64,000 bases of DNA from contig NZ_AP021879.1 of the NCBI RefSeq assembly GCF_009689005.1, positions 6,481,724-6,545,723 of the forward strand. The letters are read 5' to 3'. Each line of letters begins with the position of its first letter. Position 1 is the first letter of the stretch. A program made the translations under genes and the position numbers. The notes beneath the pieces were generated by a model, which was not told the origin of the DNA, made no database searches, and saw only the letters and a list, made by a program, of their open reading frames with translations. The DNA is from Desulfosarcina ovata subsp. ovata. GTDB lineage: Bacteria > Desulfobacterota > Desulfobacteria > Desulfobacterales > Desulfosarcinaceae. This document shows positions 1 to 64,000 of this stretch, in pieces.

Positions 1-10
1 GCTTGTTGAC

Positions 11-26
11 ATACAAGATGTTGTGT
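11..26. promoter_or_regulatory. candidate NrdR box upstream of nrdJ
   Basis: The 16-mer ATACAAGATGTTGTGT agrees with the NrdR-box consensus as I remember it (ACACWATATATWGTGT) at 13 of 16 positions. It abuts a TTGACA hexamer at 6-11 that could be a -35 element. NrdR normally binds two boxes about three helical turns apart. The only second candidate is an ACACT half-site at 41-45, and the rest of that site fits poorly. No cobalamin riboswitch is recognisable in the 142 bases before the gene, although the enzyme is B12-dependent. Confidence 0.35.
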
Positions 27-142
27 GGGAATTTGTTTAAACACTCAGAATACCTGCAACCGGAACCGACTATCCTGATCCCGTAGCAGCACCCAAATAA
101 CTACAAATCAACCTACACGGCTTATACTGGAGTCTTTGCTCG

Positions 143-2623
143 ATGGCACAGAAAGAGAAAATCCTTATTGTCGACGATGGCCATGTGAACCTGAATACCC
201 ACGTTTGGAATGACCCGGTTTTCTGTCAGAATCTGGTTGGCGCCAAAGCGGTGGATCATCGCCAGGCCAAGGAAATCGTCGCATTTATCCGCTCGACCAT
301 TGATCGCATGGACCTGCGGCACATCACTTCTCCCATGGTGGATGAGATGGTCAAGGCCAAGCTGGCCGAATATGGGCTGGATGCCGGAAATCCCATCCGG
401 CTGACCTGTGACATGTTCGTGCGCAATGGACTGGATCTTGCCGACAACGCCCATACCGTTCTTGAGCGGCGTTACCTGAAAAAGGATCGGGACGGCACCA
501 TCCAGGAAACGCCGGCCGAGATGTTCCACCGGGTTGCCCGGCACATCGCCCGGGCGGAGCTCAATTATGACAAGGACGCCGATGTGAGGCATTTCACCGA
601 AACATTTTACGCTCTGATGACGGATTTTCGGTTTCTGCCCAACTCGCCAACCCTGATGAATGCGGGAAGGCGGTTGGGACAGCTGGCGGCCTGTTTTGTT
701 CTGCCCATCGATGACAGCATGGAAGGGATTTTCGATTCCTTGAAAAATGCAGCCATTATTCATAAATCCGGCGGCGGCACGGGGTTTTCCTTTTCCCGGC
801 TGCGGCCCAAAAATTCTATGGTGGGGACCACCGGCGGCATTGCCTCCGGTCCGATTTCGTTCATGAAAATTTTCAATACGGCCACCGAACAGGTGAAACA
901 GGGAGGAACCCGCCGCGGCGCCAACATGGCCATCTTGCGGGTCGACCATCCCGACATCATGGAGTTTATTCACTGCAAAACCACCAACACCGAACTGAAC
1001 AATTTCAACATCTCGGTGGGCATCACCGAAACCTTTATGAACGCGGTCAAGGACGATGTCGAATATGATCTGATGGACCCCCGGGACCACCAGGCCGTGG
1101 GTGCGCTCAAGGCCCGGGACGTGTATGAAGCCCTGGTGGAACAGGCCTGGAAAAACGGGGACCCCGGGATTGTCTTTTTGGACCGGATCAACCGGGACAA
1201 CCCGACCCCCGCCCTGGGGGATATCGAAAGCACCAACCCCTGTGGCGAGCAGCCGCTGTTGCCCATGGAGGCCTGCAACCTGGGATCCATCAATCTGTCC
1301 AAATTCGTGGTTGCCGATGACGCCGGACCGCGTGTCGATTACACGGCCCTTAAAACCACCATCTCGACCGCCGTGCGGTTTCTGGACAACACCATCGACA
1401 TGTCCCGTTATCCCCTCGAGGCCATTGATCGGATGGTCAAGGGGAACCGCAAGATCGGCCTGGGAATCATGGGCTTTGCCGACCTGCTGTTTCAGTTGCA
1501 GATCCCCTACAACAGCGAAAAGGCCCTGGAGGTCGCCGAAGAACTCATGGCATTCATCCAGCGTGAATCCCACCAGGCGTCGCTGGCCCTGGCCCAGGCG
1601 CGCGGACCTTTTCCCAATTATGAACAGAGCCGTTTCAGTGGTGACCGCAATGCGGCCTATCGCAACGCCACCACCACCACCATCGCGCCCACCGGCACGC
1701 TGAGCATCATCAGCAACTGTTCGTCGGGGATCGAACCGCTCTTTGCGCTCAGTTTCGTGCGCACGGTCATGGACGACGACAAACTGATGGAAGTCAACCC
1801 CCATTTTGAAGCCGTGGCCAAACAGCAGGGCTTTTATTCCCGGGCATTGATGGAAACGGTTGCCGGCACGGGGAGCATCGCCCATATCGACGATATCCCC
1901 GATGCCGTGAAACAGGTGTTTGTCACGGCCCACGATATTTCCCCCGAATGGCACCTGCGCATGCAGGCGGCGTTTCAAAAACATACCGATAACGCTGTTT
2001 CGAAAACCGTTAACCTATCCCGGGATGCCACGGTTACCGATGTCCGCAAAATCTACGACCTGGCCTGGAAGCTGGGATGCAAGGGGGTGACCATTTACCG
2101 TGACGGCAGCAAGGAAAATCAGGTGCTCTCCTTCTTGTCGGCCAAAAAGGCGGAGGATGCCTTTATGACCGCCGTGCGCAAGCGGCCCGCCACCCTGGAA
2201 GGCTTCACCACCCGGGTCAAGACCGGGCTGGGCCAGCTGTACGTCACCGTCACCGAGTACCATGGCAAACCGTTCGAGGTGTTTGCCACCATCGGCAAGT
2301 CGGGGCGTTCGACCACTGCCAAAACCGAGGCCATCGGTCGCCTGGTCTCCCTGGCGTTCCGGTCCGGGGTGACGGTGGACACGGTGGTCGAACAGCTCAA
2401 GGGGATCGGCGGCGAGCATCCGATTTTTCAAAACGGCGGGCTGGTGCTGTCCATCCCCGATGCCATTGCGCGGGTGCTGGAGGAGCGCTACCTCAAAGAT
2501 GCGGAAAAGCGCAGGGGGGCGAGCAGCCTGATGGGTGAGGTCTGCCCGGAATGCGGTCAGACGATCAGTTTCGAAGAGGGATGCATGACCTGCCACTTCT
2601 GCGGCTATACCAAATGCGGGTAA
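143..2623 (+). CDS. nrdJ: adenosylcobalamin-dependent (class II) ribonucleoside-diphosphate reductase
   Basis: This enzyme reduces ribonucleotides to deoxyribonucleotides with adenosylcobalamin as radical source, and supplies DNA precursors without oxygen. The 826-residue product has the full catalytic barrel. Cys184 (in AACFVLP), Cys367 (in NPCGEQ) and Cys378 (in EACNLGS) match the cysteine triad of class II enzymes: the thiyl-radical Cys and the redox pair. The SGGGTGFSFSRLR and SGPISFMKIFN segments are typical of the family. The N-terminal 100 residues may be a degenerate allosteric cone. The last 26 residues carry six cysteines (CPEC, CMTCHFC and a terminal CG), a zinc-ribbon or redox-relay tail common in NrdJ. 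No small subunit gene is adjacent, as expected for class II. It converges on the ChaN-like gene with only 14 bp between stops. Confidence 0.96.
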   Translation: MAQKEKILIVDDGHVNLNTHVWNDPVFCQNLVGAKAVDHRQAKEIVAFIRSTIDRMDLRHITSPMVDEMVKAKLAEYGLDAGNPIRLTCDMFVRNGLDLADNAHTVLERRYLKKDRDGTIQETPAEMFHRVARHIARAELNYDKDADVRHFTETFYALMTDFRFLPNSPTLMNAGRRLGQLAACFVLPIDDSMEGIFDSLKNAAIIHKSGGGTGFSFSRLRPKNSMVGTTGGIASGPISFMKIFNTATEQVKQGGTRRGANMAILRVDHPDIMEFIHCKTTNTELNNFNISVGITETFMNAVKDDVEYDLMDPRDHQAVGALKARDVYEALVEQAWKNGDPGIVFLDRINRDNPTPALGDIESTNPCGEQPLLPMEACNLGSINLSKFVVADDAGPRVDYTALKTTISTAVRFLDNTIDMSRYPLEAIDRMVKGNRKIGLGIMGFADLLFQLQIPYNSEKALEVAEELMAFIQRESHQASLALAQARGPFPNYEQSRFSGDRNAAYRNATTTTIAPTGTLSIISNCSSGIEPLFALSFVRTVMDDDKLMEVNPHFEAVAKQQGFYSRALMETVAGTGSIAHIDDIPDAVKQVFVTAHDISPEWHLRMQAAFQKHTDNAVSKTVNLSRDATVTDVRKIYDLAWKLGCKGVTIYRDGSKENQVLSFLSAKKAEDAFMTAVRKRPATLEGFTTRVKTGLGQLYVTVTEYHGKPFEVFATIGKSGRSTTAKTEAIGRLVSLAFRSGVTVDTVVEQLKGIGGEHPIFQNGGLVLSIPDAIARVLEERYLKDAEKRRGASSLMGEVCPECGQTISFEEGCMTCHFCGYTKCG

Positions 2624-2637
2624 TGACCTGGCCTGAA

Positions 2638-3624
2638 TCAATCCGAGGCAGGAGGCGGCATTTTCATTTTGGCCATGCCATGCGGCATCCGCGGCATGGG
2701 CGTCTGCGGCGTCACCCACAGGTAGTCGGCCCAGTCCAACTCGGCCTCTTCGCCCACCGGTGCCAGGTAGATGGTTTTGAAAGGGACGGCGTTGCGGTCG
2801 AAGGCGCGGTCGGGGATACCGAATTTGTGGATGATGTGACCGTTGCCCGCCAGAACGACCATCTTTCCCGAACCGAGATTGGCGGCCACGGCGGCGGCCA
2901 TCCCATCCTCCCAGGTGCATTGGGCTTCGTAGAAGAATTCAAAGTTCGTGCGCCCCAAAATGGCGTGCATTTTGAAAATCGCTTCGACATAGCGGCGGTG
3001 TGCGGCATGGGTCAGGTCGATATGGTGGGGCAGCTGCCGACGATCCGCTTCGGAAAGGCTTTCGATACCGCCGACACTGATTTTGGGCGGAATCCAAAAG
3101 GGAATGTTCAGCGCAATGAGGCGCAGCTTTTTTTCTTTTGCATATTCAAGGATATCGCGATACAGACCGAAGTCATAACGCCAGTTGGCATACCAGTGAG
3201 TCTGCTCCAGAAACGTGGTCTCGTCCAACCGGCCGGCACGCCACCGGTCCAGTACCGGCTGGTAGGTGTGGTCGATCATCTCCATGCCGATAGCCAGATC
3301 CGGTGTCTGTGCGGACAGGGCCTTAATGATCTGGAGCTGAATGGCATGGTGCGCCGGATTGGTGTGGCTTTCGCCCACATAGATGACCCGCGTATCGGAC
3401 AGTTCGGCGATCAGTTGCTCTGGTGATACAACCGTACCGGTGGCCGTTTTTAGGATGGTGTTTTTCATCAGTCGGGTGGGGTTGTCGCGGATGGCCAATG
3501 TCCGGGGTTTCACGGCACAACCGGTGTTGACCAGCAGCAACAAAAGAAAAAACAGCGTCCCACACCGGTAACGCCGGCCTGGCGCTGTGCGTTGCAATGG
3601 GCCTGGTTTTTTCGATCGTATCAT
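2638..3624 (-). CDS. ChaN/Tiki-like lipoprotein
   Basis: This 328-residue protein belongs to the ChaN (haem-binding, Tiki-superfamily) group. A hydrophobic run of six leucines leads to a lipobox ending NTGC at Cys36, so the mature protein should be a lipoprotein. The core has the family signature VGESH with HH shortly after, the GMEM strand, and a C-terminal VVLAGNGHI segment; these supply the conserved Glu and His residues. ChaN proteins bind haem or act as metal-dependent hydrolases, and no substrate can be read here. The start is uncertain: ATG at 3624 lacks a clear ribosome site, and a TTG at codon 10 (3597) would still leave the whole signal peptide. Family assignment is firm; function is not. 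Confidence 0.8.
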   Translation of the reverse strand: MIRSKKPGPLQRTAPGRRYRCGTLFFLLLLLVNTGCAVKPRTLAIRDNPTRLMKNTILKTATGTVVSPEQLIAELSDTRVIYVGESHTNPAHHAIQLQIIKALSAQTPDLAIGMEMIDHTYQPVLDRWRAGRLDETTFLEQTHWYANWRYDFGLYRDILEYAKEKKLRLIALNIPFWIPPKISVGGIESLSEADRRQLPHHIDLTHAAHRRYVEAIFKMHAILGRTNFEFFYEAQCTWEDGMAAAVAANLGSGKMVVLAGNGHIIHKFGIPDRAFDRNAVPFKTIYLAPVGEEAELDWADYLWVTPQTPMPRMPHGMAKMKMPPPASD

Positions 3625-3644
3625 CGGTGGCTTATGAGGTTTCG

Positions 3645-3905
3645 GTGAAAATCAAATTCAGAAACGAACTGCTCTTCCGCAAGGCGTTTATCCCCTGGTA
3701 CGATACCGAACTGGTCATGCTGATGACCCTGGTTTTTTCCGTCGTGGTCCTGCTTTTCAGTATGGTCGGTGTTGCCGCAGCTCTGGATGATCCGCGCTTT
3801 CAATCCCATATCTGGGTTCCCTGCCTGCTGGGAAGCTTTTCCATGATCATTACTATTTCCACGCTCATCCGCCTGATGCGGCGGTGGTCGATCGGGGGAG
3901 ACTGA
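3645..3905 (+). CDS. small two-helix membrane protein of unknown function
   Basis: I do not recognise this family. The product has two predicted membrane segments (around MLMTLVFSVVVLLFSMVGVA and WVPCLLGSFSMIITISTL) with a basic tail, RLMRRW. I prefer a GTG start at 3645 because GAGG lies 5 nt upstream, giving 86 residues beginning MKIKFRNELL. An ATG at 3597 would give 102 residues, but it would overlap the divergent ChaN-like gene by 28 bp and has no ribosome site. It ends 34 bp before the stop of the convergent thioredoxin gene, so it is a single-gene transcript between two minus-strand units. Confidence 0.55.
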   Translation: MKIKFRNELLFRKAFIPWYDTELVMLMTLVFSVVVLLFSMVGVAAALDDPRFQSHIWVPCLLGSFSMIITISTLIRLMRRWSIGGD

Positions 3906-3939
3906 CCGCCGTTTGGCCGTCGACCGGCAGCCACACGGA

Positions 3940-4416
3940 TCAGGGACTTTTTTCCAGAAAGGCCTGGAAACTCATCGTCAGGTAGCTGTCGGAACCGACG
4001 TATTTGAGGATTTTCAGCATTTCGTCGGCAGGAATGTAGCCGGGCCGGCTGCCAATCCGTTCACCGTTCTCAGAAATGAACCAGGTGCTGGGCAGGCCCT
4101 GCACTCTGTATCGGGTCGCGATATCCTGCTGCCGGTCCGAGTTGACGCTGACCGGTACGAACTTGCGGTTGACGTAGGCGATGACCGCCGGGTTTTGGAA
4201 GGTCTCCTTTTCCATCTGATGACAGTAGCGGCACCAGTCTGCGCTGAAGACCATAAACACTTTCTTGTTTTCATCTTCGCCTTTCCGGCGGCCTTCATCG
4301 TAAGACATCCACTGGATGCCGTCACCCGCCTGGGCCGCCTCCACGGGGAATCTGCCGCCCAACACGGCGGTCACCAGGATGAGGACAACGGCGGTCAATA
4401 TCTGTTTTTTATTCAT
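3940..4416 (-). CDS. exported thioredoxin-fold protein (WCRYC)
   Basis: A 158-residue secreted or membrane-anchored thioredoxin-like protein. Residues 5-28 form a signal peptide. The active site DWCRYCHQME has Cys62 and Cys65, and the cis-Pro region (GLPSTWFIS) follows at the usual distance. The His after the second Cys and the downstream KFVPVSVNSD resemble DsbD-gamma/SoxW-type proteins that receive electrons across the membrane. It is the last gene of a minus-strand unit and starts 13 bp after ccdA ends, so CcdA is the likely electron donor. The final acceptor (cytochrome c apoproteins or periplasmic disulfides) is inferred. Confidence 0.82.
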   Translation of the reverse strand: MNKKQILTAVVLILVTAVLGGRFPVEAAQAGDGIQWMSYDEGRRKGEDENKKVFMVFSADWCRYCHQMEKETFQNPAVIAYVNRKFVPVSVNSDRQQDIATRYRVQGLPSTWFISENGERIGSRPGYIPADEMLKILKYVGSDSYLTMSFQAFLEKSP

Positions 4417-4429
4417 AACAAGTTGTTTC

Positions 4430-5128
4430 CTATACGCTCATCAGGCTCAGGTTGTTGGTTACCAGCAGCAGGCCAATGATAAAAAGCAGCCCGCCGGCTG
4501 TGATGTTGATATACTTTATCGACCAGGCGGCCTTTTTTATCAAGGTTAACAGAGAATCCACAAAGATGGAAAGCATCAAAAAAGGGAGTGCCAGACCGCC
4601 GGCGTAGACCGCCAGCAGGCCGATGCCATTGGCAACGGTTGCCTGGTTGCCGGCAACGATCAATATCGATCCCAGAAGTGGTCCGATGCACGGGCTCCAT
4701 CCGGCACCAAAAGCCATTCCTACCATAAACGTGCCCAGAAAATGGAGCGGCTTTTTCTGAACCTGGAAGCGGTGTTCGAATTCCAGGGCCTTGAACCGCA
4801 GCAGCCCGGTCATGTGAATCCCCAGTACGATGATCAGAATTCCGCCGATGACCCGTATCCAGTCCCGATATTGAAAAATAAGACCGCCCATGTAGGAGGC
4901 CGATGCTCCCATGAGAATGAAAACCAGCGAGAATCCGAGGACATAACACAAGGTGGCCAGAACCACCCGAATCCGAACCGCAGAGCTTTTTGCCTGGGTC
5001 AGTTCCTCCAGGGAAAGCCCGGTGATAAAGGTAAAATAGGCCGGTATCAGCGGCAGGATGCAGGGGGAGAAAAAAGATAGCAGGCCTGCCAGCAGCGCGG
5101 CCGGATAAGAGATCGTTTCGGTGAACAT
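4430..5128 (-). CDS. ccdA: CcdA-type thiol-disulfide transmembrane transporter
   Basis: A 232-residue, six-helix protein of the CcdA/DsbD-beta family that carries reducing equivalents from cytoplasmic thioredoxin to periplasmic thiols. The key cysteines are in the first helix (FFSPCILPLIPAYF) and in the matching fourth-helix motif (GWSPCIGPLLGSIL), the two Cys-Pro-flanked sites of the family. Length is normal for a stand-alone CcdA. It lies between a DoxX-like gene and a thioredoxin-like gene in one minus-strand unit, a typical extracytoplasmic reducing module and consistent with the need to mature multiheme cytochromes such as the one encoded near 42.6 kb. Confidence 0.9.
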   Translation of the reverse strand: MFTETISYPAALLAGLLSFFSPCILPLIPAYFTFITGLSLEELTQAKSSAVRIRVVLATLCYVLGFSLVFILMGASASYMGGLIFQYRDWIRVIGGILIIVLGIHMTGLLRFKALEFEHRFQVQKKPLHFLGTFMVGMAFGAGWSPCIGPLLGSILIVAGNQATVANGIGLLAVYAGGLALPFLMLSIFVDSLLTLIKKAAWSIKYINITAGGLLFIIGLLLVTNNLSLMSV

Positions 5129-5212
5129 GCGTGTTTGATCAACTCCCTGGTATCGGTTGCCGGGCCCCGCACGGGACCGCCTTTACTGGTGATCCGCAGA
5201 CGCCCGAAATGG

Positions 5213-5683
5213 TTACACCCGGCGTGAGGGGCGAGATGCGACGCCGGGGTGCCGGTGTGCCGAGTCGGCCAGGACCCACACGGCAGCGGCCAGAATCGCC
5301 AGATCGCGCAGCGTGTTCCACAAGATGCTGGACGGCTCCCGGGCGGAGAGGGAAAAACAGCCGCAGGCAATGTCAAGTCCCCGATACCCGTTATAGATGG
5401 TGATGCCGATAAAGGCCACCATCATCAGACCGATCAACAGCGCCGCTCCCTCGTCAAGCCATCCACAGACCAGCGCCAGCCCGCACAGCGCCTCGACCCA
5501 AGGAAAGACGACTGCCGTTGCGGTGACCAGTTGCGGGGGAAGCAACTGGTAGTTGGCCACGATGGCTGCAAAGGCGCCGGGATCAATAATTTTTCCTGCG
5601 CTGGAGAACAGGAAGACAATACCCAGAATGATCTTGACGGCCCTGGAGACCGGTACCCGTCCGGTTGTCAATGGTAATGTCAT
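5213..5683 (-). CDS. DoxX/MauE-family redox-associated membrane protein
   Basis: A four-helix membrane protein of the DoxX/MauE type, about 156 residues from the ATG at 5683 (MTLPLTTGRVPVSRAVK). The segment ILGIVFLFSSAGKIIDPGAFAAIVANYQLLPP is the family hallmark of a first helix with AGKI...P and a Y-x-L-L-P loop. GLDIACGCF carries a Cys-Gly-Cys motif in the position typical of MauE-like proteins. MauE is linked to disulfide formation or isomerisation, which suits the CcdA and thioredoxin genes downstream. An upstream in-frame ATG at 5782 would add 33 poorly conserved residues; neither start has a strong ribosome site. Confidence 0.78.
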   Translation of the reverse strand: MTLPLTTGRVPVSRAVKIILGIVFLFSSAGKIIDPGAFAAIVANYQLLPPQLVTATAVVFPWVEALCGLALVCGWLDEGAALLIGLMMVAFIGITIYNGYRGLDIACGCFSLSAREPSSILWNTLRDLAILAAAVWVLADSAHRHPGVASRPSRRV

Positions 5684-5824
5684 GACGCTGTCCCATTGGT
5701 TTTCATCCTGATTCCCCCTACCATAACCACGTGATGTCCATCGGGCAAGCACGTCGGCCAGTGGCAGGCAGGGTAACCGCATTTAACTTTTTGTTGCTTT
5801 TTTCCCCGGTAGTGACTGGTTGAA

Positions 5825-5924
5825 AATGCCAAATGTCCAATGAAAAATGACAACTGGTGATATTCTATCCATTTATAATCGATCCGATCCTTCAATTGAC
5901 ATTTGGATTTTTACATTTGGCATT
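5825..5924. repeat. dispersed ~100-bp inverted-repeat element, copy 1
   Basis: The 100-bp block is bounded by perfect 12-bp inverted ends, AATGCCAAATGT and ACATTTGGCATT. Read on the minus strand, its first half (…TCCAAATGTCAATTGAAGGAT…) recurs on the plus strand at 20694 and 50087. It fills the gap between the DoxX-like gene and proC. Non-coding, no transposase; it looks like a miniature mobile or REP-like element. Confidence 0.7.
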
Positions 5925-6012
5925 GATTGAATTGGAGCGGTGGGTTTCTGATCACACCATCAACAACAATACATCCAAGTGCGGTTACCCTGTCGGTGTC
6001 TGAGGCAGGCGC

Positions 6013-6867
6013 TCAGGTTTTGGTTTCCCCGTTGGCAAAATTTTTAATTACGATTTCCCCAAGTTCCTTGGATCGGTTGGTGGCCGCCTCCACGGCATTG
6101 ATCAGGGTGGTTCGCAGTCCTCCTTTTTCCAATGTGTGCAAACCGGCGATGGCCGTTCCGCCCGGCGAGGTGACCGAATCTTTGAGCGGGCCGGGATGGG
6201 AGCCGGTCTCCAAGAGCAGCTTGGCCGATCCGAGGATGGTCTGGGATGCCAGAAACAGGGCATCTTTCCTGGAAAGGCCAACCTTGACACCGGCATCGGC
6301 CAGGGCATCCGCGATCAGGAAAATGTACGCCGGTCCACTGCCGCTGAGTCCTGTGATGGCATCCATCAGGTAGTTTTCCTTGAGGAAGATCGATTTGCCG
6401 ACCGAGTCGAAAATGGCCATGGCCAGCCGGACGTCATCCTTGCTGGCGTGTCCACCGGCTGCCACGGCCGTGGCCCCTTCCCGCACCGCCACGGCAACGT
6501 TGGGCATGACCCGGATCAGGCGCAGATCCTTGTTGAGAACGGCTTCGATGGCCGCCATGGGAACGCCGGCGGCAATTGATATGATCAACTTGCTCATATC
6601 CAGATGGTCGGCCGTTTCCCGGAGCACACTGGCGATGATCTGCGGCTTGACCGCATAGATGATGATGTCAGACGCGTTGACGACCTTGATATTGTCGGTG
6701 GTGGTGGCGACATGGAATTTTTGTTGCACCACCTCCAGCTGGCTCTCGTTCGCATCGGAGCAGATAATATTTTCCGGCCCGGTCGCACCGGAACCGATCA
6801 GTCCGTCAATTAAGGCATTGCCCATATTTCCGGCACCGATCATCCCGATTTTTTTGTTGCTCAGCAT
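6013..6867 (-). CDS. proC: pyrroline-5-carboxylate reductase
   Basis: Catalyses the last step of proline synthesis, NAD(P)H-dependent reduction of 1-pyrroline-5-carboxylate. The 284-residue protein opens with the Rossmann motif GMIGAGNMGNALIDGL and contains the family signature around LSGSGPAYIFLIADALADAG and the C-terminal SPGGTAIAGLHTLEKGGLR. The ATG at 6867 is chosen because GGAG lies at the right distance upstream. A longer reading frame reaches 6948, but its extra 27 residues precede the Rossmann fold and look non-native. Monocistronic, with a repeat element just beyond its stop. Confidence 0.95.
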   Translation of the reverse strand: MLSNKKIGMIGAGNMGNALIDGLIGSGATGPENIICSDANESQLEVVQQKFHVATTTDNIKVVNASDIIIYAVKPQIIASVLRETADHLDMSKLIISIAAGVPMAAIEAVLNKDLRLIRVMPNVAVAVREGATAVAAGGHASKDDVRLAMAIFDSVGKSIFLKENYLMDAITGLSGSGPAYIFLIADALADAGVKVGLSRKDALFLASQTILGSAKLLLETGSHPGPLKDSVTSPGGTAIAGLHTLEKGGLRTTLINAVEAATNRSKELGEIVIKNFANGETKT

Positions 6868-7136
6868 GAATGCATTCTCCTTTGGATTGTGTTGCGTAAA
6901 ACGATCAAGTACGTTTTCGCCCTTCTGCCTGTCAAGGGAAATCCACACGTCGGGTAATGGCTACGATTTCTGTTTCATGGGCCGTGATTATTTCAGGAAA
7001 TCGCTCCCAGCTGTAAGAAGTGGTAAGCGGGGTGTTTGTTCCCAATTCTTCCCTTGCCTGGAAAAGCCCTTGAAAATAGCCTTTAATTCCATTTTAATGA
7101 AAATAATGACCACCTCGTACCCATAAGGAGGGCATC

Positions 7137-9275
7137 ATGGTTGCACCAAAACCCATTTCATTAAAGGCATTGAACTATCAACGCCCTGAAACCCACCGGG
7201 GATACACGGATCACTTTCTTGACATCGATCTGTCCGTGCCGACGATTGCCATCGGTACCATCGATACCAAAATCAAACAGACATTTATCGGCGGCAAAGG
7301 ATTCGATCTGTGGCTGCTCTGGCAGGCGGTCAGCGGCCAGACCCGTTGGAATGACCCTCAAAATGCCATCTGCATCGCTTCCGGTCCCATGGGCGGAACC
7401 CCTTCCTTCCCCGGTTCCGGCAAAAGCATCGTGACGGCCATTTCGCCGCTTACCGGGTCGGTGATTGATTCCAATGTGGGCGGTTATTTCGGTCCCTACT
7501 TGAAGTTTTCGGGGTTCGATGCCCTGCGGATCACCGGCAAGTCCGCAGGCGACACGGTCATTTTTATCGACGGAGTGGCCGGTAAAATCGAGATCCTCTC
7601 CATGACCGGGTTGCCATCCGACGCCTATGCCCTTTCCGACATGCTTTCGCAGCATTTCGCAGCGGACAAGAAGACCGGTGTCTCGGTGGTCTCCAGTGGA
7701 CCGGGGGCGGCGAACACCCGGATCGGCTGCCTCAATTTTTCCTGGTATGACAATGGCCGCGGCCGGGTGCGGTATAAACAGGCCGGTCGCGGGGGGATTG
7801 GAACGGTATTCGCCGACAAGGGACTTAAGGCCGTGGTCGCCCGCTGGGAGCAGGTCTCGCTGAAAACGAACCGGCCGGCCGACCTGGAAGCGGTCAGGGC
7901 CGTGGCCAAGAGGTACGCCCGTGAGATTGTCGAGTTGGATCCCAAGCAGAATGAAATGGCCCGTATCGGTACCACGCATCTGGTGCCGATCATGAACGAC
8001 TTTGATTTGCTGCCGACCAATAACTTCCAGTACGGCTCCCATCCGGCTGCGGCGCTGATCGGCCGCGAAGCGTTTGAAAAACTCTTCGACCCGGGATTCG
8101 ACGGTTGCTGGAAGGGGTGCACCGTGGCCTGTGCCCATGGGGTCCGGGATTTTGTGCCCTTTACCGGTGCCTACAAAGGATGCAAGGTCTTTGTGGACGG
8201 ACCGGAGTACGAAACCATCGCTGGTTGCGGTTCCAACCTGGGCATTTTCGATCCCTTCACGATTCTGGAGATGAATTTTTACTGCGATACCTATGGGCTG
8301 GATACGATCAGTGTGGGCACGGCGATTGCCTTTGCCATGGAGTGTTTCGAACGGGGGCTGATCAACCGTGACCACACCGGAGGCATGGATCTCTCCTTCG
8401 GCAACCGGTTGAACGCTTTGGAACTGGTTCACCAGATGGCCGCCGGCACGGGGTTCGGCACCATTGTGGGGCAGGGCGTCCGCCGCATGAAGGCCATCTT
8501 TGCCGAGCGCTTCGGTGCCGATCCGGCCATGCTGAAGGACATCGGCATGGAATCCAAGGGGTTGGAGTTTTCCGAATATATGACCAAGGAATCGCTGGCC
8601 CAGCAGGGGGGGTACGGATTGGCCCTCAAAGGCCCTCAACACGACGAAGCCTGGCTGATTTTTCTGGATATGGTGCATAATTTCATGCCTACCTTCGAAC
8701 AGAAGGCCGAGGCCCTGCATTGGTTCCCCATGGTCCGAACCTGGTTCGGTCTGTGCGGCCTGTGCAAGCTGCCCTGGAACGACATTGTTCCCGAAGACAA
8801 CAAAGCGACCCCGGAACCGGCCAAGGTCATGAAGCACGTCGGTTGGTATGCCGACTACTATACAGCGGTGACCGGCAACAACGCCACTCCGGAAGATCTC
8901 ATCACCATGAGCGAGACGGTTTACAATTATCAGCGCATCTTCAGCCTTAAAATGGGGTATGGCACCCGTGAACACGATACATTGCCCTATCGCGCCGTCG
9001 GCCCGGTTACCGTTGAAGAGTACGAGTCCCGCCAGGAGCGCTATGACCGCCAGCTGACCGAAACCCATCAGGTGGATATCGCCGGTAAGGACACTCCCTG
9101 GAAAGTGGCCGCGTTGCGCAGCCGGCGTGAGGCCCGCTACGAGACCCTCAAGGATGCGGTTTACAAGCGCCGCGGCTGGACCGATCGGGGAATCCCCACG
9201 GTGGCTACGGTCAAACGCCTAGGAATCGATTTCCCGGATGTCCTGGCGGTACTGGCGGAAAACGGCGTGACCTAG
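7137..9275 (+). CDS. aor: aldehyde:ferredoxin oxidoreductase (tungsten-type)
   Basis: Oxidises aldehydes to carboxylates, or the reverse, with ferredoxin as partner, using a tungsten bis-pterin cofactor and one [4Fe-4S] cluster. At 712 residues it is longer than the roughly 600-residue archaeal prototype, with extra sequence at both ends. Evidence: the N-terminal GGKGFDLWLLW and ASGPMGGT motifs, the GPGAANTRIGC segment, the cluster ligands Cys324, Cys328 and Cys332 (CWKGCTVAC), and a distal ligand at Cys540 or Cys543 (CGLCKLPW). AAGGAGG precedes the ATG. The TAG stop sits on the boundary of a truncated miniature element: T and A come from the target site and G from the element. A ThiS/MoaD-like gene follows, as often seen for AOR family members. 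Confidence 0.93.
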   Translation: MVAPKPISLKALNYQRPETHRGYTDHFLDIDLSVPTIAIGTIDTKIKQTFIGGKGFDLWLLWQAVSGQTRWNDPQNAICIASGPMGGTPSFPGSGKSIVTAISPLTGSVIDSNVGGYFGPYLKFSGFDALRITGKSAGDTVIFIDGVAGKIEILSMTGLPSDAYALSDMLSQHFAADKKTGVSVVSSGPGAANTRIGCLNFSWYDNGRGRVRYKQAGRGGIGTVFADKGLKAVVARWEQVSLKTNRPADLEAVRAVAKRYAREIVELDPKQNEMARIGTTHLVPIMNDFDLLPTNNFQYGSHPAAALIGREAFEKLFDPGFDGCWKGCTVACAHGVRDFVPFTGAYKGCKVFVDGPEYETIAGCGSNLGIFDPFTILEMNFYCDTYGLDTISVGTAIAFAMECFERGLINRDHTGGMDLSFGNRLNALELVHQMAAGTGFGTIVGQGVRRMKAIFAERFGADPAMLKDIGMESKGLEFSEYMTKESLAQQGGYGLALKGPQHDEAWLIFLDMVHNFMPTFEQKAEALHWFPMVRTWFGLCGLCKLPWNDIVPEDNKATPEPAKVMKHVGWYADYYTAVTGNNATPEDLITMSETVYNYQRIFSLKMGYGTREHDTLPYRAVGPVTVEEYESRQERYDRQLTETHQVDIAGKDTPWKVAALRSRREARYETLKDAVYKRRGWTDRGIPTVATVKRLGIDFPDVLAVLAENGVT

Positions 9276-9368
9276 TGCCCATCCAGAAATGGCCAATTTG
9301 CCCGATATCTTTGTTGCGCGAAAAATTTTATCCTCGGAATATCAACCATATGCCTGTGGTAAAGTTTT
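9275..9368. mobile_element. truncated miniature inverted-repeat element, family 1 copy A
   Basis: About 93 bp starting at the G of the aor stop codon match the left two-thirds of the complete element at 13279-13419 with few differences, including ATCCTCGGAATATCAACCAT. Homology stops near the shared CTGTGGTAAA, so the right inverted end is missing. The element contributes the G of TAG for aor and the ATG at 9350 used by the next gene. Confidence 0.85.
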
Positions 9369-9580
9369 GGGATGGTGCCGAGATGATTACCGTCGATGAC
9401 AGACCGATGCCCTGGCATGCCGGGATGTGTGTGGCCGATCTGCTGGCCGGCCTGCCCGATGGTCACCTTTACGCCGTGGTAAAGATGGACGGCCGGCTGA
9501 TCGGCCGGCCCCGGTTTGCCGGAACCCAGGTACCCGATGGCGCCCGAATCGATCTCATTCCCATGATTGCCGGTGGCTGA
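9350..9580 (+). CDS. ThiS/MoaD-like ubiquitin-fold sulfur carrier
   Basis: A 76-residue beta-grasp protein ending in the diagnostic C-terminal Gly-Gly (IPMIAGG), the site of adenylation and thiocarboxylation in ThiS/MoaD proteins. Strand motifs VTVDDRPM-like (MITVDDRPMPW), VADLLAGLP and AVVKMDGRLI fit the fold. Position directly after an aldehyde oxidoreductase suggests a role in tungsten-pterin cofactor synthesis. Its ATG at 9350 and residues 1-5 (MPVVK) are encoded by the truncated repeat element. A GTG at 9275, overlapping the aor TAG, is in frame and would add 25 residues, allowing coupled translation. The original N-terminus may have been replaced by the element. Confidence 0.72.
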   Translation: MPVVKFWDGAEMITVDDRPMPWHAGMCVADLLAGLPDGHLYAVVKMDGRLIGRPRFAGTQVPDGARIDLIPMIAGG

Positions 9581-9745
9581 CACAGATTTGAATCAACGCC
9601 GGATCGCCCGTGCGAACGATGCTGCCGGCGGTTGCAGGAAGCCATCCATGGATAGGTCATTGACGGTTGTAAGAGCGGACTATGCCCGCGAAAAACAGAA
9701 AAACGGTCCAATTGCGGTTGCTCCGATCCAACCCTATGAAAAAAC

Positions 9746-9775
9746 TTGACGTATCGGAACAAAAGGTCGTATTTT
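9746..9775 (+). promoter_or_regulatory. candidate sigma-70-type promoter for yggT-divIVA
   Basis: TTGACG at 9746-9751 and TATTTT at 9770-9775 are separated by 18 bp in an AT-rich stretch after 165 bp without a gene. They lie 78 bp before the yggT start. No operator is visible. Confidence 0.4.
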
Positions 9776-9852
9776 TTGCATGCTGTTAATTCGTCAATGC
9801 ATGCGGTCTGCCATGCAGCACCGATTTCCCTTACCGATGAGGATGATATTTG

Positions 9853-10152
9853 ATGTATATTGTGGGCTACTTTTTTATGGCCGCGGCCAAAGTCATGGAT
9901 GTGGTGCTGCTTTTTTTCATGTGGCTGGTGATTTTTCGTGCCATTTTGTCCTGGGTCAATCCGGACCCTTATAATGCCATCGTACGCTTTATTCACAATG
10001 CCACCGAACCGGTGCTCTATCCAATCCGCGCCAAGCTGCCGATAAACTATGGCGGGATCGATTTTTCGCCCGTCGTCGTTTTTCTGGTGATTATTTTTTT
10101 ACGGACATTTGTGGTCAACAGCCTGTTGCGTATGGCGGCCTCACTGATCTGA
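9853..10152 (+). CDS. YggT-family membrane protein
   Basis: A 99-residue inner-membrane protein with two hydrophobic segments (VMDVVLLFFMWLVIFRAILSW and SPVVVFLVIIFLRTFVVNSLL) and the family pattern SWVNP...FIHNATEPVLYPIRAKLP...GGIDFSPVVV. YggT proteins (YlmG in Gram-positives) are linked to division or osmotic stress, and their genes commonly precede divIVA, as here. GAGGATGA lies upstream of the ATG; a TTG one codon earlier is also possible. Confidence 0.88.
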   Translation: MYIVGYFFMAAAKVMDVVLLFFMWLVIFRAILSWVNPDPYNAIVRFIHNATEPVLYPIRAKLPINYGGIDFSPVVVFLVIIFLRTFVVNSLLRMAASLI

Positions 10153-10328
10153 GGGCGACCAAAAACGGGATGGGTCCCATTATTTTTCAATAGTTCCGGC
10201 CACGGCGCTTTCGCCGAAATAACCCGAGATCGTCGGTGTTCTCCGAGCTTCACCATATCCGGTAATCATTAAAATTGCATTTTTTTGTTATTCCATCACC
10301 CTAACCTGCCGATAACAGGATCGTTGTC

Positions 10329-10826
10329 ATGAAACTTACGCCTTTGGACATTCAGCAGCAGCAATTCAAGGTCCGTTTCCGCGGCTTTGACGTACGTGAG
10401 GTGGATCGGTTCCTCGAACAGACGGCCGATGCTTTTGCGTCACTCCAGGAAACCGCCAAACGCCAGGAGGAGGAGATTCGTCGGCTCAAGTTGGAAAAAC
10501 AGGGGTACAAGGAGCGCGAGGAGACCTTCAAACGGGCCATGCTCAATTCCCAGAAGGTACTCGAACAGATGAAGGACAACGCCCGCAAATCGGCGGAGAT
10601 TATTATTGCCGATGCTGAGGTCAAAGCGGAGAAAATCCTCAATCGCGCCCATGGCCGGCTCTCCCAGCTCCATGAGGATATCGCTGAACTCAAACGTCAG
10701 CGCGTCCAGATCGAGGTTCAGATCCAGTCCATCATTGATGCGCATACCAAGCTGCTTGAGATCGGCAAGGAAGGAATGGATGCCATGGACGCCGAAGACA
10801 CCAAAATCAAGCTGCTCAATCAATAG
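10329..10826 (+). CDS. divIVA: DivIVA-domain coiled-coil protein
   Basis: A 165-residue protein with the DivIVA N-terminal lipid-binding region (LTPLDIQQQQFKVRFRGFDVREVDRFLEQ, residues 3-31) followed by coiled coil to about residue 150, rich in Glu, Lys and Arg. DivIVA proteins sense negatively curved membrane and recruit division or polar factors. In Desulfobacterota it usually travels with yggT, and here the two are separated by 176 bp. It may share a transcript with the PilT genes downstream, since the gap to the next gene is only 77 bp. Whether it acts in division or polar placement of pili cannot be read from sequence. Confidence 0.88.
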   Translation: MKLTPLDIQQQQFKVRFRGFDVREVDRFLEQTADAFASLQETAKRQEEEIRRLKLEKQGYKEREETFKRAMLNSQKVLEQMKDNARKSAEIIIADAEVKAEKILNRAHGRLSQLHEDIAELKRQRVQIEVQIQSIIDAHTKLLEIGKEGMDAMDAEDTKIKLLNQ

Positions 10827-10903
10827 CAGCGGCGTCGGCCGTCAAGGGCGTGTACCGGATTCCAGCGGCAATCCACATTTGTGTCCCCCATCAGGAGAAC
10901 TGT

Positions 10904-11986
10904 ATGGCCAAAATCGATGCCTTTTTCAAACTCATGCACGAGCAGAATGCATCTGACCTCCATTTGCTATCGGGCCAGCCACCGGCCCTGCGGATTCACG
11001 GTGACATCGAGCGGGTAAAGTACAAAGTGCTGGATAACGACGACTTGCGCAAGATGCTTTACGAGATCACGCCTGAAGACAAGATCAAACACTTTGAAGA
11101 GACCGGCGATGTGGATTTCGGTTATGAAATTCCCGGCCTGGCCCGTTACCGGGCCAATTATTTCATGCAAAAAAATGGCCTCGGAGCCGTTTTCCGGGAA
11201 ATTCCCAGTGCGATTCTGACCGCCGAGCAGCTGGGGTTGCCGCCGGTCATGTCCAAGCTGGCGTCGCTTCCCAGGGGGCTGGTTATTGTTACCGGGCCCA
11301 CCGGGTCCGGTAAATCCACCACCCTGGCGGCAATCCTTGATGTGGCCAACCGCACCCGCAGCGATCATATCATTACCATCGAGGACCCCATCGAATTTGT
11401 TCACAAAAGCCGTGGCTGTCTGGTCAACCACCGCGAGGTGGGCCTACATACCAAGTCATTTAGCGCAGCCCTGCGTGGTGCCCTGCGCGAGGACCCGGAT
11501 ATCATTCTGGTGGGCGAAATGCGTGATCTGGAGACCATTTCACTGGCCATCGAAGCCAGTGCCACCGGACACTTGGTGTTCGGTACGCTGCACACCACCA
11601 GTGCACCCAAGACCGTGGACCGTATCGTGGAGGTTTTTCCCGCCCAGGAGCAGGCCCAGATTCGTTCCACCCTGGCAGATGGTATCCGGGCGATTATCTC
11701 CCAGACCCTGTTCAAGCGGATTGACAAAAAAGGACGGGTGCCGGCCCTGGAGATTCTCATTGCCACGCCAGCGGTGCGCAACCTGATCCGCGAGGCCAAA
11801 TCCCACCAGCTGCCGTCCATGATGCAGACCGGCAAGAAGTACGGCATGCAACTGCTTGACGATGCCATCATGGATCTCTACAACAAAGGGCGCATTTCTG
11901 CCGATGATGCCTATACCAAGGCCAATGACAAATCCCGCTTCCGGCCGCTGCTCAAGTCTCCGCCCACCGATTTTACCGAAGCCTGA
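10904..11986 (+). CDS. pilT: PilT-type twitching motility ATPase
   Basis: A 360-residue hexameric secretion ATPase of the PilT/PilU group that powers type IV pilus retraction. Features: N-terminal PAS-like domain (DLHLLSGQPPALRIHGD), Walker A VTGPTGSGKSTTL, Asp box ITIEDPIEFVH, Walker B PDIILVGEMRDLETI and His box GTLHTTSAPKTVDRIVEVFP. The ATG at 10904 is preferred because AGGAGA precedes it; an upstream in-frame GTG would add 18 residues. It is followed 125 bp later by a second, diverged PilT-like gene. No pilin or assembly gene is present in the window. Confidence 0.93.
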   Translation: MAKIDAFFKLMHEQNASDLHLLSGQPPALRIHGDIERVKYKVLDNDDLRKMLYEITPEDKIKHFEETGDVDFGYEIPGLARYRANYFMQKNGLGAVFREIPSAILTAEQLGLPPVMSKLASLPRGLVIVTGPTGSGKSTTLAAILDVANRTRSDHIITIEDPIEFVHKSRGCLVNHREVGLHTKSFSAALRGALREDPDIILVGEMRDLETISLAIEASATGHLVFGTLHTTSAPKTVDRIVEVFPAQEQAQIRSTLADGIRAIISQTLFKRIDKKGRVPALEILIATPAVRNLIREAKSHQLPSMMQTGKKYGMQLLDDAIMDLYNKGRISADDAYTKANDKSRFRPLLKSPPTDFTEA

Positions 11987-12111
11987 CGCGCTTGTGCCTT
12001 CGGTCCGGACCGATTGGGCACCGCTGAGAAATTCACGGGGGGACGCCGAAAGCGGTGTGAAACGATTCAGACCATGACGATGTGACCCGTGGCCGCAATC
12101 AAAGGGGAGCC

Positions 12112-13275
12112 ATGAAAAAGCAGGAAGTCGACCATATTCTGACACGCATGCTCGATTCCCACAGCAACGTGTCCGACCTCAACATTACCGTGGGCAAACC
12201 GTTGCAGGTGGAGAGCAGCGGGGAACTGGTGCCGGTGGACATCAAACCGGAAATCAGGGAACTGAGCCCGTTTCAGACGGAAACCTTTGCCCTTAACCTG
12301 ATCAACCAGGATCGCCGTTTGACCGAAATGCTGATCGAGACCGGTTCCTGTGACCTCTCTTACTCACTGCCCGGCAAAGCCCGTTTTCGGGTCAACATTT
12401 TTTCGCAGACAGGGCATTACTCGATCGTTCTTCGGAAGCTCGAATCCAAGATCCCCACGATTCGCGAACTCAATCTTCCGGATACCTTCTATACGATCGC
12501 CAAGGAACTCAACGGGATTGTTTTTGTCACCGGCTCCACCGGTTCGGGAAAGTCGACGTCGTTGGCTGCGGTTCTGGAGGAGGTCAATGAGGCCCGTTCA
12601 GTGCATGTGGTGACCCTGGAGGATCCCATTGAATACCAGCACCCCCATAAAAAGGCCACCTTCAACCAGCGGGAGTTGGGTGCCGATTTCGATAATTTCC
12701 CCAATGGGTTGCGGGCCGCCTTGCGCCAGGCCCCCAAGGTGATCCTGGTGGGGGAAATGCGCGATCGCGAGACCGTTGAGATTGGCCTCAATGCGGCCGA
12801 AACCGGCCACCTGGTGCTGACCACCCTGCATACCGTGGATGCCGGCCAGACGATCAACCGTATCCTGGGCATGTTTCCCAATGAGGAGGAACGACAGATC
12901 CGGATCCGGCTGGCCGACACGATGCGCTGGATTGTCGGGCAGCGTCTGCTGCCCAAGATTGGCGGTGGACGGGTGGCGGCATTCGAAATACTTGGCACCA
13001 ACCTGCGGGTCAAGGATGCCATCCTGCACGGCGAGAGCGAAGGCAAAACCTTTTACGAGATCATGCAGGCCGGCCGGCCATTCGGGATGACCACATTTGA
13101 CGAGCATATCGTCGGCCTTTACGAGCAAGGCCTGATCACTCAGGAGACCGCCATGACCTATGCCTCCCACAAGGGTGTGGCTGGACGCGGAATCGACCGG
13201 GTCAAAAGTGCGCGCGGCGAATCCACCACCGACATTGACAAGCTTGAGATTGACCGCAGTTATGACAAGGCCTAA
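12112..13275 (+). CDS. second PilT/PilU-like twitching ATPase
   Basis: A 387-residue paralogue of the preceding gene. It has the same order of motifs: Walker A VTGSTGSGKSTSLAAVL, Asp box VTLEDPIEYQHP, Walker B APKVILVGEMRDRETV and His box TTLHTVDAGQTINRILGMFP. The N-terminus differs (SDLNITVGKPLQVESSGELVP) and there is a 40-residue C-terminal extension. By position and divergence it may be the PilU-like partner of PilT, which helps retraction under load, but the PilT/PilU label is tentative. Start at 12112, with GGGGAG just upstream. A complete miniature element begins two bases after its TAA stop. Confidence 0.88.
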   Translation: MKKQEVDHILTRMLDSHSNVSDLNITVGKPLQVESSGELVPVDIKPEIRELSPFQTETFALNLINQDRRLTEMLIETGSCDLSYSLPGKARFRVNIFSQTGHYSIVLRKLESKIPTIRELNLPDTFYTIAKELNGIVFVTGSTGSGKSTSLAAVLEEVNEARSVHVVTLEDPIEYQHPHKKATFNQRELGADFDNFPNGLRAALRQAPKVILVGEMRDRETVEIGLNAAETGHLVLTTLHTVDAGQTINRILGMFPNEEERQIRIRLADTMRWIVGQRLLPKIGGGRVAAFEILGTNLRVKDAILHGESEGKTFYEIMQAGRPFGMTTFDEHIVGLYEQGLITQETAMTYASHKGVAGRGIDRVKSARGESTTDIDKLEIDRSYDKA

Positions 13276-13278
13276 CTA

Positions 13279-13419
13279 GTGTCCATCCAGAAATGACCAA
13301 TTTGCCCGATATCGGCGTTGCGCGAAAAATTTTATCCTCGGAATATCAACCATATGCCTGTGGTAAAATTTTTCGGGCGCCTTGATCTCAACCCAATTTG
13401 CCTATTTCTGGATGGACAC
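13279..13419. mobile_element. complete miniature inverted-repeat element, family 1 copy B
   Basis: A 141-bp non-coding element with perfect inverted ends, GTGTCCATCCAGAAAT and its complement, flanked on both sides by TA (13277-13278 and 13420-13421). A TA target is typical of Tc1/mariner-IS630-type transposition. The interior is itself an imperfect palindrome (GCGCGAAAAATTTTATCC pairing with GGTAAAATTTTTCGGGCGC). It separates the second PilT-like gene from the zinc-ribbon gene. No transposase is encoded, so movement would need one in trans. Copy A at 9275 is a truncated relative. Confidence 0.88.
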
Positions 13420-13469
13420 TAACTAATACCACCGAAGGATGCGACAGGGAAAGGATCGGTTGCAAACCC

Positions 13470-14126
13470 ATGGAAATCATTTGTGAAAGCTGCCAGAGCA
13501 AATTCAGGATTGCCGACGAAAAGCTTCCCAAGGACAAGACCGCTTTCCTGAAATGCCCCAAATGCAGCCACCGGATCAGTGTCCCGCCGGTGGGCAGCCC
13601 TCCGCCACCCGCCAGCGAACCGGACATTGAAGAGGATTTCTTTTCTTTTGATGAAGATGAAGACGACGGCTATGATGCGACGGAGAAACCCTTTGATTTT
13701 GTGGAAGAGGAGGGCAAGACCGCCCTGCTTTGCGAATTGGATCCGGCGATCAAAAAAGCACTGGTGCCGGTGCTGGAAGTCCTCGAATACCATATTACGG
13801 AGGTGAAAAACAGCCGTGAAGCGCTGAAGTCCATGCGTTATCACAGCTATGACCTCATTGCGGTCAACGAGTTTTTTGACACCAAAAATCCGGATGCCAA
13901 CGGTGTGCTGATTTATCTGGAACGGCTCAACATGGTGGTGCGACGGAATATTTTTGTGGTCATGGTGACCAACCGTTTTCGTACCATGGACCACATGGTG
14001 GCCTTTCAGAAGAGTGTCAACATGATTATCAATGTGGACAACATCATCGATTTCGATAAAATCCTGAGACGCGGTCTGGCTGATTTCGGCCTGTTTTATC
14101 AAACGTACAAAGATTGTCTTGAGTAA
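13470..14126 (+). CDS. zinc-ribbon protein with degenerate receiver-like domain
   Basis: A 218-residue cytoplasmic protein. Residues 1-37 form a zinc finger of the MJ0042 type (CESCQSKFRIADEKLP then CPKCSHRI). A Pro-rich then acidic linker (residues about 40-80) leads to a region of about 130 residues that reads like a response-regulator fold: ALLCELDPAIKKALVPVLEV, then SYDLIAVNEFFD, then NIFVVMVTNRFRT and KSVNMIINVDNIIDFDKIL. The usual phospho-acceptor Asp and acidic pocket are not obvious, so it may be a pseudo-receiver. Function unknown. I place the start at 13470, where the ribbon begins. It is bracketed by two unrelated miniature elements, and the second starts in its stop codon. Confidence 0.7.
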   Translation: MEIICESCQSKFRIADEKLPKDKTAFLKCPKCSHRISVPPVGSPPPPASEPDIEEDFFSFDEDEDDGYDATEKPFDFVEEEGKTALLCELDPAIKKALVPVLEVLEYHITEVKNSREALKSMRYHSYDLIAVNEFFDTKNPDANGVLIYLERLNMVVRRNIFVVMVTNRFRTMDHMVAFQKSVNMIINVDNIIDFDKILRRGLADFGLFYQTYKDCLE

Positions 14127-14286
14127 GGTTGCCGGAAATAAATAATTCCTCCATCCTGCTTGTCTTTGTGCCCGTCTACCGCGTGGCCGCCACCGGCACA
14201 TATTCCCGATATGCACCGGTGACGGCGCCTTGTTGACGACCCCAAATCCATCGCGATCTGGGGGAATTATTTATTTCCGGCAACCT
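14126..14286. mobile_element. miniature inverted-repeat element, family 2
   Basis: A 161-bp element whose ends, 14126-14149 and 14263-14286, are perfect 24-bp inverted repeats (core GCCGGAAATAAATAATTCC). The centre carries a second palindrome, ACCGGCACATATTCCCG with ATATGCACCGGT. TAA occurs at both borders (14124-14126 and 14286-14288), consistent with a 2-3 bp target duplication that kept the upstream gene's TAA stop. No coding capacity. Confidence 0.85.
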
Positions 14287-14321
14287 AATCCGGGCTTTTC
14301 AAACTGCCTTTAAGGGAAAGC

Positions 14322-14480
14322 ATGTCACCCAAAAGTAAATATACTTGCACGGAATACCGCCAGGAGATGATCTTGCTGGGTCTGAAACGTCAATTGGCCG
14401 ACCCGCAGCTGTCGGATGCGGAACGAATCCGTCTGGCCGAGCGCGTCCGTGAGCTTGAGCAACAGATGGGAATGGATTGA
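14322..14480 (+). CDS. 52-residue protein of unknown function
   Basis: A short gene, MSPKSKYTCTEYRQEMILL..., ending QQMGMD, preceded by AAGGGAAAG at a suitable distance. It is mostly helical and charged, with YRxEMxLLGLKRQL followed by LSDAERIRLAERVRELE, suggesting a helical hairpin. It ends 3 bp before the GTG start of the metallo-hydrolase, so the two are probably co-translated. I do not know a function. The helical composition, ribosome site and tight spacing are the arguments that it is real. Confidence 0.65.
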   Translation: MSPKSKYTCTEYRQEMILLGLKRQLADPQLSDAERIRLAERVRELEQQMGMD

Positions 14481-14483
14481 AGC

Positions 14484-15398
14484 GTGTCTACGATTGAGCG
14501 GATCGCTCCGGATTTGTTTCTGATTGGATTGGTGCCCCCCATCGATGGCTTTGATAATTTTATCGCTGCCTGGTTGTGGAAGGGACCGGATGCGACCTGC
14601 CTGGTGGATGTGGGGCCGGCGGCCACGGCCGACCATCTGATCGCGGCGATCGGCACGTTGGGTGTCGACCACCTCGATTACATCTGCCTGACCCACATCC
14701 ATGTGGATCATGCCGGTGCCGTGGGGCATCTGAGCCGCCGCTTTCCGGATGCGTCGATTGTCTGTCATCCCAAAGGCGTGGCTCATATTGTGGATCCCGA
14801 GCATTTATGGCAGGGGACGCTGAAGACGTTGGGGGAAACCGGACGTGCCTATGGCCCCATGCTGCCATTGGATCCGTTGGCCATTGCCGGTCCCGAACAG
14901 CTGAAAAAGGCCCCTTTCCATTTGCTGGACACCCCCGGTCATTCTCCGCACCATTTCGCCATTGCGGCAAATGGCTATCTTTTTGCCGGTGAAGCCGGTG
15001 GCGTGTGTCTGCCGCTTCCTTCGGGAGAAATTTACCTGCGACCGGCGACACCGCCCCGTTTTTTTCTGGATATCTCCTTGGCCAGCCTCGATCGCCTCAT
15101 CGCGACCAAACCGGATATGCTTTGCTACGGCCATTTCGGAATGCGCCGGGATGGTTTGGCGCTGCTGGTCCGGCATCGTGAGCAGCTGCTTTTCTGGAAC
15201 CGCACCCTGGCTGCTGAAATTCAGGGGAAGCCCCTGGAATCGATCGATGATTTCACCTCGTGGGTGGATTTGATGATAGAAGCGGATCCGCTGATGGGCG
15301 GGTTTCATCAACTGCCCCCCGCCGTCCAGCAGCGAGAACGCAGTTTCCTGACGAACAGTGTGAAGGGATTTGCCGGTTATCTGGCCGGGCTGCCGTAA
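14484..15398 (+). CDS. metallo-beta-lactamase-fold hydrolase
   Basis: A 304-residue MBL-fold enzyme. The metal-binding motif LTHIHVDHAG (H-x-H-x-D-H), the later His in LLDTPGHSPHH, the AGEAG segment carrying a metal-bridging acidic residue and the C-terminal YGHFG supply the dinuclear centre. The fold covers glyoxalase II, lactonases and thioesterases, and the closest role cannot be assigned. The start is GTG at 14484, three bases after the 52-residue gene. The last 90 residues are a helical extension seen in many stand-alone members. It is the last plus-strand gene before a convergent junction holding a family-3 inverted-repeat element. Confidence 0.85.
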   Translation: MSTIERIAPDLFLIGLVPPIDGFDNFIAAWLWKGPDATCLVDVGPAATADHLIAAIGTLGVDHLDYICLTHIHVDHAGAVGHLSRRFPDASIVCHPKGVAHIVDPEHLWQGTLKTLGETGRAYGPMLPLDPLAIAGPEQLKKAPFHLLDTPGHSPHHFAIAANGYLFAGEAGGVCLPLPSGEIYLRPATPPRFFLDISLASLDRLIATKPDMLCYGHFGMRRDGLALLVRHREQLLFWNRTLAAEIQGKPLESIDDFTSWVDLMIEADPLMGGFHQLPPAVQQRERSFLTNSVKGFAGYLAGLP

Positions 15399-15496
15399 AA
15401 TCCGCATCCACGACGGCACAGACCGAATATCTTTGCCCGCCACGCCGTTGGTTTTCCCCCAAACGCCACAATAACGAAGTTACGATAGCCTATTTT

Positions 15497-15603
15497 TATA
15501 GTTTTTAAGATAATGTTTTTGGCAAGGCCAGAGGGAGGAAGCTGTATCAATCATACCGCGACGACCGATAACGCCGTCCAAAAACATTATCTTGAATGCT
15601 ATA
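15497..15603. mobile_element. inverted-repeat element, family 3 (possible bidirectional terminator)
   Basis: A 107-bp block with ends of about 26 bp in inverted orientation. The inner 16 bp (AAGATAATGTTTTTGG at 15507-15522 and its complement at 15578-15593) are perfect and the outermost TATAG/CTATA are also paired. It sits between convergent genes, so a long hairpin here could terminate transcription from both sides. Unrelated in sequence to families 1 and 2. Confidence 0.6.
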
Positions 15604-15628
15604 GGAAAGCGATGATGCGCATGGGCGC

Positions 15629-16495
15629 TTACGCGGATTGAATGGCGTCGATCACGGAAAGCGTGGCACGCGTGCGGGCCACATCATGAACCCGGACGAT
15701 GTGCGCCCCTTTCATGGCCGCCGCCGCCACCGTCGCCTGGGTTCCCCAGGCCACTTCGGGGGAAAGTGGGTCGATGTCTTTTTCAGCCGGATCCTTGACC
15801 AACTGGCGAACGAACATCTTGCGGGAAGATCCCACCAGCAGCGGCGCACCCAGGTCATGAAATCGGTCCAGTTCCCGCAAAATCTGTAGGTTGTGGGCAA
15901 TGGTTTTGCCGAACCCGATACCCGGGTCCAGGATGATGGCTTCCCGCGCCACACCGGCGTTGATCGCCACTGCCACGGCATCTTCGAGAAACCGCTTCAC
16001 CTCGCCGATCAGGTCGGTGTAGGTCGGGGCTGCCTGCATGGTTTTTGGCGTGCCTTTCATGTGCATCAGAATCAGCGGCACCTGGCATTGGGCGGCTGTG
16101 GCGGCCATTTCGGGATCCATGCGAAGGGCGGCGATATCGTTGATGATGGTGGCACCGGCGGCCACCGCCGCTTTCGCCACCGCGGCTTTGGTGGTGTCAA
16201 CGGAGATGGGCACGTTGACCTTTGTGGCCAAACGCTCGATCACCGGGATCACCCGTTCCAGTTCTTCTTCTGAACTCACCGGTTCGGAATAGGGGCGGGT
16301 GGATTCACCGCCGATATCGAGAATGTCGGCGCCGTCGGCGACCAGTTGCAGGGCCTGGGCGACCGCCCGATCGGTGGAGAAAAAATGACCTCCGTCGGAA
16401 AACGAGTCCGGGGTGATGTTGACAATGCCCATGATCAGGGTACGTTGTCCCAGTTCCAGTGATTGCGAGCCGCAGGCAAGGGTGTAAATCGGCAT
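15629..16495 (-). CDS. folP: dihydropteroate synthase
   Basis: Joins 6-hydroxymethyl-dihydropterin pyrophosphate to p-aminobenzoate in folate synthesis. The 288-residue TIM barrel shows both signatures: GIVNITPDSFSDGGHF near the start and the DIGGESTRPYSEPVSSEEEL loop. SVDTTKAAVAKAA, ILMHMKGTPKTMQ and LDPGIGFGKT mark later strands, and the terminal RVHDVARTR closes the pterin site. It follows ftsH on the same strand after 162 bp, the usual tilS-ftsH-folP order in this group of bacteria. Confidence 0.96.
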   Translation of the reverse strand: MPIYTLACGSQSLELGQRTLIMGIVNITPDSFSDGGHFFSTDRAVAQALQLVADGADILDIGGESTRPYSEPVSSEEELERVIPVIERLATKVNVPISVDTTKAAVAKAAVAAGATIINDIAALRMDPEMAATAAQCQVPLILMHMKGTPKTMQAAPTYTDLIGEVKRFLEDAVAVAINAGVAREAIILDPGIGFGKTIAHNLQILRELDRFHDLGAPLLVGSSRKMFVRQLVKDPAEKDIDPLSPEVAWGTQATVAAAAMKGAHIVRVHDVARTRATLSVIDAIQSA

Positions 16496-16657
16496 CGAAT
16501 ATACTCATTTCAAGGGTGAAGGGTATTAGGCGTTGAGGAGGCGTGAACAGATGATCGGTATCCATGCCCCTTAAGTCTGCCTGGTTTTTGCCGGCCGGAA
16601 TGAAAGGCCGGTTGTTCAGCGTTGGTGACGTTTTCCGGTTCTGTCCGGCAATGGGGG

Positions 16658-18622
16658 TCAATCGCGCCTGTCGTCGGTTTCGCCGGGACCCGCTTGCGAA
16701 GCCGAGTCCGGTGCTTCCGGCGGACCATCCGATTCGATTTTCGATTCAGTCTCCTCGGCCGCCTGTAAATTTTCCGGTTCGGCCGCCTCAAAAGGTTCCT
16801 CTTTGTTTTCGGCCCTTTCCGGAAGATCAATGTCTGGTCTCACCGTGCGGATAATTTCATCCAGCTCGCTGCCCAGAACGGTCTCTTTCTCAATCAGTTC
16901 CTTGGCCAGTTTGTGCAGCACATCGATATGTTCGGTCAACACGGACCGGGCCCGTTCATAGGCGCCGATGACCAGGGCGTTGATTTCGGCGTCAATTTTT
17001 CTTGCGGTCTCCTCCGAGTAGTCCCGATGCTGGGCGATCTCGCGTCCCAGAAAGACCTGCTCCTCCTCCTTGGCGTAGGAAAGCGGACCAAGGGCCTCGC
17101 TCATGCCCCAACTGCGAATCATCTGCTGGGCCAGTTCGGTGGCGTTCTTGATGTCGTTGGACGCACCGGTGCTGATGCGGTTGAAAACGATTTCTTCGGC
17201 GACCCGTCCGCCGAACGCGATGGCCAGTTCGGCTTCGAGTTGATCTTTGTACCGGAAATCGCGCTCTTCGGGCAGAAACCAGGTGACGCCGGCGGCCCGG
17301 CCCCGGGGGATGATGGTGATTTTGTTCACTGCATCCGTGCCGGGAATGAGGCGTGCCACCAGAGCGTGGCCGCCTTCGTGATAGGCCGTGGTCAGCCGGT
17401 CTTCTTCCTTGATGACTTTCGATTTCCTCTCAAGACCCATGTAAACCTTATCTTTCGAGTCTTCGAAATCGACCATGTCCAGGCGTTCCTTGTTGCGTTT
17501 GGCCGCAAGCAGGGCCGCTTCGTTGACCAGGTTCTCAAGATCGGCGCCGGAAAATCCCGGTGTGCCCTTGGCCAGCACCACCGGATTGACATCCGTGGCG
17601 ATGGGTGTCCGTTTCATGTGGACGCGCAGAATTTTTTCGCGGCCCTTGATGTCGGGCAGGGAGACCACCACCTGGCGGTCGAAACGGCCGGGCCGAAGCA
17701 AGGCCGGATCGAGTACGTCGGGCCGGTTGGTGGCCGAGATGAGAATTACTCCCTCGTTGGATTCGAAACCGTCCATCTCCACCAGGAGCTGGTTGAGGGT
17801 CTGTTCGCGTTCATCATGCCCGCCGCCCAGTCCCGCGCCGCGATGACGCCCCACCGCATCGATCTCATCAATGAAGATGATACACGGTGCATTTTTCTTT
17901 CCCTGGACGAAAAGGTCGCGCACCCGGGAGGCACCCACACCGACAAACATCTCAACAAAATCAGAACCGCTGATGCTGAAGAAGGGAACTCCGGCTTCTC
18001 CGGCGATGGCCCGCGCCAAAAGCGTTTTCCCCGTACCCGGAGGGCCCATGAGCAGAACGCCCTTGGGAATGCGCCCACCCAAGCGGGTGAATTTTTTCGG
18101 GTCGCGTAAAAAACTGACGATCTCCTCCAATTCCTCCTTGGCCTCATCGATGCCGGCCACGTCCTCGAACGTGACTTTCTCTTGCTGGTCCGAGAGCAGC
18201 CGCGCCCGGCTTTTTCCGAAAGACATGGCTTTGCCGCCGCCACTTTGCATCTGACGCATGAAGAAAATCCACACTCCGATGAGAACGATCATGGGGAACC
18301 AGGAGACCAGCACGGACATGTACCAGGGGGACTCCGCCGGTGGTTTGGCAATGATGGTGACGCCTTTGTCCTTGAGGCGCTGAATCAACGCCGGATCCTG
18401 GGGCGCGTAAATTTTGAAATGGCTGCGATTAAGATCGGTGACCCGGATTTCCTGGCCCTGAATCGTGACTTCCGAAACCCGGTCCGCTTCCACCATGGCC
18501 AGAAATTCGGAGTAGCTGATGTCATTTTGCGACAATTGCTGTTGGTTGAACAGGTTGTACAGCATGACCATCATCAGGGTGATGACCAGCCACAGCGCCA
18601 GGTTTTTATAAAATGGGTTCAA
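16658..18622 (-). CDS. ftsH: ATP-dependent zinc metalloprotease FtsH
   Basis: A membrane-bound AAA+ protease that degrades misfolded membrane proteins and short-lived regulators. The 654-residue protein has two N-terminal membrane helices (about 8-25 and 103-122) around a periplasmic domain, the AAA module with Walker A GPPGTGKT at 193-200, Walker [10 protein letters not shown] and the SRH arginines ([20 protein letters not shown]), and the zinc site HEGGH at 415-419. The tail after residue 600 is acidic and variable. The start is TTG at 18622: AAGGAGG lies 9 nt upstream and the next codons ([12 protein letters not shown]) match FtsH N-termini. It lies between tilS and folP. Confidence 0.97.
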
Positions 18623-18692
18623 ATGCAGGGTCCTCCTTTATCGTATATGGGCTTCGGGGGTATATCGATTTTTGATAGGATCATATTAACCA

Positions 18693-20165
18693 TCATCGGG
18701 TGTCAATCAAGAAAAATTCAACCACCAGAACGCAGGTGGTGGCATGGGTTACCTTGACGAAATCGTCCATGCGCCGGCCCACCAGCCAGATAATCCGATT
18801 GCTGTCGGTGAGCACGGGGGCGATGGCCCGATCGTTTTGGGGAACATGGTGATCGATGAAGAATTTTTTAAGCTTTTGCGATCCTGAAGCGCCCAGTGGG
18901 GTAAAACGGTCACCCGGTCGCACGGGGCGCAGGGTCAGCGGGGCTGAAATCCGTTTCAGATCGAAAAAGGCCTGGTGGGGCCCCACGGTTTTCCAATCGG
19001 GCAATGCGTCGGCACGGCAGGTTGAAAAGCGCAGCCCGAATCCCAGTGAGGTCATCTGGATGGTTTCCGGGAAGGGGGCATCGATCCGCATCGGCAACCC
19101 CTGAGGTATGGTTGCGGGGCCGTCCGTCCGCCACCGCCGATGGACACTACAGCGTTGAAGATCCAATCGATCACCGTTTCGCCGGACCCGAACGCCGCCG
19201 GGCAGATGAACTTCCTTTCCATCGGCAGATTCGGCCAGAAGGCGGAGGACGGCGATGACATGGGCGAACGTGATCCGTCGCAACGTACCGCACAACACTT
19301 CCAAGGCTCGACGCACCAAGCGGCGGGCCAGGGCGGGATGCGCCCGATGAAGGCGTTTCACGCAAAGGACGAGATGATTGTTATCCCGTTTCACCACGGC
19401 TGCGGCGTATGGGGCATCGGTCAGCGCTTCGGTCCACGCCTCCTCACAACGCATGATATTGGCCAGCCGACTCAGATGGTGGTGAATGCGCGAGTTGTAT
19501 TCATCGGCCAGAAGCGGCAGTAGCCGGTGTCGGATTCGATTGCGCAGAAAACGAAGATCGGTGTTGGATTCATCGGAGGCGCAGGCAATTTCTGATGTGG
19601 CGATATAGTCCTCAATCATTTTGCGGCGGACGTTGATGAGCGGACGGATGATTCGCCGGTCCCTTACCGGTGCAATTCCGGAAAGCCCCCGTGGTCCGCT
19701 GCCGCGCAAAAGGGCGAGCAGCATCTGCTCAGCGTTGTCATCCAGATGGTGGCCGAGGGCCAGTTTGTTATACCCCCCATCCCGCATGGTCTTGTTGAAA
19801 AAGGCGTAACGGACCCGCCGGGCAGCCTCTTCGGGGGAGAGGTGCAACCCTTGTTTGACCCTGGATACATGGGCGCGTCCCTCATGGCAGGGATGGTTCA
19901 AGGCGCTGGATGCCCGGCGTACCAGGGCGGCATCGGCGTCCGCCGCCAGGCCACGCAAACAATGGTTTAAATGGGCCACACCCAAATGGATATCCAGTGA
20001 GGGCGCCAGATGGTGGAGCAGATGCAAAAGCGCCATGGAGTCGGGGCCGCCCGAGACACCGACCAGAATCCGATCGCCGGCATTAATCATTTGATGCCTG
20101 GCCAGCGTCTGTCGGACGGTGGCCATCAGCGGATGCGAATCAGAGGTTGCCGAGGATGGTGGCAT
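18693..20165 (-). CDS. tilS: tRNA(Ile)-lysidine synthase
   Basis: Converts cytidine 34 of tRNA-Ile(CAU) to lysidine, which changes both codon and amino-acid identity of the tRNA; essential in bacteria. The 490-residue protein has the N-type ATP-pyrophosphatase loop VSGGPDS (residues 37-43), the GHHLDDNAEQMLLALLRGSG motif and IRPLINVRRKMIEDY. C-terminal domains (from about residue 390) contain the RPGDRFTPLG...KLKKFF...IWLVGRRMDD pattern of TilS. The ATG at 20165 overlaps the upstream lipoprotein gene by 26 bp; an alternative ATG lies 13 codons in. The upstream gene may be co-translated. Confidence 0.95.
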   Translation of the reverse strand: MPPSSATSDSHPLMATVRQTLARHQMINAGDRILVGVSGGPDSMALLHLLHHLAPSLDIHLGVAHLNHCLRGLAADADAALVRRASSALNHPCHEGRAHVSRVKQGLHLSPEEAARRVRYAFFNKTMRDGGYNKLALGHHLDDNAEQMLLALLRGSGPRGLSGIAPVRDRRIIRPLINVRRKMIEDYIATSEIACASDESNTDLRFLRNRIRHRLLPLLADEYNSRIHHHLSRLANIMRCEEAWTEALTDAPYAAAVVKRDNNHLVLCVKRLHRAHPALARRLVRRALEVLCGTLRRITFAHVIAVLRLLAESADGKEVHLPGGVRVRRNGDRLDLQRCSVHRRWRTDGPATIPQGLPMRIDAPFPETIQMTSLGFGLRFSTCRADALPDWKTVGPHQAFFDLKRISAPLTLRPVRPGDRFTPLGASGSQKLKKFFIDHHVPQNDRAIAPVLTDSNRIIWLVGRRMDDFVKVTHATTCVLVVEFFLIDTR

Positions 20166-20529
20166 GAATCAGTTCAGCGTCTTTACGATCCCAATAGCCG
20201 ACATAGCCGCACCGGATGGCGACCTCGGTCATGTCGTATTGTACGGTGGTGATCCTTACTTTTACCGGGGAGCCATCGTTCTGGCGTGCCTTGATGGTGG
20301 TCTCACTGGCCGTCTGGGTTTTTTCCTCAACGGGGATCTTCAGGTATTCCAGACTCTGGAGAACGGCATTTTCGGTACGCTTGAGATCACTGGCGTAGGA
20401 GCGGATCAACTCTCCCTTGACCCAGGTATAGACCCCGGCACCCGTTCCTGCGCCGACAACCAGGGCGGCACAGCCCGTGGTGAGAACAAGGACAGACAGC
20501 AACAGTATTGTATTAACAGTACGGTGCAT
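20140..20529 (-). CDS. DUF3568-like lipoprotein
   Basis: A 129-residue predicted lipoprotein: signal sequence NTILLLSVLVLTTGC with the lipobox Cys at about residue 20, then GAGTGAGVYTWVKGEL and a small alpha/beta domain. The pattern fits the DUF3568 family of small lipoproteins, whose function is unknown to me. I chose the ATG at 20529 because GGAGG lies seven bases upstream; the frame is open for five more codons. Its last 26 bp overlap tilS. Confidence 0.75.
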   Translation of the reverse strand: MHRTVNTILLLSVLVLTTGCAALVVGAGTGAGVYTWVKGELIRSYASDLKRTENAVLQSLEYLKIPVEEKTQTASETTIKARQNDGSPVKVRITTVQYDMTEVAIRCGYVGYWDRKDAELIHATILGNL

Positions 20530-20693
20530 TATGGGTTCCTCCATGTTGAAGATGGGATTGGCTCTCAGTTCAATTCCCTCTATTGCATGACAGCGGGGAA
20601 GTCAATACCGCAGCCATCACTGGTCAGGGTGGCCGCATTTGAATGGGAATCCGGAGAGTGGCGTTATGGGTTCCCCACGGTTTCGGAGCGATG

Positions 20694-20786
20694 AATGCCA
20701 AATACCAAAATCCAAATGTCAATTGAAGGATGAAATCGATTTAAATTGGACAGGATTCCACCATTTGTCATTGAGCATTTGATATT
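20694..20786. repeat. dispersed ~100-bp inverted-repeat element, copy 2
   Basis: 93 bp starting AATGCCAAAT and ending ATTTGATATT, an imperfect inverted pair. The core TCCAAATGTCAATTGAAGGA is shared with copy 1 (opposite strand, 5825-5924) and, with one change, copy 3 (50087). About 62 bp upstream (from 20632) also resemble the sequence before copy 3, so the repeated unit is larger than the inverted-repeat part. It occupies the 366-bp gap between the lipoprotein start and SRP RNA. Confidence 0.7.
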
Positions 20787-20859
20787 GAACGGCCTTGCGG
20801 TCGCCATCGTCCTGCCGTTTGTCTGACCATATGAGTGCTAAAGATGGCTCACTTAACCC

Positions 20860-20886
20860 TTGAAAAAGCGGTAACAAGTATACTAT
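20860..20886 (+). promoter_or_regulatory. candidate SRP RNA promoter
   Basis: TTGAAA at 20860-20865 and TATACTAT at 20879-20886 lie just before the predicted RNA start near 20896. The spacing is 13 bp to TATACT or 15 bp to TACTAT, shorter than ideal, so this is tentative. Confidence 0.4.
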
Positions 20887-20895
20887 AGGTGCCCC

Positions 20896-21144
20896 GGTTG
20901 TGCTAGGTGGGGAGCCAGCGGTGCCCTGTACCCGAAATCCGCTTCATGCGGGGCTGAATTCCCCCCATAGGATTGATCCCGAAAATATTGGGTCATTTTG
21001 ACCGGCCGCCGCGCAACAGACGGTCTCGAACCTCGTCAGGTCCGGAAGGAAGCAGCGATAAGAGATGCGGTCTGTGTCGTGGATCGATCCCGGTCAGACG
21101 ATGACTTCGATTTTCAGGATCAGTTCAACGGGGGGTGCACAACC
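20896..21144 (+). ncRNA. ffs: signal recognition particle RNA (large form)
   Basis: The RNA core of the signal recognition particle, which with Ffh targets membrane proteins. The invariant apical loop GTCAGGTCCGGAAGGAAGCA lies near 21038-21057, within a stem formed by CAACAGAC and GTCTGTGT. Further pairings support a long form: CCGAAAAT with ATTTTCAGG, GGATTGATC with GATCAGTTC, and a closing helix GGTTGTGC (20896-20903) with GCACAACC (21137-21144). The 5' part (TGCTAGGTGGGGAG... GGTGCCCTGTACCCG) resembles the Alu-like domain of long bacterial SRP RNAs. The apical domain is certain; exact ends are inferred from pairing. A T-rich terminator follows. Confidence 0.88.
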
Positions 21145-21180
21145 ATTTCTCCTTTCAGTTCTGGCCCTGCCATTGCTGAC

Positions 21181-21209
21181 CCGCCACCCCACCGGCGGTT
21201 TCTTTTTTT
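21181..21209 (+). terminator. intrinsic terminator after SRP RNA
   Basis: CCGCC and GGCGG enclose an 8-nt ACCCCACC loop and are followed by TTTCTTTTTTT. It lies 37 bp beyond the predicted RNA 3' end. Confidence 0.7.
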
Positions 21210-21387
21210 GATCCTTTGTTGTCATCGGATGCCCAGGCGCCATTGTCGACGTGCGTTTTCCGGCATTCGCTCATCGCTTTCCATCCCGGCCGGCGAATGA
21301 CCGGTTGTTCTGAAATTTGTCTTACGCCAATACAACCTATCAGATTTACAAATAATTATCATGTCTTCGACAAGGTCGCGCTCGTCC

Positions 21388-21416
21388 TTGACAAGCCACC
21401 ATCTGGTCTTATTTTT
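21388..21416 (+). promoter_or_regulatory. weak candidate promoter upstream of grpE
   Basis: A TTGACA hexamer at 21388-21393 is followed after 17 bp by ATTTTT. The 322-bp gap before grpE shows no CIRCE palindrome and no clear heat-shock sigma-factor promoter, so how grpE-dnaK is induced is not visible. Confidence 0.3.
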
Positions 21417-21531
21417 TGTCAACTTTGCAGTCCCGGTCGTCTTCAACAGCTTGATATTAATGCTGTCAGCGATCGGGTGCCCACCGGCCAAACAAAATGA
21501 AATCCAGGCAAACTAGGAGAAACAGGCGCTG

Positions 21532-22149
21532 ATGGCACCAGAGAAGAAGATTGTAATTGACGACGAAATCGAACAGGAATCAGAGGCCGCATCGACGACG
21601 GAAAATGAGGTGGCCGATGCCGCTGATTCGCAAGCTGATCTGGAAGCACAACTGGCGGCAGCCCAGGCGGATGCCAACGATCACCGTGACCGCATGCTGC
21701 GCATGGCGGCAGAGCTGGAAAACTACAAAAAACGGGCGGCGCGGGAGCAGGATGACTTAAGGAAGTTTGCCACGGAGAAACTGATCAGCCAGTTGCTGAC
21801 CGTCGTGGACAACCTTGAACGGGCCGTCGCATCGGCAACCGACGACAGTCAACCACAAAACGGCCAAAGCGTCGTCGACGGGGTCGTCCTGACACTGGCT
21901 GAAGTCAAGAAAATCCTTGAACAGAATCACGTAACGCCCATCGATTCTTTGGGGCAGCCTTTTGATCCGGCCTTTCATCAGGCCATGTGTCAGGAACCGT
22001 GCAGTGACCAGCCGCCCAATACGGTGGTTCAGGAGTATCAGAAAGGCTATCTGATTCATGACCGGCTGCTTCGTCCGGCCATGGTTGTGGTCTCAACGGG
22101 GGCAACGAACGGAAAAGATAACGAAAACGCGGTCGATACGAACGCATAA
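21532..22149 (+). CDS. grpE: GrpE nucleotide exchange factor
   Basis: Releases ADP from DnaK and works as a heat-stress sensor in the DnaK chaperone cycle. The 205-residue protein has an acidic N-terminal segment and long coiled coil (residues 30-100, with MAAELENYKKRAAREQDDL), then the beta-domain with QPFDPAFHQAM and the C-terminal GYLIHDRLLRPAMVVVS signature. AGGAG lies 12 bases before the ATG. dnaK follows after 45 bp; hrcA and dnaJ are not in the window. Confidence 0.96.
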   Translation: MAPEKKIVIDDEIEQESEAASTTENEVADAADSQADLEAQLAAAQADANDHRDRMLRMAAELENYKKRAAREQDDLRKFATEKLISQLLTVVDNLERAVASATDDSQPQNGQSVVDGVVLTLAEVKKILEQNHVTPIDSLGQPFDPAFHQAMCQEPCSDQPPNTVVQEYQKGYLIHDRLLRPAMVVVSTGATNGKDNENAVDTNA

Positions 22150-22194
22150 CGAATTACTACAAGGAATATTGTCGAAGGTAAGGAGGAACAGCAT

Positions 22195-24123
22195 ATGGGC
22201 AAGATTATCGGAATTGACCTCGGGACCACCAACTCATGTGTGGCCATCATGGACGGCGGCGATGCCAAAGTCATCACCAACGCCGAGGGAGGGCGGACCA
22301 CGCCATCCATCGTGGCCGTCAGCGAAAGCGGTGAGCGCATGGTCGGCCAGATTGCCAAGCGTCAGGCCATCACCAATCCGGAAAACACCGTATTTGCCGT
22401 CAAGCGGCTGATCGGCAGAAAGTTCTCTTCTCCCGAAGTCCAAAAGGACGTCAAAATCCTCCCTTACCACGTCAAACAGGCAGAAAATGGCGATGTCCGC
22501 ATCGATCTGCGAGGGAAACTGCACAGCCCCGCTGAGATTTCCTCGTTTATCCTGGCGCATATCAAAAAATATGCCGAGGACTACCTGGGCGAGCCGGTTA
22601 CCGATGCGGTCATCACCGTTCCGGCCTACTTCAACGACAGCCAGCGTCAATCCACCAAGGATGCCGGCAAGATCGCCGGGCTTAACGTGCTGCGGATTAT
22701 CAACGAGCCCACCGCGGCGTCCCTGGCTTACGGACTGGACAAGCGTGCTGAAGAAAAGATCGCCGTCTTCGATCTGGGTGGCGGGACATTCGATATTTCG
22801 ATCCTGGAGATAGGGGAAGGGGTTTTCGAAGTCAAGGCCACCAACGGCGACACCCATCTGGGTGGTGAGGATTTCGACCTGCGGCTGATCGACTACCTGG
22901 CCGACGAGTTCAAGAAGGATCAGGGCATTGATCTGAGAAACGACAAAATGGCCCTGCAGCGGCTCAAAGAGGCGGCTGAGAAGGCCAAAATGGAACTCTC
23001 CTCATCCATGGAAACCGATGTGAACCTGCCGTTCATCACTGCGGACGCCAGTGGCCCCAAACATCTCAATGTTAAAATTACCCGGGCCAAGCTGGAGGCG
23101 CTGGTCGCCGACCTGTTGGATAATATGGAGGCACCCTGCCGGACCGCGCTGAAGGATGCCGGCCTTTCCACGGGAGACATCAACGAGGTTATCCTCGTGG
23201 GGGGCATGACCCGTATGCCGGCCGTTCAGGAGCGGGTGAAGCGGATTTTCGGCAAGGATCCCCACCGGGGGGTCAATCCTGACGAAGTCGTGGCCGTGGG
23301 GGCCGCCATTCAAGGCGGTGTTCTCAAGGGGGATGTCAAGGACGTGCTTCTTCTGGACGTGACCCCGCTTTCCCTGGGCATCGAGACCCTGGGTGGGGTG
23401 ATGACCAAACTCATCGACAAGAACACCACCATCCCGACCCGCAAAAGCCAAGTTTTCTCCACCGCGGCGGACAATCAGCCGGCCGTCTCCATCCATGTGC
23501 TCCAGGGTGAGCGTGAAATGGCGGCCAACAACAAAACTCTCGGCCGGTTTGAACTGGTCGGTATCCCGCCTGCCCCCCGGGGCGTGCCCCAGATCGAGGT
23601 CACCTTCGATATCGATGCCAATGGTATTGTCAATGTTTCTGCCAAGGATACGGCCACTGGGAAAGAGCAGTCTATCCAGATTACGGCGTCCAGCGGCCTA
23701 TCCAAAGAGGAGATTGACAAACTGGTCAAGGATGCCGAGTTGCATGCCGATGATGATAAAAAGAAAAAGGAACTGGTTGAGGCCCGCAACCATGCCGATA
23801 CCCTGATTTACAGTACCGAAAAATCCCTTAAGGATCTTGGGGAGAAAGTGGACGCCGAGACCCGCAGCAACATCGAAACCGCCTCTGCAGCGCTGAAAAA
23901 AGCCATGGAGGGCGAAGATCTTCAGGAAATTCAGCGCCTGAGCGAGGAACTCACCCAGGCATCCCACAAAGTCGCCGAGGCCATGTACAAACAGGCCTCC
24001 GAGTCCGGCGCTGCCGGCGCGGCGCCCGGTGCCGATGCCGGCGCGGAATCCGGTGCGGGTGCTGGGGCGGCCGACGATGATGTGGTTGACGCCGACTTTG
24101 AAGAGGTCAAAGACAAAAAATAG
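22195..24123 (+). CDS. dnaK: Hsp70 chaperone DnaK
   Basis: ATP-dependent protein-folding chaperone. At 642 residues it is full length: phosphate-1 loop [24 protein letters not shown], the [10 protein letters not shown] loop, [11 protein letters not shown], the linker [20 protein letters not shown], a substrate-binding domain and a Gly/Ala-rich tail ending in the EEVKDKK cap. TAAGGAGG precedes the ATG. It shares a transcript with grpE and ends at a strong terminator. Confidence 0.98.
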
Positions 24124-24166
24124 ATCGAAATTTCCTGAAGATGGCGGTGCTTTTCGCATTGCCATT

Positions 24167-24202
24167 AAAAAACCCGCGTCAGGTGAATGGCGCGGGTTTT
24201 TT
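24167..24202 (+). terminator. intrinsic terminator after dnaK
   Basis: AAAAAACCCGCG and CGCGGGTTTTTT flank a 12-nt loop, 44 bp after the dnaK stop. The A-rich 5' arm means the same hairpin could also stop minus-strand transcripts leaving the acyl-CoA synthetase gene. Confidence 0.88.
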
Positions 24203-24231
24203 GTCTGTTGTTTTAAGTTCCTCTGCGGCGG

Positions 24232-25806
24232 TCAGACCTGGAAACTCTCCTTTTTCCCGGCATACTGCTCGCGCAGTCTGGGCTTTTCAATTTTGCCGGT
24301 GGGGTTCCTGGGCACATCCGCGAAAATGATTTTCCTGGGGCGCTTGTAGCGCGCCAGGCCACTGCAAAAATCGTCCACCTCCTCCTTGGTCAATACGGCG
24401 CCATTTTTAACCTTGATGATGGCTGTGGCGATCTCGCCCAGTCGCAGGCTCGGCAAGCCGATGACCGCAACATCCTGAATGCGCGGATGCCCCATGAGAA
24501 ACGCTTCGATTTCCACCGGATAGATGTTCTCCCCGCCAGTGATGATAACGTCCTTTTTCCGATCCACCAGCCAGATGAAGCCATCCTCGTCCTGCCGGGC
24601 CACATCGCCGGTAAGCAGCCACCCGTCGACAATCGTGGCGGCGGTGGCTTCGGGGTTTTGATAATACTCTTTCATCACACCGGGCCCCTTCAGAATCAGC
24701 TCGCCCGGGTTTCCCGGCATGACCGGCTGGTGGTCGTCGTCGACAATCTGATACTCCCAGTCGAAACCGGGGACGCCGATGGCACCCACTTTGTGCATGT
24801 TTTCCAGACCCAGGTGGATACAGCCGGGCCCTGTGCATTCGGTCAGGCCGTAATTGGTATCGTACTGGTGGTTGGGAAAGATTTTTTGCCACTCCCGGAT
24901 CAGGCTCGAGGGAACCGGCTGGGCGCCAATGTGCATCAGCCGCCACTGGTCCAGCTGATAGTTCGTTAATTTCAACTCGCCGCTTTCAATGGCGAAGAGA
25001 AGATCCAGTGCCCAGGGCACCAGCAGCCAGACGATGGTGACCTGCTCCTCGGAGATCGCCTCGATGATCCAGTGGGGATCGATGCCTTTTAAGATAACCG
25101 CCCGGGCGCCCACGATAAAGTTGCCGAACCAATGCATTTTGGCTCCAGTGTGGTACAGGGGCGGCATGCACAGGAAATTGTCCGTGTGGACCTGGTTGTG
25201 GTGACGGTTTTCCACGTAGCAGGCATGCTCAAGGTTGCGATGGGTCAGCCGGGTGGCCTTTGGGGTTCCGGTGGTGCCGGAGGTGAAGTAAAGCGCCGCA
25301 TCGTCGCAAATATCGATCTTAACGCTGGGGGGCTCGGCCGGATGGGTAGCCATCAGCGTTTTCAGGGATTCGGCCCAGTCGGGACGCTTTTCTTCCGGTC
25401 CGGTGAAAATGAAGTGCTGCACGCAGGATTGGATTTGTTCGCGGATCTGGTCCACCCGGTCGATGAACTCCTCACCGAAGATAAAAACCCTGGCCTCTGC
25501 AGTGAGGCTGCAATTGGCGATCGTTTCGGCCACAAACCGGAAATTGAGGGGCACCGCCCAGGCACCGGTCCGCAAGATACCGAAATAGGCGGGCAGCCAC
25601 TCAAGGCAGTTCATCATCAGGTGAATCACGCGATCCCCTTTGCGGACCCCTCGGGCGATCAATACCTGAGCAATGGTGCTGGCCTGTTCGTCAAAGGCTT
25701 TCCAGGTGATTTCCCTGCGGCGCTCCAACGCCGGTTCCCGTTCGATGAGGGCGGTTTCCTGACCATACATTCTTGCGTTGCGGGCAAGAATCTCGGTAAT
25801 CAGCAT
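24232..25806 (-). CDS. AMP-forming acyl-CoA synthetase
   Basis: A 524-residue enzyme of the ANL superfamily that activates a carboxylic acid to its acyl-adenylate and then to the CoA thioester. Diagnostic motifs: the P-loop FTSGTTGTPKATRLTHRNL, the A5 motif YGLTECTGPG, TGDVARQDEDGFIWLVDRKKDVI and ITGGENIYPVEIE, and the C-terminal Lys in PTGKIEKPRLR. Fatty or aromatic acids are the likely substrates, but specificity is not readable. It is a single gene transcribed against dnaK and divergent from the gene at 25998. Confidence 0.9.
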   Translation of the reverse strand: MLITEILARNARMYGQETALIEREPALERRREITWKAFDEQASTIAQVLIARGVRKGDRVIHLMMNCLEWLPAYFGILRTGAWAVPLNFRFVAETIANCSLTAEARVFIFGEEFIDRVDQIREQIQSCVQHFIFTGPEEKRPDWAESLKTLMATHPAEPPSVKIDICDDAALYFTSGTTGTPKATRLTHRNLEHACYVENRHHNQVHTDNFLCMPPLYHTGAKMHWFGNFIVGARAVILKGIDPHWIIEAISEEQVTIVWLLVPWALDLLFAIESGELKLTNYQLDQWRLMHIGAQPVPSSLIREWQKIFPNHQYDTNYGLTECTGPGCIHLGLENMHKVGAIGVPGFDWEYQIVDDDHQPVMPGNPGELILKGPGVMKEYYQNPEATAATIVDGWLLTGDVARQDEDGFIWLVDRKKDVIITGGENIYPVEIEAFLMGHPRIQDVAVIGLPSLRLGEIATAIIKVKNGAVLTKEEVDDFCSGLARYKRPRKIIFADVPRNPTGKIEKPRLREQYAGKKESFQV

Positions 25807-25997
25807 AGCGCTTGTCCTTAGTTAGTGATAGCGGAGGTGATTTCGAAAGGGGCAATAACAAAATGGCCGGCAGGGGTCAAGGTGCTGAGCATGGCGATGG
25901 CCGGGTACCGCCCTATTCGGTGAAAAAAAGTTTGCCCGGGGACGATGGATTCTTTAAACTGAAAAAAATTAAACGATTCACTTTAAGGATGGTGGAC

Positions 25998-26399
25998 ATG
26001 CTTCGTTTTGACGGCACCTATACATTGGCACGCAAGGAAGATCCCGGATCGAGTCACGCCTATGCCTGCAGCTGGAATGTAAAGGTTATCGATTTTTCGT
26101 CGTCCGATCCGTCTCACCCGCATATCCGGCCCTGCGCCGTCCTGGCGGTTCGACAGGCCGGTGGGATTTTCAAGTCCAGTTGTGCCGAAAGCCTGGGAAA
26201 GCGGATCGTCAAGGACTTTGATCTCAAGGTTGACGACCTGCTTTGGGTTGAATCGTTTCCCGACGTCCCCCAACAGCTTTTTGTGGCTGTCTTCACCCCC
26301 CGCTATGGCGATGCCGGCATTCATTATACCATCACCTGGCGGCCCATTCTGGAAAACGAGCAAAACGCCGTGGCGCCCTGGTTCCAGGCGTCGGAATAG
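25998..26399 (+). CDS. hypothetical protein, 133 residues
   Basis: I do not recognise this family. From ATG 25998 (AAGGA 8 nt upstream) it encodes a soluble protein with no signal or membrane segment. It looks like a small beta-rich domain with Trp-containing strands (AYACSWNVKVIDF, DDLLWVESFP, IHYTITWRPILENEQNAVAPW). The reading frame extends upstream to 25812, but that stretch looks non-coding. It stands alone between the acyl-CoA synthetase and serA. Confidence 0.55.
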   Translation: MLRFDGTYTLARKEDPGSSHAYACSWNVKVIDFSSSDPSHPHIRPCAVLAVRQAGGIFKSSCAESLGKRIVKDFDLKVDDLLWVESFPDVPQQLFVAVFTPRYGDAGIHYTITWRPILENEQNAVAPWFQASE

Positions 26400-26570
26400 A
26401 CGATCCTTGCGTTTCCGAATCCACCCCCGCCAGATGCCGGCGGCGGCAATCCGCCCAAAATATGGGTTGAATGTTGAATCGCTTTTTTCTAAAATACGCT
26501 GCTAAACTTCGGACGTCTTTCCGGACCCGAAGGTTTTCCCGTCATTTTTTCACCGATACCATTTTCCCCG

Positions 26571-26606
26571 CCGATGGCGGAAAGTGAGGGGCCGCCGTCC
26601 CATCGG
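26571..26606 (+). other. hairpin in the 264-bp gap before serA
   Basis: CCGATGG at 26571 can pair with CCATCGG at 26600, with an inner CGG/CCG pairing. There is no T-run, so it is not a standard terminator, and no known serine or glycine riboswitch is recognised. The rest of 26400-26663 shows nothing I can name. Confidence 0.25.
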
Positions 26607-26663
26607 TCGGGGAGACACAAGCTATAAGGCGAATCATCAACCTACAAATCGAGGACGCACACG

Positions 26664-28244
26664 ATGAAGGTGCTGGTCAGTGACAATCTGGGGGAGGATG
26701 GCATCCGCATGTTTCAGGATGCATCGAATATTGATGTAGATGTGAAAACCGGTCTGGCACCGGAGGCGCTTAAGGCGATTATCGCCGACTATGATGCGTT
26801 GGTGATTCGTAGCGCCACCAAAGTGACCGAAGAATTGCTTCAGGCGGCCACCCGGCTGAAGGTTGTCGGACGGGCTGGTATTGGTCTGGACAATGTGGAT
26901 ATTCCGGCAGCCACCCAACGTGGGGTGGTGGTGATGAATACGCCCACGGGCAATGTGGTCACCACGGCGGAGCACGCCATTGCCATGATGCTGGCCCTGA
27001 CCCGCAACATCCCCACCGGTACGGCGTCCCTGCGGGACGGACGTTGGGAAAAGAAGAAACTGCAGGGTCGGGAGATTTTCAATAAGGTGCTGGGGGTGAT
27101 CGGGTTCGGAAAGATCGGCGCCATTGTGGCCGACCGGGCCCGCGGCCTGAAGATGAACGTGGTTATCCACGATCCCTTTGTCACTCCGGAACAGATCCAG
27201 AAGGCCGGTTTTACGCCTGTGGATCTGGACACGCTCTACCAGCAGGCCGATTACATTTCCGTACATGTACCCAAACTGAAAAACACCCTTGGGATGATCA
27301 ATGCGGATGCATTCGGAAAGATGAAGGACGGGGTGATGATCATCAACTGTGCCCGCGGCGGTATCGTGGCGGAAAACGATCTTTACGATGCCCTTGTCTC
27401 CGGCAAGGTGGCCGGTGCGGCCCTGGACGTTTTCGAAACCGAACCGCCAGTAGAGAGCCCGCTGGTAGCCCATGAACGGGTGATCTGTACGCCCCACTTG
27501 GGCGCCTCTACCCGGGAGGCTCAGACCAACGTGGCCGTCGCCGTCGCCCGGCAGATCATCGACTTCCTTACCGCCGGCACCGTGGCCAATGCAGTGAACA
27601 TGCCGTCGGTGACCGGAGAGGCCCTGGAAAAAATTGGTCCCTACCTGACCCTGGCCGAGCGCATGGGATGCCTGCAGGCACAACTGGTCCAGGGCCCGAT
27701 CAAAGAGGTTGTGGTCGAGTTCCATGGCGATTTCAAGGACCTTGACCTTTCACCGGTTTCCACGGCGGTGCTGAAGGGGATCCTCACCCCGGTGGTCAAG
27801 GACGACGTCAACTTCGTCAACGCTCAGGTCATGGCCCAGCAACGGGGCATCAAGGTTACCGAAACCAGCAGCGCCGAGTCGGACTACTATGTCAACCAGT
27901 TTACCGTCCGGGCCATCACCACCGAAATGACCAGCGTGGTTTCCGGTACGATTTTCGGGAAAAAGGATCCGCGGATCGTCAAGATTGACAAATTCCGTCT
28001 GGAGATGATCCCCCACGGCCATATGGCCCTGATTCAGAATATTGATAAACCCGGCTCCATCGGTGAAATCGGTACCACCCTCGGGAAACACAAGATCAAC
28101 ATTGGCCGGATGCAGGTGGGACAGGAAGAGGAGGGTGACCGCAATATTATTTTCCTGACCACGGATACGCCGATACCCGAAGCTGTGGTTGACGAAATGC
28201 GCCAGTTGGCCCTGGTCAAAACCGTTACCCCGTTGGAGTTTTAA
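26664..28244 (+). CDS. serA: D-3-phosphoglycerate dehydrogenase
   Basis: First step of serine synthesis: NAD-dependent oxidation of 3-phosphoglycerate. The 526-residue long form has the substrate and nucleotide domains (GRAGIGLDNVDIPAA, VIGFGKIGAIVADRARG, NCARGGIVAENDLYDAL, TPHLGASTREAQ) followed by an intervening domain and a C-terminal ACT domain (residues about 455-526, with HMALIQNIDKPGSIGEIGTTL) that is the usual site of serine feedback. The ATG has GAGGACGC upstream. A DUF1844-like gene follows after 58 bp and ispE after that. Confidence 0.96.
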   Translation: MKVLVSDNLGEDGIRMFQDASNIDVDVKTGLAPEALKAIIADYDALVIRSATKVTEELLQAATRLKVVGRAGIGLDNVDIPAATQRGVVVMNTPTGNVVTTAEHAIAMMLALTRNIPTGTASLRDGRWEKKKLQGREIFNKVLGVIGFGKIGAIVADRARGLKMNVVIHDPFVTPEQIQKAGFTPVDLDTLYQQADYISVHVPKLKNTLGMINADAFGKMKDGVMIINCARGGIVAENDLYDALVSGKVAGAALDVFETEPPVESPLVAHERVICTPHLGASTREAQTNVAVAVARQIIDFLTAGTVANAVNMPSVTGEALEKIGPYLTLAERMGCLQAQLVQGPIKEVVVEFHGDFKDLDLSPVSTAVLKGILTPVVKDDVNFVNAQVMAQQRGIKVTETSSAESDYYVNQFTVRAITTEMTSVVSGTIFGKKDPRIVKIDKFRLEMIPHGHMALIQNIDKPGSIGEIGTTLGKHKINIGRMQVGQEEEGDRNIIFLTTDTPIPEAVVDEMRQLALVKTVTPLEF

Positions 28245-28302
28245 ATTTTCCGGCCGGCGACCCCGGTATCAGGGGCGGCACGGCAATAAGGAGCATCTAT
28301 CG

Positions 28303-28617
28303 ATGACAGACGATAAAAAGGCGCACACGGAAGACGCCGGAGGGAAACCGCAGACATCGGGATCCCCGCCGCTGCCGACCATTAATTTTGCTACTTTCAT
28401 CTTTTCGCTCAATTCATCGGCACTGGTTCAACTGGGCATGATGGAAGATCCCATGACCGGCCAGAAGACCAAGAACCTGCCGATGGCCAAGCAGACCATC
28501 GATGTCATCTCGATGCTGGAAGAGAAGACCCGCGGCAATCTGGATGGTGATGAAGCGGCAATGATCAAGAACATTCTCTATGACTTGCGGATTCTCTACG
28601 TGAAAGAGAAGGGGTAG
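28303..28617 (+). CDS. DUF1844-like small protein
   Basis: A 104-residue protein that fits the DUF1844 family: PTINFATFIFSLNSSALVQLG, then PMAKQTIDVISMLEEKTRGNL and a C-terminal helix LYDLRILYVKEKG. AAGGAG precedes the ATG. The family is common in Desulfobacterota and related phyla, with no established role known to me. It is tightly packed between serA and ispE, 25 bp before the latter. Confidence 0.8.
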   Translation: MTDDKKAHTEDAGGKPQTSGSPPLPTINFATFIFSLNSSALVQLGMMEDPMTGQKTKNLPMAKQTIDVISMLEEKTRGNLDGDEAAMIKNILYDLRILYVKEKG

Positions 28618-28642
28618 GCCGACGCGACCGCCATCGACCCCA

Positions 28643-29515
28643 GTGACCGTTACGGTTCACGCGCCAGCCAAGATCAACCTGTTTTTGCGGATTACCGGCA
28701 AGCGTTCCGACGGTTACCACGAGCTCAGTTCGGTCATGTGCCCGGTCGCCCTGTACGACACGGTGACCATCACTTTTGGCGATGATGACGGAATCCAGGT
28801 TGCCTGTGCGCATCCGGCGGTTCCCGAGGATTCCTCCAACCTGGTGGCCCGGGCTGCCGCCCTTTTTTTCGAAACGGCGTTTGCCGGATGCCCGCCGCTT
28901 GGGGGAGGGATGCGGATCCACATCGAAAAGCGCATTCCCGTTGGCGCCGGGTTGGGCGGCGGCAGCAGTGACGCCGCCGCCGTCCTGGTGGCACTCAATC
29001 GCCATTTTGGATTGCCGTTGACCCACACCACCCTCCAGGCGGTGGGTGCCCGCATCGGTGCGGATGTTCCCTTCTTTATTTTTGGTGCCCCCGCGCTGGC
29101 AACGGGAATCGGTGAGCAGCTGGCTGCTTTTCCCTACCTGGCCCCCTGGACGGCCCTGCTGGTCTATCCCGGGGTGGCCATCTCCACGGCCTGGGTATAC
29201 AAAAATCTGAATTTACGATTGACAAAAGACGAAAAAAAACTTAGTAAATTCCACTTTAACGGCCGATTTTTCAGGCTTGACGAGCATTTGGTCAATGACT
29301 TGGAGCCGGTGACTGAAAGCGCTTTTCCGGTCATAACGGAGATAAAGCGTTTGCTGCAAGCGCATGGCGCAAAGGGGGCCATGATGTCCGGCAGTGGTTC
29401 AGCGGTGTTCGGGTTGTATGCCGATCGCGATCGAGCCGAATCAGCGTACAAGGTCTTGTGTGGCAATCAGCAACGTCAAAACTGGACGCTTTACATTGCA
29501 GACCTTTTGATCTAA
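28643..29515 (+). CDS. ispE: 4-diphosphocytidyl-2-C-methyl-D-erythritol kinase
   Basis: GHMP-family kinase of the non-mevalonate isoprenoid pathway. The 290-residue protein starts at a GTG (MTVTVHAPAKINLFLRITGKR) and contains the ATP motif PVGAGLGGGSSDAAAVL and the third GHMP motif AKGAMMSGSGSAVFGLY. It is followed by tRNA-Gln and prs, the arrangement seen in many proteobacteria. Confidence 0.95.
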   Translation: MTVTVHAPAKINLFLRITGKRSDGYHELSSVMCPVALYDTVTITFGDDDGIQVACAHPAVPEDSSNLVARAAALFFETAFAGCPPLGGGMRIHIEKRIPVGAGLGGGSSDAAAVLVALNRHFGLPLTHTTLQAVGARIGADVPFFIFGAPALATGIGEQLAAFPYLAPWTALLVYPGVAISTAWVYKNLNLRLTKDEKKLSKFHFNGRFFRLDEHLVNDLEPVTESAFPVITEIKRLLQAHGAKGAMMSGSGSAVFGLYADRDRAESAYKVLCGNQQRQNWTLYIADLLI

Positions 29516-29563
29516 GGGCCGGTTGTTGCCAACCATGGTTATTGGGGCACCGGCATTTTTTAC

Positions 29564-29638
29564 TGGGGCGTCGTCAAGTGGCAAGACACAGGATTTTGGT
29601 TCCTGCATTCGGAGGTTCGAATCCTCCCGCCCCAGCCA
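29564..29638 (+). tRNA. tRNA-Gln (anticodon UUG)
   Basis: 75 nt including an encoded CCA. Acceptor TGGGGCG pairs with CGCCCCA, the anticodon loop TTTTGGT presents TTG, and the T arm is GGAGGTTCGAATCCTCC. It lies between ispE and prs. Confidence 0.96.
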
Positions 29639-29668
29639 ATATTATCAAACAGGAGTAGCGTTCAGACA

Positions 29669-30622
29669 GTGACCACGAAAAAACACAATTTCTGTATTTT
29701 TACTGGAAATTCCAATCCGGATTTGGCGGATAAGATTGGACGCTACCTGGAGATGCCGCTTTGCGGCGCCGTCGTCAAGCGTTTCAGCGACGGAGAAATC
29801 CAGATTGAGATCGAAGAAAACGTTCGTCAGAAGGACGTTTTTATTGTCCAGTCGACTTGTGAACCGGTAAACGATAATCTTGTTGAAATGCTGCTGATGG
29901 TCGATGCCCTCAAACGGGCCTCGGCGCGCCGGATTACCGCCGTCATTCCCTACTACGGTTATGCCCGCCAGGATCGGAAAGTGGCGCCCCGGGTTCCCAT
30001 CAGCGCAAAGCTGGTGGCTGACCTGTTGACTACCGCCGGTGTGACCCGCGTGATCACCATGGACCTGCATGCCGGACAGATTCAGGGCTTTTTCAACATC
30101 CCCGTTGACAACCTCTATGCGGCACCGGTGCTGCTGGAATCCATAAAAAACGAATTTGATAATGGCGATCTGGTGGTCGTTTCACCGGATGCCGGCGGTG
30201 TGGAACGGGCGCGCGCTTTCGCCAAACGGCTCAATGCCGGACTGGCCATCATCGATAAACGGCGTTCGTCACCCAACAAAGCCAAGGCCATGGCGGTGAT
30301 TGGCGATGTAACGGACAAAACGGTGATTATCCAGGACGACATGATCGATACCGCCGGAACTCTCACCGAGGCCGTGAATGCCATCATGGACAGGGGCGCC
30401 CGGGAGGTGCATGCCTGCTGTGCCCATGCGGTGCTTTCCGGTCCGGCGCTGGATCGGATCAATACGTCGCCGATTACCAGTGTCGTTTGCACGGATACCA
30501 TCCCTCTGGGTGAAAAACAGCAAGAATGTAATAAAATTAAAGTGCTTTCCATCGCCAACCTGGTGGGGGAGGCGATTATTCGAAGCTACACCGGGGATTC
30601 GGTAACATCCCTGTTTGTGTAA
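29669..30622 (+). CDS. prs: ribose-phosphate pyrophosphokinase
   Basis: Makes PRPP from ribose 5-phosphate and ATP for nucleotide, His and Trp synthesis. 317 residues with a GTG start. Motifs: [25 protein letters not shown], the divalent-cation site [11 protein letters not shown], the flexible loop [14 protein letters not shown], and the PRPP-binding loop [16 protein letters not shown]. It sits 30 bp after tRNA-Gln and just before rplY. Confidence 0.97.
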
Positions 30623-30647
30623 TATTTTTTCAAGGAGGAACAGATCG

Positions 30648-31283
30648 TTGGAAATCATGAATCTTAAAGCAACCCTGCGGGAAGCCGTGGGCAACGGACC
30701 CTCACGGGTGCTTCGCAGAGATGGCAAAATTCCTGCCATTTTGTATGGACCCAAAACCGATCCGATCAAACTGACCATCGAAAACCTCGAGCTCGAACCG
30801 ATATTCAAAAGTGGTGCGGTGGCTCAGAAGCTTCTGAAATTGGAAATCAGCGGGGCCGATCAAGGCCGCAACGTGATGGTCAAGGATATGCAGCGCCATC
30901 CGGTTTCCAATACGCTTTTGCATCTTGACCTCTACGAAGTGTCCATGGGCCAGAAAATCAAGGTCATGGTTCCGGTTGCCACCACGGGCAAAAGCAAGGG
31001 CGTTGAAATGGGCGGAATGCTTCAGATTATCCGCCGGGAGTTGGAAGTCCTCTGCCTGCCCGACCAGATTCCGGAAATGATCACCATTGACGTGACCGAC
31101 CTTGATGTCGGCGATTCGTTCCACGTCGAAGAGCTCCAACTGGAGGGCGATATTGAAGTGCCGGCTGAAGTCAACTTCACGATTCTGACCATCCTGGGCG
31201 CCAGCAAGCAGGAGGAAGAGGAAGGCGAAGAAGAGGGCGAAGAAGAGGGTGAAGAGACGGCTGAAGCATCGGCCGAAGAATAA
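30648..31283 (+). CDS. rplY: 50S ribosomal protein L25 (Ctc form)
   Basis: Binds 5S rRNA in the large subunit. The 211-residue protein has the L25 domain (NLKATLREAVGNGPSRVLRRDGKIPAILYG) and the C-terminal TL5/Ctc domain, ending in an unusually acidic tail of Glu/Gly repeats (EEEEGEEEGEEEGEE). I place the start at TTG 30648, because AAGGAGG is 9 nt upstream and the residues EIMNLKA match L25 N-termini; an ATG three codons later lies 18 nt from the ribosome site. pth follows after 169 bp, the classic pairing. Confidence 0.92.
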   Translation: MEIMNLKATLREAVGNGPSRVLRRDGKIPAILYGPKTDPIKLTIENLELEPIFKSGAVAQKLLKLEISGADQGRNVMVKDMQRHPVSNTLLHLDLYEVSMGQKIKVMVPVATTGKSKGVEMGGMLQIIRRELEVLCLPDQIPEMITIDVTDLDVGDSFHVEELQLEGDIEVPAEVNFTILTILGASKQEEEEGEEEGEEEGEETAEASAEE

Positions 31284-31452
31284 TTTTTCAACCCTATACG
31301 CCGGCAGCGGCCATGCTCGGAAACCATCGGCAGGTTGACGTTAACGGCTGATCAGCACCGGAAAATCAGCCTGCCGTGCAAGTACCGATCCGCCCACGGC
31401 GATTGGGGACCGATGGCCATCCCGATTCCTCCAGACGGGAACCATCACCATC

Positions 31453-32034
31453 ATGCCAGAAAAAATACAGCATCTGATCGTCGGCCTCGGAAATCCGGGA
31501 CCGGCGTATGCATCAACCCGCCACAATATTGGATTTATGGTCATTGACCGGCTGAAGGACAAGTACGGGCTGATCGCTCGCACCAGCCGGATTCAAGCGG
31601 AACTGGCCGAGGGGGCCATTGCCGGAAGGATGGTTATGGTGGCCAAACCGCAGGCTTACATGAACCGTTCCGGTGACCCGGTGGGTGATATCATTCGCAT
31701 GTATGGGCTTCAATGCGAGGATGTGGTCGTCATCCACGATGACATTGACCTTGCTTACGAAAGATTGAAAATCAAAGAGAAAGGGGGGGATGGAGGACAC
31801 AATGGATTAAGGTCCCTGGCAGACGCCCTGGGGACCGCTGCATTTGTAAGGGTGCGAATGGGCGTCGGGCGGCCTGACGCCGGCATTGGGGTGGTGGACT
31901 ACGTTCTCGGTGAGTTTGACGCCGACCAGCGATTAACGCTCGAACGATTTCTGTCACAGGCTGTCGAGGCTGCGGAAGTGATCCTTTGCCAAGGAGCAAA
32001 GGAGGCCATGAATCGGTTTAATCGGAAACCTTGA
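31453..32034 (+). CDS. pth: peptidyl-tRNA hydrolase
   Basis: Recycles peptidyl-tRNAs dropped by ribosomes. 193 residues with [21 protein letters not shown] including catalytic His24, [31 protein letters not shown] and [14 protein letters not shown]. Length and motifs are standard. Next to rplY, as usual. Confidence 0.96.
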
Positions 32035-32062
32035 TTTAACCCAACACGGAATGGAGGAAAGA

Positions 32063-34075
32063 ATGGAAGTTGTAATGAGTAACTTACCGCTCGCTTGTAC
32101 GTTGGTCGGTGTTGCTGGTGTTCTCTTCGCGATTATCCTTGCCGGCATCGTCAAAGGTGCTCCTGCTGGAGATGAGAAGATGCAGGCCATCGCTGGTGCC
32201 ATTCAAGAAGGTGCCGTCGCTTATTTGAACCGTCAGCTGAAGAGCATGGGCATTGCCGGTATCATTATCTTTGCAGTGATTTTTGCGACCATGGGCGCCA
32301 AGACCGCCTTTGGTTTCATGATTGGTGCGGTCGCCTCTTTCATGGCCGGTTATATCGGAATGCGCGTATCCGTTCTGGCTAACGTGCGGACCGCCGAAGC
32401 GGCTAAAAAAGGCATGGCTGCCGGCCTTTCCATGGCCTTTAAAGGCGGCAGCGTGACCGGTATGATCGTCGCCGGCCTGGCTCTGACCTCCGTTGCCGGT
32501 TACTACACGGCTACTCATGATGTTATCGCCCTGGTCGCCCTCGGCTTTGGTGGCAGCCTGATTTCCATCTTTGCCCGTCTGGGCGGCGGCATCTTCACCA
32601 AGGGTGCTGACGTCGGTGCCGACTTGGTGGGTAAGGTTGAAGCGGGTATCCCCGAAGACGACCCCCGTAACCCCGCTACCATCGCTGACAACGTGGGTGA
32701 TAACGTGGGTGACTGCGCCGGTATGGCCGCAGACCTTTTCGAGACCTATGCCGTTACCGCCGTAGCCGCCATGCTGATCGGCCACCTGCTCTACCCCAAA
32801 GTCCCCATGGCCACCGAGTTTCCGCTGATCCTTGGTGCGATCTCCATCATCGCTTCCATGATCGCTGTTTTCTTTGTCCGTCTGGGCAGTGGTGGTTACA
32901 TTATGGGTGCCCTGTACAAAGGCATGTTCGGTTCCGCCATTTTGGCTGCCGTCGCCTTCTACTATGCGGCAACCAAGTACATGGGCGGCCTGGGTGACAT
33001 CACCGCCATGCAGATTTACTACTGCACGCTGATCGGCCTGGTGCTGACCGTCGTCATCGTTATCATTACTGAGTTCTACACCGGTATCTACAGCCCGGTG
33101 AAGAGCATTGCAGAGGCCTCCACCACTGGTCACGGCACCAACATCATTGCCGGCCTGGCCGTCTCCATGCAGGCCACCGCATTGCCGGTCCTGTCCATTT
33201 GTATTGCCATTCTGCTGGCTTTCAAATTCGCCGGTCTTTACGGTATCGCCATGGCCGCCATGTCCATGCTTTCCATGACCGGTATGGTCATCGCCATTGA
33301 CGCTTACGGTCCGATCACCGATAACGCCGGTGGTATCGCTGAAATGGCCGAGATGGACGAGAGTGTGCGCGCCGTCACCGATCCGCTGGATGCCGTCGGC
33401 AACACCACCAAGGCCGTCACCAAAGGGTACGCCATCGGTTCTGCCGGTCTGGCCGCGTTGGTGCTGTTCGCTGCCTATGTGATGGAATTCCAGATCCAGG
33501 GTGGTGGTAAAGAAGCCATCAAATTCGATCTTTCCGACGTTAACGTGATTATCGGTCTGTTCATCGGTGGCCTGCTGCCCTACCTGTTCGCTTCCATCGC
33601 CATGAAGGCCGTTGGTAACGCCGGTGGCGCCGTGGTCGAGGAAGTTCGTCGTCAGTTCCGCGAAATTCCGGGCATCATGGAAGGTACCGCCAAACCCGAT
33701 TATGGTGCCTGCGTTGACATCGTCACCAAGTTTGCCCTCAAAGAGATGCTGGTTCCCGCGCTGCTGCCGGTTGTGGCTCCGCTGCTGGTCGGCTTCCTGC
33801 TGGGCAAAATCGCTCTCGGCGGTCTGCTCATCGGTTCCATTGTTACCGGCGTGTTCGTGGCCCTGTCCATGACCACCGGTGGTGCGGCTTGGGACAACGC
33901 CAAGAAATACATTGAAGACGGACACCTGGGTGGCAAGGGCTCCGAAGCCCACAAAGCCGCTGTAACCGGTGACACCGTCGGCGACCCCTACAAAGATACC
34001 GCCGGCCCGGCTGTCAACCCGATGATCAAGATCCTCAACGTTGTGGCCCTGCTGATGGTTCCGTTCCTGCTGTAA
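32063..34075 (+). CDS. hppA: ion-translocating membrane pyrophosphatase
   Basis: Couples hydrolysis of pyrophosphate to ion pumping. The 670-residue protein has about 16 membrane segments and the catalytic signatures [21 protein letters not shown] (shortened), [19 protein letters not shown] and a C-terminal [14 protein letters not shown] loop. The K+-dependence position reads [10 protein letters not shown], with Lys where K+-dependent enzymes have Ala, so by known family rules this should be the K+-independent, proton-pumping type. I start at ATG 32063, which has GGAGGAAAGA directly before it; an upstream ATG at 32051 has no site. Codon use is strongly biased to C/T endings, as in highly expressed genes. 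A strong terminator follows. Confidence 0.95.
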
Positions 34076-34119
34076 TCCGGCAGGGCGGGGTTATCTCGCC
34101 GCAATTGCAGTTGTCATTC

Positions 34120-34155
34120 AAGGATTGGCGCCAAGCGGCGCCAATCCTTTTTTTA
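34120..34155 (+). terminator. intrinsic terminator after hppA
   Basis: A perfect 13-bp stem (AAGGATTGGCGCC and its complement) around AAGC, followed by a T-run. The remaining 187 bp to carD show no other feature. Confidence 0.93.
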
Positions 34156-34342
34156 TTGATTATTCCCCCCTGCAATGGTATATTCTACTATTACATATGG
34201 TTATTATTTTTGCACTCCCCTTGAAGCGAGGGGGATTCCTTTCAGAGGGAAGCAGCGGATAGGCCAAACGACCGACTTTCCGGTACTCACCGGGATAAGA
34301 ACCCCACAAACCACGGCTTAATCCCAGCTCACTGGTACATAC

Positions 34343-34906
34343 ATGGCAGACAAATCCGATAGCGATAGCGATAGCGACAGCGCCAAGAGCCCGGCATTAC
34401 ATAAGCGATTCAAGGTAGGGGATCTCGCTGTCTATCCGGCCCACGGCGTCGGTCGTATTGAAGCCATCGAAACCAAGGTCGTCAATGGTGAGGAACACGA
34501 TTTTTACATCATGAAAATCATTGAAAATGCAATGGTGATCATGATTCCGACCTGGAATGTGGCTTCCGTGGGGCTCCGGGACGTTATCCAGAAAAAAGAT
34601 ATCCCCAAAATTTTCGATGTGATGCGCCTGCGCCAGGACCAGCCCATGGATAACCAGACATGGAACCGGCGTTATCGCGAGTACATGGAAAAGATCAAAA
34701 CCGGCTCACTCTTCGAGGTGGCCGAGGTCTACCGGGATCTCTCACTGCTCAAAATGACCAAAGACCTCTCCTTTGGGGAACGCAAACTTTACGATACTGC
34801 TCAGAATCTTCTCGTCAAAGAGCTTTCGACTGCCAAAAACAAAAACGAGAAGGCCATTATTAAAGAAATTGAGTCTCTTTTTACCACTGATGAGGCAGGC
34901 GACTAA
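34343..34906 (+). CDS. CarD-family transcription regulator
   Basis: CarD/CdnL proteins bind RNA polymerase beta and stabilise open complexes at rRNA and housekeeping promoters. The 187-residue product shows the Tudor-like RNAP-interaction domain (FKVGDLAVYPAHGVGRIEAIE) and the helical C-terminal domain (YREYMEKIKTGSLFEVAEVYRDL then FGERKLYDTAQNLLVKEL). It carries an N-terminal addition of about 22 residues rich in Ser-Asp dipeptides, made by repeats of GATAGC. Most CarD proteins begin directly at the FKVGD strand, so this tail is unusual. No strong ribosome site precedes the ATG at 34343. A pseudouridine synthase follows 14 bp later. Confidence 0.92.
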   Translation: MADKSDSDSDSDSAKSPALHKRFKVGDLAVYPAHGVGRIEAIETKVVNGEEHDFYIMKIIENAMVIMIPTWNVASVGLRDVIQKKDIPKIFDVMRLRQDQPMDNQTWNRRYREYMEKIKTGSLFEVAEVYRDLSLLKMTKDLSFGERKLYDTAQNLLVKELSTAKNKNEKAIIKEIESLFTTDEAGD

Positions 34907-34920
34907 GCCGTTTCATCCGT

Positions 34921-35895
34921 ATGTCTAACCCACCATCGCGCTTCTCTTTTGCAGTTGTCCCCTGCCAGGCGGGAGACCGCCTCGATCGCTTGGTCGCCGC
35001 TTGTGTGGCGCACTGTTCGCGATCCTTTGCTGCCGTGCTGATCCGGCAGGGACGAATCACCGTAGACGGGCAGACCAGAAAACCGGGATACGTGGTCAAG
35101 TCCGGAGAACAGATTTCAGGAACCATTCCACCAGCCGACACGCCCGCTTTTTTGCCTGAAGCGATTCCCCTTGAAATTCTCTATGAAGACGACGAACTGC
35201 TGGTTGTCAACAAATCCCCCGGCATCGTTGTTCATCCGGCTCCCGGCCATAGTGGCGGAACCCTGGCCAATGCCCTGATGCATCACTGTCCAGACCTGCA
35301 AGGCATATCCGGTGGTTTGCGTCCCGGCATCGTTCATCGCCTCGACAAAGATACCTCCGGTGCCATGGTGGTGGCCAAAACCAGCCGTGCGATGCACCAT
35401 CTGGCCGCACAGTTCAAATCCCGTCAGGTGCATAAGCTCTACCTGGCCCTGGTGTATGGCAATCCCCTAAACGAACACGGCAGCATTGATCTGCCTATCG
35501 GCAGGCATCCGGTGGCGCGCAAGCGGATGTCCGTGCACAGCCGCGTCCCGCGCCCGGCGCTGACCCTCTGGCAGGTGAGGGAACATTTCGCTGGCTTGAG
35601 TCTGCTGGAACTGGACATCCGGACGGGGCGCACCCACCAGATTCGGGTGCATTGTAAGGCCATTGGGCACCCGGTGGTTGGCGATCCGCTATATTCCCGT
35701 CGAGGCCTTAAACGCCAACTGACCCAGGTCGCGCCGTTGATTGCACAGGTGGTGGAACCCGTTCAGCGCCAGATGCTGCATGCGCGACAGCTTCAGATCC
35801 GCCATCCGTTGGACGATCGTCGGTTGATTGTTGAAGCGCCCTTGCCATTTGATATGGATGAAGTCCTCAGGAAGCTCCGCATGAACTCACGCTAA
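34921..35895 (+). CDS. RluA/RluD-family pseudouridine synthase
   Basis: Isomerises specific uridines to pseudouridine in 23S rRNA or tRNA. The 324-residue protein has an N-terminal S4 RNA-binding domain (DRLDRLVAACVAHCSRSFAAVLIRQGRITV) and the catalytic domain with HRLDKDTSG, in which Asp142 is the nucleophile. RTHQIRVHCKAIGHPVVGDPLY is the C-terminal signature. Overall it looks most like RluD, but the exact target cannot be fixed from sequence. It ends the plus-strand block, convergent with the Rnf operon. Confidence 0.93.
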   Translation: MSNPPSRFSFAVVPCQAGDRLDRLVAACVAHCSRSFAAVLIRQGRITVDGQTRKPGYVVKSGEQISGTIPPADTPAFLPEAIPLEILYEDDELLVVNKSPGIVVHPAPGHSGGTLANALMHHCPDLQGISGGLRPGIVHRLDKDTSGAMVVAKTSRAMHHLAAQFKSRQVHKLYLALVYGNPLNEHGSIDLPIGRHPVARKRMSVHSRVPRPALTLWQVREHFAGLSLLELDIRTGRTHQIRVHCKAIGHPVVGDPLYSRRGLKRQLTQVAPLIAQVVEPVQRQMLHARQLQIRHPLDDRRLIVEAPLPFDMDEVLRKLRMNSR

Positions 35896-35945
35896 ATGCA
35901 ACTGTGGCTCAAAGCCACTTTTATCGCAGAGGATTTCAAGGGAAA

Positions 35946-35977
35946 TAAAAAACGCCGCCGGATTTCCGGCGGCGTTG
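35946..35977 (-). terminator. intrinsic terminator of the Rnf operon
   Basis: Read on the minus strand, AACGCCGCCGGA pairs with TCCGGCGGCGTT and runs into TTTTTTATTT. It lies about 30 bp beyond the rnfB stop and also faces the convergent pseudouridine synthase gene. Confidence 0.88.
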
Positions 35978-36003
35978 GGTGAAATCGGGGTGAAGAAATT
36001 CGC

Positions 36004-38112
36004 TCAGGCGGCGCTTTGTTCGCCCTCAGGGGTGGAAGGGGCGATGGTGTCCGGATTGTAGCAAACCCGGCAGCAGTTGAGACAGCGGCTCGATTCGTGT
36101 TTGGCATCCGCCTCGGTGATCACCTGGTCGACTTCAATCATCGAATCGATGCGATCTTTTACCGGCAATTCCGGCATGGGGGTCCGTTTGCTTTTCACCA
36201 CGCCGGGAACCGTTTGAAAGAGCGACTCGGGAATGTGCTGTTTGCGCAAGGACTTGGGAGATCCTTTGACCTCCTCACCGGTAATATACTGATGGATGGA
36301 ACGCGCCGCCCGGCGCCCGCCACCGATGGCATCCACGACAAGGGAGGGGCCGGTCGCCACGTCTCCACCGGTAAACAGATAGGGGACGCTGCATTGCAGG
36401 GTTTCCGGGTCGTTATCGAATGTATTCCAGCGAGTAATGGTAATGTCTTCTTTCTCTGGTTCTTTTTCCATAAAGCTGACATCAGGCTGCTGGCTGATGG
36501 CCGAGATTACCATGTCCACATCGAGTATGGTCTCTGACCCTTCGATCGGCACAGGTCGGCGCCGGCCGCTGGCGTCTGGTTCGCCCAGTTCCATCTGAAG
36601 GTATTCCAACCCTTTGACGTTGCCCTGGCCATCGTCGATAACGCGGGTCGGGGCGGCCAGGAACTGGAAAGAAATGCCTTCATGTTCAGCGGCAACGATT
36701 TCCACCTCGTTGGCGGGCATTTCCTTGCGTGTCCGGCGGTAGACCAGATAGACTTTTTCGCAGCCCAGGCGCAGCAGGGTGCGCACACAGTCGATGGCCG
36801 AGTTGCCGCCGCCAACGACCGCCGCGCGTTTGCCGATGGGAATGCGCTTGTCAGGGGAGTCGGCCACGGAAGAGAGGAAATTGATGCCCTGCGATACGCC
36901 CTTGAGATCTTCCCCCTTGATGCCCAGCTTATAATCTTTCCACGCACCGATACCAACGAAAATGGCGTCATAGCCTTCTTCTCGTAGGCTCTGGATAGTG
37001 AAGTCGCGTCCCAGGCAGGTGTGGTAGTGCACGTCGATCCCCAGATTGAGAATGCCTTCGATCTCCCAGTCGAGGACTTTGTCGGGCAGGCGATATTCCG
37101 GTATCCCATAGCGCGTGATGCCGCTCAGTTTGGACATGTTTTCGTAGATCGTGGGATGGTGCCCCAGTCGCCGCAGAAAGTAGGCACAACTGACGCCTGC
37201 CGGGCCACCGCCGATGACGGCCACGCGTTTACCGGTATCCGGCGCACAGGGAATCGGAAAACGGGTTCCGCTGTTCATCTCATAGTCGGCCACAAATCGC
37301 TTGAGTTGATTGATGGAGACGGCCTCGTCATCTTCAATAGCCCGGCGGCAGTAGGTTTCACAGGGATGCGGGCAGACGCGGCCGCAGGAGAGCAGCAGCG
37401 GGTTGCGTTCACGGATGGTGCTGACCGCGGCTTCGTAGTCGCCCTCACGGATCTGGCGGATGTATCTGGGAATGTCGATCTCCGCCGGGCAGGTTTGCTG
37501 ACAGGGGGCCAGGGCGTGGTCTTCCTCATTGAAAACCAGCAGACGCTCGGACATGGTCTTGACCGACAGCAAGTCTTTGGGGCAGGCGGCCGCGCAGGCA
37601 CCACAACCCACACACTTCATTTCGTCGATCACCGGGAACCCATTTGGCCCCATGTGAATAGCATCGAAGAGGCAGGTTTTGATGCAGTCACCCATTCCCA
37701 GACAGCCGATGGAGCAGACCCGTTTCCCGCCGTAAAGCGCGGTCATGGCGGCGCAGGTCATCGCTCCGTTGTAAATGAACTTGTCTTCCGCACGGTCACC
37801 GCCGCTGCACGGGTTAAGTGATTTGACCGGTTCTGCCGTCCCCGGATCAACGCCCATGACGCCGGCGATATTGACGGCTGCCTCGGAATCGGCGGCAACG
37901 CAGATACCGGGTTTGGCCCGGCCCTCGACAATGGCCACTGCCGCAGCGCCGCAACCGGCAAATCCGCAGCCACCGCAGTTGGCGCCGGCCAGGAAGTATT
38001 CGACCTGACCAATACGGGGATCTTCGTAAACGTAGAAGACTTTGGATGCAACACTGAGAATAATGCCGCAGGTGGCACCAATGCCAAGCATGACAAGAAT
38101 AGCGATGGTCAC
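36004..38112 (-). CDS. rnfB: RnfB fused to a GltD/NfnB-like flavoprotein
   Basis: A 702-residue fusion. Residues 1-180 are RnfB: membrane anchor, the [4Fe-4S] motif Cys46, Cys49, Cys54 and Cys71 (CGGCGFAGC), and two ferredoxin-type clusters (Cys133/137/143/147 and Cys167/170/173/177). RnfB is the ferredoxin-interacting subunit. From about residue 200 it becomes a glutamate-synthase-small-subunit/NfnB-like oxidoreductase: Fe-S cysteines Cys204, Cys208, Cys247, Cys251 and Cys255, an FAD loop VIGGGPAGVSCAYFLRR (299 onward) and a second nucleotide loop VVGGGNSAIDCVRTL. An extra CLNCCRVC cluster lies near the C-terminus. Start is GTG with AAAGGAGG upstream. It is last in the operon, after a terminator-like hairpin. 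The fusion predicts exchange of electrons between ferredoxin/Rnf and NAD(P)H. Confidence 0.9.
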   Translation of the reverse strand: MTIAILVMLGIGATCGIILSVASKVFYVYEDPRIGQVEYFLAGANCGGCGFAGCGAAAVAIVEGRAKPGICVAADSEAAVNIAGVMGVDPGTAEPVKSLNPCSGGDRAEDKFIYNGAMTCAAMTALYGGKRVCSIGCLGMGDCIKTCLFDAIHMGPNGFPVIDEMKCVGCGACAAACPKDLLSVKTMSERLLVFNEEDHALAPCQQTCPAEIDIPRYIRQIREGDYEAAVSTIRERNPLLLSCGRVCPHPCETYCRRAIEDDEAVSINQLKRFVADYEMNSGTRFPIPCAPDTGKRVAVIGGGPAGVSCAYFLRRLGHHPTIYENMSKLSGITRYGIPEYRLPDKVLDWEIEGILNLGIDVHYHTCLGRDFTIQSLREEGYDAIFVGIGAWKDYKLGIKGEDLKGVSQGINFLSSVADSPDKRIPIGKRAAVVGGGNSAIDCVRTLLRLGCEKVYLVYRRTRKEMPANEVEIVAAEHEGISFQFLAAPTRVIDDGQGNVKGLEYLQMELGEPDASGRRRPVPIEGSETILDVDMVISAISQQPDVSFMEKEPEKEDITITRWNTFDNDPETLQCSVPYLFTGGDVATGPSLVVDAIGGGRRAARSIHQYITGEEVKGSPKSLRKQHIPESLFQTVPGVVKSKRTPMPELPVKDRIDSMIEVDQVITEADAKHESSRCLNCCRVCYNPDTIAPSTPEGEQSAA

Positions 38113-38197
38113 GAAAACCTCCTTTATTTAAGGGCCGTCAGCAAAGGGATGGATCTGCATTGGCGAAGACCCAATCTGGCAGCAAAACAATTTGCTA

Positions 38198-38241
38198 CTA
38201 AAAAACCGTTTGGAACGACTCAAGTCCCCCCAAACGGTTTC
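38198..38241 (-). terminator. internal terminator/attenuator between rnfA and rnfB
   Basis: On the minus strand AAACCGTTTGG and CCAAACGGTTT form a stem around about 16 nt and are followed by six Ts. It sits in the 176-bp gap inside the otherwise tightly packed operon, so it could lower rnfB expression relative to rnfCDGEA or mark a separate rnfB transcript. Confidence 0.75.
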
Positions 38242-38288
38242 GGTTTTGATAATACTGATGCGTGTCCCGTCAGGGGCCTGTGCGCTGA

Positions 38289-38861
38289 CTACACCATTCC
38301 GCGAAATGCGTAAAAACTCAGTGAGAGGATTCCGGCGGTAACCAGTGCGATAGAGGTGTCCTGCAACGGTTTCGGCACCCTGGCCAGAAGAATCCGTTCA
38401 CGAACACCGGCAAAAAGAATCAATGCCAGACCAAATCCGGCGGCATACCCGAAGGAGGCGACCAGCGACTGCATGAAGCTGTACTCTTTGTCAATATTTA
38501 GCACGCAGACACCGAAAACCGCACAGTTCGTGGTAATCAGAGGCAGAAAAATACCCAAACCGGCATAAAGCGCCGGCATGCTCTTTTTGAGAAACATTTC
38601 TACGAACTGAACCAGTGACGCGATGACCAGAATAAAGGCAATCGTTCTCAGGTAAACCAGTTTATAGGGTAACAGAAGATAATTGAAGATCAGCCAAGTC
38701 ATTACACCGGCCATGACCAGTACGAAAATGACGGCCATGGCCATGCCCACGGCGGTTTCCATTTTCTTTGATGTGCCGAGGAAAGGGCAATTTCCCAAAA
38801 ATTGGGCCAGTAAAATATTATTGACGAAGATGCAGGCGATGATGAGTTCAATATAGTCCAT
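38289..38861 (-). CDS. rnfA: Rnf complex subunit A
   Basis: Six-helix membrane subunit of the Rnf ferredoxin:NAD+ oxidoreductase, paralogous to RnfE. 190 residues with the signature NNILLAQFLGNCPFLGTSKK near the start and TNCAVFGVCVLN in the middle; the cysteines in these two half-membrane motifs ligate an intramembrane iron cluster in the RnfA/E (NqrD/E) family. It starts 19 bp after rnfE. Confidence 0.96.
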   Translation of the reverse strand: MDYIELIIACIFVNNILLAQFLGNCPFLGTSKKMETAVGMAMAVIFVLVMAGVMTWLIFNYLLLPYKLVYLRTIAFILVIASLVQFVEMFLKKSMPALYAGLGIFLPLITTNCAVFGVCVLNIDKEYSFMQSLVASFGYAAGFGLALILFAGVRERILLARVPKPLQDTSIALVTAGILSLSFYAFRGMV

Positions 38862-38879
38862 TGCACACTTCCTTTATCG

Positions 38880-39503
38880 CTATTTGCTCGGAATAAGGTT
38901 CATCAGGCACAGGAGCAGACCCAAAGCGACAAATGCTCCCGGCGCCTGAACGGCAAAGACGAAGGGCTCATAGGATGCTCCGAAAATATTCGGAATACTA
39001 TAGGGCAGAAAGCCGAACACATCACCGGCAAGTCCGCCGGTGCCCAAAAGTTCACGAACTGCACCGAGGACGGCCAGCGAACAGGTAAAGCCGATTCCGA
39101 TGCCCAGGCCGTCAGCAGCGGAAAGGACGACGCCGTTTTTAGACGCAAATGCCTCCGCTCGCCCCAGGACGATACAATTGACCACGATAAGGGGGATGAA
39201 CACACCCAGGTCCATGAACAGCGTGTACGCGAAGGCCGCCATCATCTGCTCAACCACGATAACGAAAGTGGCGATGATGATGATGAAACAGGCGATACGC
39301 ACCTTGGCGGGAATGACCTTCCGCAAAAGAGAAACCAGGATATTGGAGCAGAGCAGGACGAAAGTGGTGGCCAGTCCCATACCAATACCGTTTTTCATGG
39401 AAGTGGTAACACCCAGTACCGGGCAGAGACCAAGGACCAGGCGAAACGGCGGTATCTCCTTCCAGAGGCCTTTGGTAAATTCAGAAGCAATCGATTTGGC
39501 CAT
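38880..39503 (-). CDS. rnfE: Rnf complex subunit E
   Basis: Membrane subunit that pairs with RnfA. 207 residues; the hallmark segments are LVLGLCPVLGVTTSMKNGIGMG and FIPLIVVNCIVLGRAEAFASKNG, carrying the two conserved cysteines. Six predicted helices. Packed 15 bp after rnfG. Confidence 0.96.
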   Translation of the reverse strand: MAKSIASEFTKGLWKEIPPFRLVLGLCPVLGVTTSMKNGIGMGLATTFVLLCSNILVSLLRKVIPAKVRIACFIIIIATFVIVVEQMMAAFAYTLFMDLGVFIPLIVVNCIVLGRAEAFASKNGVVLSAADGLGIGIGFTCSLAVLGAVRELLGTGGLAGDVFGFLPYSIPNIFGASYEPFVFAVQAPGAFVALGLLLCLMNLIPSK

Positions 39504-39518
39504 TTTTGCTAGACTCCT

Positions 39519-40112
39519 TTATTTGCCCATGCCTTTGATTTGTTCTTCCAGCTGTGGTTTCAGTTTGTTGTAAGAGGTGATGGCATTGTTGACGCCAGCG
39601 CAGACCGCCCGGGAGGTAATGGTGGCGCCGCTCAGCGCATTTACACTGCCACCGTCGTTGGTCACCTTGAGAGGCGTACCAATCGGCTTGCCGGCAAACT
39701 GCGCTGAAAATTTGGGGTCGTCTTTGGCCATGGCGCCGAGTCCGGGTGTCTCTTTGTGCGTCGTGACGGCAATCCCGCGAAGGGTTTCGTCGGCCATGTT
39801 GATGGCGACCACCAAACCCACCTTGTCAGCAAAACCGCTGGCGCTGGCTTCCATAACGACCGTGTCCGCCGTTCCACCGAAGACGCCGACGAATACATTG
39901 CGCTCTTCCTCGCCATCCTTGATTTTAAACCGGTCTTCCACAGGATCGTTTTCGGCATCCTTGAGGATCTGTCGGATGGCGGGGCCCTTTACCAGGTTCA
40001 TTACCTGATTCTCAATTTTGGGTTCGGTAAAACCCTTCAACCAAGAGAGGCCCCCACCCGAAATGACGCTTAGTACGGTCAGAACGACCACCATTTTGAT
40101 CATTTCACCCAT
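39519..40112 (-). CDS. rnfG: Rnf complex subunit G
   Basis: Periplasmic-facing flavoprotein subunit with one N-terminal membrane helix (residues 6-24). The covalent-FMN motif SGATITS (161-167) predicts flavinylation at Thr166 by an ApbE-type transferase; no apbE is in the window. 197 residues, normal length. Its start is one base after the rnfD stop, so translation is probably coupled. Confidence 0.95.
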   Translation of the reverse strand: MGEMIKMVVVLTVLSVISGGGLSWLKGFTEPKIENQVMNLVKGPAIRQILKDAENDPVEDRFKIKDGEEERNVFVGVFGGTADTVVMEASASGFADKVGLVVAINMADETLRGIAVTTHKETPGLGAMAKDDPKFSAQFAGKPIGTPLKVTNDGGSVNALSGATITSRAVCAGVNNAITSYNKLKPQLEEQIKGMGK

Positions 40113-40113
40113 G

Positions 40114-41076
40114 TTACGCTACCTTTCCAATCGCCTTGGGTCTGATCTTGTCGACCAGCGGATTTATCAGATTGATCAGAAGAATCGCGAAGATTACGCC
40201 ATCCACATAGATGCCGATATTGCGGATCAGAACCGTCATTACACCGCCTAGTGTGCCGTAGATCAGCATGGGGACAAAATTGACCGGAGAAGTGGTGCTT
40301 TCAGTGGCCAGGAAGAAGGCGCCGAACAAGGTATAGCCCGTCAACAGATGAAAGACAGGATCGGCGAAGCGCGAAGGATCAGCCATGTTAAACAACATGG
40401 CGGTAATGTAAGTCCCGACGATAAAGCTTACACAGACTTCCCAGCGAATGATTCCCCGGATCATCAGATAGATGCCACCAATCACCAGTGCTAACCCGTT
40501 GGCACTGCCCAAGCCGCCCACTTGGCGTCCCATGAGCAGGTCGAGTGGATGGAGATGCTCTACAGCTGCGGGTCCAAAGGCCTTGAGGGCGGCCAGCGGT
40601 TCCGAAGTGGTCGGAAAATCAAGAGAAAAATTAACCAGACCGGCATCGAAATCGAGGTGGCCCTTGTATGAAATCATCAGGATAGCAATTGCCAAAACAA
40701 CCGGATTGAACGGGTTGGCGCCGATTCCACCAAAAATCTGCATGCCGATAACAATGGCGAGAAATGTCCCGACGAGGACCACCCACCACGGCGTTGACGC
40801 GGGCAGCATCATGCCCAGTAGCAGACCGATCAGAGCAGCATTGCCGTCACCCACCGTAATTGGCCGCCGCATGGCCCGGTTCAGCAGAAGCTCCCACAAG
40901 ATTGCCGTCGACATGGCCATACAGATAACGCCCAGAGCCGGTGCACCGTAATAGGCGATTCCTGCGATTGCGGCGGGAAGGGCGGCGATGATGGTGTGAT
41001 AGCTTCGCTCGGGAATCCCGCTGCCGTCATGCCAGAACGGTGCGTGGGAAACAATTAGCGTCTTCTTACTGTTCAT
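40114..41076 (-). CDS. rnfD: Rnf complex subunit D
   Basis: Polytopic membrane subunit (320 residues, about nine helices) homologous to NqrB. Conserved parts include FWHDGSGIPERSYHTIIAALPA, QIFGGIGANPFNPVVLA and FNMADPSRFADPVFHLLTGYTLFGAFFLATE. In most RnfD/NqrB proteins a Ser/Thr-Gly/Ser-Ala-Thr-Pro-Leu motif carries a covalent FMN; at that place this protein reads AAVEHLHPLDLLMG, so the flavinylation Thr seems absent. It overlaps rnfC by 11 bp. Confidence 0.94.
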   Translation of the reverse strand: MNSKKTLIVSHAPFWHDGSGIPERSYHTIIAALPAAIAGIAYYGAPALGVICMAMSTAILWELLLNRAMRRPITVGDGNAALIGLLLGMMLPASTPWWVVLVGTFLAIVIGMQIFGGIGANPFNPVVLAIAILMISYKGHLDFDAGLVNFSLDFPTTSEPLAALKAFGPAAVEHLHPLDLLMGRQVGGLGSANGLALVIGGIYLMIRGIIRWEVCVSFIVGTYITAMLFNMADPSRFADPVFHLLTGYTLFGAFFLATESTTSPVNFVPMLIYGTLGGVMTVLIRNIGIYVDGVIFAILLINLINPLVDKIRPKAIGKVA

Positions 41077-42349
41077 TCATCTCCTCCGCAGATAGGGTCC
41101 GGCCTAATTCATATTTTGCCAGTTTGATATACTGAAAAATCGGGATACGGGAGACGCAGACGTAGCTGCACAGGCCGCACTCGATACACGCATACAGATC
41201 GTACAGATCCGCGCCTTCGGCATATTGCCCGGCTTCCAGAAAGCGGATGAGCAGGTTGACCGGCACGTTGGCTGGGCAGACCCGTACGCAGTCTCCGCAG
41301 TTGATGCACGGATAGTCGCTGTAAAGGGGGATAATGCTCTTGTCCTGGACCATTACGGCATCGGTATCCGGTCCCAGGGGCAGATCTTCGCTATAGATGG
41401 CGTTACCGGTCATGGGGCCGCCGAAGATGATTTTGTCCTGATCATTGACCTCCACGCCAAAGGCCTTCAGGAGTGCGGCCACCGGTGTACCGATTTTTGC
41501 CCGGGCCATGTGCTTGACGCCCTGTTTGTCGATGACGGTGACGTTTTTTTCGATCGTCAGGCACCCGGTGGAGAAGGCCTTGCCAATGGCTGCAACGGAT
41601 TCGGCGCGCAGAAAATGGATGCCCAGGGAGGCCATACCTGTTTCGTCCGGCAGGCGTCCGGTGAGGCTGTTTAAAATCATCAGCGGTTGCGCATAGGGAT
41701 ACTGAGAGGAAAAGGGTTGAATGCGGGCATCCAGATGGCCCGAGTAGTTCTGAACGCTCTCCTCCGGAACAGCGATAACAATCTCTTCAATACCGGTCGC
41801 TTTTCTCAGAACTTCGATGCCGGCATTGATAGCTTCGATGTTGTTTTTTAGTACATAGAGGCTGGTGTCAATGAGAAGATCGGCATTGCCGCCGTAAATG
41901 ATAATGGTGCTGACCGGATTGCGTTCGTCCATCAGCGGCGCGAAGTCCGGTTCGCCGGGCCCGGCGGCGAGAAAACGAGTCAATGTTTCCAGGGATGGGG
42001 CTTCGGCAGCGGCGCTAAATTCGGGATCGATGACCTCATTCCCCTCGGTTTTAATGGTCACCGCCGTCCAGGCATTGCCGTAGTCAGCCAGAAACGGCGC
42101 CATTGCGCAAACCGTTCCGGTGACCGACGAAATCGCATAAACATCGTCATTTTCGTTTAACACCAGCCGCTGCCCGGTTTGGACCGGGGTGCCCACTTTC
42201 AGTGTGCTGCTGGCCTGCTTGAACGGCTTTTTGATATACAGGGTAACCTGCTCCGGTGCGGGAATGGCCACCGGGCTGGCAGATGCATCGGTGGCCAGTT
42301 CGTACTTGAAACAAGGCGTGGATAGACCGAAAAATGATCGTTTTCGCAT
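41066..42349 (-). CDS. rnfC: Rnf complex subunit C
   Basis: Cytoplasmic subunit that binds NADH/FMN and two [4Fe-4S] clusters. 427 residues: N-terminal lipoyl-like barrel region (PEQVTLYIKKPFKQASSTLKVG), Rossmann-like domain, SLBB-like segment, and the cluster motifs CINCGDCVRVCPANVP and CIECGLCSYVC near the end. In most RnfC proteins a glycine-rich NADH loop is prominent near the N-terminus; here the corresponding part is less clear. It begins the rnfCDGEA run, 75 bp after the cytochrome gene. Confidence 0.94.
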   Translation of the reverse strand: MRKRSFFGLSTPCFKYELATDASASPVAIPAPEQVTLYIKKPFKQASSTLKVGTPVQTGQRLVLNENDDVYAISSVTGTVCAMAPFLADYGNAWTAVTIKTEGNEVIDPEFSAAAEAPSLETLTRFLAAGPGEPDFAPLMDERNPVSTIIIYGGNADLLIDTSLYVLKNNIEAINAGIEVLRKATGIEEIVIAVPEESVQNYSGHLDARIQPFSSQYPYAQPLMILNSLTGRLPDETGMASLGIHFLRAESVAAIGKAFSTGCLTIEKNVTVIDKQGVKHMARAKIGTPVAALLKAFGVEVNDQDKIIFGGPMTGNAIYSEDLPLGPDTDAVMVQDKSIIPLYSDYPCINCGDCVRVCPANVPVNLLIRFLEAGQYAEGADLYDLYACIECGLCSYVCVSRIPIFQYIKLAKYELGRTLSAEEMNEQ

Positions 42350-42424
42350 GGGCTCAACCTTTTGTTAGGTCCGCAGTAAGTGTTGACGGTGCCATTACGG
42401 TTTTCTTTTAAGCGATTTGCCCGA

Positions 42425-42871
42425 CTATAGGACATGGCATTTGGAGCAGTTGTCCGATCCCGACTGCGGTCCTTTTTCGAACTGCTCATGGCATTCGATG
42501 CAACCCTGATGAAAGGCATCCGCACGGGATATCATTTCGGTGTCTTCAATGTCGCTTTCATCATGGCAGTCAAGGCAGCGATCCGGCTTCGCGCCATCTT
42601 CGGCGGGGACCTGATGGCATTCCCCGCAGGCGATCAACGCGCTGTCGTCATCCATGGGGTGATGATGACAATCGAAGCAGCTGGCCCCGTAACCGGTGGC
42701 ATCGGTGTGGGTGTAATGGTCAAAAAGGACTTTTCCCGCATTGGTCTGGTACATGATCCGGATGGGTTCCTCGGGCGCTTTGGCCGGAAAAGCCGCATAG
42801 CAGATTATTCCGACAAGCAACAGGTGGATTGCCAGACCGTAAGCAAACAGCAGCTGTTTCTTCGACGTCAT
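42425..42871 (-). CDS. Rnf-associated pentaheme cytochrome c
   Basis: A 148-residue exported cytochrome with an uncleaved or cleavable N-terminal hydrophobic segment (LLFAYGLAIHLLLVGIICYAAF) and five CXXCH haem sites: CFDCH, CGECH, CLDCH, CIECH and CSKCH. The spacing and extra His residues (HTDATGYGASCFDCHHHP) suggest bis-His class III (cytochrome c3-like) haems. It is the first gene of the Rnf operon. Similar cytochromes accompany Rnf in Desulfovibrio and Methanosarcina, so it likely links Rnf to periplasmic electron carriers. Start at 42871; a longer frame reaches 43072 but lacks coding character. Confidence 0.92.
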   Translation of the reverse strand: MTSKKQLLFAYGLAIHLLLVGIICYAAFPAKAPEEPIRIMYQTNAGKVLFDHYTHTDATGYGASCFDCHHHPMDDDSALIACGECHQVPAEDGAKPDRCLDCHDESDIEDTEMISRADAFHQGCIECHEQFEKGPQSGSDNCSKCHVL

Positions 42872-43223
42872 GTGGACTCGATCCTTTTTGAAGTTAGGTT
42901 GTAATTGTTGTGAATAGAGTGGGCTAAAAAAAACAAACCATCGACTATCATAATGCACAAAAGCTTTCAAGGCTTTATTTGGATCATTGGCAAGCCGTTG
43001 AATACTAAATACAAAGCCTGTATCAAAGGCGGGAAACCGGTGCCCGCGAACCGCTGACAGGAGAGCAGGCACGGGACGCGGACGGCATGTGAGAATTGAC
43101 GGGAACGGATGGTGGCTCAGCCGGAAAAAGAGACGCTAAGCCGTTCGATTTTTATTCGCGGCAGTCGTCATCGGCTTCTGGGTGAGAAGATGAACAACGC
43201 GACGGAACGCGGGGGGTCCCGGG
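42872..43223. other. 352-bp gap upstream of the Rnf operon
   Basis: No gene, RNA or repeat is recognised. The part nearest the cytochrome is AT-rich and should hold the Rnf promoter. On the minus strand TTGAAA and TATGAT occur near 42940-42990, but their 12-bp spacing is too short to call. Confidence 0.4.
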
Positions 43224-44795
43224 TTACGAGTTTCGGCCCCCATTGCCCGGTACACGTACGGACGGAAAGCGGGCCGTGTCGGTGTGGGGCAGGAATTTTG
43301 CCGCCGAGAAGCGGTTCATGAAATCCTGATTTACATTCAGCTCCATATAGGTGATGCCGTCACGGATTCGTTTGATCCGGTCGAAGCCGGATGGATCGGT
43401 CAGTATCCGTGCCGCACCGCCCAATGAACTGTTGCCCAGGCTCTGATAGCTTGACAGCGGAAGGTCGGGGATCATCCCGATGGTGATGGCCGACTGCGGA
43501 TCAATGTAGGCGCCGAAGGTACCGGCAACGAAGAAGGTTTCCAGCTCTGCCTGGGTCATGCCGACGCTGCCGGTAATGGTTTCCAAAATGGTGTACATGG
43601 CCGCCTTGGACCGGACGAGGCTGTCCAGATCGGCCTGGGAGATGCACAGATCCTCGCCGGTGCCCGACATGGCCGCCGGAACGACGATCAGATGGGCCAG
43701 ATCCTTTTTTATTGTGAAGCGCGTACCGCAACGCTCGGGCAGCAATTTGCCGCGGATATCGATCATTCCCGACCGGAACAGGGCTGCAGCCAGGTCGATG
43801 ACGCCGGAGCCACAGATGCCTCGCGGCGGTTGATCGCCGATGGTATGCACGTCGAACTGCATGGTCCGCTCCTCGATGGCAATCCGGTCGATGACCCCGG
43901 GGCCGGCCGTTGTACCCATCCGGGTCACACCGCCCTCCAGGGCTGGCCCAGCGGCGCCGGCACAGGCCATCATCCAGTTGCGGTTGCCCAACACCACCTC
44001 CGCATTGGTGCCCACATCCACCAGAATCGCCGTCTCTTCACGCCGGTCCATGTCGCAAAAGAGAATGCCGGCAATCAGGTCGCCGCCAAAGTAGCTGCCC
44101 ACATTGGGGAAAATCAGCACCCGGGCGTTCGGCCCCGCGGTGATGCCAAGCTCGGCCGCTTCCATCACCGGTGGCTGGTTGACCACGGGGATATACGGCT
44201 CCCGGATCATCCAGCGCGGGTTGAGCCCCAGCAGCAGATGGGTCATGGCCGTATTGCCGGCAACGGCAATCAGATGGATGTTCTCACATCGGATGGCGCA
44301 CGTCCGGCAGAGGGCATTCAGTTCCGTATTGAGGCCGTCGACGATCAGGCGGTTGAGGCGGTCCAGCCCATCGGGGGCGTCAACATGGTGGATGCGGGCC
44401 AGGACGTCGGGCCCCACGGTCGCCTGGGGGTTGTCGAAAACCCGTTCGCCCAACGGTTCGCCGGTTTCAAGATCGATGATGCGCAGGACCACCCGGGTGG
44501 TGCCCAGGTCCACCGCCGCACCGCAAAGGGGCTCGGTTGCATCGGGTGCAGTGAGGTGAACCAGGCTGCCACGGTCGTTTTCGGTTTTAAAGAGCACCGC
44601 CCGGGCCTGGTAATTCCACTGGCGCAGCTGTTCCGGCAGCGCTTTCAGCTGCGTCAGGCCGATATGCATGGTCGTTGTGCCCAACGCCTTGTTCAAGGCG
44701 GCGGCCAGCCGGTCGGCGTCGGCCGTGTTGTCGGCCAGTATGGGCGGCGTCAGGGTTACCGGTATGACCCAGCGATGGTCAGGGGCACTTGTCAT
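43224..44795 (-). CDS. ASKHA-domain corrinoid-activation-like protein
   Basis: A 523-residue protein of the RACo/DUF4445 group (ATP-dependent reductive activators of corrinoid proteins). The ASKHA ATPase core shows AAVDLGTTRVVLRIIDLETG, VAGNTAMTHLLLGL, ILVDVGTNAEVVLGN and ACAGAAGPALEGGVTRMG, and the C-terminal FFVAGTFGAYIDPQSAITIGMIPDLP signature. Well-studied members carry an N-terminal [2Fe-2S] domain; here about 90 residues without a Cys cluster precede the ATPase. It may therefore rely on a separate electron donor or do another job. Last gene of a seven-gene minus-strand run. Confidence 0.85.
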   Translation of the reverse strand: MTSAPDHRWVIPVTLTPPILADNTADADRLAAALNKALGTTTMHIGLTQLKALPEQLRQWNYQARAVLFKTENDRGSLVHLTAPDATEPLCGAAVDLGTTRVVLRIIDLETGEPLGERVFDNPQATVGPDVLARIHHVDAPDGLDRLNRLIVDGLNTELNALCRTCAIRCENIHLIAVAGNTAMTHLLLGLNPRWMIREPYIPVVNQPPVMEAAELGITAGPNARVLIFPNVGSYFGGDLIAGILFCDMDRREETAILVDVGTNAEVVLGNRNWMMACAGAAGPALEGGVTRMGTTAGPGVIDRIAIEERTMQFDVHTIGDQPPRGICGSGVIDLAAALFRSGMIDIRGKLLPERCGTRFTIKKDLAHLIVVPAAMSGTGEDLCISQADLDSLVRSKAAMYTILETITGSVGMTQAELETFFVAGTFGAYIDPQSAITIGMIPDLPLSSYQSLGNSSLGGAARILTDPSGFDRIKRIRDGITYMELNVNQDFMNRFSAAKFLPHTDTARFPSVRVPGNGGRNS

Positions 44796-44845
44796 TTCTA
44801 CTCCTTTAGGGATCGTCAGCGGTTTTCGGGCAGGGGGAAAGCGGT

Positions 44846-45598
44846 TCAGGCATTTTGGTGTCGGCGCATGGCTTTGACCAGCCGCGGCAGGATCGTGCCG
44901 GCCGCCCCCAACAGCGGCAGGTTGCTGATCCGCCGGGTGAGCGATGTGGGTTCGGGATTGATTTCGATCACCACGGCACCATTGTCCCGGGCAATGAAGG
45001 GCATGCTGGCGGCCGGTTGGACCGTGGCCGATGTGCCGACGACCAGCATGACATCGCAGGCGGCCGAGATCTGCTGGGAACGCAGCAGGGCGTCATGGGG
45101 AATCATCTCACCGAAAAAAATGCAGTCGGGCCGCAGGATACCCCCACAGCGGCATCGCGGCGGTATTTCGGAAAGATCCACCCGGGATGTCTCGATCGTC
45201 CAGTCACAGGTTTGGCAACGCTGCCAGGCAAAACTGCCGTGGAATTCGATGACATCGCTGTTTCCGGCCCGCTGGTGCAGACCATCCACGTTCTGGGTGA
45301 TGACCGTCTGGAGAATGCCCATCCGTTCCAGATCGGCCAGACCGATGTGGGCGGTGTTGGGGCGGGCCTTGTCCAATACCATTTTCATCTCTTTGATGAG
45401 AACATTCCAGACCGTCTCAGGATCTTCCAGAAAGGCATCGATGTGGGCGTATTTCATGGGGTCGAGCTTTTCCCAAAGCCCCCCTTTGCCCCGAAAGGGC
45501 GGAATGCCGCTTTCAACGGAGATCCCGGCACCGGTGAGGGCAACGGTTTTTTTTGCTTTGGCCAGGGTTTCGACTGCGTCTGCAAACAAATCTGACAT
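44846..45598 (-). CDS. cobB: Sir2-family NAD-dependent protein deacylase
   Basis: Removes acetyl or other acyl groups from protein lysines with NAD+. 250 residues: NAD loop ALTGAGISVESGIPPFRG (20-37), TQNVDGLHQRAG with catalytic His, zinc site CQTC with CRC about 20 residues later, and FFGEMIP and VVGTSATVQPAA motifs. The substrate-specificity residues are not clear enough to separate deacetylase from desuccinylase. It lies 10 bp after the MBL gene and 50 bp before the ASKHA gene. Confidence 0.93.
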   Translation of the reverse strand: MSDLFADAVETLAKAKKTVALTGAGISVESGIPPFRGKGGLWEKLDPMKYAHIDAFLEDPETVWNVLIKEMKMVLDKARPNTAHIGLADLERMGILQTVITQNVDGLHQRAGNSDVIEFHGSFAWQRCQTCDWTIETSRVDLSEIPPRCRCGGILRPDCIFFGEMIPHDALLRSQQISAACDVMLVVGTSATVQPAASMPFIARDNGAVVIEINPEPTSLTRRISNLPLLGAAGTILPRLVKAMRRHQNA

Positions 45599-45607
45599 GG
45601 CTATTGA

Positions 45608-46447
45608 TTAAAGGGTAAAGGTCATGTCCCGCCCCACGGCAAAACATTCCAAGGTTTTGCCCTTGCGGGCGATAATCTCGCGGCAGCGCTCGACGATATC
45701 GTCCACTTGGTCGTCGGTGCGCTCCTGGTTGAGGTGAAACAGCCCCAGACGTTTGACACCGGCTCGAAAGGCCAGGTCGAGGACGTCGGTATAGGACGAA
45801 TGGCCCCATTCAACGAGGCGGGCATACTCGTCAGGCGTGTACTCGCCATCGTGGATCAACAGGTCCGCCCCGGTACAGAACGCAACATATTCCTCGAATG
45901 GCAGGCCTCCGGGATGAACAAATCCCAGCTCGTTGTCGGTAATGAAGACGAAGGTCTTGCCATTTTCAATAAATTTGTAGCCTTTGCCGGAGTTGGGGTG
46001 GCTGATGGGAATCGGTACCACTGTTGCCGACCCGATCTTGAACTCCGCCGGATGGCCTTCTTGCCAGACGATTCTGGCCTTAAGGTCGGAATAGCGTACC
46101 GGAAAGTTGGGGGGGGCCATGACCTTGGAAAACATGCTCTGCATGAATTTTTTATGAAAAGGGGCACGGTGCATGTGGATTTCGGTGCGTCTGAGGAACA
46201 GCGGCTTGAAAAAAGGAAACCCCATCAGGTGATCCCAGTGGCCATGGGTGAGCAGGAAATTGTAATGGTAACGCCCCTGGTCGATCAAATGGTTGCCCAA
46301 ACGCCGGATACCGGTTCCCGCATCCACGATGATGATGTCGTCACTGTCGGTGTGGATGGTCATGCAGGTGGTGTCACCACCATACTTGATGTACTCCTTT
46401 CCGGAAACGGGAATGGATCCTCTGGAGCCCCAGCAGGTGATGACCAT
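45608..46447 (-). CDS. MBL-fold hydrolase
   Basis: A 279-residue metallo-hydrolase starting at ATG 46447 (MVITCWGSRGSIPVSGKEY). Metal motifs: LTHGHWDHLMGFPFF (H-x-H-x-D-H), ISHPNSGKGYKF and LIHDGEYTPDEY, with a GGDTTCMTI strand before them. The layout resembles RNase Z/phosphodiesterase-like or PhnP-like MBL enzymes; one could suspect a cyclic phosphodiester substrate, but this is a guess. Between prmA and the Sir2 gene. Confidence 0.85.
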   Translation of the reverse strand: MVITCWGSRGSIPVSGKEYIKYGGDTTCMTIHTDSDDIIIVDAGTGIRRLGNHLIDQGRYHYNFLLTHGHWDHLMGFPFFKPLFLRRTEIHMHRAPFHKKFMQSMFSKVMAPPNFPVRYSDLKARIVWQEGHPAEFKIGSATVVPIPISHPNSGKGYKFIENGKTFVFITDNELGFVHPGGLPFEEYVAFCTGADLLIHDGEYTPDEYARLVEWGHSSYTDVLDLAFRAGVKRLGLFHLNQERTDDQVDDIVERCREIIARKGKTLECFAVGRDMTFTL

Positions 46448-46472
46448 GCTCAATCTCTCTTGTCTCCGCCGG

Positions 46473-47303
46473 TCAACCGGCTTCACCGTAGAAGGTGGTC
46501 CAGATGCCGTTTTGATTCCATCGTTTGATAATTTTTACCGGCAGTCCGGCCAGTGTCGATTCGATTCGAGCCGCTTGGCTGCGCATCAGGCCGGATAGAA
46601 TGAAACGCCTTTTTTGTAGAAAACCGGTGCTGCGGATCAGCTTTTTCATGATGTCATAATGAATGTTGGATACCACAAGATCGCTCGTAAAGTCTATAAA
46701 TTTCTCGGCATCCCCTTGTGCGACGAGGACTTGACGGGACAGGCGATTGAGCCTGACATTGCGTTGGGCGGTCTGGGCGGCAAGCAGGGTCAGGTCCGTG
46801 GCCAGCACCCTCGGGCAGCCCAGACGGGCAGCGGCCAGGGCCAACAGTCCGGTGCCCGTCCCCAGGTCCAGCGTCGACTCCGGGATCCCGCCAGAAAATG
46901 CCAGTTCCAGGGCTTCCAGGCAGTCCCGTGTGGTCGGGTGCGTGCCGGTTCCGAAGACCACACCGGGATCGAGGATAATCGTGGTGTCACTGCGACCCAG
47001 CGCCGTGGCGTACCAGGGCGGTGAAATGGTGAACCTGCCGATGCGTTGGGGCGTGACATCACCGCCTTGCCACTGGTCGTAGGTCATGTGGTAGTGATCC
47101 AGCAGGACCAGATCCTGCAGATGGGCAACGGCCTTTTCCACCAGGGGAAGGTTAGGCCGGGTAAAGAAAAGAAAAGAGAACCCACCTTCTTCCCAGCAGC
47201 CGATATAATGGTCCGGATCAAAGGCGCTGCCGGGGCGGAAGCGCCCCGACAGGTAGTAGATATAAAGATCCTGATAAGGGTTGGCGCTAATGAGCATAGT
47301 CAT
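46473..47303 (-). CDS. prmA: ribosomal protein L11 methyltransferase-like protein
   Basis: SAM-dependent methyltransferase related to PrmA, which trimethylates L11 lysines and the N-terminus. 276 residues: an N-terminal alpha/beta domain of about 95 residues, then DPGVVFGTGTHPTTRDCLEAL and LDLGTGTGLLALAAARLGCPRVLATDL (SAM loop) and VVSNIHYDIMKKL. The FGTGTHPTT motif is specific to the PrmA group. Canonical PrmA has NILA at the substrate loop; here it is SNIHYD, so the substrate may differ. L11 itself is encoded at 57698. Overlaps none of its neighbours. Confidence 0.85.
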   Translation of the reverse strand: MTMLISANPYQDLYIYYLSGRFRPGSAFDPDHYIGCWEEGGFSFLFFTRPNLPLVEKAVAHLQDLVLLDHYHMTYDQWQGGDVTPQRIGRFTISPPWYATALGRSDTTIILDPGVVFGTGTHPTTRDCLEALELAFSGGIPESTLDLGTGTGLLALAAARLGCPRVLATDLTLLAAQTAQRNVRLNRLSRQVLVAQGDAEKFIDFTSDLVVSNIHYDIMKKLIRSTGFLQKRRFILSGLMRSQAARIESTLAGLPVKIIKRWNQNGIWTTFYGEAG

Positions 47304-47316
47304 CTCGGCAGAGGTC

Positions 47317-47994
47317 TCATTTGCTTTTCGGTAGTTGGTCGAGGTACCATTCCATGGGGTCGATCAGGCGATACCCCATGGCGACCAACTTCTTCTTGAT
47401 TCGGGTGACCGTGTTGGTCAGAAGATAGGGAAAAACAGCCCGTTTGCCCGCTTCCCAGGTCCGGGCCACCAGAACACTGCCCAGGGAGATGTTCTCTTCG
47501 GTGATGGCGTCGACGATTTTTTTCATCTGGCCGACCTTTTCCTCCACTTCGATACATAGCAGGGTGCCCGGTTCACGAATTCCCAGCACATTGATGAATG
47601 CCCGCAAAAGATCGCGCACCGATAGAATGCCCATGAGCCTGCCGTCATCGTCGACAACGGGAAACGCACCCACCTTCGCCTTCTGGATCAGCAACAGCGC
47701 ATCCGGGAGGGTATACATGGGAGAGATGGTTTTGGGATCGCTGGTCATGATGTCCGCCACTTTCAGTTGCGCCAGCTTTTCCCGCTCATCGGCCGTGCCC
47801 TTGTTTTTGATCATGCGATAGGGCATGGCACTGCGGATGTCCCGGTCGGTAACGATGCCGATCAGGAGCCGGCCGGCGTCCACGACAGGCAGGTGGCGGA
47901 TGTGGTTGGCGGCCATTTTCTCCTGGGCCTCGAAAACGGATGCATCCGCATCGATGGTGATGACTTCTGATACCATGGATTGGCTGACAAACAT
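47317..47994 (-). CDS. AcuB-like protein with two CBS domains and an ACT-like domain
   Basis: A 225-residue soluble protein: CBS domain 1 (residues 3-60, IRHLPVVDAGRLLIGIVTDRDIRS), CBS domain 2 (about 82-138, AFPVVDDDGRLMGILSVRDLL) and a C-terminal ACT-like segment. CBS pairs bind adenine nucleotides and act as energy sensors. The order CBS-CBS-ACT is that of AcuB, whose gene in Bacillus lies beside acuC; here too the next upstream gene is an AcuC-type deacetylase. Confidence 0.88.
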   Translation of the reverse strand: MFVSQSMVSEVITIDADASVFEAQEKMAANHIRHLPVVDAGRLLIGIVTDRDIRSAMPYRMIKNKGTADEREKLAQLKVADIMTSDPKTISPMYTLPDALLLIQKAKVGAFPVVDDDGRLMGILSVRDLLRAFINVLGIREPGTLLCIEVEEKVGQMKKIVDAITEENISLGSVLVARTWEAGKRAVFPYLLTNTVTRIKKKLVAMGYRLIDPMEWYLDQLPKSK

Positions 47995-48051
47995 GTTATC
48001 CTCCAGACAGTGGGTGATTAGGGAAAGGACGTCAAAGCTTACGTTCCGGAA

Positions 48052-49002
48052 TCAGGCGTCAAGCAGAATCCTGACATGGTTGGCGGCCAGTTCCCCCAGC
48101 CGCTCCAGGCAGTAGCCGCCCTCCAGGACCGACAGGACCCGGCCGGCGGCGTATTGATCGCCCATTTTCATGATCGTTTCCATGATCCATGAATAGCCCT
48201 CGGTGGAGAGGCTGATGTCGGACATGTCGTCGTCTTCATGGCCGTCGAAACCACAGGATACGATGATGAATTGCGGGTTGAAACGGTCGATGACCGGCAG
48301 CATGTCGCTTTCGATCAATTTTTTATATGTCCCATCCCCCTGGCCGGGAAGCACGGGTGAGTTCTTCGTGAACCCCTGGCCCGGCCCCTCGCCTTCTTCG
48401 AATTCCCGGCCGGTACCCGGAAAGGCAAAAGAGGGATGCTGGTGGATGGAATAATAGAATACACTGGGATCTTCCTCGAAAATTTGTTGGGTCCCGTTGC
48501 CATGGTGAACGTCGAAGTCGATAATGCCGATCCGTTCGACACCGTGGGTCTGCTGGAGGTAGCGGGTGGCGATGGCGACGTTGTTGAAGTAGCAGAATCC
48601 CATGGCCTGATTCGATTCCGCATGGTGTCCGGGCGGCCGGATGGCGCAGAACGCATTGTCCAGTTCGTCCTCCATGATCCGGCGGGCGACATCGATCACC
48701 CCGCCAACGGCCAGGAAAGCAGTTTCGTAGGTGTCCACGCACATCTGATTGTCCGGATAATCAAAGGTGCGGTTGCCGGAAAGGCAGACCTCTTCGAAAC
48801 GGCGAATATAACTTTGCGCATGGACGGTCTGGATCCATTTGAGATCGGCACGAACCGCCGGCAGAAGGATCAGCTGGTCCAGCAGCCCCGCTGCTTGGAT
48901 GCCGTCGAAAATGGCGGTAAGGCGGTCGGCCGTTTCCGGATGATAAGGTCCCGTATCGTGGAGCAGATACCTGTTGTCGTGCAAATAGCCTGTTCGTTTC
49001 AT
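48052..49002 (-). CDS. AcuC/histone-deacetylase-family protein
   Basis: A zinc-dependent deacetylase of 316 residues, from ATG 49002 with AAAGGACG upstream. It shows the active-site signatures RPPGHHAESNQAMGFCYFNNVA (tandem His), IIDFDVHHGNGTQQIF (Asp-His metal ligands), GPGQGFTKNSPV and VSCGFDGHEDD (distal Asp). Bacterial members remove acetyl groups from proteins (AcuC on acetyl-CoA synthetase) or from polyamines. The neighbouring AcuB-like and Sir2 genes favour a protein-lysine role. Confidence 0.9.
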   Translation of the reverse strand: MKRTGYLHDNRYLLHDTGPYHPETADRLTAIFDGIQAAGLLDQLILLPAVRADLKWIQTVHAQSYIRRFEEVCLSGNRTFDYPDNQMCVDTYETAFLAVGGVIDVARRIMEDELDNAFCAIRPPGHHAESNQAMGFCYFNNVAIATRYLQQTHGVERIGIIDFDVHHGNGTQQIFEEDPSVFYYSIHQHPSFAFPGTGREFEEGEGPGQGFTKNSPVLPGQGDGTYKKLIESDMLPVIDRFNPQFIIVSCGFDGHEDDDMSDISLSTEGYSWIMETIMKMGDQYAAGRVLSVLEGGYCLERLGELAANHVRILLDA

Positions 49003-49109
49003 AGGCGTCCTTTCCGGTGCGTCCGGGGGGTTAATAAAGGTTTGCAACTGGTTTTGACTGCCATTACGGGGCGTGACGATGCCTGGCGCTGCTTTTGGAA
49101 GATGTCCGC

Positions 49110-49859
49110 TTACGGGATGATCCGCTCGAAAATCGAATAGGCTGCCTTCAGCGCCGGATTGTCCGCATTGATATCGATGGTCGGGCGGCCGTTCAGGTCA
49201 AACTCGTAGACCTCTTCATCGGCGGGGATCACTCCGGCCAACTCCAGGCCGGCATCGGTAATCATTGTCTTCACCTCGTCGTTTGGCTCGCTTTTGGCTT
49301 GATTGATGATGATGTAGCTTTTACCCACGCCAAGTTTCAAGTCCTGGGCCAGTTTATGGATTCGCAGACCGGCCTGGAGCCCACGTCTGGAGGTGTCGGT
49401 AACGATGAGCAGAATATCCACGTTCTTGGTGGTCAGACGGCTCAAATGCTCCATGCCGGCCTCGTTGTCCATGACCAGGTAGGGATAATTGCCGGACAAC
49501 CGTTCCAGGAATCCGGACAACAGGGTGTTGGCCGCACAATAACAGCCGGCCCCTTCGGGCTGGCCCATAACCACCAGATCGAAGCCCTCCTCTTCCATGA
49601 CGGCCTGCTCCAGCTTCATGGACATGAACACATTCTTGGTCATGCCGCTGGGAACGATCCCCTTTTTCATTTCCTCGCGGGCATTGCCCACCGTTTCGGT
49701 GACTTCAAGGCCCAGGACTTCATTCAGGTTGGCATTGGCATCGGCATCGACAGCCAGCACCGGGCCCTTTCCCTGACCCACCAAATATTTGATCAGCATA
49801 CCGGAAACGGTGGTCTTTCCGGTTCCGCCTTTTCCAGCCATGGCGATGGATACGGGCAT
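49110..49859 (-). CDS. cooC: CooC/AcsF-type nickel-insertion ATPase
   Basis: A MinD/ParA-like P-loop ATPase of 249 residues that in characterised systems helps insert nickel into carbon monoxide dehydrogenase or acetyl-CoA synthase. It has the deviant Walker A MAGKGGTGKTTVSGML, AVDADANANLNEVLGL, and the family-specific Cys-x-Cys in GAGCYCAANTL that binds metal between subunits. It is the first gene of the minus-strand operon. No cooS, acsA or acsB is in the window, so its target must lie elsewhere. Confidence 0.9.
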   Translation of the reverse strand: MPVSIAMAGKGGTGKTTVSGMLIKYLVGQGKGPVLAVDADANANLNEVLGLEVTETVGNAREEMKKGIVPSGMTKNVFMSMKLEQAVMEEEGFDLVVMGQPEGAGCYCAANTLLSGFLERLSGNYPYLVMDNEAGMEHLSRLTTKNVDILLIVTDTSRRGLQAGLRIHKLAQDLKLGVGKSYIIINQAKSEPNDEVKTMITDAGLELAGVIPADEEVYEFDLNGRPTIDINADNPALKAAYSIFERIIP

Positions 49860-50024
49860 CTTCTGGCACTCCTTTCCGCAAGCAAGGGGTTTGGATGCGA
49901 TAAAACCGATTCGTTCGGTACTTGCGCGTCCTTGTGGCGGGGAATGGCCCGCCGGGCAATCCAGACATGATTAAGACAGCCGGGGTAAACAGTCAAGGGG
50001 GATTGTCCCATACCCGTCCGGGGA

Positions 50025-50150
50025 GCCGCATTTGAATTGGTGTCCGGTGAATGACGTTATCGGTGCCCCTCGCCTTCGGACGGCAGAATGGCAAATGCCA
50101 AGATCCAAATGCCAATTGAAGGATGAATTCGATTAAAATGAAAATCGTGT
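50025..50150. repeat. dispersed repeat, copy 3 (truncated)
   Basis: The block from 50087 (AATGGCAAATGCC, then TCCAAATGCCAATTGAAGGA) matches copy 2 at 20694, and the preceding 62 bp (from 50025, GCCGCATTTGAAT) also match the sequence before copy 2. The right inverted end is not recognisable. It fills most of the 393-bp gap between the cooC-like gene and the phasin-like gene; the rest of that gap shows nothing. Confidence 0.65.
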
Positions 50151-50252
50151 AAACCATCTCATTGATGGGTCCCGTCTCATGTGCTAAATGGATAGGCAGT
50201 GCCCATTCAGGGCAAAAACCGATCCATTGCCACCGACAAAGGAGACCCCCCG

Positions 50253-50570
50253 ATGTTTGAACTGATGAAAAAGAGTATGCTGGCCGGTGTCGGCCTGGCC
50301 CTCAAAGCCTGGGACGAAGTGGAGGATTTGGCCAAGGAGATGGCCGAACAGGGCAAGATGACCGAATCCGAAGGCCGCAAGTTTATTGACGAACTGCAGA
50401 GCCGCTACGAAGATGCTCAGAAAAAGCTGGAAGAACGGGTGGAGCAAAGCGTCAAGAACCTGCTTAAAAAGGCTGACGTGGTGACCCAGGAAGAACTCAA
50501 GGGGCTGAAAAAAGAGATCCGTGATCTGAAGAAACTGATCAGCAACCAGGACGACGAGGAAAAAGCCTGA
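50253..50570 (+). CDS. phasin-family-like coiled-coil protein
   Basis: A 105-residue, almost wholly helical protein (MFELMKKSMLAGVGLALKAWDEVEDLAKEMAEQGKMTES, shortened) of the small phasin/PHA-regulator type found next to ubiB-like genes. Heptad-like Leu/Ile/Val repeats run through residues 40-98. AAAGGAGA precedes the ATG. It is followed after 10 bp by the AarF kinase gene. No polyhydroxyalkanoate synthase is in the window, so a granule role is unproven. Confidence 0.7.
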   Translation: MFELMKKSMLAGVGLALKAWDEVEDLAKEMAEQGKMTESEGRKFIDELQSRYEDAQKKLEERVEQSVKNLLKKADVVTQEELKGLKKEIRDLKKLISNQDDEEKA

Positions 50571-50580
50571 CGCGGCCTGA

Positions 50581-52278
50581 ATGATCAGTATTCGCAAAAT
50601 CGGCGTCATCGGGCGCACGTATCGAAACCTGAACCGTTACCGGCAGATCCTGGCGGTATTTTTCAAATACGGCTTCGATGATATCGTGGAGATGCTGAAG
50701 ATCGATCAGTACATCGAGATCGGTCTGCAGATGATCTCCCGCCACCATGGTGAACGCGTAGAGCGCCACTCCCGGGCCGAGCGTGTGCGCATGGCCCTTG
50801 AGGAACTGGGCCCCACCTATATCAAGATGGGCCAGATCCTCTCCAGCCGTCCTGACCTGGTACCGGTGGATTTTATCCGGGAACTATCCCGGCTGCAGGA
50901 CAAAGTACCCTCATTTTCCATTGCCGAGGTTCGACGTATTGTCTACAAGGAGACCGGGCAATCCATTGATGATCTGTTTGCCCACTTCGATCCCGAGCCG
51001 CTTGCATCGGCTTCCATCGGCCAGGTTCACCGGGCGAGATTGGTTGATGGGGAAGAGGTCGCGGTCAAGATTCAGCGGCCGGGGATCCGCAAGATCGTCG
51101 AGGTGGATCTGGAGATCATGCTTCACCTGGCAACCCTGGCCGAGCGGCACATCGAGGAGCTGGTTCATCACCGGCCGGTCAAGATCGTCGAGGAGTTTGC
51201 CCGATCCATTGAAAAGGAAATGGATTACACGCTGGAAGCCACCAGTATGGAGCGGGTGGCGCGTGCCTTTCTTCACGATCAGACGGTTTACATCCCCAAG
51301 GTTTACCGCGAAATCACCACCGAGCGGGTGCTGACCGCCGAATTCATGGATGGCATCAAGGTTTCCCTTTTGGATCAGCTGGATGCCAAGGGATACGATC
51401 GCAAGCTGATTACCCACCGCGGTGCCTCCATTTTGCTCACCCAGATTTTTGAACACGGCTTTTTTCACGCCGACCCCCATCCGGGTAATCTTTTTGTTTT
51501 GCCTGAAAACGTGATCTGCCTGCTCGACTTCGGAATGATGGGCACCGTGGACCGCAGTACCCGGGAACTTTTCGTGGAATTGGTGGATGCCGTGGTGCGT
51601 CGCGACGAGTCCCGAACCGCCCGGGTACTGTTAAAGGTGACCATGTGGGACGAGGAGCCGGACATGCGTCTTTTGGCCAAAGACGTGGCCGATTTTTTGG
51701 GTGAACATCTTTACAAATCGCTCAAGGACATCCAGGTCGGCAAGCTCCTGCAGCATATGCTCGAGATGGCCTCCGTCCACCGGCTGCGCATTCCCCCCGA
51801 AATCTTTCTGATGATGAAAGCGATCAGCACCGTCGAGGGCGTGGGGCTTGCCCTGGATCCCGATTTCGATATGATCGCCCATGCTGAGCCGTTTATCAAA
51901 CAGGTAAAATTGGCGCGGTTTTCGCCCAAACGGTTGAGCAGCGACGCGGTGAGTATCTTCGGGCAGTATCTGGATTTCGTTCAGGAGTTCCCCAAGGATC
52001 TTCTGGAAATCACCCGCAACATTCGGCAAAAGAAGTTTACCTTCATGCTGGAGCTGAAAAGCATGGAAAGTATGCTGGCCACTCACGACCAGATCAGCAA
52101 CCGCATCTCCTTTTCGATCATCATTGCCGCACTGATTATCGGTTCGGCGCTGATCGTCATTTCCAAGACCCCTCCGCTGTTTTACGGGATCTCTCTGATC
52201 GGCATTATCGGATTTCTCACGGCTGCCATCCTGGGTGTCTGGCTTCTGGTGGCCATCATCAAGAAGGGAAGACTTTAA
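50581..52278 (+). CDS. AarF/UbiB (ABC1) atypical kinase
   Basis: A 565-residue membrane-anchored kinase-like protein: N-terminal helical region, the family-specific KxGQ motif (YIKMGQILSSRPDLVP), Ala-rich nucleotide loop ASASIGQVHRARL, catalytic VAVKIQRPGI, HADPHPGN and LLDFGMMG, and two C-terminal membrane helices (about 503-523 and 530-556). UbiB/ABC1 proteins support quinone synthesis or lipid distribution. Sulfate reducers use menaquinone; the link here is inferred. Paired with the small phasin-like gene upstream. Confidence 0.92.
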   Translation: MISIRKIGVIGRTYRNLNRYRQILAVFFKYGFDDIVEMLKIDQYIEIGLQMISRHHGERVERHSRAERVRMALEELGPTYIKMGQILSSRPDLVPVDFIRELSRLQDKVPSFSIAEVRRIVYKETGQSIDDLFAHFDPEPLASASIGQVHRARLVDGEEVAVKIQRPGIRKIVEVDLEIMLHLATLAERHIEELVHHRPVKIVEEFARSIEKEMDYTLEATSMERVARAFLHDQTVYIPKVYREITTERVLTAEFMDGIKVSLLDQLDAKGYDRKLITHRGASILLTQIFEHGFFHADPHPGNLFVLPENVICLLDFGMMGTVDRSTRELFVELVDAVVRRDESRTARVLLKVTMWDEEPDMRLLAKDVADFLGEHLYKSLKDIQVGKLLQHMLEMASVHRLRIPPEIFLMMKAISTVEGVGLALDPDFDMIAHAEPFIKQVKLARFSPKRLSSDAVSIFGQYLDFVQEFPKDLLEITRNIRQKKFTFMLELKSMESMLATHDQISNRISFSIIIAALIIGSALIVISKTPPLFYGISLIGIIGFLTAAILGVWLLVAIIKKGRL

Positions 52279-52304
52279 TCCGATACCGATTGGATCCGGT
52301 TTCG

Positions 52305-54167
52305 CTAGTCAACGATGACCTTTTGTCCCGGGTAGATCGTGCTGCGGGGGGTCAGGTTGTTGAGCTTCAGGAAATGGTTGAGGGACATGTTGTATTTGCG
52401 GGCGATCAGATAAGGACTTTCGCCTTTTTGCACGTAATAGGTTTCGGATTGTTTGGCTGATCGTGAGGTGCGCGTCGTTGCCGAGGGAACCCTCAATACC
52501 TGATGGATACTCAGCATGGTTCCTTTCAGCTTGTTCATTTCCTGGATTCGTTTGGTCGTCGTGCCATAGCGCTTGGCAATGATCCAGAGGGAGTCGCCGC
52601 TTTTGACCACATGCTTGCGGTTCCACACCTTGGCCGTTGCCGGCGCGCGTGACGCGCTGACCGTTGTTCCCCGCCGGGGAACCTTCAGTCTCTGGCCGGC
52701 AACGATATAGCCGGAGCGCCTCAGGCGATTGGCCCGCATGATCTGCTTGACGCTGGTCCCATATCGTCTGGCGATGGAGGAGAGGGTCTCGCCCTTTCGG
52801 ACGCGGTGGTAGGCGAAGGCCGGCGTCGGAGGGGTGTACACCGGAACCTTGTCGATGCTTGCCAGCACCAGCGCTTTCTGGCCTGCCGGCACCCGCAACG
52901 GATACTTGGCGTCAGGCAGAATGCTGTAGCGAAGTTCAGGGTTCAATTCCTTGAGGGTTTCCACTGACAGGCCCAGTGCGGGCGCCAGGTTCTTCAGGTG
53001 GACCCGGCGATGAACGTCCACTTTTTCAAAGGCCAGGGCCGGGTCGGGTTCGATGCAGTTAAGACCGTATTTTTCTGCATTCTCAATAACGTGCAGGGTT
53101 GCCAGAAAACGGGGAACATAGCGGGCGGTTTCGTAGGGCAGACGGCCGTAGAGGTCCCAGAAATCGTCAAGGTAGTTGATGTTTTGTGTCCGGATGACGT
53201 GCAGGACCCGCCCTTCACCACAGTTGTAAGCGGCCAATACGGTCGCCCAGTCGCCAAAAATCCCGTGGAGTTCCTTGAGATAGGCGATGGCTGCGTCCGT
53301 TGATTTTTCAAAGTCGATGCGTTCATCAACGTACTGGTTGCGCTTTAAACCGAATTTGTAACCGGTGGAAGGGATGAACTGCCAGAGTCCCAGTGCCCGA
53401 GCCCGGGAAAGGGCCTGAACCTTGAAACCGCTTTCAATCAACGGCAGCCAGGACAGTTCCGTGGGCAGGCCGGCGGCCTCCAGTTTGCTGACGATCATGT
53501 CACGGTATTTTCCGGAACGACGATAGGACTCGATGAAAAAACGTTTTTCCGGTCCTTTGGTGAAAAAGTTGATCTCTTTTTGGACATTGGCGTTGAGATC
53601 TCGGGGAATCGCATTGTGGTTTCCATTGACAACAATGTTGCGCGATGCGTAAATTTCAAGAATCCGTTTGGAAATCAGAAACCGGAGATCTTCTTTCTGC
53701 TGGATCAGCTTGTCCGGGCTGTCCGGCTCGAGGTTGAGGATTAGCGAATAAGCCTTGTCAAGCGCTTCCAGGGCGCTTTCCAATTCCCCGTTCTGCCAGA
53801 ATTCCTGGGCGGCATCGCAGAAGTCGAGAGCCTCGTCCAGCTTATGCTGGGCGGTGTGGATCGGCGGCGCTGCATCGCCACCGGCAATGTCACTAAGGTC
53901 GGTTTCCCCCATATGAGCCACTGGATTGGTGGCCACTCCCGTGTTCTCGGAAACCCCGGCCGCGTTCATGGCGTCGGAACCGATGATTGCCGGCGGTGCG
54001 GGAGGGGTTTTCCCGTTGTCGTCGATGATGGCACCCGGTTCCACCATCGGAACGGCTGGCGGGGAACCGGGATCGCCGTTTCGCGCGGTCGGGTGGGCAC
54101 ACCCCTGGACAAGGATCAGCAGCCAGAGGATCATGAATACATAACGGTGAATATATTTAATAGACAA
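52305..54167 (-). CDS. MltD-like lytic transglycosylase lipoprotein with three LysM domains
   Basis: Cleaves peptidoglycan glycan strands. From TTG 54167 (AAAAGGAT six bases upstream) it has 620 residues: lipoprotein signal MILWLLILVQGC, a low-complexity Pro/Gly-rich linker, a helical region, the SLT domain with catalytic Glu in LPLIESGFKVQALSRARALG, LWQFIPSTGYKFGL and AAYNCGEGRVL, then three LysM repeats (VRKGETLSSIARRYGTS, VKSGDSLWIIAKRYGTT, VQKGESPYLIARKYNMS). The frame is open 32 codons further, but the lipobox would then sit too far in. Convergent with the AarF gene. Confidence 0.9.
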   Translation of the reverse strand: MSIKYIHRYVFMILWLLILVQGCAHPTARNGDPGSPPAVPMVEPGAIIDDNGKTPPAPPAIIGSDAMNAAGVSENTGVATNPVAHMGETDLSDIAGGDAAPPIHTAQHKLDEALDFCDAAQEFWQNGELESALEALDKAYSLILNLEPDSPDKLIQQKEDLRFLISKRILEIYASRNIVVNGNHNAIPRDLNANVQKEINFFTKGPEKRFFIESYRRSGKYRDMIVSKLEAAGLPTELSWLPLIESGFKVQALSRARALGLWQFIPSTGYKFGLKRNQYVDERIDFEKSTDAAIAYLKELHGIFGDWATVLAAYNCGEGRVLHVIRTQNINYLDDFWDLYGRLPYETARYVPRFLATLHVIENAEKYGLNCIEPDPALAFEKVDVHRRVHLKNLAPALGLSVETLKELNPELRYSILPDAKYPLRVPAGQKALVLASIDKVPVYTPPTPAFAYHRVRKGETLSSIARRYGTSVKQIMRANRLRRSGYIVAGQRLKVPRRGTTVSASRAPATAKVWNRKHVVKSGDSLWIIAKRYGTTTKRIQEMNKLKGTMLSIHQVLRVPSATTRTSRSAKQSETYYVQKGESPYLIARKYNMSLNHFLKLNNLTPRSTIYPGQKVIVD

Positions 54168-54458
54168 TGGGATATCCTTTTGTCGGGTGTTGCCGTGGGT
54201 GGCGGACAAGGACATTTGATGGATGCAAAACCGCTTGGTTGTAGGCCTCTTAAACATTAGCAATCAATTTTGTCAAGTTCGGATGTCGGTGAAATCCAGG
54301 TGGCCGAGGCCAATATGCCGACTTGGGATCGACATTCGGCAATGCAGGGGTGATTTCACAACAGCCGTTTTCGTATGCAGATTTCCTGATGAAGAACCGC
54401 AGCAAGTTTAATATCGGCATCTGTCAAAATAAAAAAACAGGAAAAATTTAATTTCCCC

Positions 54459-54487
54459 TTGAAAATATGGAAGAGAGGGTGTAAAAG
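54459..54487 (+). promoter_or_regulatory. candidate promoter of the tRNA-tuf-rpo operon
   Basis: TTGAAA at 54459-54464 and TAAAAG at 54482-54487 have an ideal 17-bp spacing, 76 bp before the first tRNA. AT-rich sequence precedes it. The 395-bp gap from 54168 holds no other feature. Confidence 0.5.
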
Positions 54488-54562
54488 GCATCGTTTCAAT
54501 CCATCGTACTGCATTTGTCTGTTAGAAAGCGTATGATTGATTTGTTCTTTAAGAACCGTATC

Positions 54563-54638
54563 GCCAGCGTAGCTCAGTTGGTAGAGCTACTGATTTGTAA
54601 TCAGTGGGTCGGGGGTTCGAATCCCTCCGCTGGCTCCA
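54563..54638 (+). tRNA. tRNA-Thr (anticodon UGU)
   Basis: 76 nt with encoded CCA. Acceptor GCCAGCG/CGCTGGC, anticodon loop TTTGTAA, T arm GGGGGTTCGAATCCCTC. First of four tRNAs before tuf. Confidence 0.97.
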
Positions 54639-54658
54639 GTGTCACAGCTGATATCCAT

Positions 54659-54743
54659 GGTGGGGTTCCCGAGTGGTCAAAGGGAACAGACTGTAAATCT
54701 GTCGGCGACGCCTTCGGAGGTTCAAATCCTCCCCCCACCACCA
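54659..54743 (+). tRNA. tRNA-Tyr (anticodon GUA)
   Basis: 85 nt with a long variable arm (class II) and encoded CCA. Acceptor GGTGGGG/CCCCACC, anticodon loop CTGTAAA. Confidence 0.97.
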
Positions 54744-54876
54744 TTTTTGTGAGTGCTTGTAGGAGATCCTAAAGTTTAAGATCGATATTCAACTACATGG
54801 CTTGCGACGCTGCTGTCTGGTCAGTAGCAAGAGATGCATTGAGACGCGTTAATATTAGCGTAGACCGTGTTTGAAC

Positions 54877-54952
54877 GCGGGAGTAGCTCAGTTGGTAGAG
54901 CTTCAGCCTTCCAAGCTGAATGTCGCGAGTTCGAGCCTCGTCTCCCGCTCCA
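54877..54952 (+). tRNA. tRNA-Gly (anticodon UCC)
   Basis: 76 nt with encoded CCA. Acceptor GCGGGAG/CTCCCGC, anticodon loop CTTCCAA. Confidence 0.97.
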
Positions 54953-55020
54953 TCGCTTTTAAACGCCGATCTTTTCATGGCCTGCCATTTCATCGTTCTT
55001 TATCTTGTTGTACCTATAAA

Positions 55021-55097
55021 GCCCACGTAGCTCAGTCGGTAGAGCGCTTCCTTGGTAAGGAAGAGGTTCATCGGTTCAATTCCGATCGTGGGCTCCA
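55021..55097 (+). tRNA. tRNA-Thr (anticodon GGU)
   Basis: 77 nt with encoded CCA. Acceptor GCCCACG/CGTGGGC, anticodon loop TTGGTAA. Directly precedes tuf; the Thr-Tyr-Gly-Thr-tuf order is the same as in E. coli tufB. Confidence 0.97.
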
Positions 55098-55166
55098 CCT
55101 TATTTATTAAATCGATTGAGTTAAAAACAAACAGCCAGAAATTGTCCAGTTATGGGAGGTTTTAAG

Positions 55167-56360
55167 ATGGCGAAGGAAAAATTTGAGAGGACAAAGCCGC
55201 ATGTCAACGTAGGTACGATCGGGCATATCGACCATGGCAAGACGACCCTGACGGCAGCGATCACCAAGCTGAGCGGGATGCGTGGGATGGCGGATTTCAT
55301 TCCGTTCGACGAGATTGACAAGGCGCCCGAGGAGAAGGAGCGGGGGATCACGATTGCCACGGCCCACGTGGAGTACGAGACGGCCACTCGCCATTACGCG
55401 CACGTGGACTGCCCGGGCCATGCGGACTACATCAAGAACATGATTACCGGCGCCGCCCAGATGGACGGAGCGATTCTGGTGGTGGGCGCCGACGACGGCC
55501 CGATGCCCCAGACCCGTGAGCACATTCTTCTGGCCCGCCAGGTGGGTGTTCCCCGGATCATCGTCTTTTTGAACAAATGCGACATGGTGGATGATGAAGA
55601 GCTGATCGAGCTGGTGGAGCTGGAGTTGCGGGAGCTTCTGGACAAGTACGAGTTTCCCGGTGACGACACGCCGATCATCCGGGGGAGCGCATTGAAGGCG
55701 CTGGAGAGTGACAGTGTGGACGCGGAAGAAGCGAAGTGCATTTTCGAGCTTCTGGATGCGATTGACAGCTATATTCCGGAGCCGGAGCGTGACGTGGACA
55801 AACCGTTTTTGATGCCGATCGAAGACGTGTTCAGCATTTCCGGCCGGGGTACCGTGGTAACGGGCCGTGTGGAGCGCGGCATCATCCATGTGGGTGACAA
55901 CGTAGAGATCGTTGGTATCCGCGAAACCGCCAAGACGGTATGTACCGGAGTGGAGATGTTCCGCAAGCTGCTTGATGAAGGTCAGGCGGGGGACAACATC
56001 GGCGTATTGCTGCGCGGCACCAAGCGTGACGAAGTCGAACGCGGCCAGGTGGTGGCGGCACCGGGATCGATTACGCCGCACACGAAGTTCAAAGCCGAGG
56101 CGTACATTCTGAGCAAGGAAGAAGGAGGCCGTCACACCCCGTTTTTCAACGGTTATCGTCCGCAGTTTTATTTCCGGACCACGGACGTGACGGGGATTTT
56201 GAATCTTCCCGAGGGTGTTGAGATGGTGATGCCCGGTGACAACGTGGCCATCACGGCGGAGCTGATCACGCCGATCGCCATGGAGAAAGAGCTTCGGTTT
56301 GCCATCCGTGAGGGCGGTCGTACGGTCGGCGCCGGTGTCGTCAGCGAAATTATTGAATAG
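55167..56360 (+). CDS. tuf: elongation factor Tu
   Basis: GTPase that brings aminoacyl-tRNA to the ribosome. 397 residues from ATG 55167 (GGGAGG upstream): G1 GHIDHGKT, switch [18 protein letters not shown]3 DCPGHADY, G4 NKCDMVDD and the three-domain layout ending [15 protein letters not shown]. Full length. Located between a tRNA cluster and rpmG. Confidence 0.98.
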
Positions 56361-56381
56361 CCTTCCAAGGAGTGTCTCCAA

Positions 56382-56531
56382 GTGAGAGTGATCATAACAC
56401 TGGCCTGTCAGGAATGTAAGCGCAGGAATTACACGACAACCAAAAATAAACGGACCACGCCGGACAAACTGGAGTTCAGCAAATATTGCCGCTTCTGCAA
56501 AAAGCACACGCCGCACAAAGAGACCAAATAA
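56382..56531 (+). CDS. rpmG: 50S ribosomal protein L33
   Basis: A 49-residue ribosomal protein, starting at GTG 56382 (AAGGAG upstream) and reading [20 protein letters not shown], ending HTPHKETK. It keeps both CxxC pairs (CQEC, CRFC), the zinc-binding form. Position between tuf and tRNA-Trp/secE is conserved. Confidence 0.95.
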
Positions 56532-56567
56532 CGCGGCAACCGGAAAATGGCGCAGCGGAAACCATGC

Positions 56568-56644
56568 AGGCCAGTAGCTCTAATTGGTAGAGCATCGGAC
56601 TCCAAATCCGGGTGTTGGGGGTTCGAATCCCTCCTGGCCTGCCA
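56568..56644 (+). tRNA. tRNA-Trp (anticodon CCA)
   Basis: 77 nt with encoded CCA. Acceptor AGGCCAG/CTGGCCT, anticodon loop CTCCAAA. Between rpmG and secE, a conserved place. Confidence 0.97.
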
Positions 56645-56726
56645 CTGCGTTGAGATTTCATGCGGCAGTGGGCTAAAAAAATCGGTGATAAAAACAATCC
56701 GCTTATTTTTAGGATAACGGGGTAAG

Positions 56727-57083
56727 ATGGGACGGTTACTTCGAAAAAAAGATTCGACCAAAAAGATCAGAAAAACGCAATCTGCGGATGAAGTCGGCCG
56801 GGATCAGAATTCCCCTGCTGTCCAGGTGGGTGCGCCACCAGCAGCCAAAAAGAGCTATACACCGGCAAGCAAACCCACGGTTGCCAAAGAAAAGAACATC
56901 ATCGACAAATCGATCCAGTTTCTCCGCGAAGTCAAGGTGGAGCTGAAAAAGGTCACTTGGCCGTCAAAGAAGCAGACCATGGGGTCAACGGTGGTGGTGC
57001 TGGTCATCGTGACCATTATATCGCTGTTTCTCGGTGTTGTCGACGCTGGGCTTTCCGGCCTTATCCGTGCCGTATTGCAATAA
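56727..57083 (+). CDS. secE: SecE translocase subunit
   Basis: Essential clamp of the SecYEG channel. 118 residues: a basic, disordered N-terminus of about 60 residues and the conserved amphipathic-plus-membrane part (FLREVKVELKKVTWPSKKQ then one helix VVVLVIVTIISLFLGVVDAGL). Single membrane segment as in most bacteria. Directly upstream of nusG. Confidence 0.95.
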   Translation: MGRLLRKKDSTKKIRKTQSADEVGRDQNSPAVQVGAPPAAKKSYTPASKPTVAKEKNIIDKSIQFLREVKVELKKVTWPSKKQTMGSTVVVLVIVTIISLFLGVVDAGLSGLIRAVLQ

Positions 57084-57099
57084 CGCAGGAGCTTTCATA

Positions 57100-57630
57100 G
57101 TGGCAAAAAAATGGTATATCGTTCACGTGTACTCCGGTTTCGAGAACAAGGTGAAAGCGTCACTTGACGAAAAGATCGCCACCTCCCCCAATCCTTCCAA
57201 GTTCGACAAGGTGTTGGTCCCTACCGAGGAGATTGTTGAACTGGTCAAGGGGAAGCGGCGCACATCCTCGAGAAAGTTTTACCCGGGATACCTGCTGGTT
57301 CGAATGGATCTAGACGATGAAACCTGGCACATCGTGAACAATACCCCAAAAGTTACTGGTTTTCTGGGCGGTCGGGAGAAACCGACACCCATATCGGATG
57401 AGGAGGCGGATGCCATCCTGAACCGGATGGAGGCCGGCAAAAACCAGCCGCAACCCAAATACTTCTTTGAAACCGGTGACGAAATCCGTGTTATTGATGG
57501 CCCGTTTACCAATTTCAATGGCACTGTCGAAGAGGTCAATCCCGAAAAAGGGAAGATCAAGGTGCTGGTCAGTATATTTGGGCGTTCGACACCGGTGGAA
57601 CTCGACTTTGTCCAGGTGATGAAGCTTTAG
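57100..57630 (+). CDS. nusG: transcription termination/antitermination factor NusG
   Basis: Binds RNA polymerase and links it to Rho or the ribosome. 176 residues starting at GTG 57100 (AGGAG upstream): NGN domain (KKWYIVHVYSGFENKVKASL, RKFYPGYLLVRMDLDDETWHIV) and C-terminal KOW domain (GDEIRVIDGPFTNFNGTVEEVN). Standard length. Confidence 0.97.
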   Translation: MAKKWYIVHVYSGFENKVKASLDEKIATSPNPSKFDKVLVPTEEIVELVKGKRRTSSRKFYPGYLLVRMDLDDETWHIVNNTPKVTGFLGGREKPTPISDEEADAILNRMEAGKNQPQPKYFFETGDEIRVIDGPFTNFNGTVEEVNPEKGKIKVLVSIFGRSTPVELDFVQVMKL

Positions 57631-57697
57631 CGTCAATGGCTGAAGTTCGTTTTTACAATCATCAAATTAATAGAATTTCAAGGGAATCGATCGAAAA

Positions 57698-58120
57698 ATG
57701 GCTAAAAAGGTAATGGCTCAAATCAAGCTTCAAGTCGAAGCAGGCAAGGCAAATCCGTCTCCGCCCATCGGTCCGGCTCTGGGACAACACGGTGTTAACA
57801 TAATGGATTTTTGTAAAGCGTTTAATGCGCGGACCGCCAACGACGCTGGTATGATCATCCCCGTGGTTATTACTGTTTACCAGGACCGCTCCTTTACCTT
57901 CATTACCAAAACTCCGCCCGCCGCTGTTTTACTGAAAAAAGCCGCCAAGATCGCCAAGGGTGCCGGCGATCCGAAACGCGACCGTGTGGGCAAGGTGTCA
58001 ATGGCTCAGGTTGAAGAGATTGCCAAGCTGAAAATGGCTGATCTAAATGCCAATGATCTTGCTGCGGCCTGTAAAATTATCCAGGGAACCGCCAGAAGCA
58101 TGGGAATTGAGGTACAATAG
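57698..58120 (+). CDS. rplK: 50S ribosomal protein L11
   Basis: Component of the GTPase-associated centre. 140 residues with [34 protein letters not shown] and [14 protein letters not shown] target of PrmA methyltransferases; a prmA-like gene is at 46473. Confidence 0.98.
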
Positions 58121-58202
58121 CCGTTCGGTCAAAGCCTGATTTGTTCAGATCAGAGATAGAAGCGGGCGCTGAGCCATTCAATATCAAGGAGTAAACAACA
58201 AA

Positions 58203-58907
58203 ATGCCGAAGCGTGGTAAAAAATATAAAGATTCATCAATCAAGGTCGACTCTGCCAAGCGATACGATTTCAACGAAGCGATTGATACCGCCATTTCTTC
58301 CTCCTACGCAAAATTCGATGAAACCGTCGATGTGGCCGTGCGCCTCGGGGTCGATCCTCGTCACGCCGACCAGATGGTCCGTGGCACTGTCGTGCTTCCC
58401 AATGGTTTGGGCAAGGAAGTCAAGGTCCTCGTTTTTGCCAAAGGTGAAAAAGAGACCGAAGCCAGAGACGCCGGTGCGGAATTCGTTGGTAACGAAGAAC
58501 TCGTGGATAAAATCAAGGAGGGCTGGTTCGGTTTCGACAAGGCCATTGCCACGCCAGACATGATGGGAACCGTCGGAAAGATCGGCCGGCTGTTGGGCCC
58601 AAGAGGTTTGATGCCCAACGCCAAAACCGGCACCGTTACCTTTGATGTGGCCAAGACCGTGCAGGAACTGAAAGCTGGCAAAATCGAGTTCCGGGTGGAG
58701 AAAGCGGGTATCGTTCACGCACCGATGGGCAAAGTCTCCTTTGGCACCCAGAAAATCGTTGAGAATATTACCGCATTTCTCGAAACCATCTTGAAATTGA
58801 AACCTTCTTCCAGCAAGGGCACCTACCTGAAAGGGATCGCCGTCTCCACGACCATGGGACCGGGAATCAAGATCGACACAACATTAGTAAAAGATCTTGT
58901 CAAATAG
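58203..58907 (+). CDS. rplA: 50S ribosomal protein L1
   Basis: L1-stalk protein and, in many bacteria, translational repressor of its own operon. 234 residues with [34 protein letters not shown] and [10 protein letters not shown]. Full length. Confidence 0.98.
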
Positions 58908-58974
58908 GCAAGTTATCGCTATCTTCGAATCAAACGCGATAGTATTATAACTGCGGGCTCTATAACGGTCCGCT

Positions 58975-59075
58975 TCATTACGCTGTCAAAGACCGTAGGT
59001 TCACCGGCCTCGTCCAAAAATCGAGGCCGCGTGTATAATCGGTTTACACCGGCCTGCCGAGACGGAGTTTATGTG
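58975..59075 (+). promoter_or_regulatory. L10-type ribosomal protein leader
   Basis: The 293-bp gap between rplA and rplJ carries AAAGACCGTAGGTTCACCGG, hairpin GGCCTCG/CGAGGCC (59006-59028), hairpin GTGTA...TACAC and ACACCGGCCTGCCGAGACGG. This order matches the L10 leader, where L10-L12 binds and represses rplJL translation. Outer limits are approximate. Confidence 0.8.
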
Positions 59076-59200
59076 TTTGATAAGCCCTTCCCAATACGTC
59101 ATTGTTACCATCCGGATGTTTTAGAAGGACTTCGTTGACCCAAAACGCCACTATGTGTCCTCCGGTTTTTGCAGATTAAGGAAGGGGGTGTAAGCTAACA

Positions 59201-59725
59201 TTGGATATTAACACAAAAAAACAGATCGCCAGTGATCTCCAGGCCCGGTTCGAAAAGGCGGCCCTTGTCATTCTTACGGATTACAAGGGACTCAACGTAG
59301 AGTCGATGAATGCGCTGCGCAGAAAGCTGCGGGAGGCGGGTGCCGAATATCAGGTTGTCAAAAATTCGTTGCTGGTCCGTGCATCCGAAGGCAACGACGT
59401 TGCGCTGATCAAAGATCACTTCAAAGGCCCCAGTGCCATCGCGCTGAGCAGTACTGACCCTGTCGCACCGGCCAAAATACTTGCCGATTTCGTAAAAGAG
59501 AACAAAAAATTCGAAATCAAGGTCGGCGTGCTCAACGGGAAAGAGCTGGATTTAGATGCGATCAAGGCGCTATCAACGCTACCATCGCGGGAAGTCATGC
59601 TGGCCAAGGTGCTCTCGGTGATGAATGCTGTGCCGACATCGCTGGTCACCGCCCTGAGCGATGTGCCGCGGCGTATGCTGAATGTGCTCCAGGCCATCAA
59701 GGACCAGAAGGAAGCCGAGGCCTGA
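59201..59725 (+). CDS. rplJ: 50S ribosomal protein L10
   Basis: Stalk base that binds L7/L12 dimers. 174 residues starting at TTG 59201 with AAGGAAGGGGG upstream; ALVILTDYKGLNVESMNALR, VKNSLLVRA and a helical C-terminus for L12 binding. Likely autoregulated by the leader just upstream. Confidence 0.96.
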   Translation: MDINTKKQIASDLQARFEKAALVILTDYKGLNVESMNALRRKLREAGAEYQVVKNSLLVRASEGNDVALIKDHFKGPSAIALSSTDPVAPAKILADFVKENKKFEIKVGVLNGKELDLDAIKALSTLPSREVMLAKVLSVMNAVPTSLVTALSDVPRRMLNVLQAIKDQKEAEA

Positions 59726-59792
59726 TCTCCCCATTTATCAAAACATTATCGCATGACTGAAAACCATATCAATTTTGGAGGAACAAATACAA

Positions 59793-60182
59793 ATGGCTGA
59801 TATTACCAAAGCAGATGTAATCGAGTTCATCGCTAACATGTCCGTTCTCGAACTCTCCGAGATGGTCAAGGAGATGGAAGAGAAATTCGGTGTTTCCGCT
59901 GCCGCCCCGGTGGCCATGATGGCTGCCGGCTCTACCGGCGAAGGTGGTGGTGCCGCGGCTGAAGAAGAGAAAAACGAGTTTGACGTTGTCTTGACCGCCG
60001 CCGGCGACAAGAAGATTGCGGTTATCAAAGAGGTCCGCGCCATCACCGGTCTCGGCCTCAAGGAAGCCAAGGCCCTGGTCGACGAAGCCCCCAAACCGGT
60101 TAAAGAGGGCGTGGCCAAGGATGAGGCAGAAAAGATCAAGGCTCAGCTCGAAGAGGCCGGCGCCCAGGTTGAGCTCAAATAA
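59793..60182 (+). CDS. rplL: 50S ribosomal protein L7/L12
   Basis: Stalk protein that recruits translation GTPases. 129 residues from ATG 59793 (GGAGG upstream): N-terminal dimerisation helices ([20 protein letters not shown]), Ala-rich hinge, and the C-terminal domain [21 protein letters not shown] with [20 protein letters not shown]. Confidence 0.98.
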
Positions 60183-60250
60183 CCCGTTAGTATCAAAAAC
60201 GCAAAAATATATAGAAATATTAAGTATTTATATTTTAAAGCATTGAATAT

Positions 60251-60293
60251 GAAAATGGGGTGCAAAGGATGATCATCCTTTGATCCCATTTTC
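60251..60293 (+). promoter_or_regulatory. long palindrome between rplL and rpoB
   Basis: A 43-nt near-perfect palindrome: GAAAATGGG and CCCATTTTC outside, AAAGGATGATCATCCTTT inside. It would form a long double-stranded RNA stem in the 140-bp gap. There is no following T-run, so it resembles a processing (RNase III-type) or attenuator stem like the one in the E. coli rplL-rpoB gap. Confidence 0.7.
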
Positions 60294-60322
60294 GTATTCC
60301 TAAATATATTATCGGAGTTGCC

Positions 60323-63300
60323 ATGTCGAAAAGACCAACGGCGAACAAGAGAATCAGAAAAAGCTTCGGCAAAATTAAGAAAATCGTGGAGATTCCTGAT
60401 TTGATCGGTATGCAGCGGGACTCCTATCAGCGGTTTCTGCAGATGGACATTCCTCCAGAAAAGCGGGAGGATATCGGTCTGCAGGCGGTCTTCAAGTCCG
60501 TATTTCCGATTAAGGATTTTACTGGAAGCGCCTCTCTCGAGTTCGTGTCTTATCGATTTGCTGAGATCAAGCACAGCGAAGAAGAGTGTGTCCACCGCGG
60601 CATGACGTACGAGCTGCCCGTCCGGATTACGGTGCGGCTTGTGGTTTACGATACCGACAAGGACACGGGCGTGTCCAATATCCGGGACATCAAAGAACAG
60701 GAGATCTATTTTGGTACCATTCCGCTGATGACGGCAAAGGGCACGTTTATCATCAACGGTACCGAGCGTGTCGTTGTCAGCCAGCTGCACCGCTCGTCAG
60801 GTGTCTTTTTCGACCATGACAAGGGGAAAAGCCACTCCAGTGGTAAAATTATCTACAGTTCGCGAATCATCCCGGTTCGTGGCTCGTGGATTGACCTTGA
60901 AATCGATCCCAAGGATATTGTCTATATCCGCATTGACCGCCGCCGGAAATTTCCGGTTACCGTGCTCTTCAAAGCTTTTGGCTACTCCACAGAGGATTTG
61001 CTAAGCTATTTTTACAAGACAGAGAAAGTTATCGTTGAAGATGGGGCCTACTATCGCGAATTCACGCCCGAACTGCTCAAAGGAACCCGCGCCAGCAAGG
61101 ATGTCCTCGACCCGAACACGGGAGAGGCGCTTGTCAAGAAGGGCCGCATGTTCACCCAGCGCGCCCTCAGACAGATGGTGGCCTCCAATTTCACGCGGGT
61201 GCCCATTGAACAGGAAGATGTCCTCGACAAGGCCGTTGCTTTTGCTATTGGCGACCCTGAATCCGGAGAAGTGATCGCCAGCGCCAATGACGTGATCGAC
61301 GAAGCCCTGCTCAAGCGCCTCGCCGATGGCGGAATTCAGGAGTTTGAACTGCTTTTTATCGATGGGGCATCCAGCAGCGATTCCATCCGCAAGACGCTGA
61401 TGCTCGACAAGGTCGCCACCAAGGAAGAGGCACTGATTGAAATCTATCGCCTGCTACGGCCTGGGAACCCGGCCACTCCGGAAGTGGCCCAGGATTTTCT
61501 CGATCATCTGTTTTTCAAATCCGCCTACTACGATTTGTCCGGCGTCGGGCGGCTTAAAATCAATCTGCGCCTGGGAATTGAAACCCCGGTCAACGTAAGA
61601 ACATTGCGCAAAGAGGATATCCTGCTAACTGCCAAAACGCTCATCGAACTCAGGGATACCCAGGGTGTGGTCGACGATATCGACCACCTGGGCAACCGGC
61701 GGGTCCGGGCCGTGGGCGAGCTGCTCGAAAATCAGTACCGTATCGGTTTGGTCCGGATGGAGCGCGCCATCAAGGAGCGGATGAGCCTGCAGGAGGTCGA
61801 CGCCCTCATGCCCCATGACCTGGTCAATCCGAAGCCGGTTTCTGCCGTGGTCAAGGAGTTTTTCGGCACCAGTCAGCTCAGCCAGTTCATGGACAAAACC
61901 AATCCACTGTCCGAAACCACGCATAAGCGAAGACTCAGCGCCTTGGGCCCCGGCGGCCTGACGCGTGAACGGGCCGGCTTCGAAGTCCGCGACGTGCATC
62001 CTTCTCACTACGGCCGGATCTGTCCCATCGAGACCCCTGAAGGGCCCAACATCGGTCTTATCGTGTCCCTCAGCACCTATGCGAAGGTGAACGATTTCGG
62101 GTTTATCGAAACCCCTTACCGGGTTGTCGATAACGCCACCGTATCCAAGGACGTGCGATTTCTCAGTGCTTTTGAGGAAAAAGATCACCCCATTGCCCAG
62201 GCGAATGCGCCCATTGATGATGCGTCGGTTTACATCAATCCGACGGTCACTTCGCGGGTGGCCGGTGAATTCATGATGGTTGACCGCGAACGCATCGAGT
62301 TGATGGATATTTCGCCCAATCAGCTGGTCAGCGTGTCGGCCTCGCTGATTCCTTTCCTCGAAAATGACGACGCCAACCGCGCACTGATGGGGTCGAACAT
62401 GCAGCGACAGGCGGTTCCCCTGATCAAGGCCGAGGCGCCGCTCGTGGGCACCGGCATTGAAGGCGTGGTGGCCAAAGACTCCGGTGTTACCATTGTCGCC
62501 AAACGGGACGGCGAGGTGGTCGATGTGGATGCTTCGCGGATCGTTCTCAAACATGCCACGCCCGACGAACGCACCGGCAAACAGGTGTCCATCCACAACC
62601 TGCTTAAGTTTGTACGTTCCAACCAGAACACCTGCTTCAACCAGCGTCCGATTGTCAAGAAACACCAGTTCGTCAAGGCCGGTGAAATCATTGCCGACGG
62701 GCCTGCCACCGAGCAGGGAGAACTGGCCCTGGGCAAAAACGTTACCGTGGCCTTCATGCCTTGGGGAGGGTACAACTTCGAAGACTCCATCCTGGTCAGC
62801 GAACGCCTGGTTCGGGACGGCGTCTATACATCGGTGCATATCGAAGAGTTCGAGGTGGTTGCCAGGGATACCAAACTGGGCAAGGAAGAGGTGACCCGCG
62901 ACATCCCCAACGTCGGTGAGGAAGCACTGAAAAACCTGGATGACAGCGGAATCATTCGGCTGGGTGCGGAAGTCCAACAGGGCGATATCCTGGTGGGCAA
63001 GATCACGCCCAAAGGGGAAACCCAGCTTTCACCGGAAGAAAAGTTGCTCAGGGCGATTTTCGGAGAGAAGGCCGGTGATGTCAAGGATACCTCTTTGCGG
63101 GTGCCGCCGGGTGTCGAAGGCATCGTTATTGACGCCAAAATATTTTCTCGTCGGGGTGTGGAAAAGGATGAGCGGACCTTGGCGATCGAGGCGGCCGAAA
63201 TAGCCGGCATGGAGAAAAACAAAAACGACGAGATCAAAATCATCGGTCAAAGTGTTCGCTCGCAGTTGGAGAAAATGCTTGATGGACAACAGTGTGCGGC

Positions 63301-64000
63301 ACCACTGAAGAAAGGCAAGCGGATCTATCTGAACAAGAATGCCACCATTGAGGCGGGGAGCCTGGCCGAAATCCCCGTGGCCGATCTGGAAGGCCTGTTT
63401 TTCGATGATCCGGATTTGACCGAACGGGTCCATCAGGTCCTCGAGATCTACCGTGAGCAGGTCGATCGCTGCGAAAATGAGCTCGAAAACCGGCTGGGGC
63501 ATTTCGAGAAAGGCGACGAACTGCCCCCCGGCGTGATCAAAATGGTCAAGGTCTATGTGGCCATGAAACGCAAACTTTCCGTTGGCGACAAAATGGCCGG
63601 TCGCCACGGCAACAAAGGCGTGGTTTCCCGAATCCTGCCCATCGAAGATATGCCCTACTTTGCCGATGGGCGCACCGTGGACATGGTGCTCAACCCGCTG
63701 GGCGTACCCTCTCGAATGAATGTCGGCCAGATCCTCGAAATTCATCTGGGCCTTGCGGCCAAGGGGTTGGGCGACCAGCTCAATGCCCTGCTCGATGCGC
63801 AGCAGGTCGATGCTATCCGCGGCAAACTGAATAATATTTTCGGCGAGGCGGCCGGTGATGTGGAGAACATGGACGCCGCCGATGTCGTAGCCCTGGCCGG
63901 CCATTATAGAAATGGCGTTCATATGGCAACACCGGTATTCGACGGGGCCAAGGAAGAGGAAATCAAAACCCTGTTGTCTGAGGCCGATTTGAGCCCGACC
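60323..64000 (+). CDS. rpoB: RNA polymerase beta subunit (partial, runs off the window)
   Basis: The reading frame is open from ATG 60323 to the window end: 1226 codons, about 90 percent of a usual RpoB. It starts [20 protein letters not shown]. The rifampicin-region sequence [20 protein letters not shown] with RLSALGPGG keeps the residues of drug-sensitive polymerases (Asp, His, Ser at the main sites). Other landmarks are [16 protein letters not shown] and [15 protein letters not shown]. rpoC should follow outside the window. Confidence 0.98.

Follow-up and report, generated by a model that had tools for sequence, protein, structure and literature searches.

Why should two lysine deacylases be encoded together with putative accessory proteins of CODH/ACS, and do they form one system with them? 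CODH/ACS is among the oldest carbon-fixing enzymes; little is known of how it is matured or how its subunits are modified. In the window (the whole 64,000-nucleotide stretch from Desulfosarcina ovata subsp. ovata that was analysed), seven collinear, closely packed open reading frames span positions 43224-49859. The seven same-strand genes claimed by an earlier reading of the sequence alone (the sequence-only reading) are thus all found, in transcriptional order:

49110-49859, minus strand: first gene, CooC-family ATPase, AcsF-like, of the ACS-operon type (P-loop, CXC, PDB 3kje)
48052-49002, minus strand: class II-like Zn-dependent HDAC-family lysine deacylase (Pfam Hist_deacetyl, 322 bits)
47317-47994, minus strand: AcuB-like CBS-CBS-ACT protein (two Pfam CBS domains; PDB AcuB 9s4w)
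46473-47303, minus strand: PrmA-family SAM-dependent protein methyltransferase (PF06325, 137 bits)
45608-46447, minus strand: metallo-beta-lactamase-fold (MBL) hydrolase, RNase Z / PhnP / phosphodiesterase-like (Lactamase_B_2; fold matches)
44846-45598, minus strand: Sir2-family NAD-dependent deacylase (Pfam SIR2, 164 bits)
43224-44795, minus strand: RACo-like ASKHA ATPase without the N-terminal [2Fe-2S] domain (RACo core domains in Pfam)

From CooC to ASKHA, 107, 57, 13, 25, 9 and 50 bases separate the genes, the first value being counted to the earliest ATG of the HDAC frame. Every gene name is backed by Pfam (CbiA, Hist_deacetyl, two CBS, PrmA, Lactamase_B_2, SIR2 and the RACo linker, middle and C-terminal domains), and the seven genes include no acetyltransferase, as had been stated. 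Promoter and terminator scans of the operon returned signals no better than shuffle level, and a search of openly licensed papers yielded no recognised description of the operon and no biochemistry on the seven proteins.

The arrangement is old, and its order is conserved far beyond chance. In 40 loci picked from 109 genomes with an ASKHA orthologue (best scores, longer contigs preferred), all seven genes occur in order in 16 relatives and CooC-HDAC-CBS is retained in 25, which rules out chance neighbours. An HDAC gene lies on the same strand within 2.5 kb of CooC in 87 of the 92 HDAC-bearing genomes, so that the wide conservation on which the sequence-only reading had staked its proposal is borne out. 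The CBS-ACT gene directly follows HDAC (at least 55% identity) in 81 of 82 places, the remaining one being cut by the locus end. The survey of neighbourhood loci counts some places twice (two collections) and its ORF picker may miss genes; composition was rechecked by tblastn for L039-L078, L189, L190, L215-L227 and L235-L239, and tblastn also places the PrmA-like gene in Desulfatitalea alkaliphila (L103; 52%, 269 aa), whose strain M08but has CooC, HDAC, CBS, PrmA-like, MBL and Sir2 together on a single contig. Rnf was considered as a member of the system and rejected: among the loci examined, L089 and L120 alone have close matches (at least 79%) next to the operon; at L235, weak RnfC- and RnfD-like matches (23-29%) lie near HDAC-CBS.

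The tight HDAC-CooC linkage favours the proposal of the sequence-only reading, namely a single system of all seven genes that couples control of CODH/ACS acetylation and methylation to the enzyme's metal and corrinoid activation. Further support comes from an acetogen proteome in which, in the accessible text, Wood-Ljungdahl enzymes are acetylated and the highest methylation of this pathway falls on CODH/ACS subunits (PMC11370222). We nevertheless consider such a single system unlikely in view of the distribution of the genes, which is given below.

CooC is tied to ACS by co-occurrence and by shared operons. The P-loop AGKGGTGKTT and C106-Y-C108 are invariant in 23 aligned rows, and the best PDB match is CooC 3kje, with the CYC motif aligned; CooC and AcsF are marked by a deviant P-loop and by a CXC motif that binds metal. 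Across 241 genomes, CooC and acsB occur together in 199, CooC alone in 13, acsB alone in 6 and neither in 23 (19 discordant; P 9.6e-18, by a test that ignores kinship); acsB was scored absent in G266 and G268, whose sole match is short, diverged and CdhC-like. Within a single genus (g84), four genomes carry both genes and 13 carry neither. In 18 loci this CooC type stands with ACS-operon genes while the other six genes are absent, and in two further loci a CooC-PrmA-ASKHA-RACo run leads into ACS genes. In a tree built from 79 of 131 CooC rows (among them the window's own and, besides it, a random 18 of 70 from deacylase operons), the CooCs of this operon group in a single 99% clade next to those of ACS operons. 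The protein thus shares P-loop and CXC motif with the nickel-handling ATPases CooC and AcsF, and its family is found inside ACS operons elsewhere, but here it is encoded in a deacylase operon. The ACS structural genes of the window genome lie about 290 kb away, not adjacent to CooC; their operon contains no CooC, and the genome has a single CooC of this type. Likewise, in 16 of the 18 genomes with a retrieved ACS locus, the neighbourhood of the ACS genes yields no match to CooC. This displacement qualifies the expectation of a 2026 survey that, in its accessible text, CooC outside CODH operons should not be common (PMC13056359). An apparent split of AcsD in the ACS operon of the window genome was dismissed: AcsD is intact, and what matches it a second time is a small ORF of low complexity.

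The PrmA-like and ASKHA genes follow acsB far better than HDAC does. In 97 high-quality genomes, the association with acsB reaches P 1.8e-5 for PrmA-like and 1.7e-5 for ASKHA, against a weak 0.03 for HDAC (the test ignores kinship; G124, which likewise has no more than a short and diverged CdhC-like match, was scored as lacking acsB). Neither of the former is essential to ACS, since 18 of the 84 acsB-positive genomes of this set have no PrmA-like gene and 13 have no ASKHA gene. Both thus accompany ACS throughout an order of sulfate reducers; in two relatives they stand in the ACS operon itself.

For the methyltransferase, FG.G.H.TT and N213 are invariant in 25 rows (L127, L141 and L143 included), and the structure model (pLDDT 92.7) has PrmA-L11 complexes as its best fold matches. 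The protein therefore shares the two-domain fold and active-site motifs of PrmA, the ribosomal protein L11 methyltransferase, but differs from it in being ACS-linked and in scoring 122.6 on TIGR00406, under the equivalog cut-off of 183.15. The family assignment of the sequence-only reading stands; however, the genome has another PrmA gene, at 3530273, that scores higher, and with that better candidate elsewhere a role as the ribosomal L11 enzyme was rejected. More broadly, the protein could methylate a target unrelated to ACS, such as a ribosomal protein or an electron-transfer flavoprotein: it belongs to the PrmA family by both profile and fold, and METTL20-type PrmA relatives methylate ETF beta. 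This is improbable, given the better-scoring paralogue, the position of the gene inside the ACS operons of L127 and L143, and its absence from 11 of the 13 high-quality genomes without acsB, the exceptions being G027 and G046, of which the latter retains CFeSP. We predict instead that the PrmA-like protein may methylate CODH/ACS.

The ASKHA protein matches PF14574 (310 bits), PF17651 (181 bits) and RACo 4c1n from the PDB (357 bits). It shares linker, middle and ASKHA core with RACo/AcsV, the corrinoid iron-sulfur protein reductive activator, but it coexists with the RACo gene of the ACS operon, and its AcsV-profile score of 454.5 falls under the cut-off of 800. Its description as RACo-like therefore holds for the core domains but not for the N-terminal [2Fe-2S] domain, whose Cys motif is found within the first 150 residues in none of 40 ASKHA orthologues and in all 20 RACo-type ORFs longer than 560 aa.

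The two halves of the operon can be inherited separately, as relatives show. Seven relatives that lack both acsB and CooC retain the CBS-ACT gene; in six of them a full-length HDAC adjoins it and three have Sir2. In G080 the HDAC is in two pieces, and in G252 the contig ends at HDAC, so that the presence of CooC there cannot be judged, while ASKHA is still present (L238). G253 and its congener G122 share 88-94% DNA identity across the locus, but CooC and MBL are gone from G253. Conversely, CooC-PrmA-MBL-ASKHA occurs without any deacylase in L215, L218, L219, L221 and L224, and no HDAC orthologue is found in 23 of 85 CooC-bearing high-quality genomes. Because the deacylase part persists without acsB or CooC, the CODH/ACS link drawn by the sequence-only reading holds for CooC, the methyltransferase and ASKHA, by co-occurrence and joint operons, but not for the deacylases, whose action on CODH/ACS is unsupported: for that half, the very outcome that the sequence-only reading had named as refuting it, presence in relatives lacking CODH/ACS, is what the genomes show. 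The same findings, along with the weak HDAC-acsB association, count against the single system outlined above.

The deacylase part resembles the acuABC system of Bacillus and Geobacillus, in which AcuB restrains AcuC, in that an AcuB-type CBS-ACT protein is paired with an HDAC. The CBS protein is a full CBS-CBS-ACT homologue of AcuB, with AcuB 9s4w as best PDB match (residues 2-211, 92 bits); Arg33 and His34, the nucleotide-binding residues of AcuB in the accessible text of PMC13039410, are invariant in 21 rows. The Bacillus parallel drawn by the sequence-only reading holds for AcuB but is not strict for AcuC, because the HDAC is of another class: its best PDB matches are HDAC6, 5ji5 and HDAC4, and the best 60 of 137 comprise bacterial relatives and class II HDACs, with no chain among them carrying a class I name, whereas the same source assigns AcuC to class I. 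The label AcuC-type deacetylase is corrected accordingly to class II-like HDAC. The residues through which Geobacillus AcuB contacts AcuC (D89, E92 and M188; PMC13039410, accessible text) are not kept: a hand count along the 9s4w alignment puts Y, P and T at these positions of the protein encoded in the window, and the D89 equivalent is Asp in 6 of 21 rows, judged by eye. Two further differences from acuABC are the lack of an acetyltransferase gene among the seven and the embedding of the pair among ACS accessory genes. Taken together, it is probable that the CBS-ACT protein is an adenine-nucleotide sensor of the HDAC, and with this pair, control of the AcuB type would reach a further HDAC class and a further phylum. 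Sir2, which often accompanies this part, has archaeal Sir2 1ici as its best PDB match. Tyr-x-x-Arg is the acyl-pocket motif of class III (desuccinylase) Sir2; it is absent in 15 aligned rows, and a desuccinylase role was rejected.

The most satisfactory explanation, to which we give a probability of roughly two in three, is a composite operon that joins an ACS-accessory part to an acyl-lysine-removal part. The first part (CooC, PrmA-like, ASKHA and often MBL) would serve the CODH/ACS-corrinoid machinery: the most likely role of CooC is nickel delivery to ACS, and that of the PrmA-like enzyme is methylation of a lysine or an N-terminus within this machinery; the short ASKHA most likely either assists ATP-driven corrinoid reactivation jointly with the ACS operon's full-length RACo or gives an outside electron donor access to the corrinoid protein. 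In the second part, HDAC and often Sir2 would strip acyl groups from lysines, probably of general acyl-CoA-modified enzymes, with the AcuB-like sensor binding AMP- or Ap4A-type nucleotides and restraining HDAC, and Sir2 reading NAD+. Co-transcription would raise both parts during acetyl-CoA oxidation. Anatomy, conservation, co-occurrence with ACS, separate inheritance of the parts and the invariance of catalytic and nucleotide-binding residues are observations; the activities, the substrates and the coupling of the parts are inferred. Against this explanation count the six acsB-positive genomes without this CooC, the unkept AcuB contacts, and G027 (96% complete), in which CooC, HDAC, CBS, PrmA-like and ASKHA are present although acsB and CFeSP are both missing.

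An acyl-CoA dehydrogenase gene (a name based on one member identified by Pfam) occurs in 15 of the 40 loci, 14 times divergent and adjoining CooC or one small ORF off; phasin and UbiB-like genes are common further out. These neighbours would also suit pure co-regulation, in which a general set for repairing acylated lysines, serving fatty-acid and acetyl-CoA oxidation, is driven by the same promoter as the ACS accessory genes and has no functional contact with them, and reactive acyl-CoA species do acylate lysines in syntrophs (PMC9676460, accessible text). This account lies near the composite operon, differing solely in that coupling is denied; it is somewhat unlikely, as the order is conserved across many families, beyond the needs of promoter sharing.

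Within the composite operon, a sharper version can be put forward tentatively, in which the PrmA-like protein is a methyltransferase dedicated to the CODH/ACS-corrinoid machinery and the short ASKHA and full-length RACo form a two-part corrinoid activase. If so, the methylation seen on CODH/ACS in an acetogen (PMC11370222, accessible text) would have in the PrmA-like protein a named candidate for its type of writer, and one control would govern this writer, the activase, the nickel ATPase and the lysine erasers gated by nucleotides. In the accessible literature, neither the PrmA-like methyltransferase nor the [2Fe-2S]-less RACo is named as an ACS accessory factor.

The MBL hydrolase keeps HxHxDH, H150, D171 and H216 invariant in 22 rows. 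Its best fold matches are an ELAC homologue, YhfI, RNase Z and a PhnP-family diphosphatase, so the fold suits RNase Z, PhnP and phosphodiesterase relatives alike and fixes no one substrate. Although it often travels with CooC-PrmA-ASKHA, MBL, like Sir2, is found with either part of the operon, and G012 keeps it without ACS (L189).

The seven-gene operon on the minus strand (window positions 43224-49859) is a two-part arrangement, in which accessory genes of acetyl-CoA synthase (ACS), namely CooC, a PrmA-like methyltransferase, an ASKHA ATPase and often an MBL hydrolase, follow ACS, while a deacylase pair, HDAC and a CBS-ACT protein, often with Sir2, is independent of it. The operon is more interesting than the sequence-only reading could know. 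All seven genes are confirmed at these coordinates, with intergenic gaps of 107, 57, 13, 25, 9 and 50 bases when HDAC and MBL are taken from their first ATG. Each assignment is backed by comparison with Pfam and the PDB, with three corrections. The HDAC is class II-like and not AcuC-like, the ASKHA protein is a RACo without the [2Fe-2S] domain, and the CBS protein matches AcuB completely, as CBS-CBS-ACT. The genome is a single contig of 7.63 Mb, and we infer the activities of all the operon proteins in this organism.

The expectation that the cluster extends beyond this genome is borne out. An ASKHA orthologue (≥44% identity) is present in 109 of 146 genomes sampled from the order. The contents of 40 stretches read around this gene were rechecked by tblastn: 16 keep the full seven-gene order and 25 contain CooC-HDAC-CBS. 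Of the 146 genomes, 92 have the HDAC orthologue, and in 87 of these CooC is encoded on the same strand at most 2.5 kb away. On the far side of CooC, acyl-CoA dehydrogenase, phasin and UbiB-like genes are often present; the acyl-CoA dehydrogenase gene is found in 15 of 40 loci and is absent from the window itself. Downstream, DUF6178, MFS-like and PEP carboxykinase-like genes recur (e.g. L062:10313-12073 and neighbours), the DUF6178 cluster in 14 of 40 loci; the first is named by Pfam on one member and the other two by eye. Beyond the operon, the window continues with Rnf-like genes and a gene for a class III cytochrome c (39519-42349 and 42425-43072); among the loci examined, L089 and L120 alone have close matches to them adjoining the operon, and weak Rnf-like matches lie near HDAC-CBS in L235.

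The association of the first part with ACS is seen in gene co-occurrence. In 199 of 241 genomes that are at least 90% complete, a member of the CooC family occurs together with the ACS gene acsB, and in 23, from seven family groups, neither occurs; CooC occurs without acsB in 13 and acsB without CooC in six. Three of the 13 were checked: the assemblies of G046 and G050 probably miss acsB, since both contain the corrinoid protein gene, and G027, lacking both genes, is so far a true exception. Within one genus (g84), four genomes have both CooC and acsB and 13 have neither. The PrmA-like and ASKHA genes also track acsB in a set of 97 high-quality genomes (P near 2e-5 each), HDAC only weakly (P 0.03), these P values ignoring relatedness.

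Elsewhere, genes of this first part lie within ACS operons. A CooC alignment scan of named genomes kept 80 loci from at least 527 relatives; in 18 of the loci read, CooC of the operon type (≥50% identity) accompanies AcsD, CODH, ACS or AcsC, with the other six operon genes absent. In L127 and L143, CooC-CooC-PrmA-ASKHA-RACo runs into ACS genes, and L141 shows the first four genes of this order before the locus is cut off. In a tree of 79 proteins, operon-type CooC, these three loci included, forms one clade (99% SH-aLRT) beside ACS-operon CooCs. CooC also lies within or near the ACS operon in L228-L232, from five genomes picked for its proximity to acsB. In two genomes, G085 and G122, ASKHA is split from the deacylase operon and has formate-THF ligase and FolD as neighbours, on a contig that also carries acsB. 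The ACS operon of the window genome, 290 kb away, reads RACo-AcsD-CODH-ACS-AcsC-MeTr, with RACo cut by the edge of the stretch fetched, and no CooC was found in that stretch. Besides one CooC of the operon type, the genome carries another CooC-like gene at a different site, with 41% identity to another CooC branch. Of 18 genomes with a fetched ACS locus, 16 gave no CooC match near the ACS genes; the remaining two (G013, G082) have a 43-46% relative there. A 2026 survey places CooC in 62% of clade A CODH operons and does not expect it to be common outside its CODH operon (PMC13056359). A bacterial-type CooC-AcsD-CODH stretch in a Candidatus Woesearchaeota record (L136) is probably a binning error.

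The sequence-only reading had proposed one system, in which acetylation and methylation of CODH/ACS or linked enzymes are controlled in step with metal and corrinoid activation. The operon is indeed real and conserved and its first part follows ACS, but the deacylase pair is kept without it. At 81 of 82 places the CBS-ACT gene directly follows HDAC (≥55% identity), and at the other the locus breaks off. It persists in seven genomes without acsB or CooC, all of whose loci were read: G171, G174 and G253 have HDAC-CBS by itself, G015 has it with Sir2 and G012 with MBL and Sir2; G080 has CBS and Sir2 with HDAC in two pieces, and the short contig of G252 carries HDAC-CBS-ASKHA and ends at HDAC. G253 shares 88-94% DNA identity with its congener G122 on both flanks and through HDAC-CBS, yet CooC and MBL are gone from its locus, unlike in G122. 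Conversely, L215, L218, L219, L221 and L224 contain deacylase-free CooC-PrmA-MBL-ASKHA; MBL and Sir2 accompany either part.

Sequence motifs and models offer clues to mechanism. CooC retains the P-loop and CYC motif of CooC proteins. The PrmA active-site motif is kept by the PrmA-like enzyme in 25 rows, L127, L141 and L143 among them, and the closest match to its model is PrmA bound to L11. In a Clostridium autoethanogenum proteome, methylation percentages among Wood-Ljungdahl proteins were highest on CODH/ACS subunits, to its authors' knowledge the first such report; the sections consulted name no methyltransferase (PMC11370222). The deacylase pair is probably nucleotide-gated. According to two 2026 papers, AcuB inhibits AcuC, the signal being AMP in one and Ap4A in the other (PMC13121692, PMC13039410); in Bacillus AcuB, Arg33 and His34 bridge Ap4A and R33E abolishes binding (PMC13039410). 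The AcuB-like protein of the operon retains Arg33 and His34, whereas the reported AcuC contacts are not kept.

Related genes occur elsewhere. In the window genome, eight distinct genes of the HDAC family exceed the Pfam cut-off (L001-L008), and there is a second AcuB-like CBS protein (48% identity; L242:7303-7971, genome position 4037302), near an acyl-CoA dehydrogenase-like gene and with no adjoining HDAC gene found in L242. L249:866-7828, like L248 and L250, encodes a small CdhC-like protein of 250 aa that scores 48.5 bits to PF03598. Its neighbours are a CooC-like ATPase, two ATPases of the BcrA/BadF type and two 2-hydroxyglutaryl-CoA dehydratase D-like proteins; judged from its genes, named by Pfam in L249 only, this cluster appears to be a dehydratase or reductase operon that includes an ACS-like fragment.
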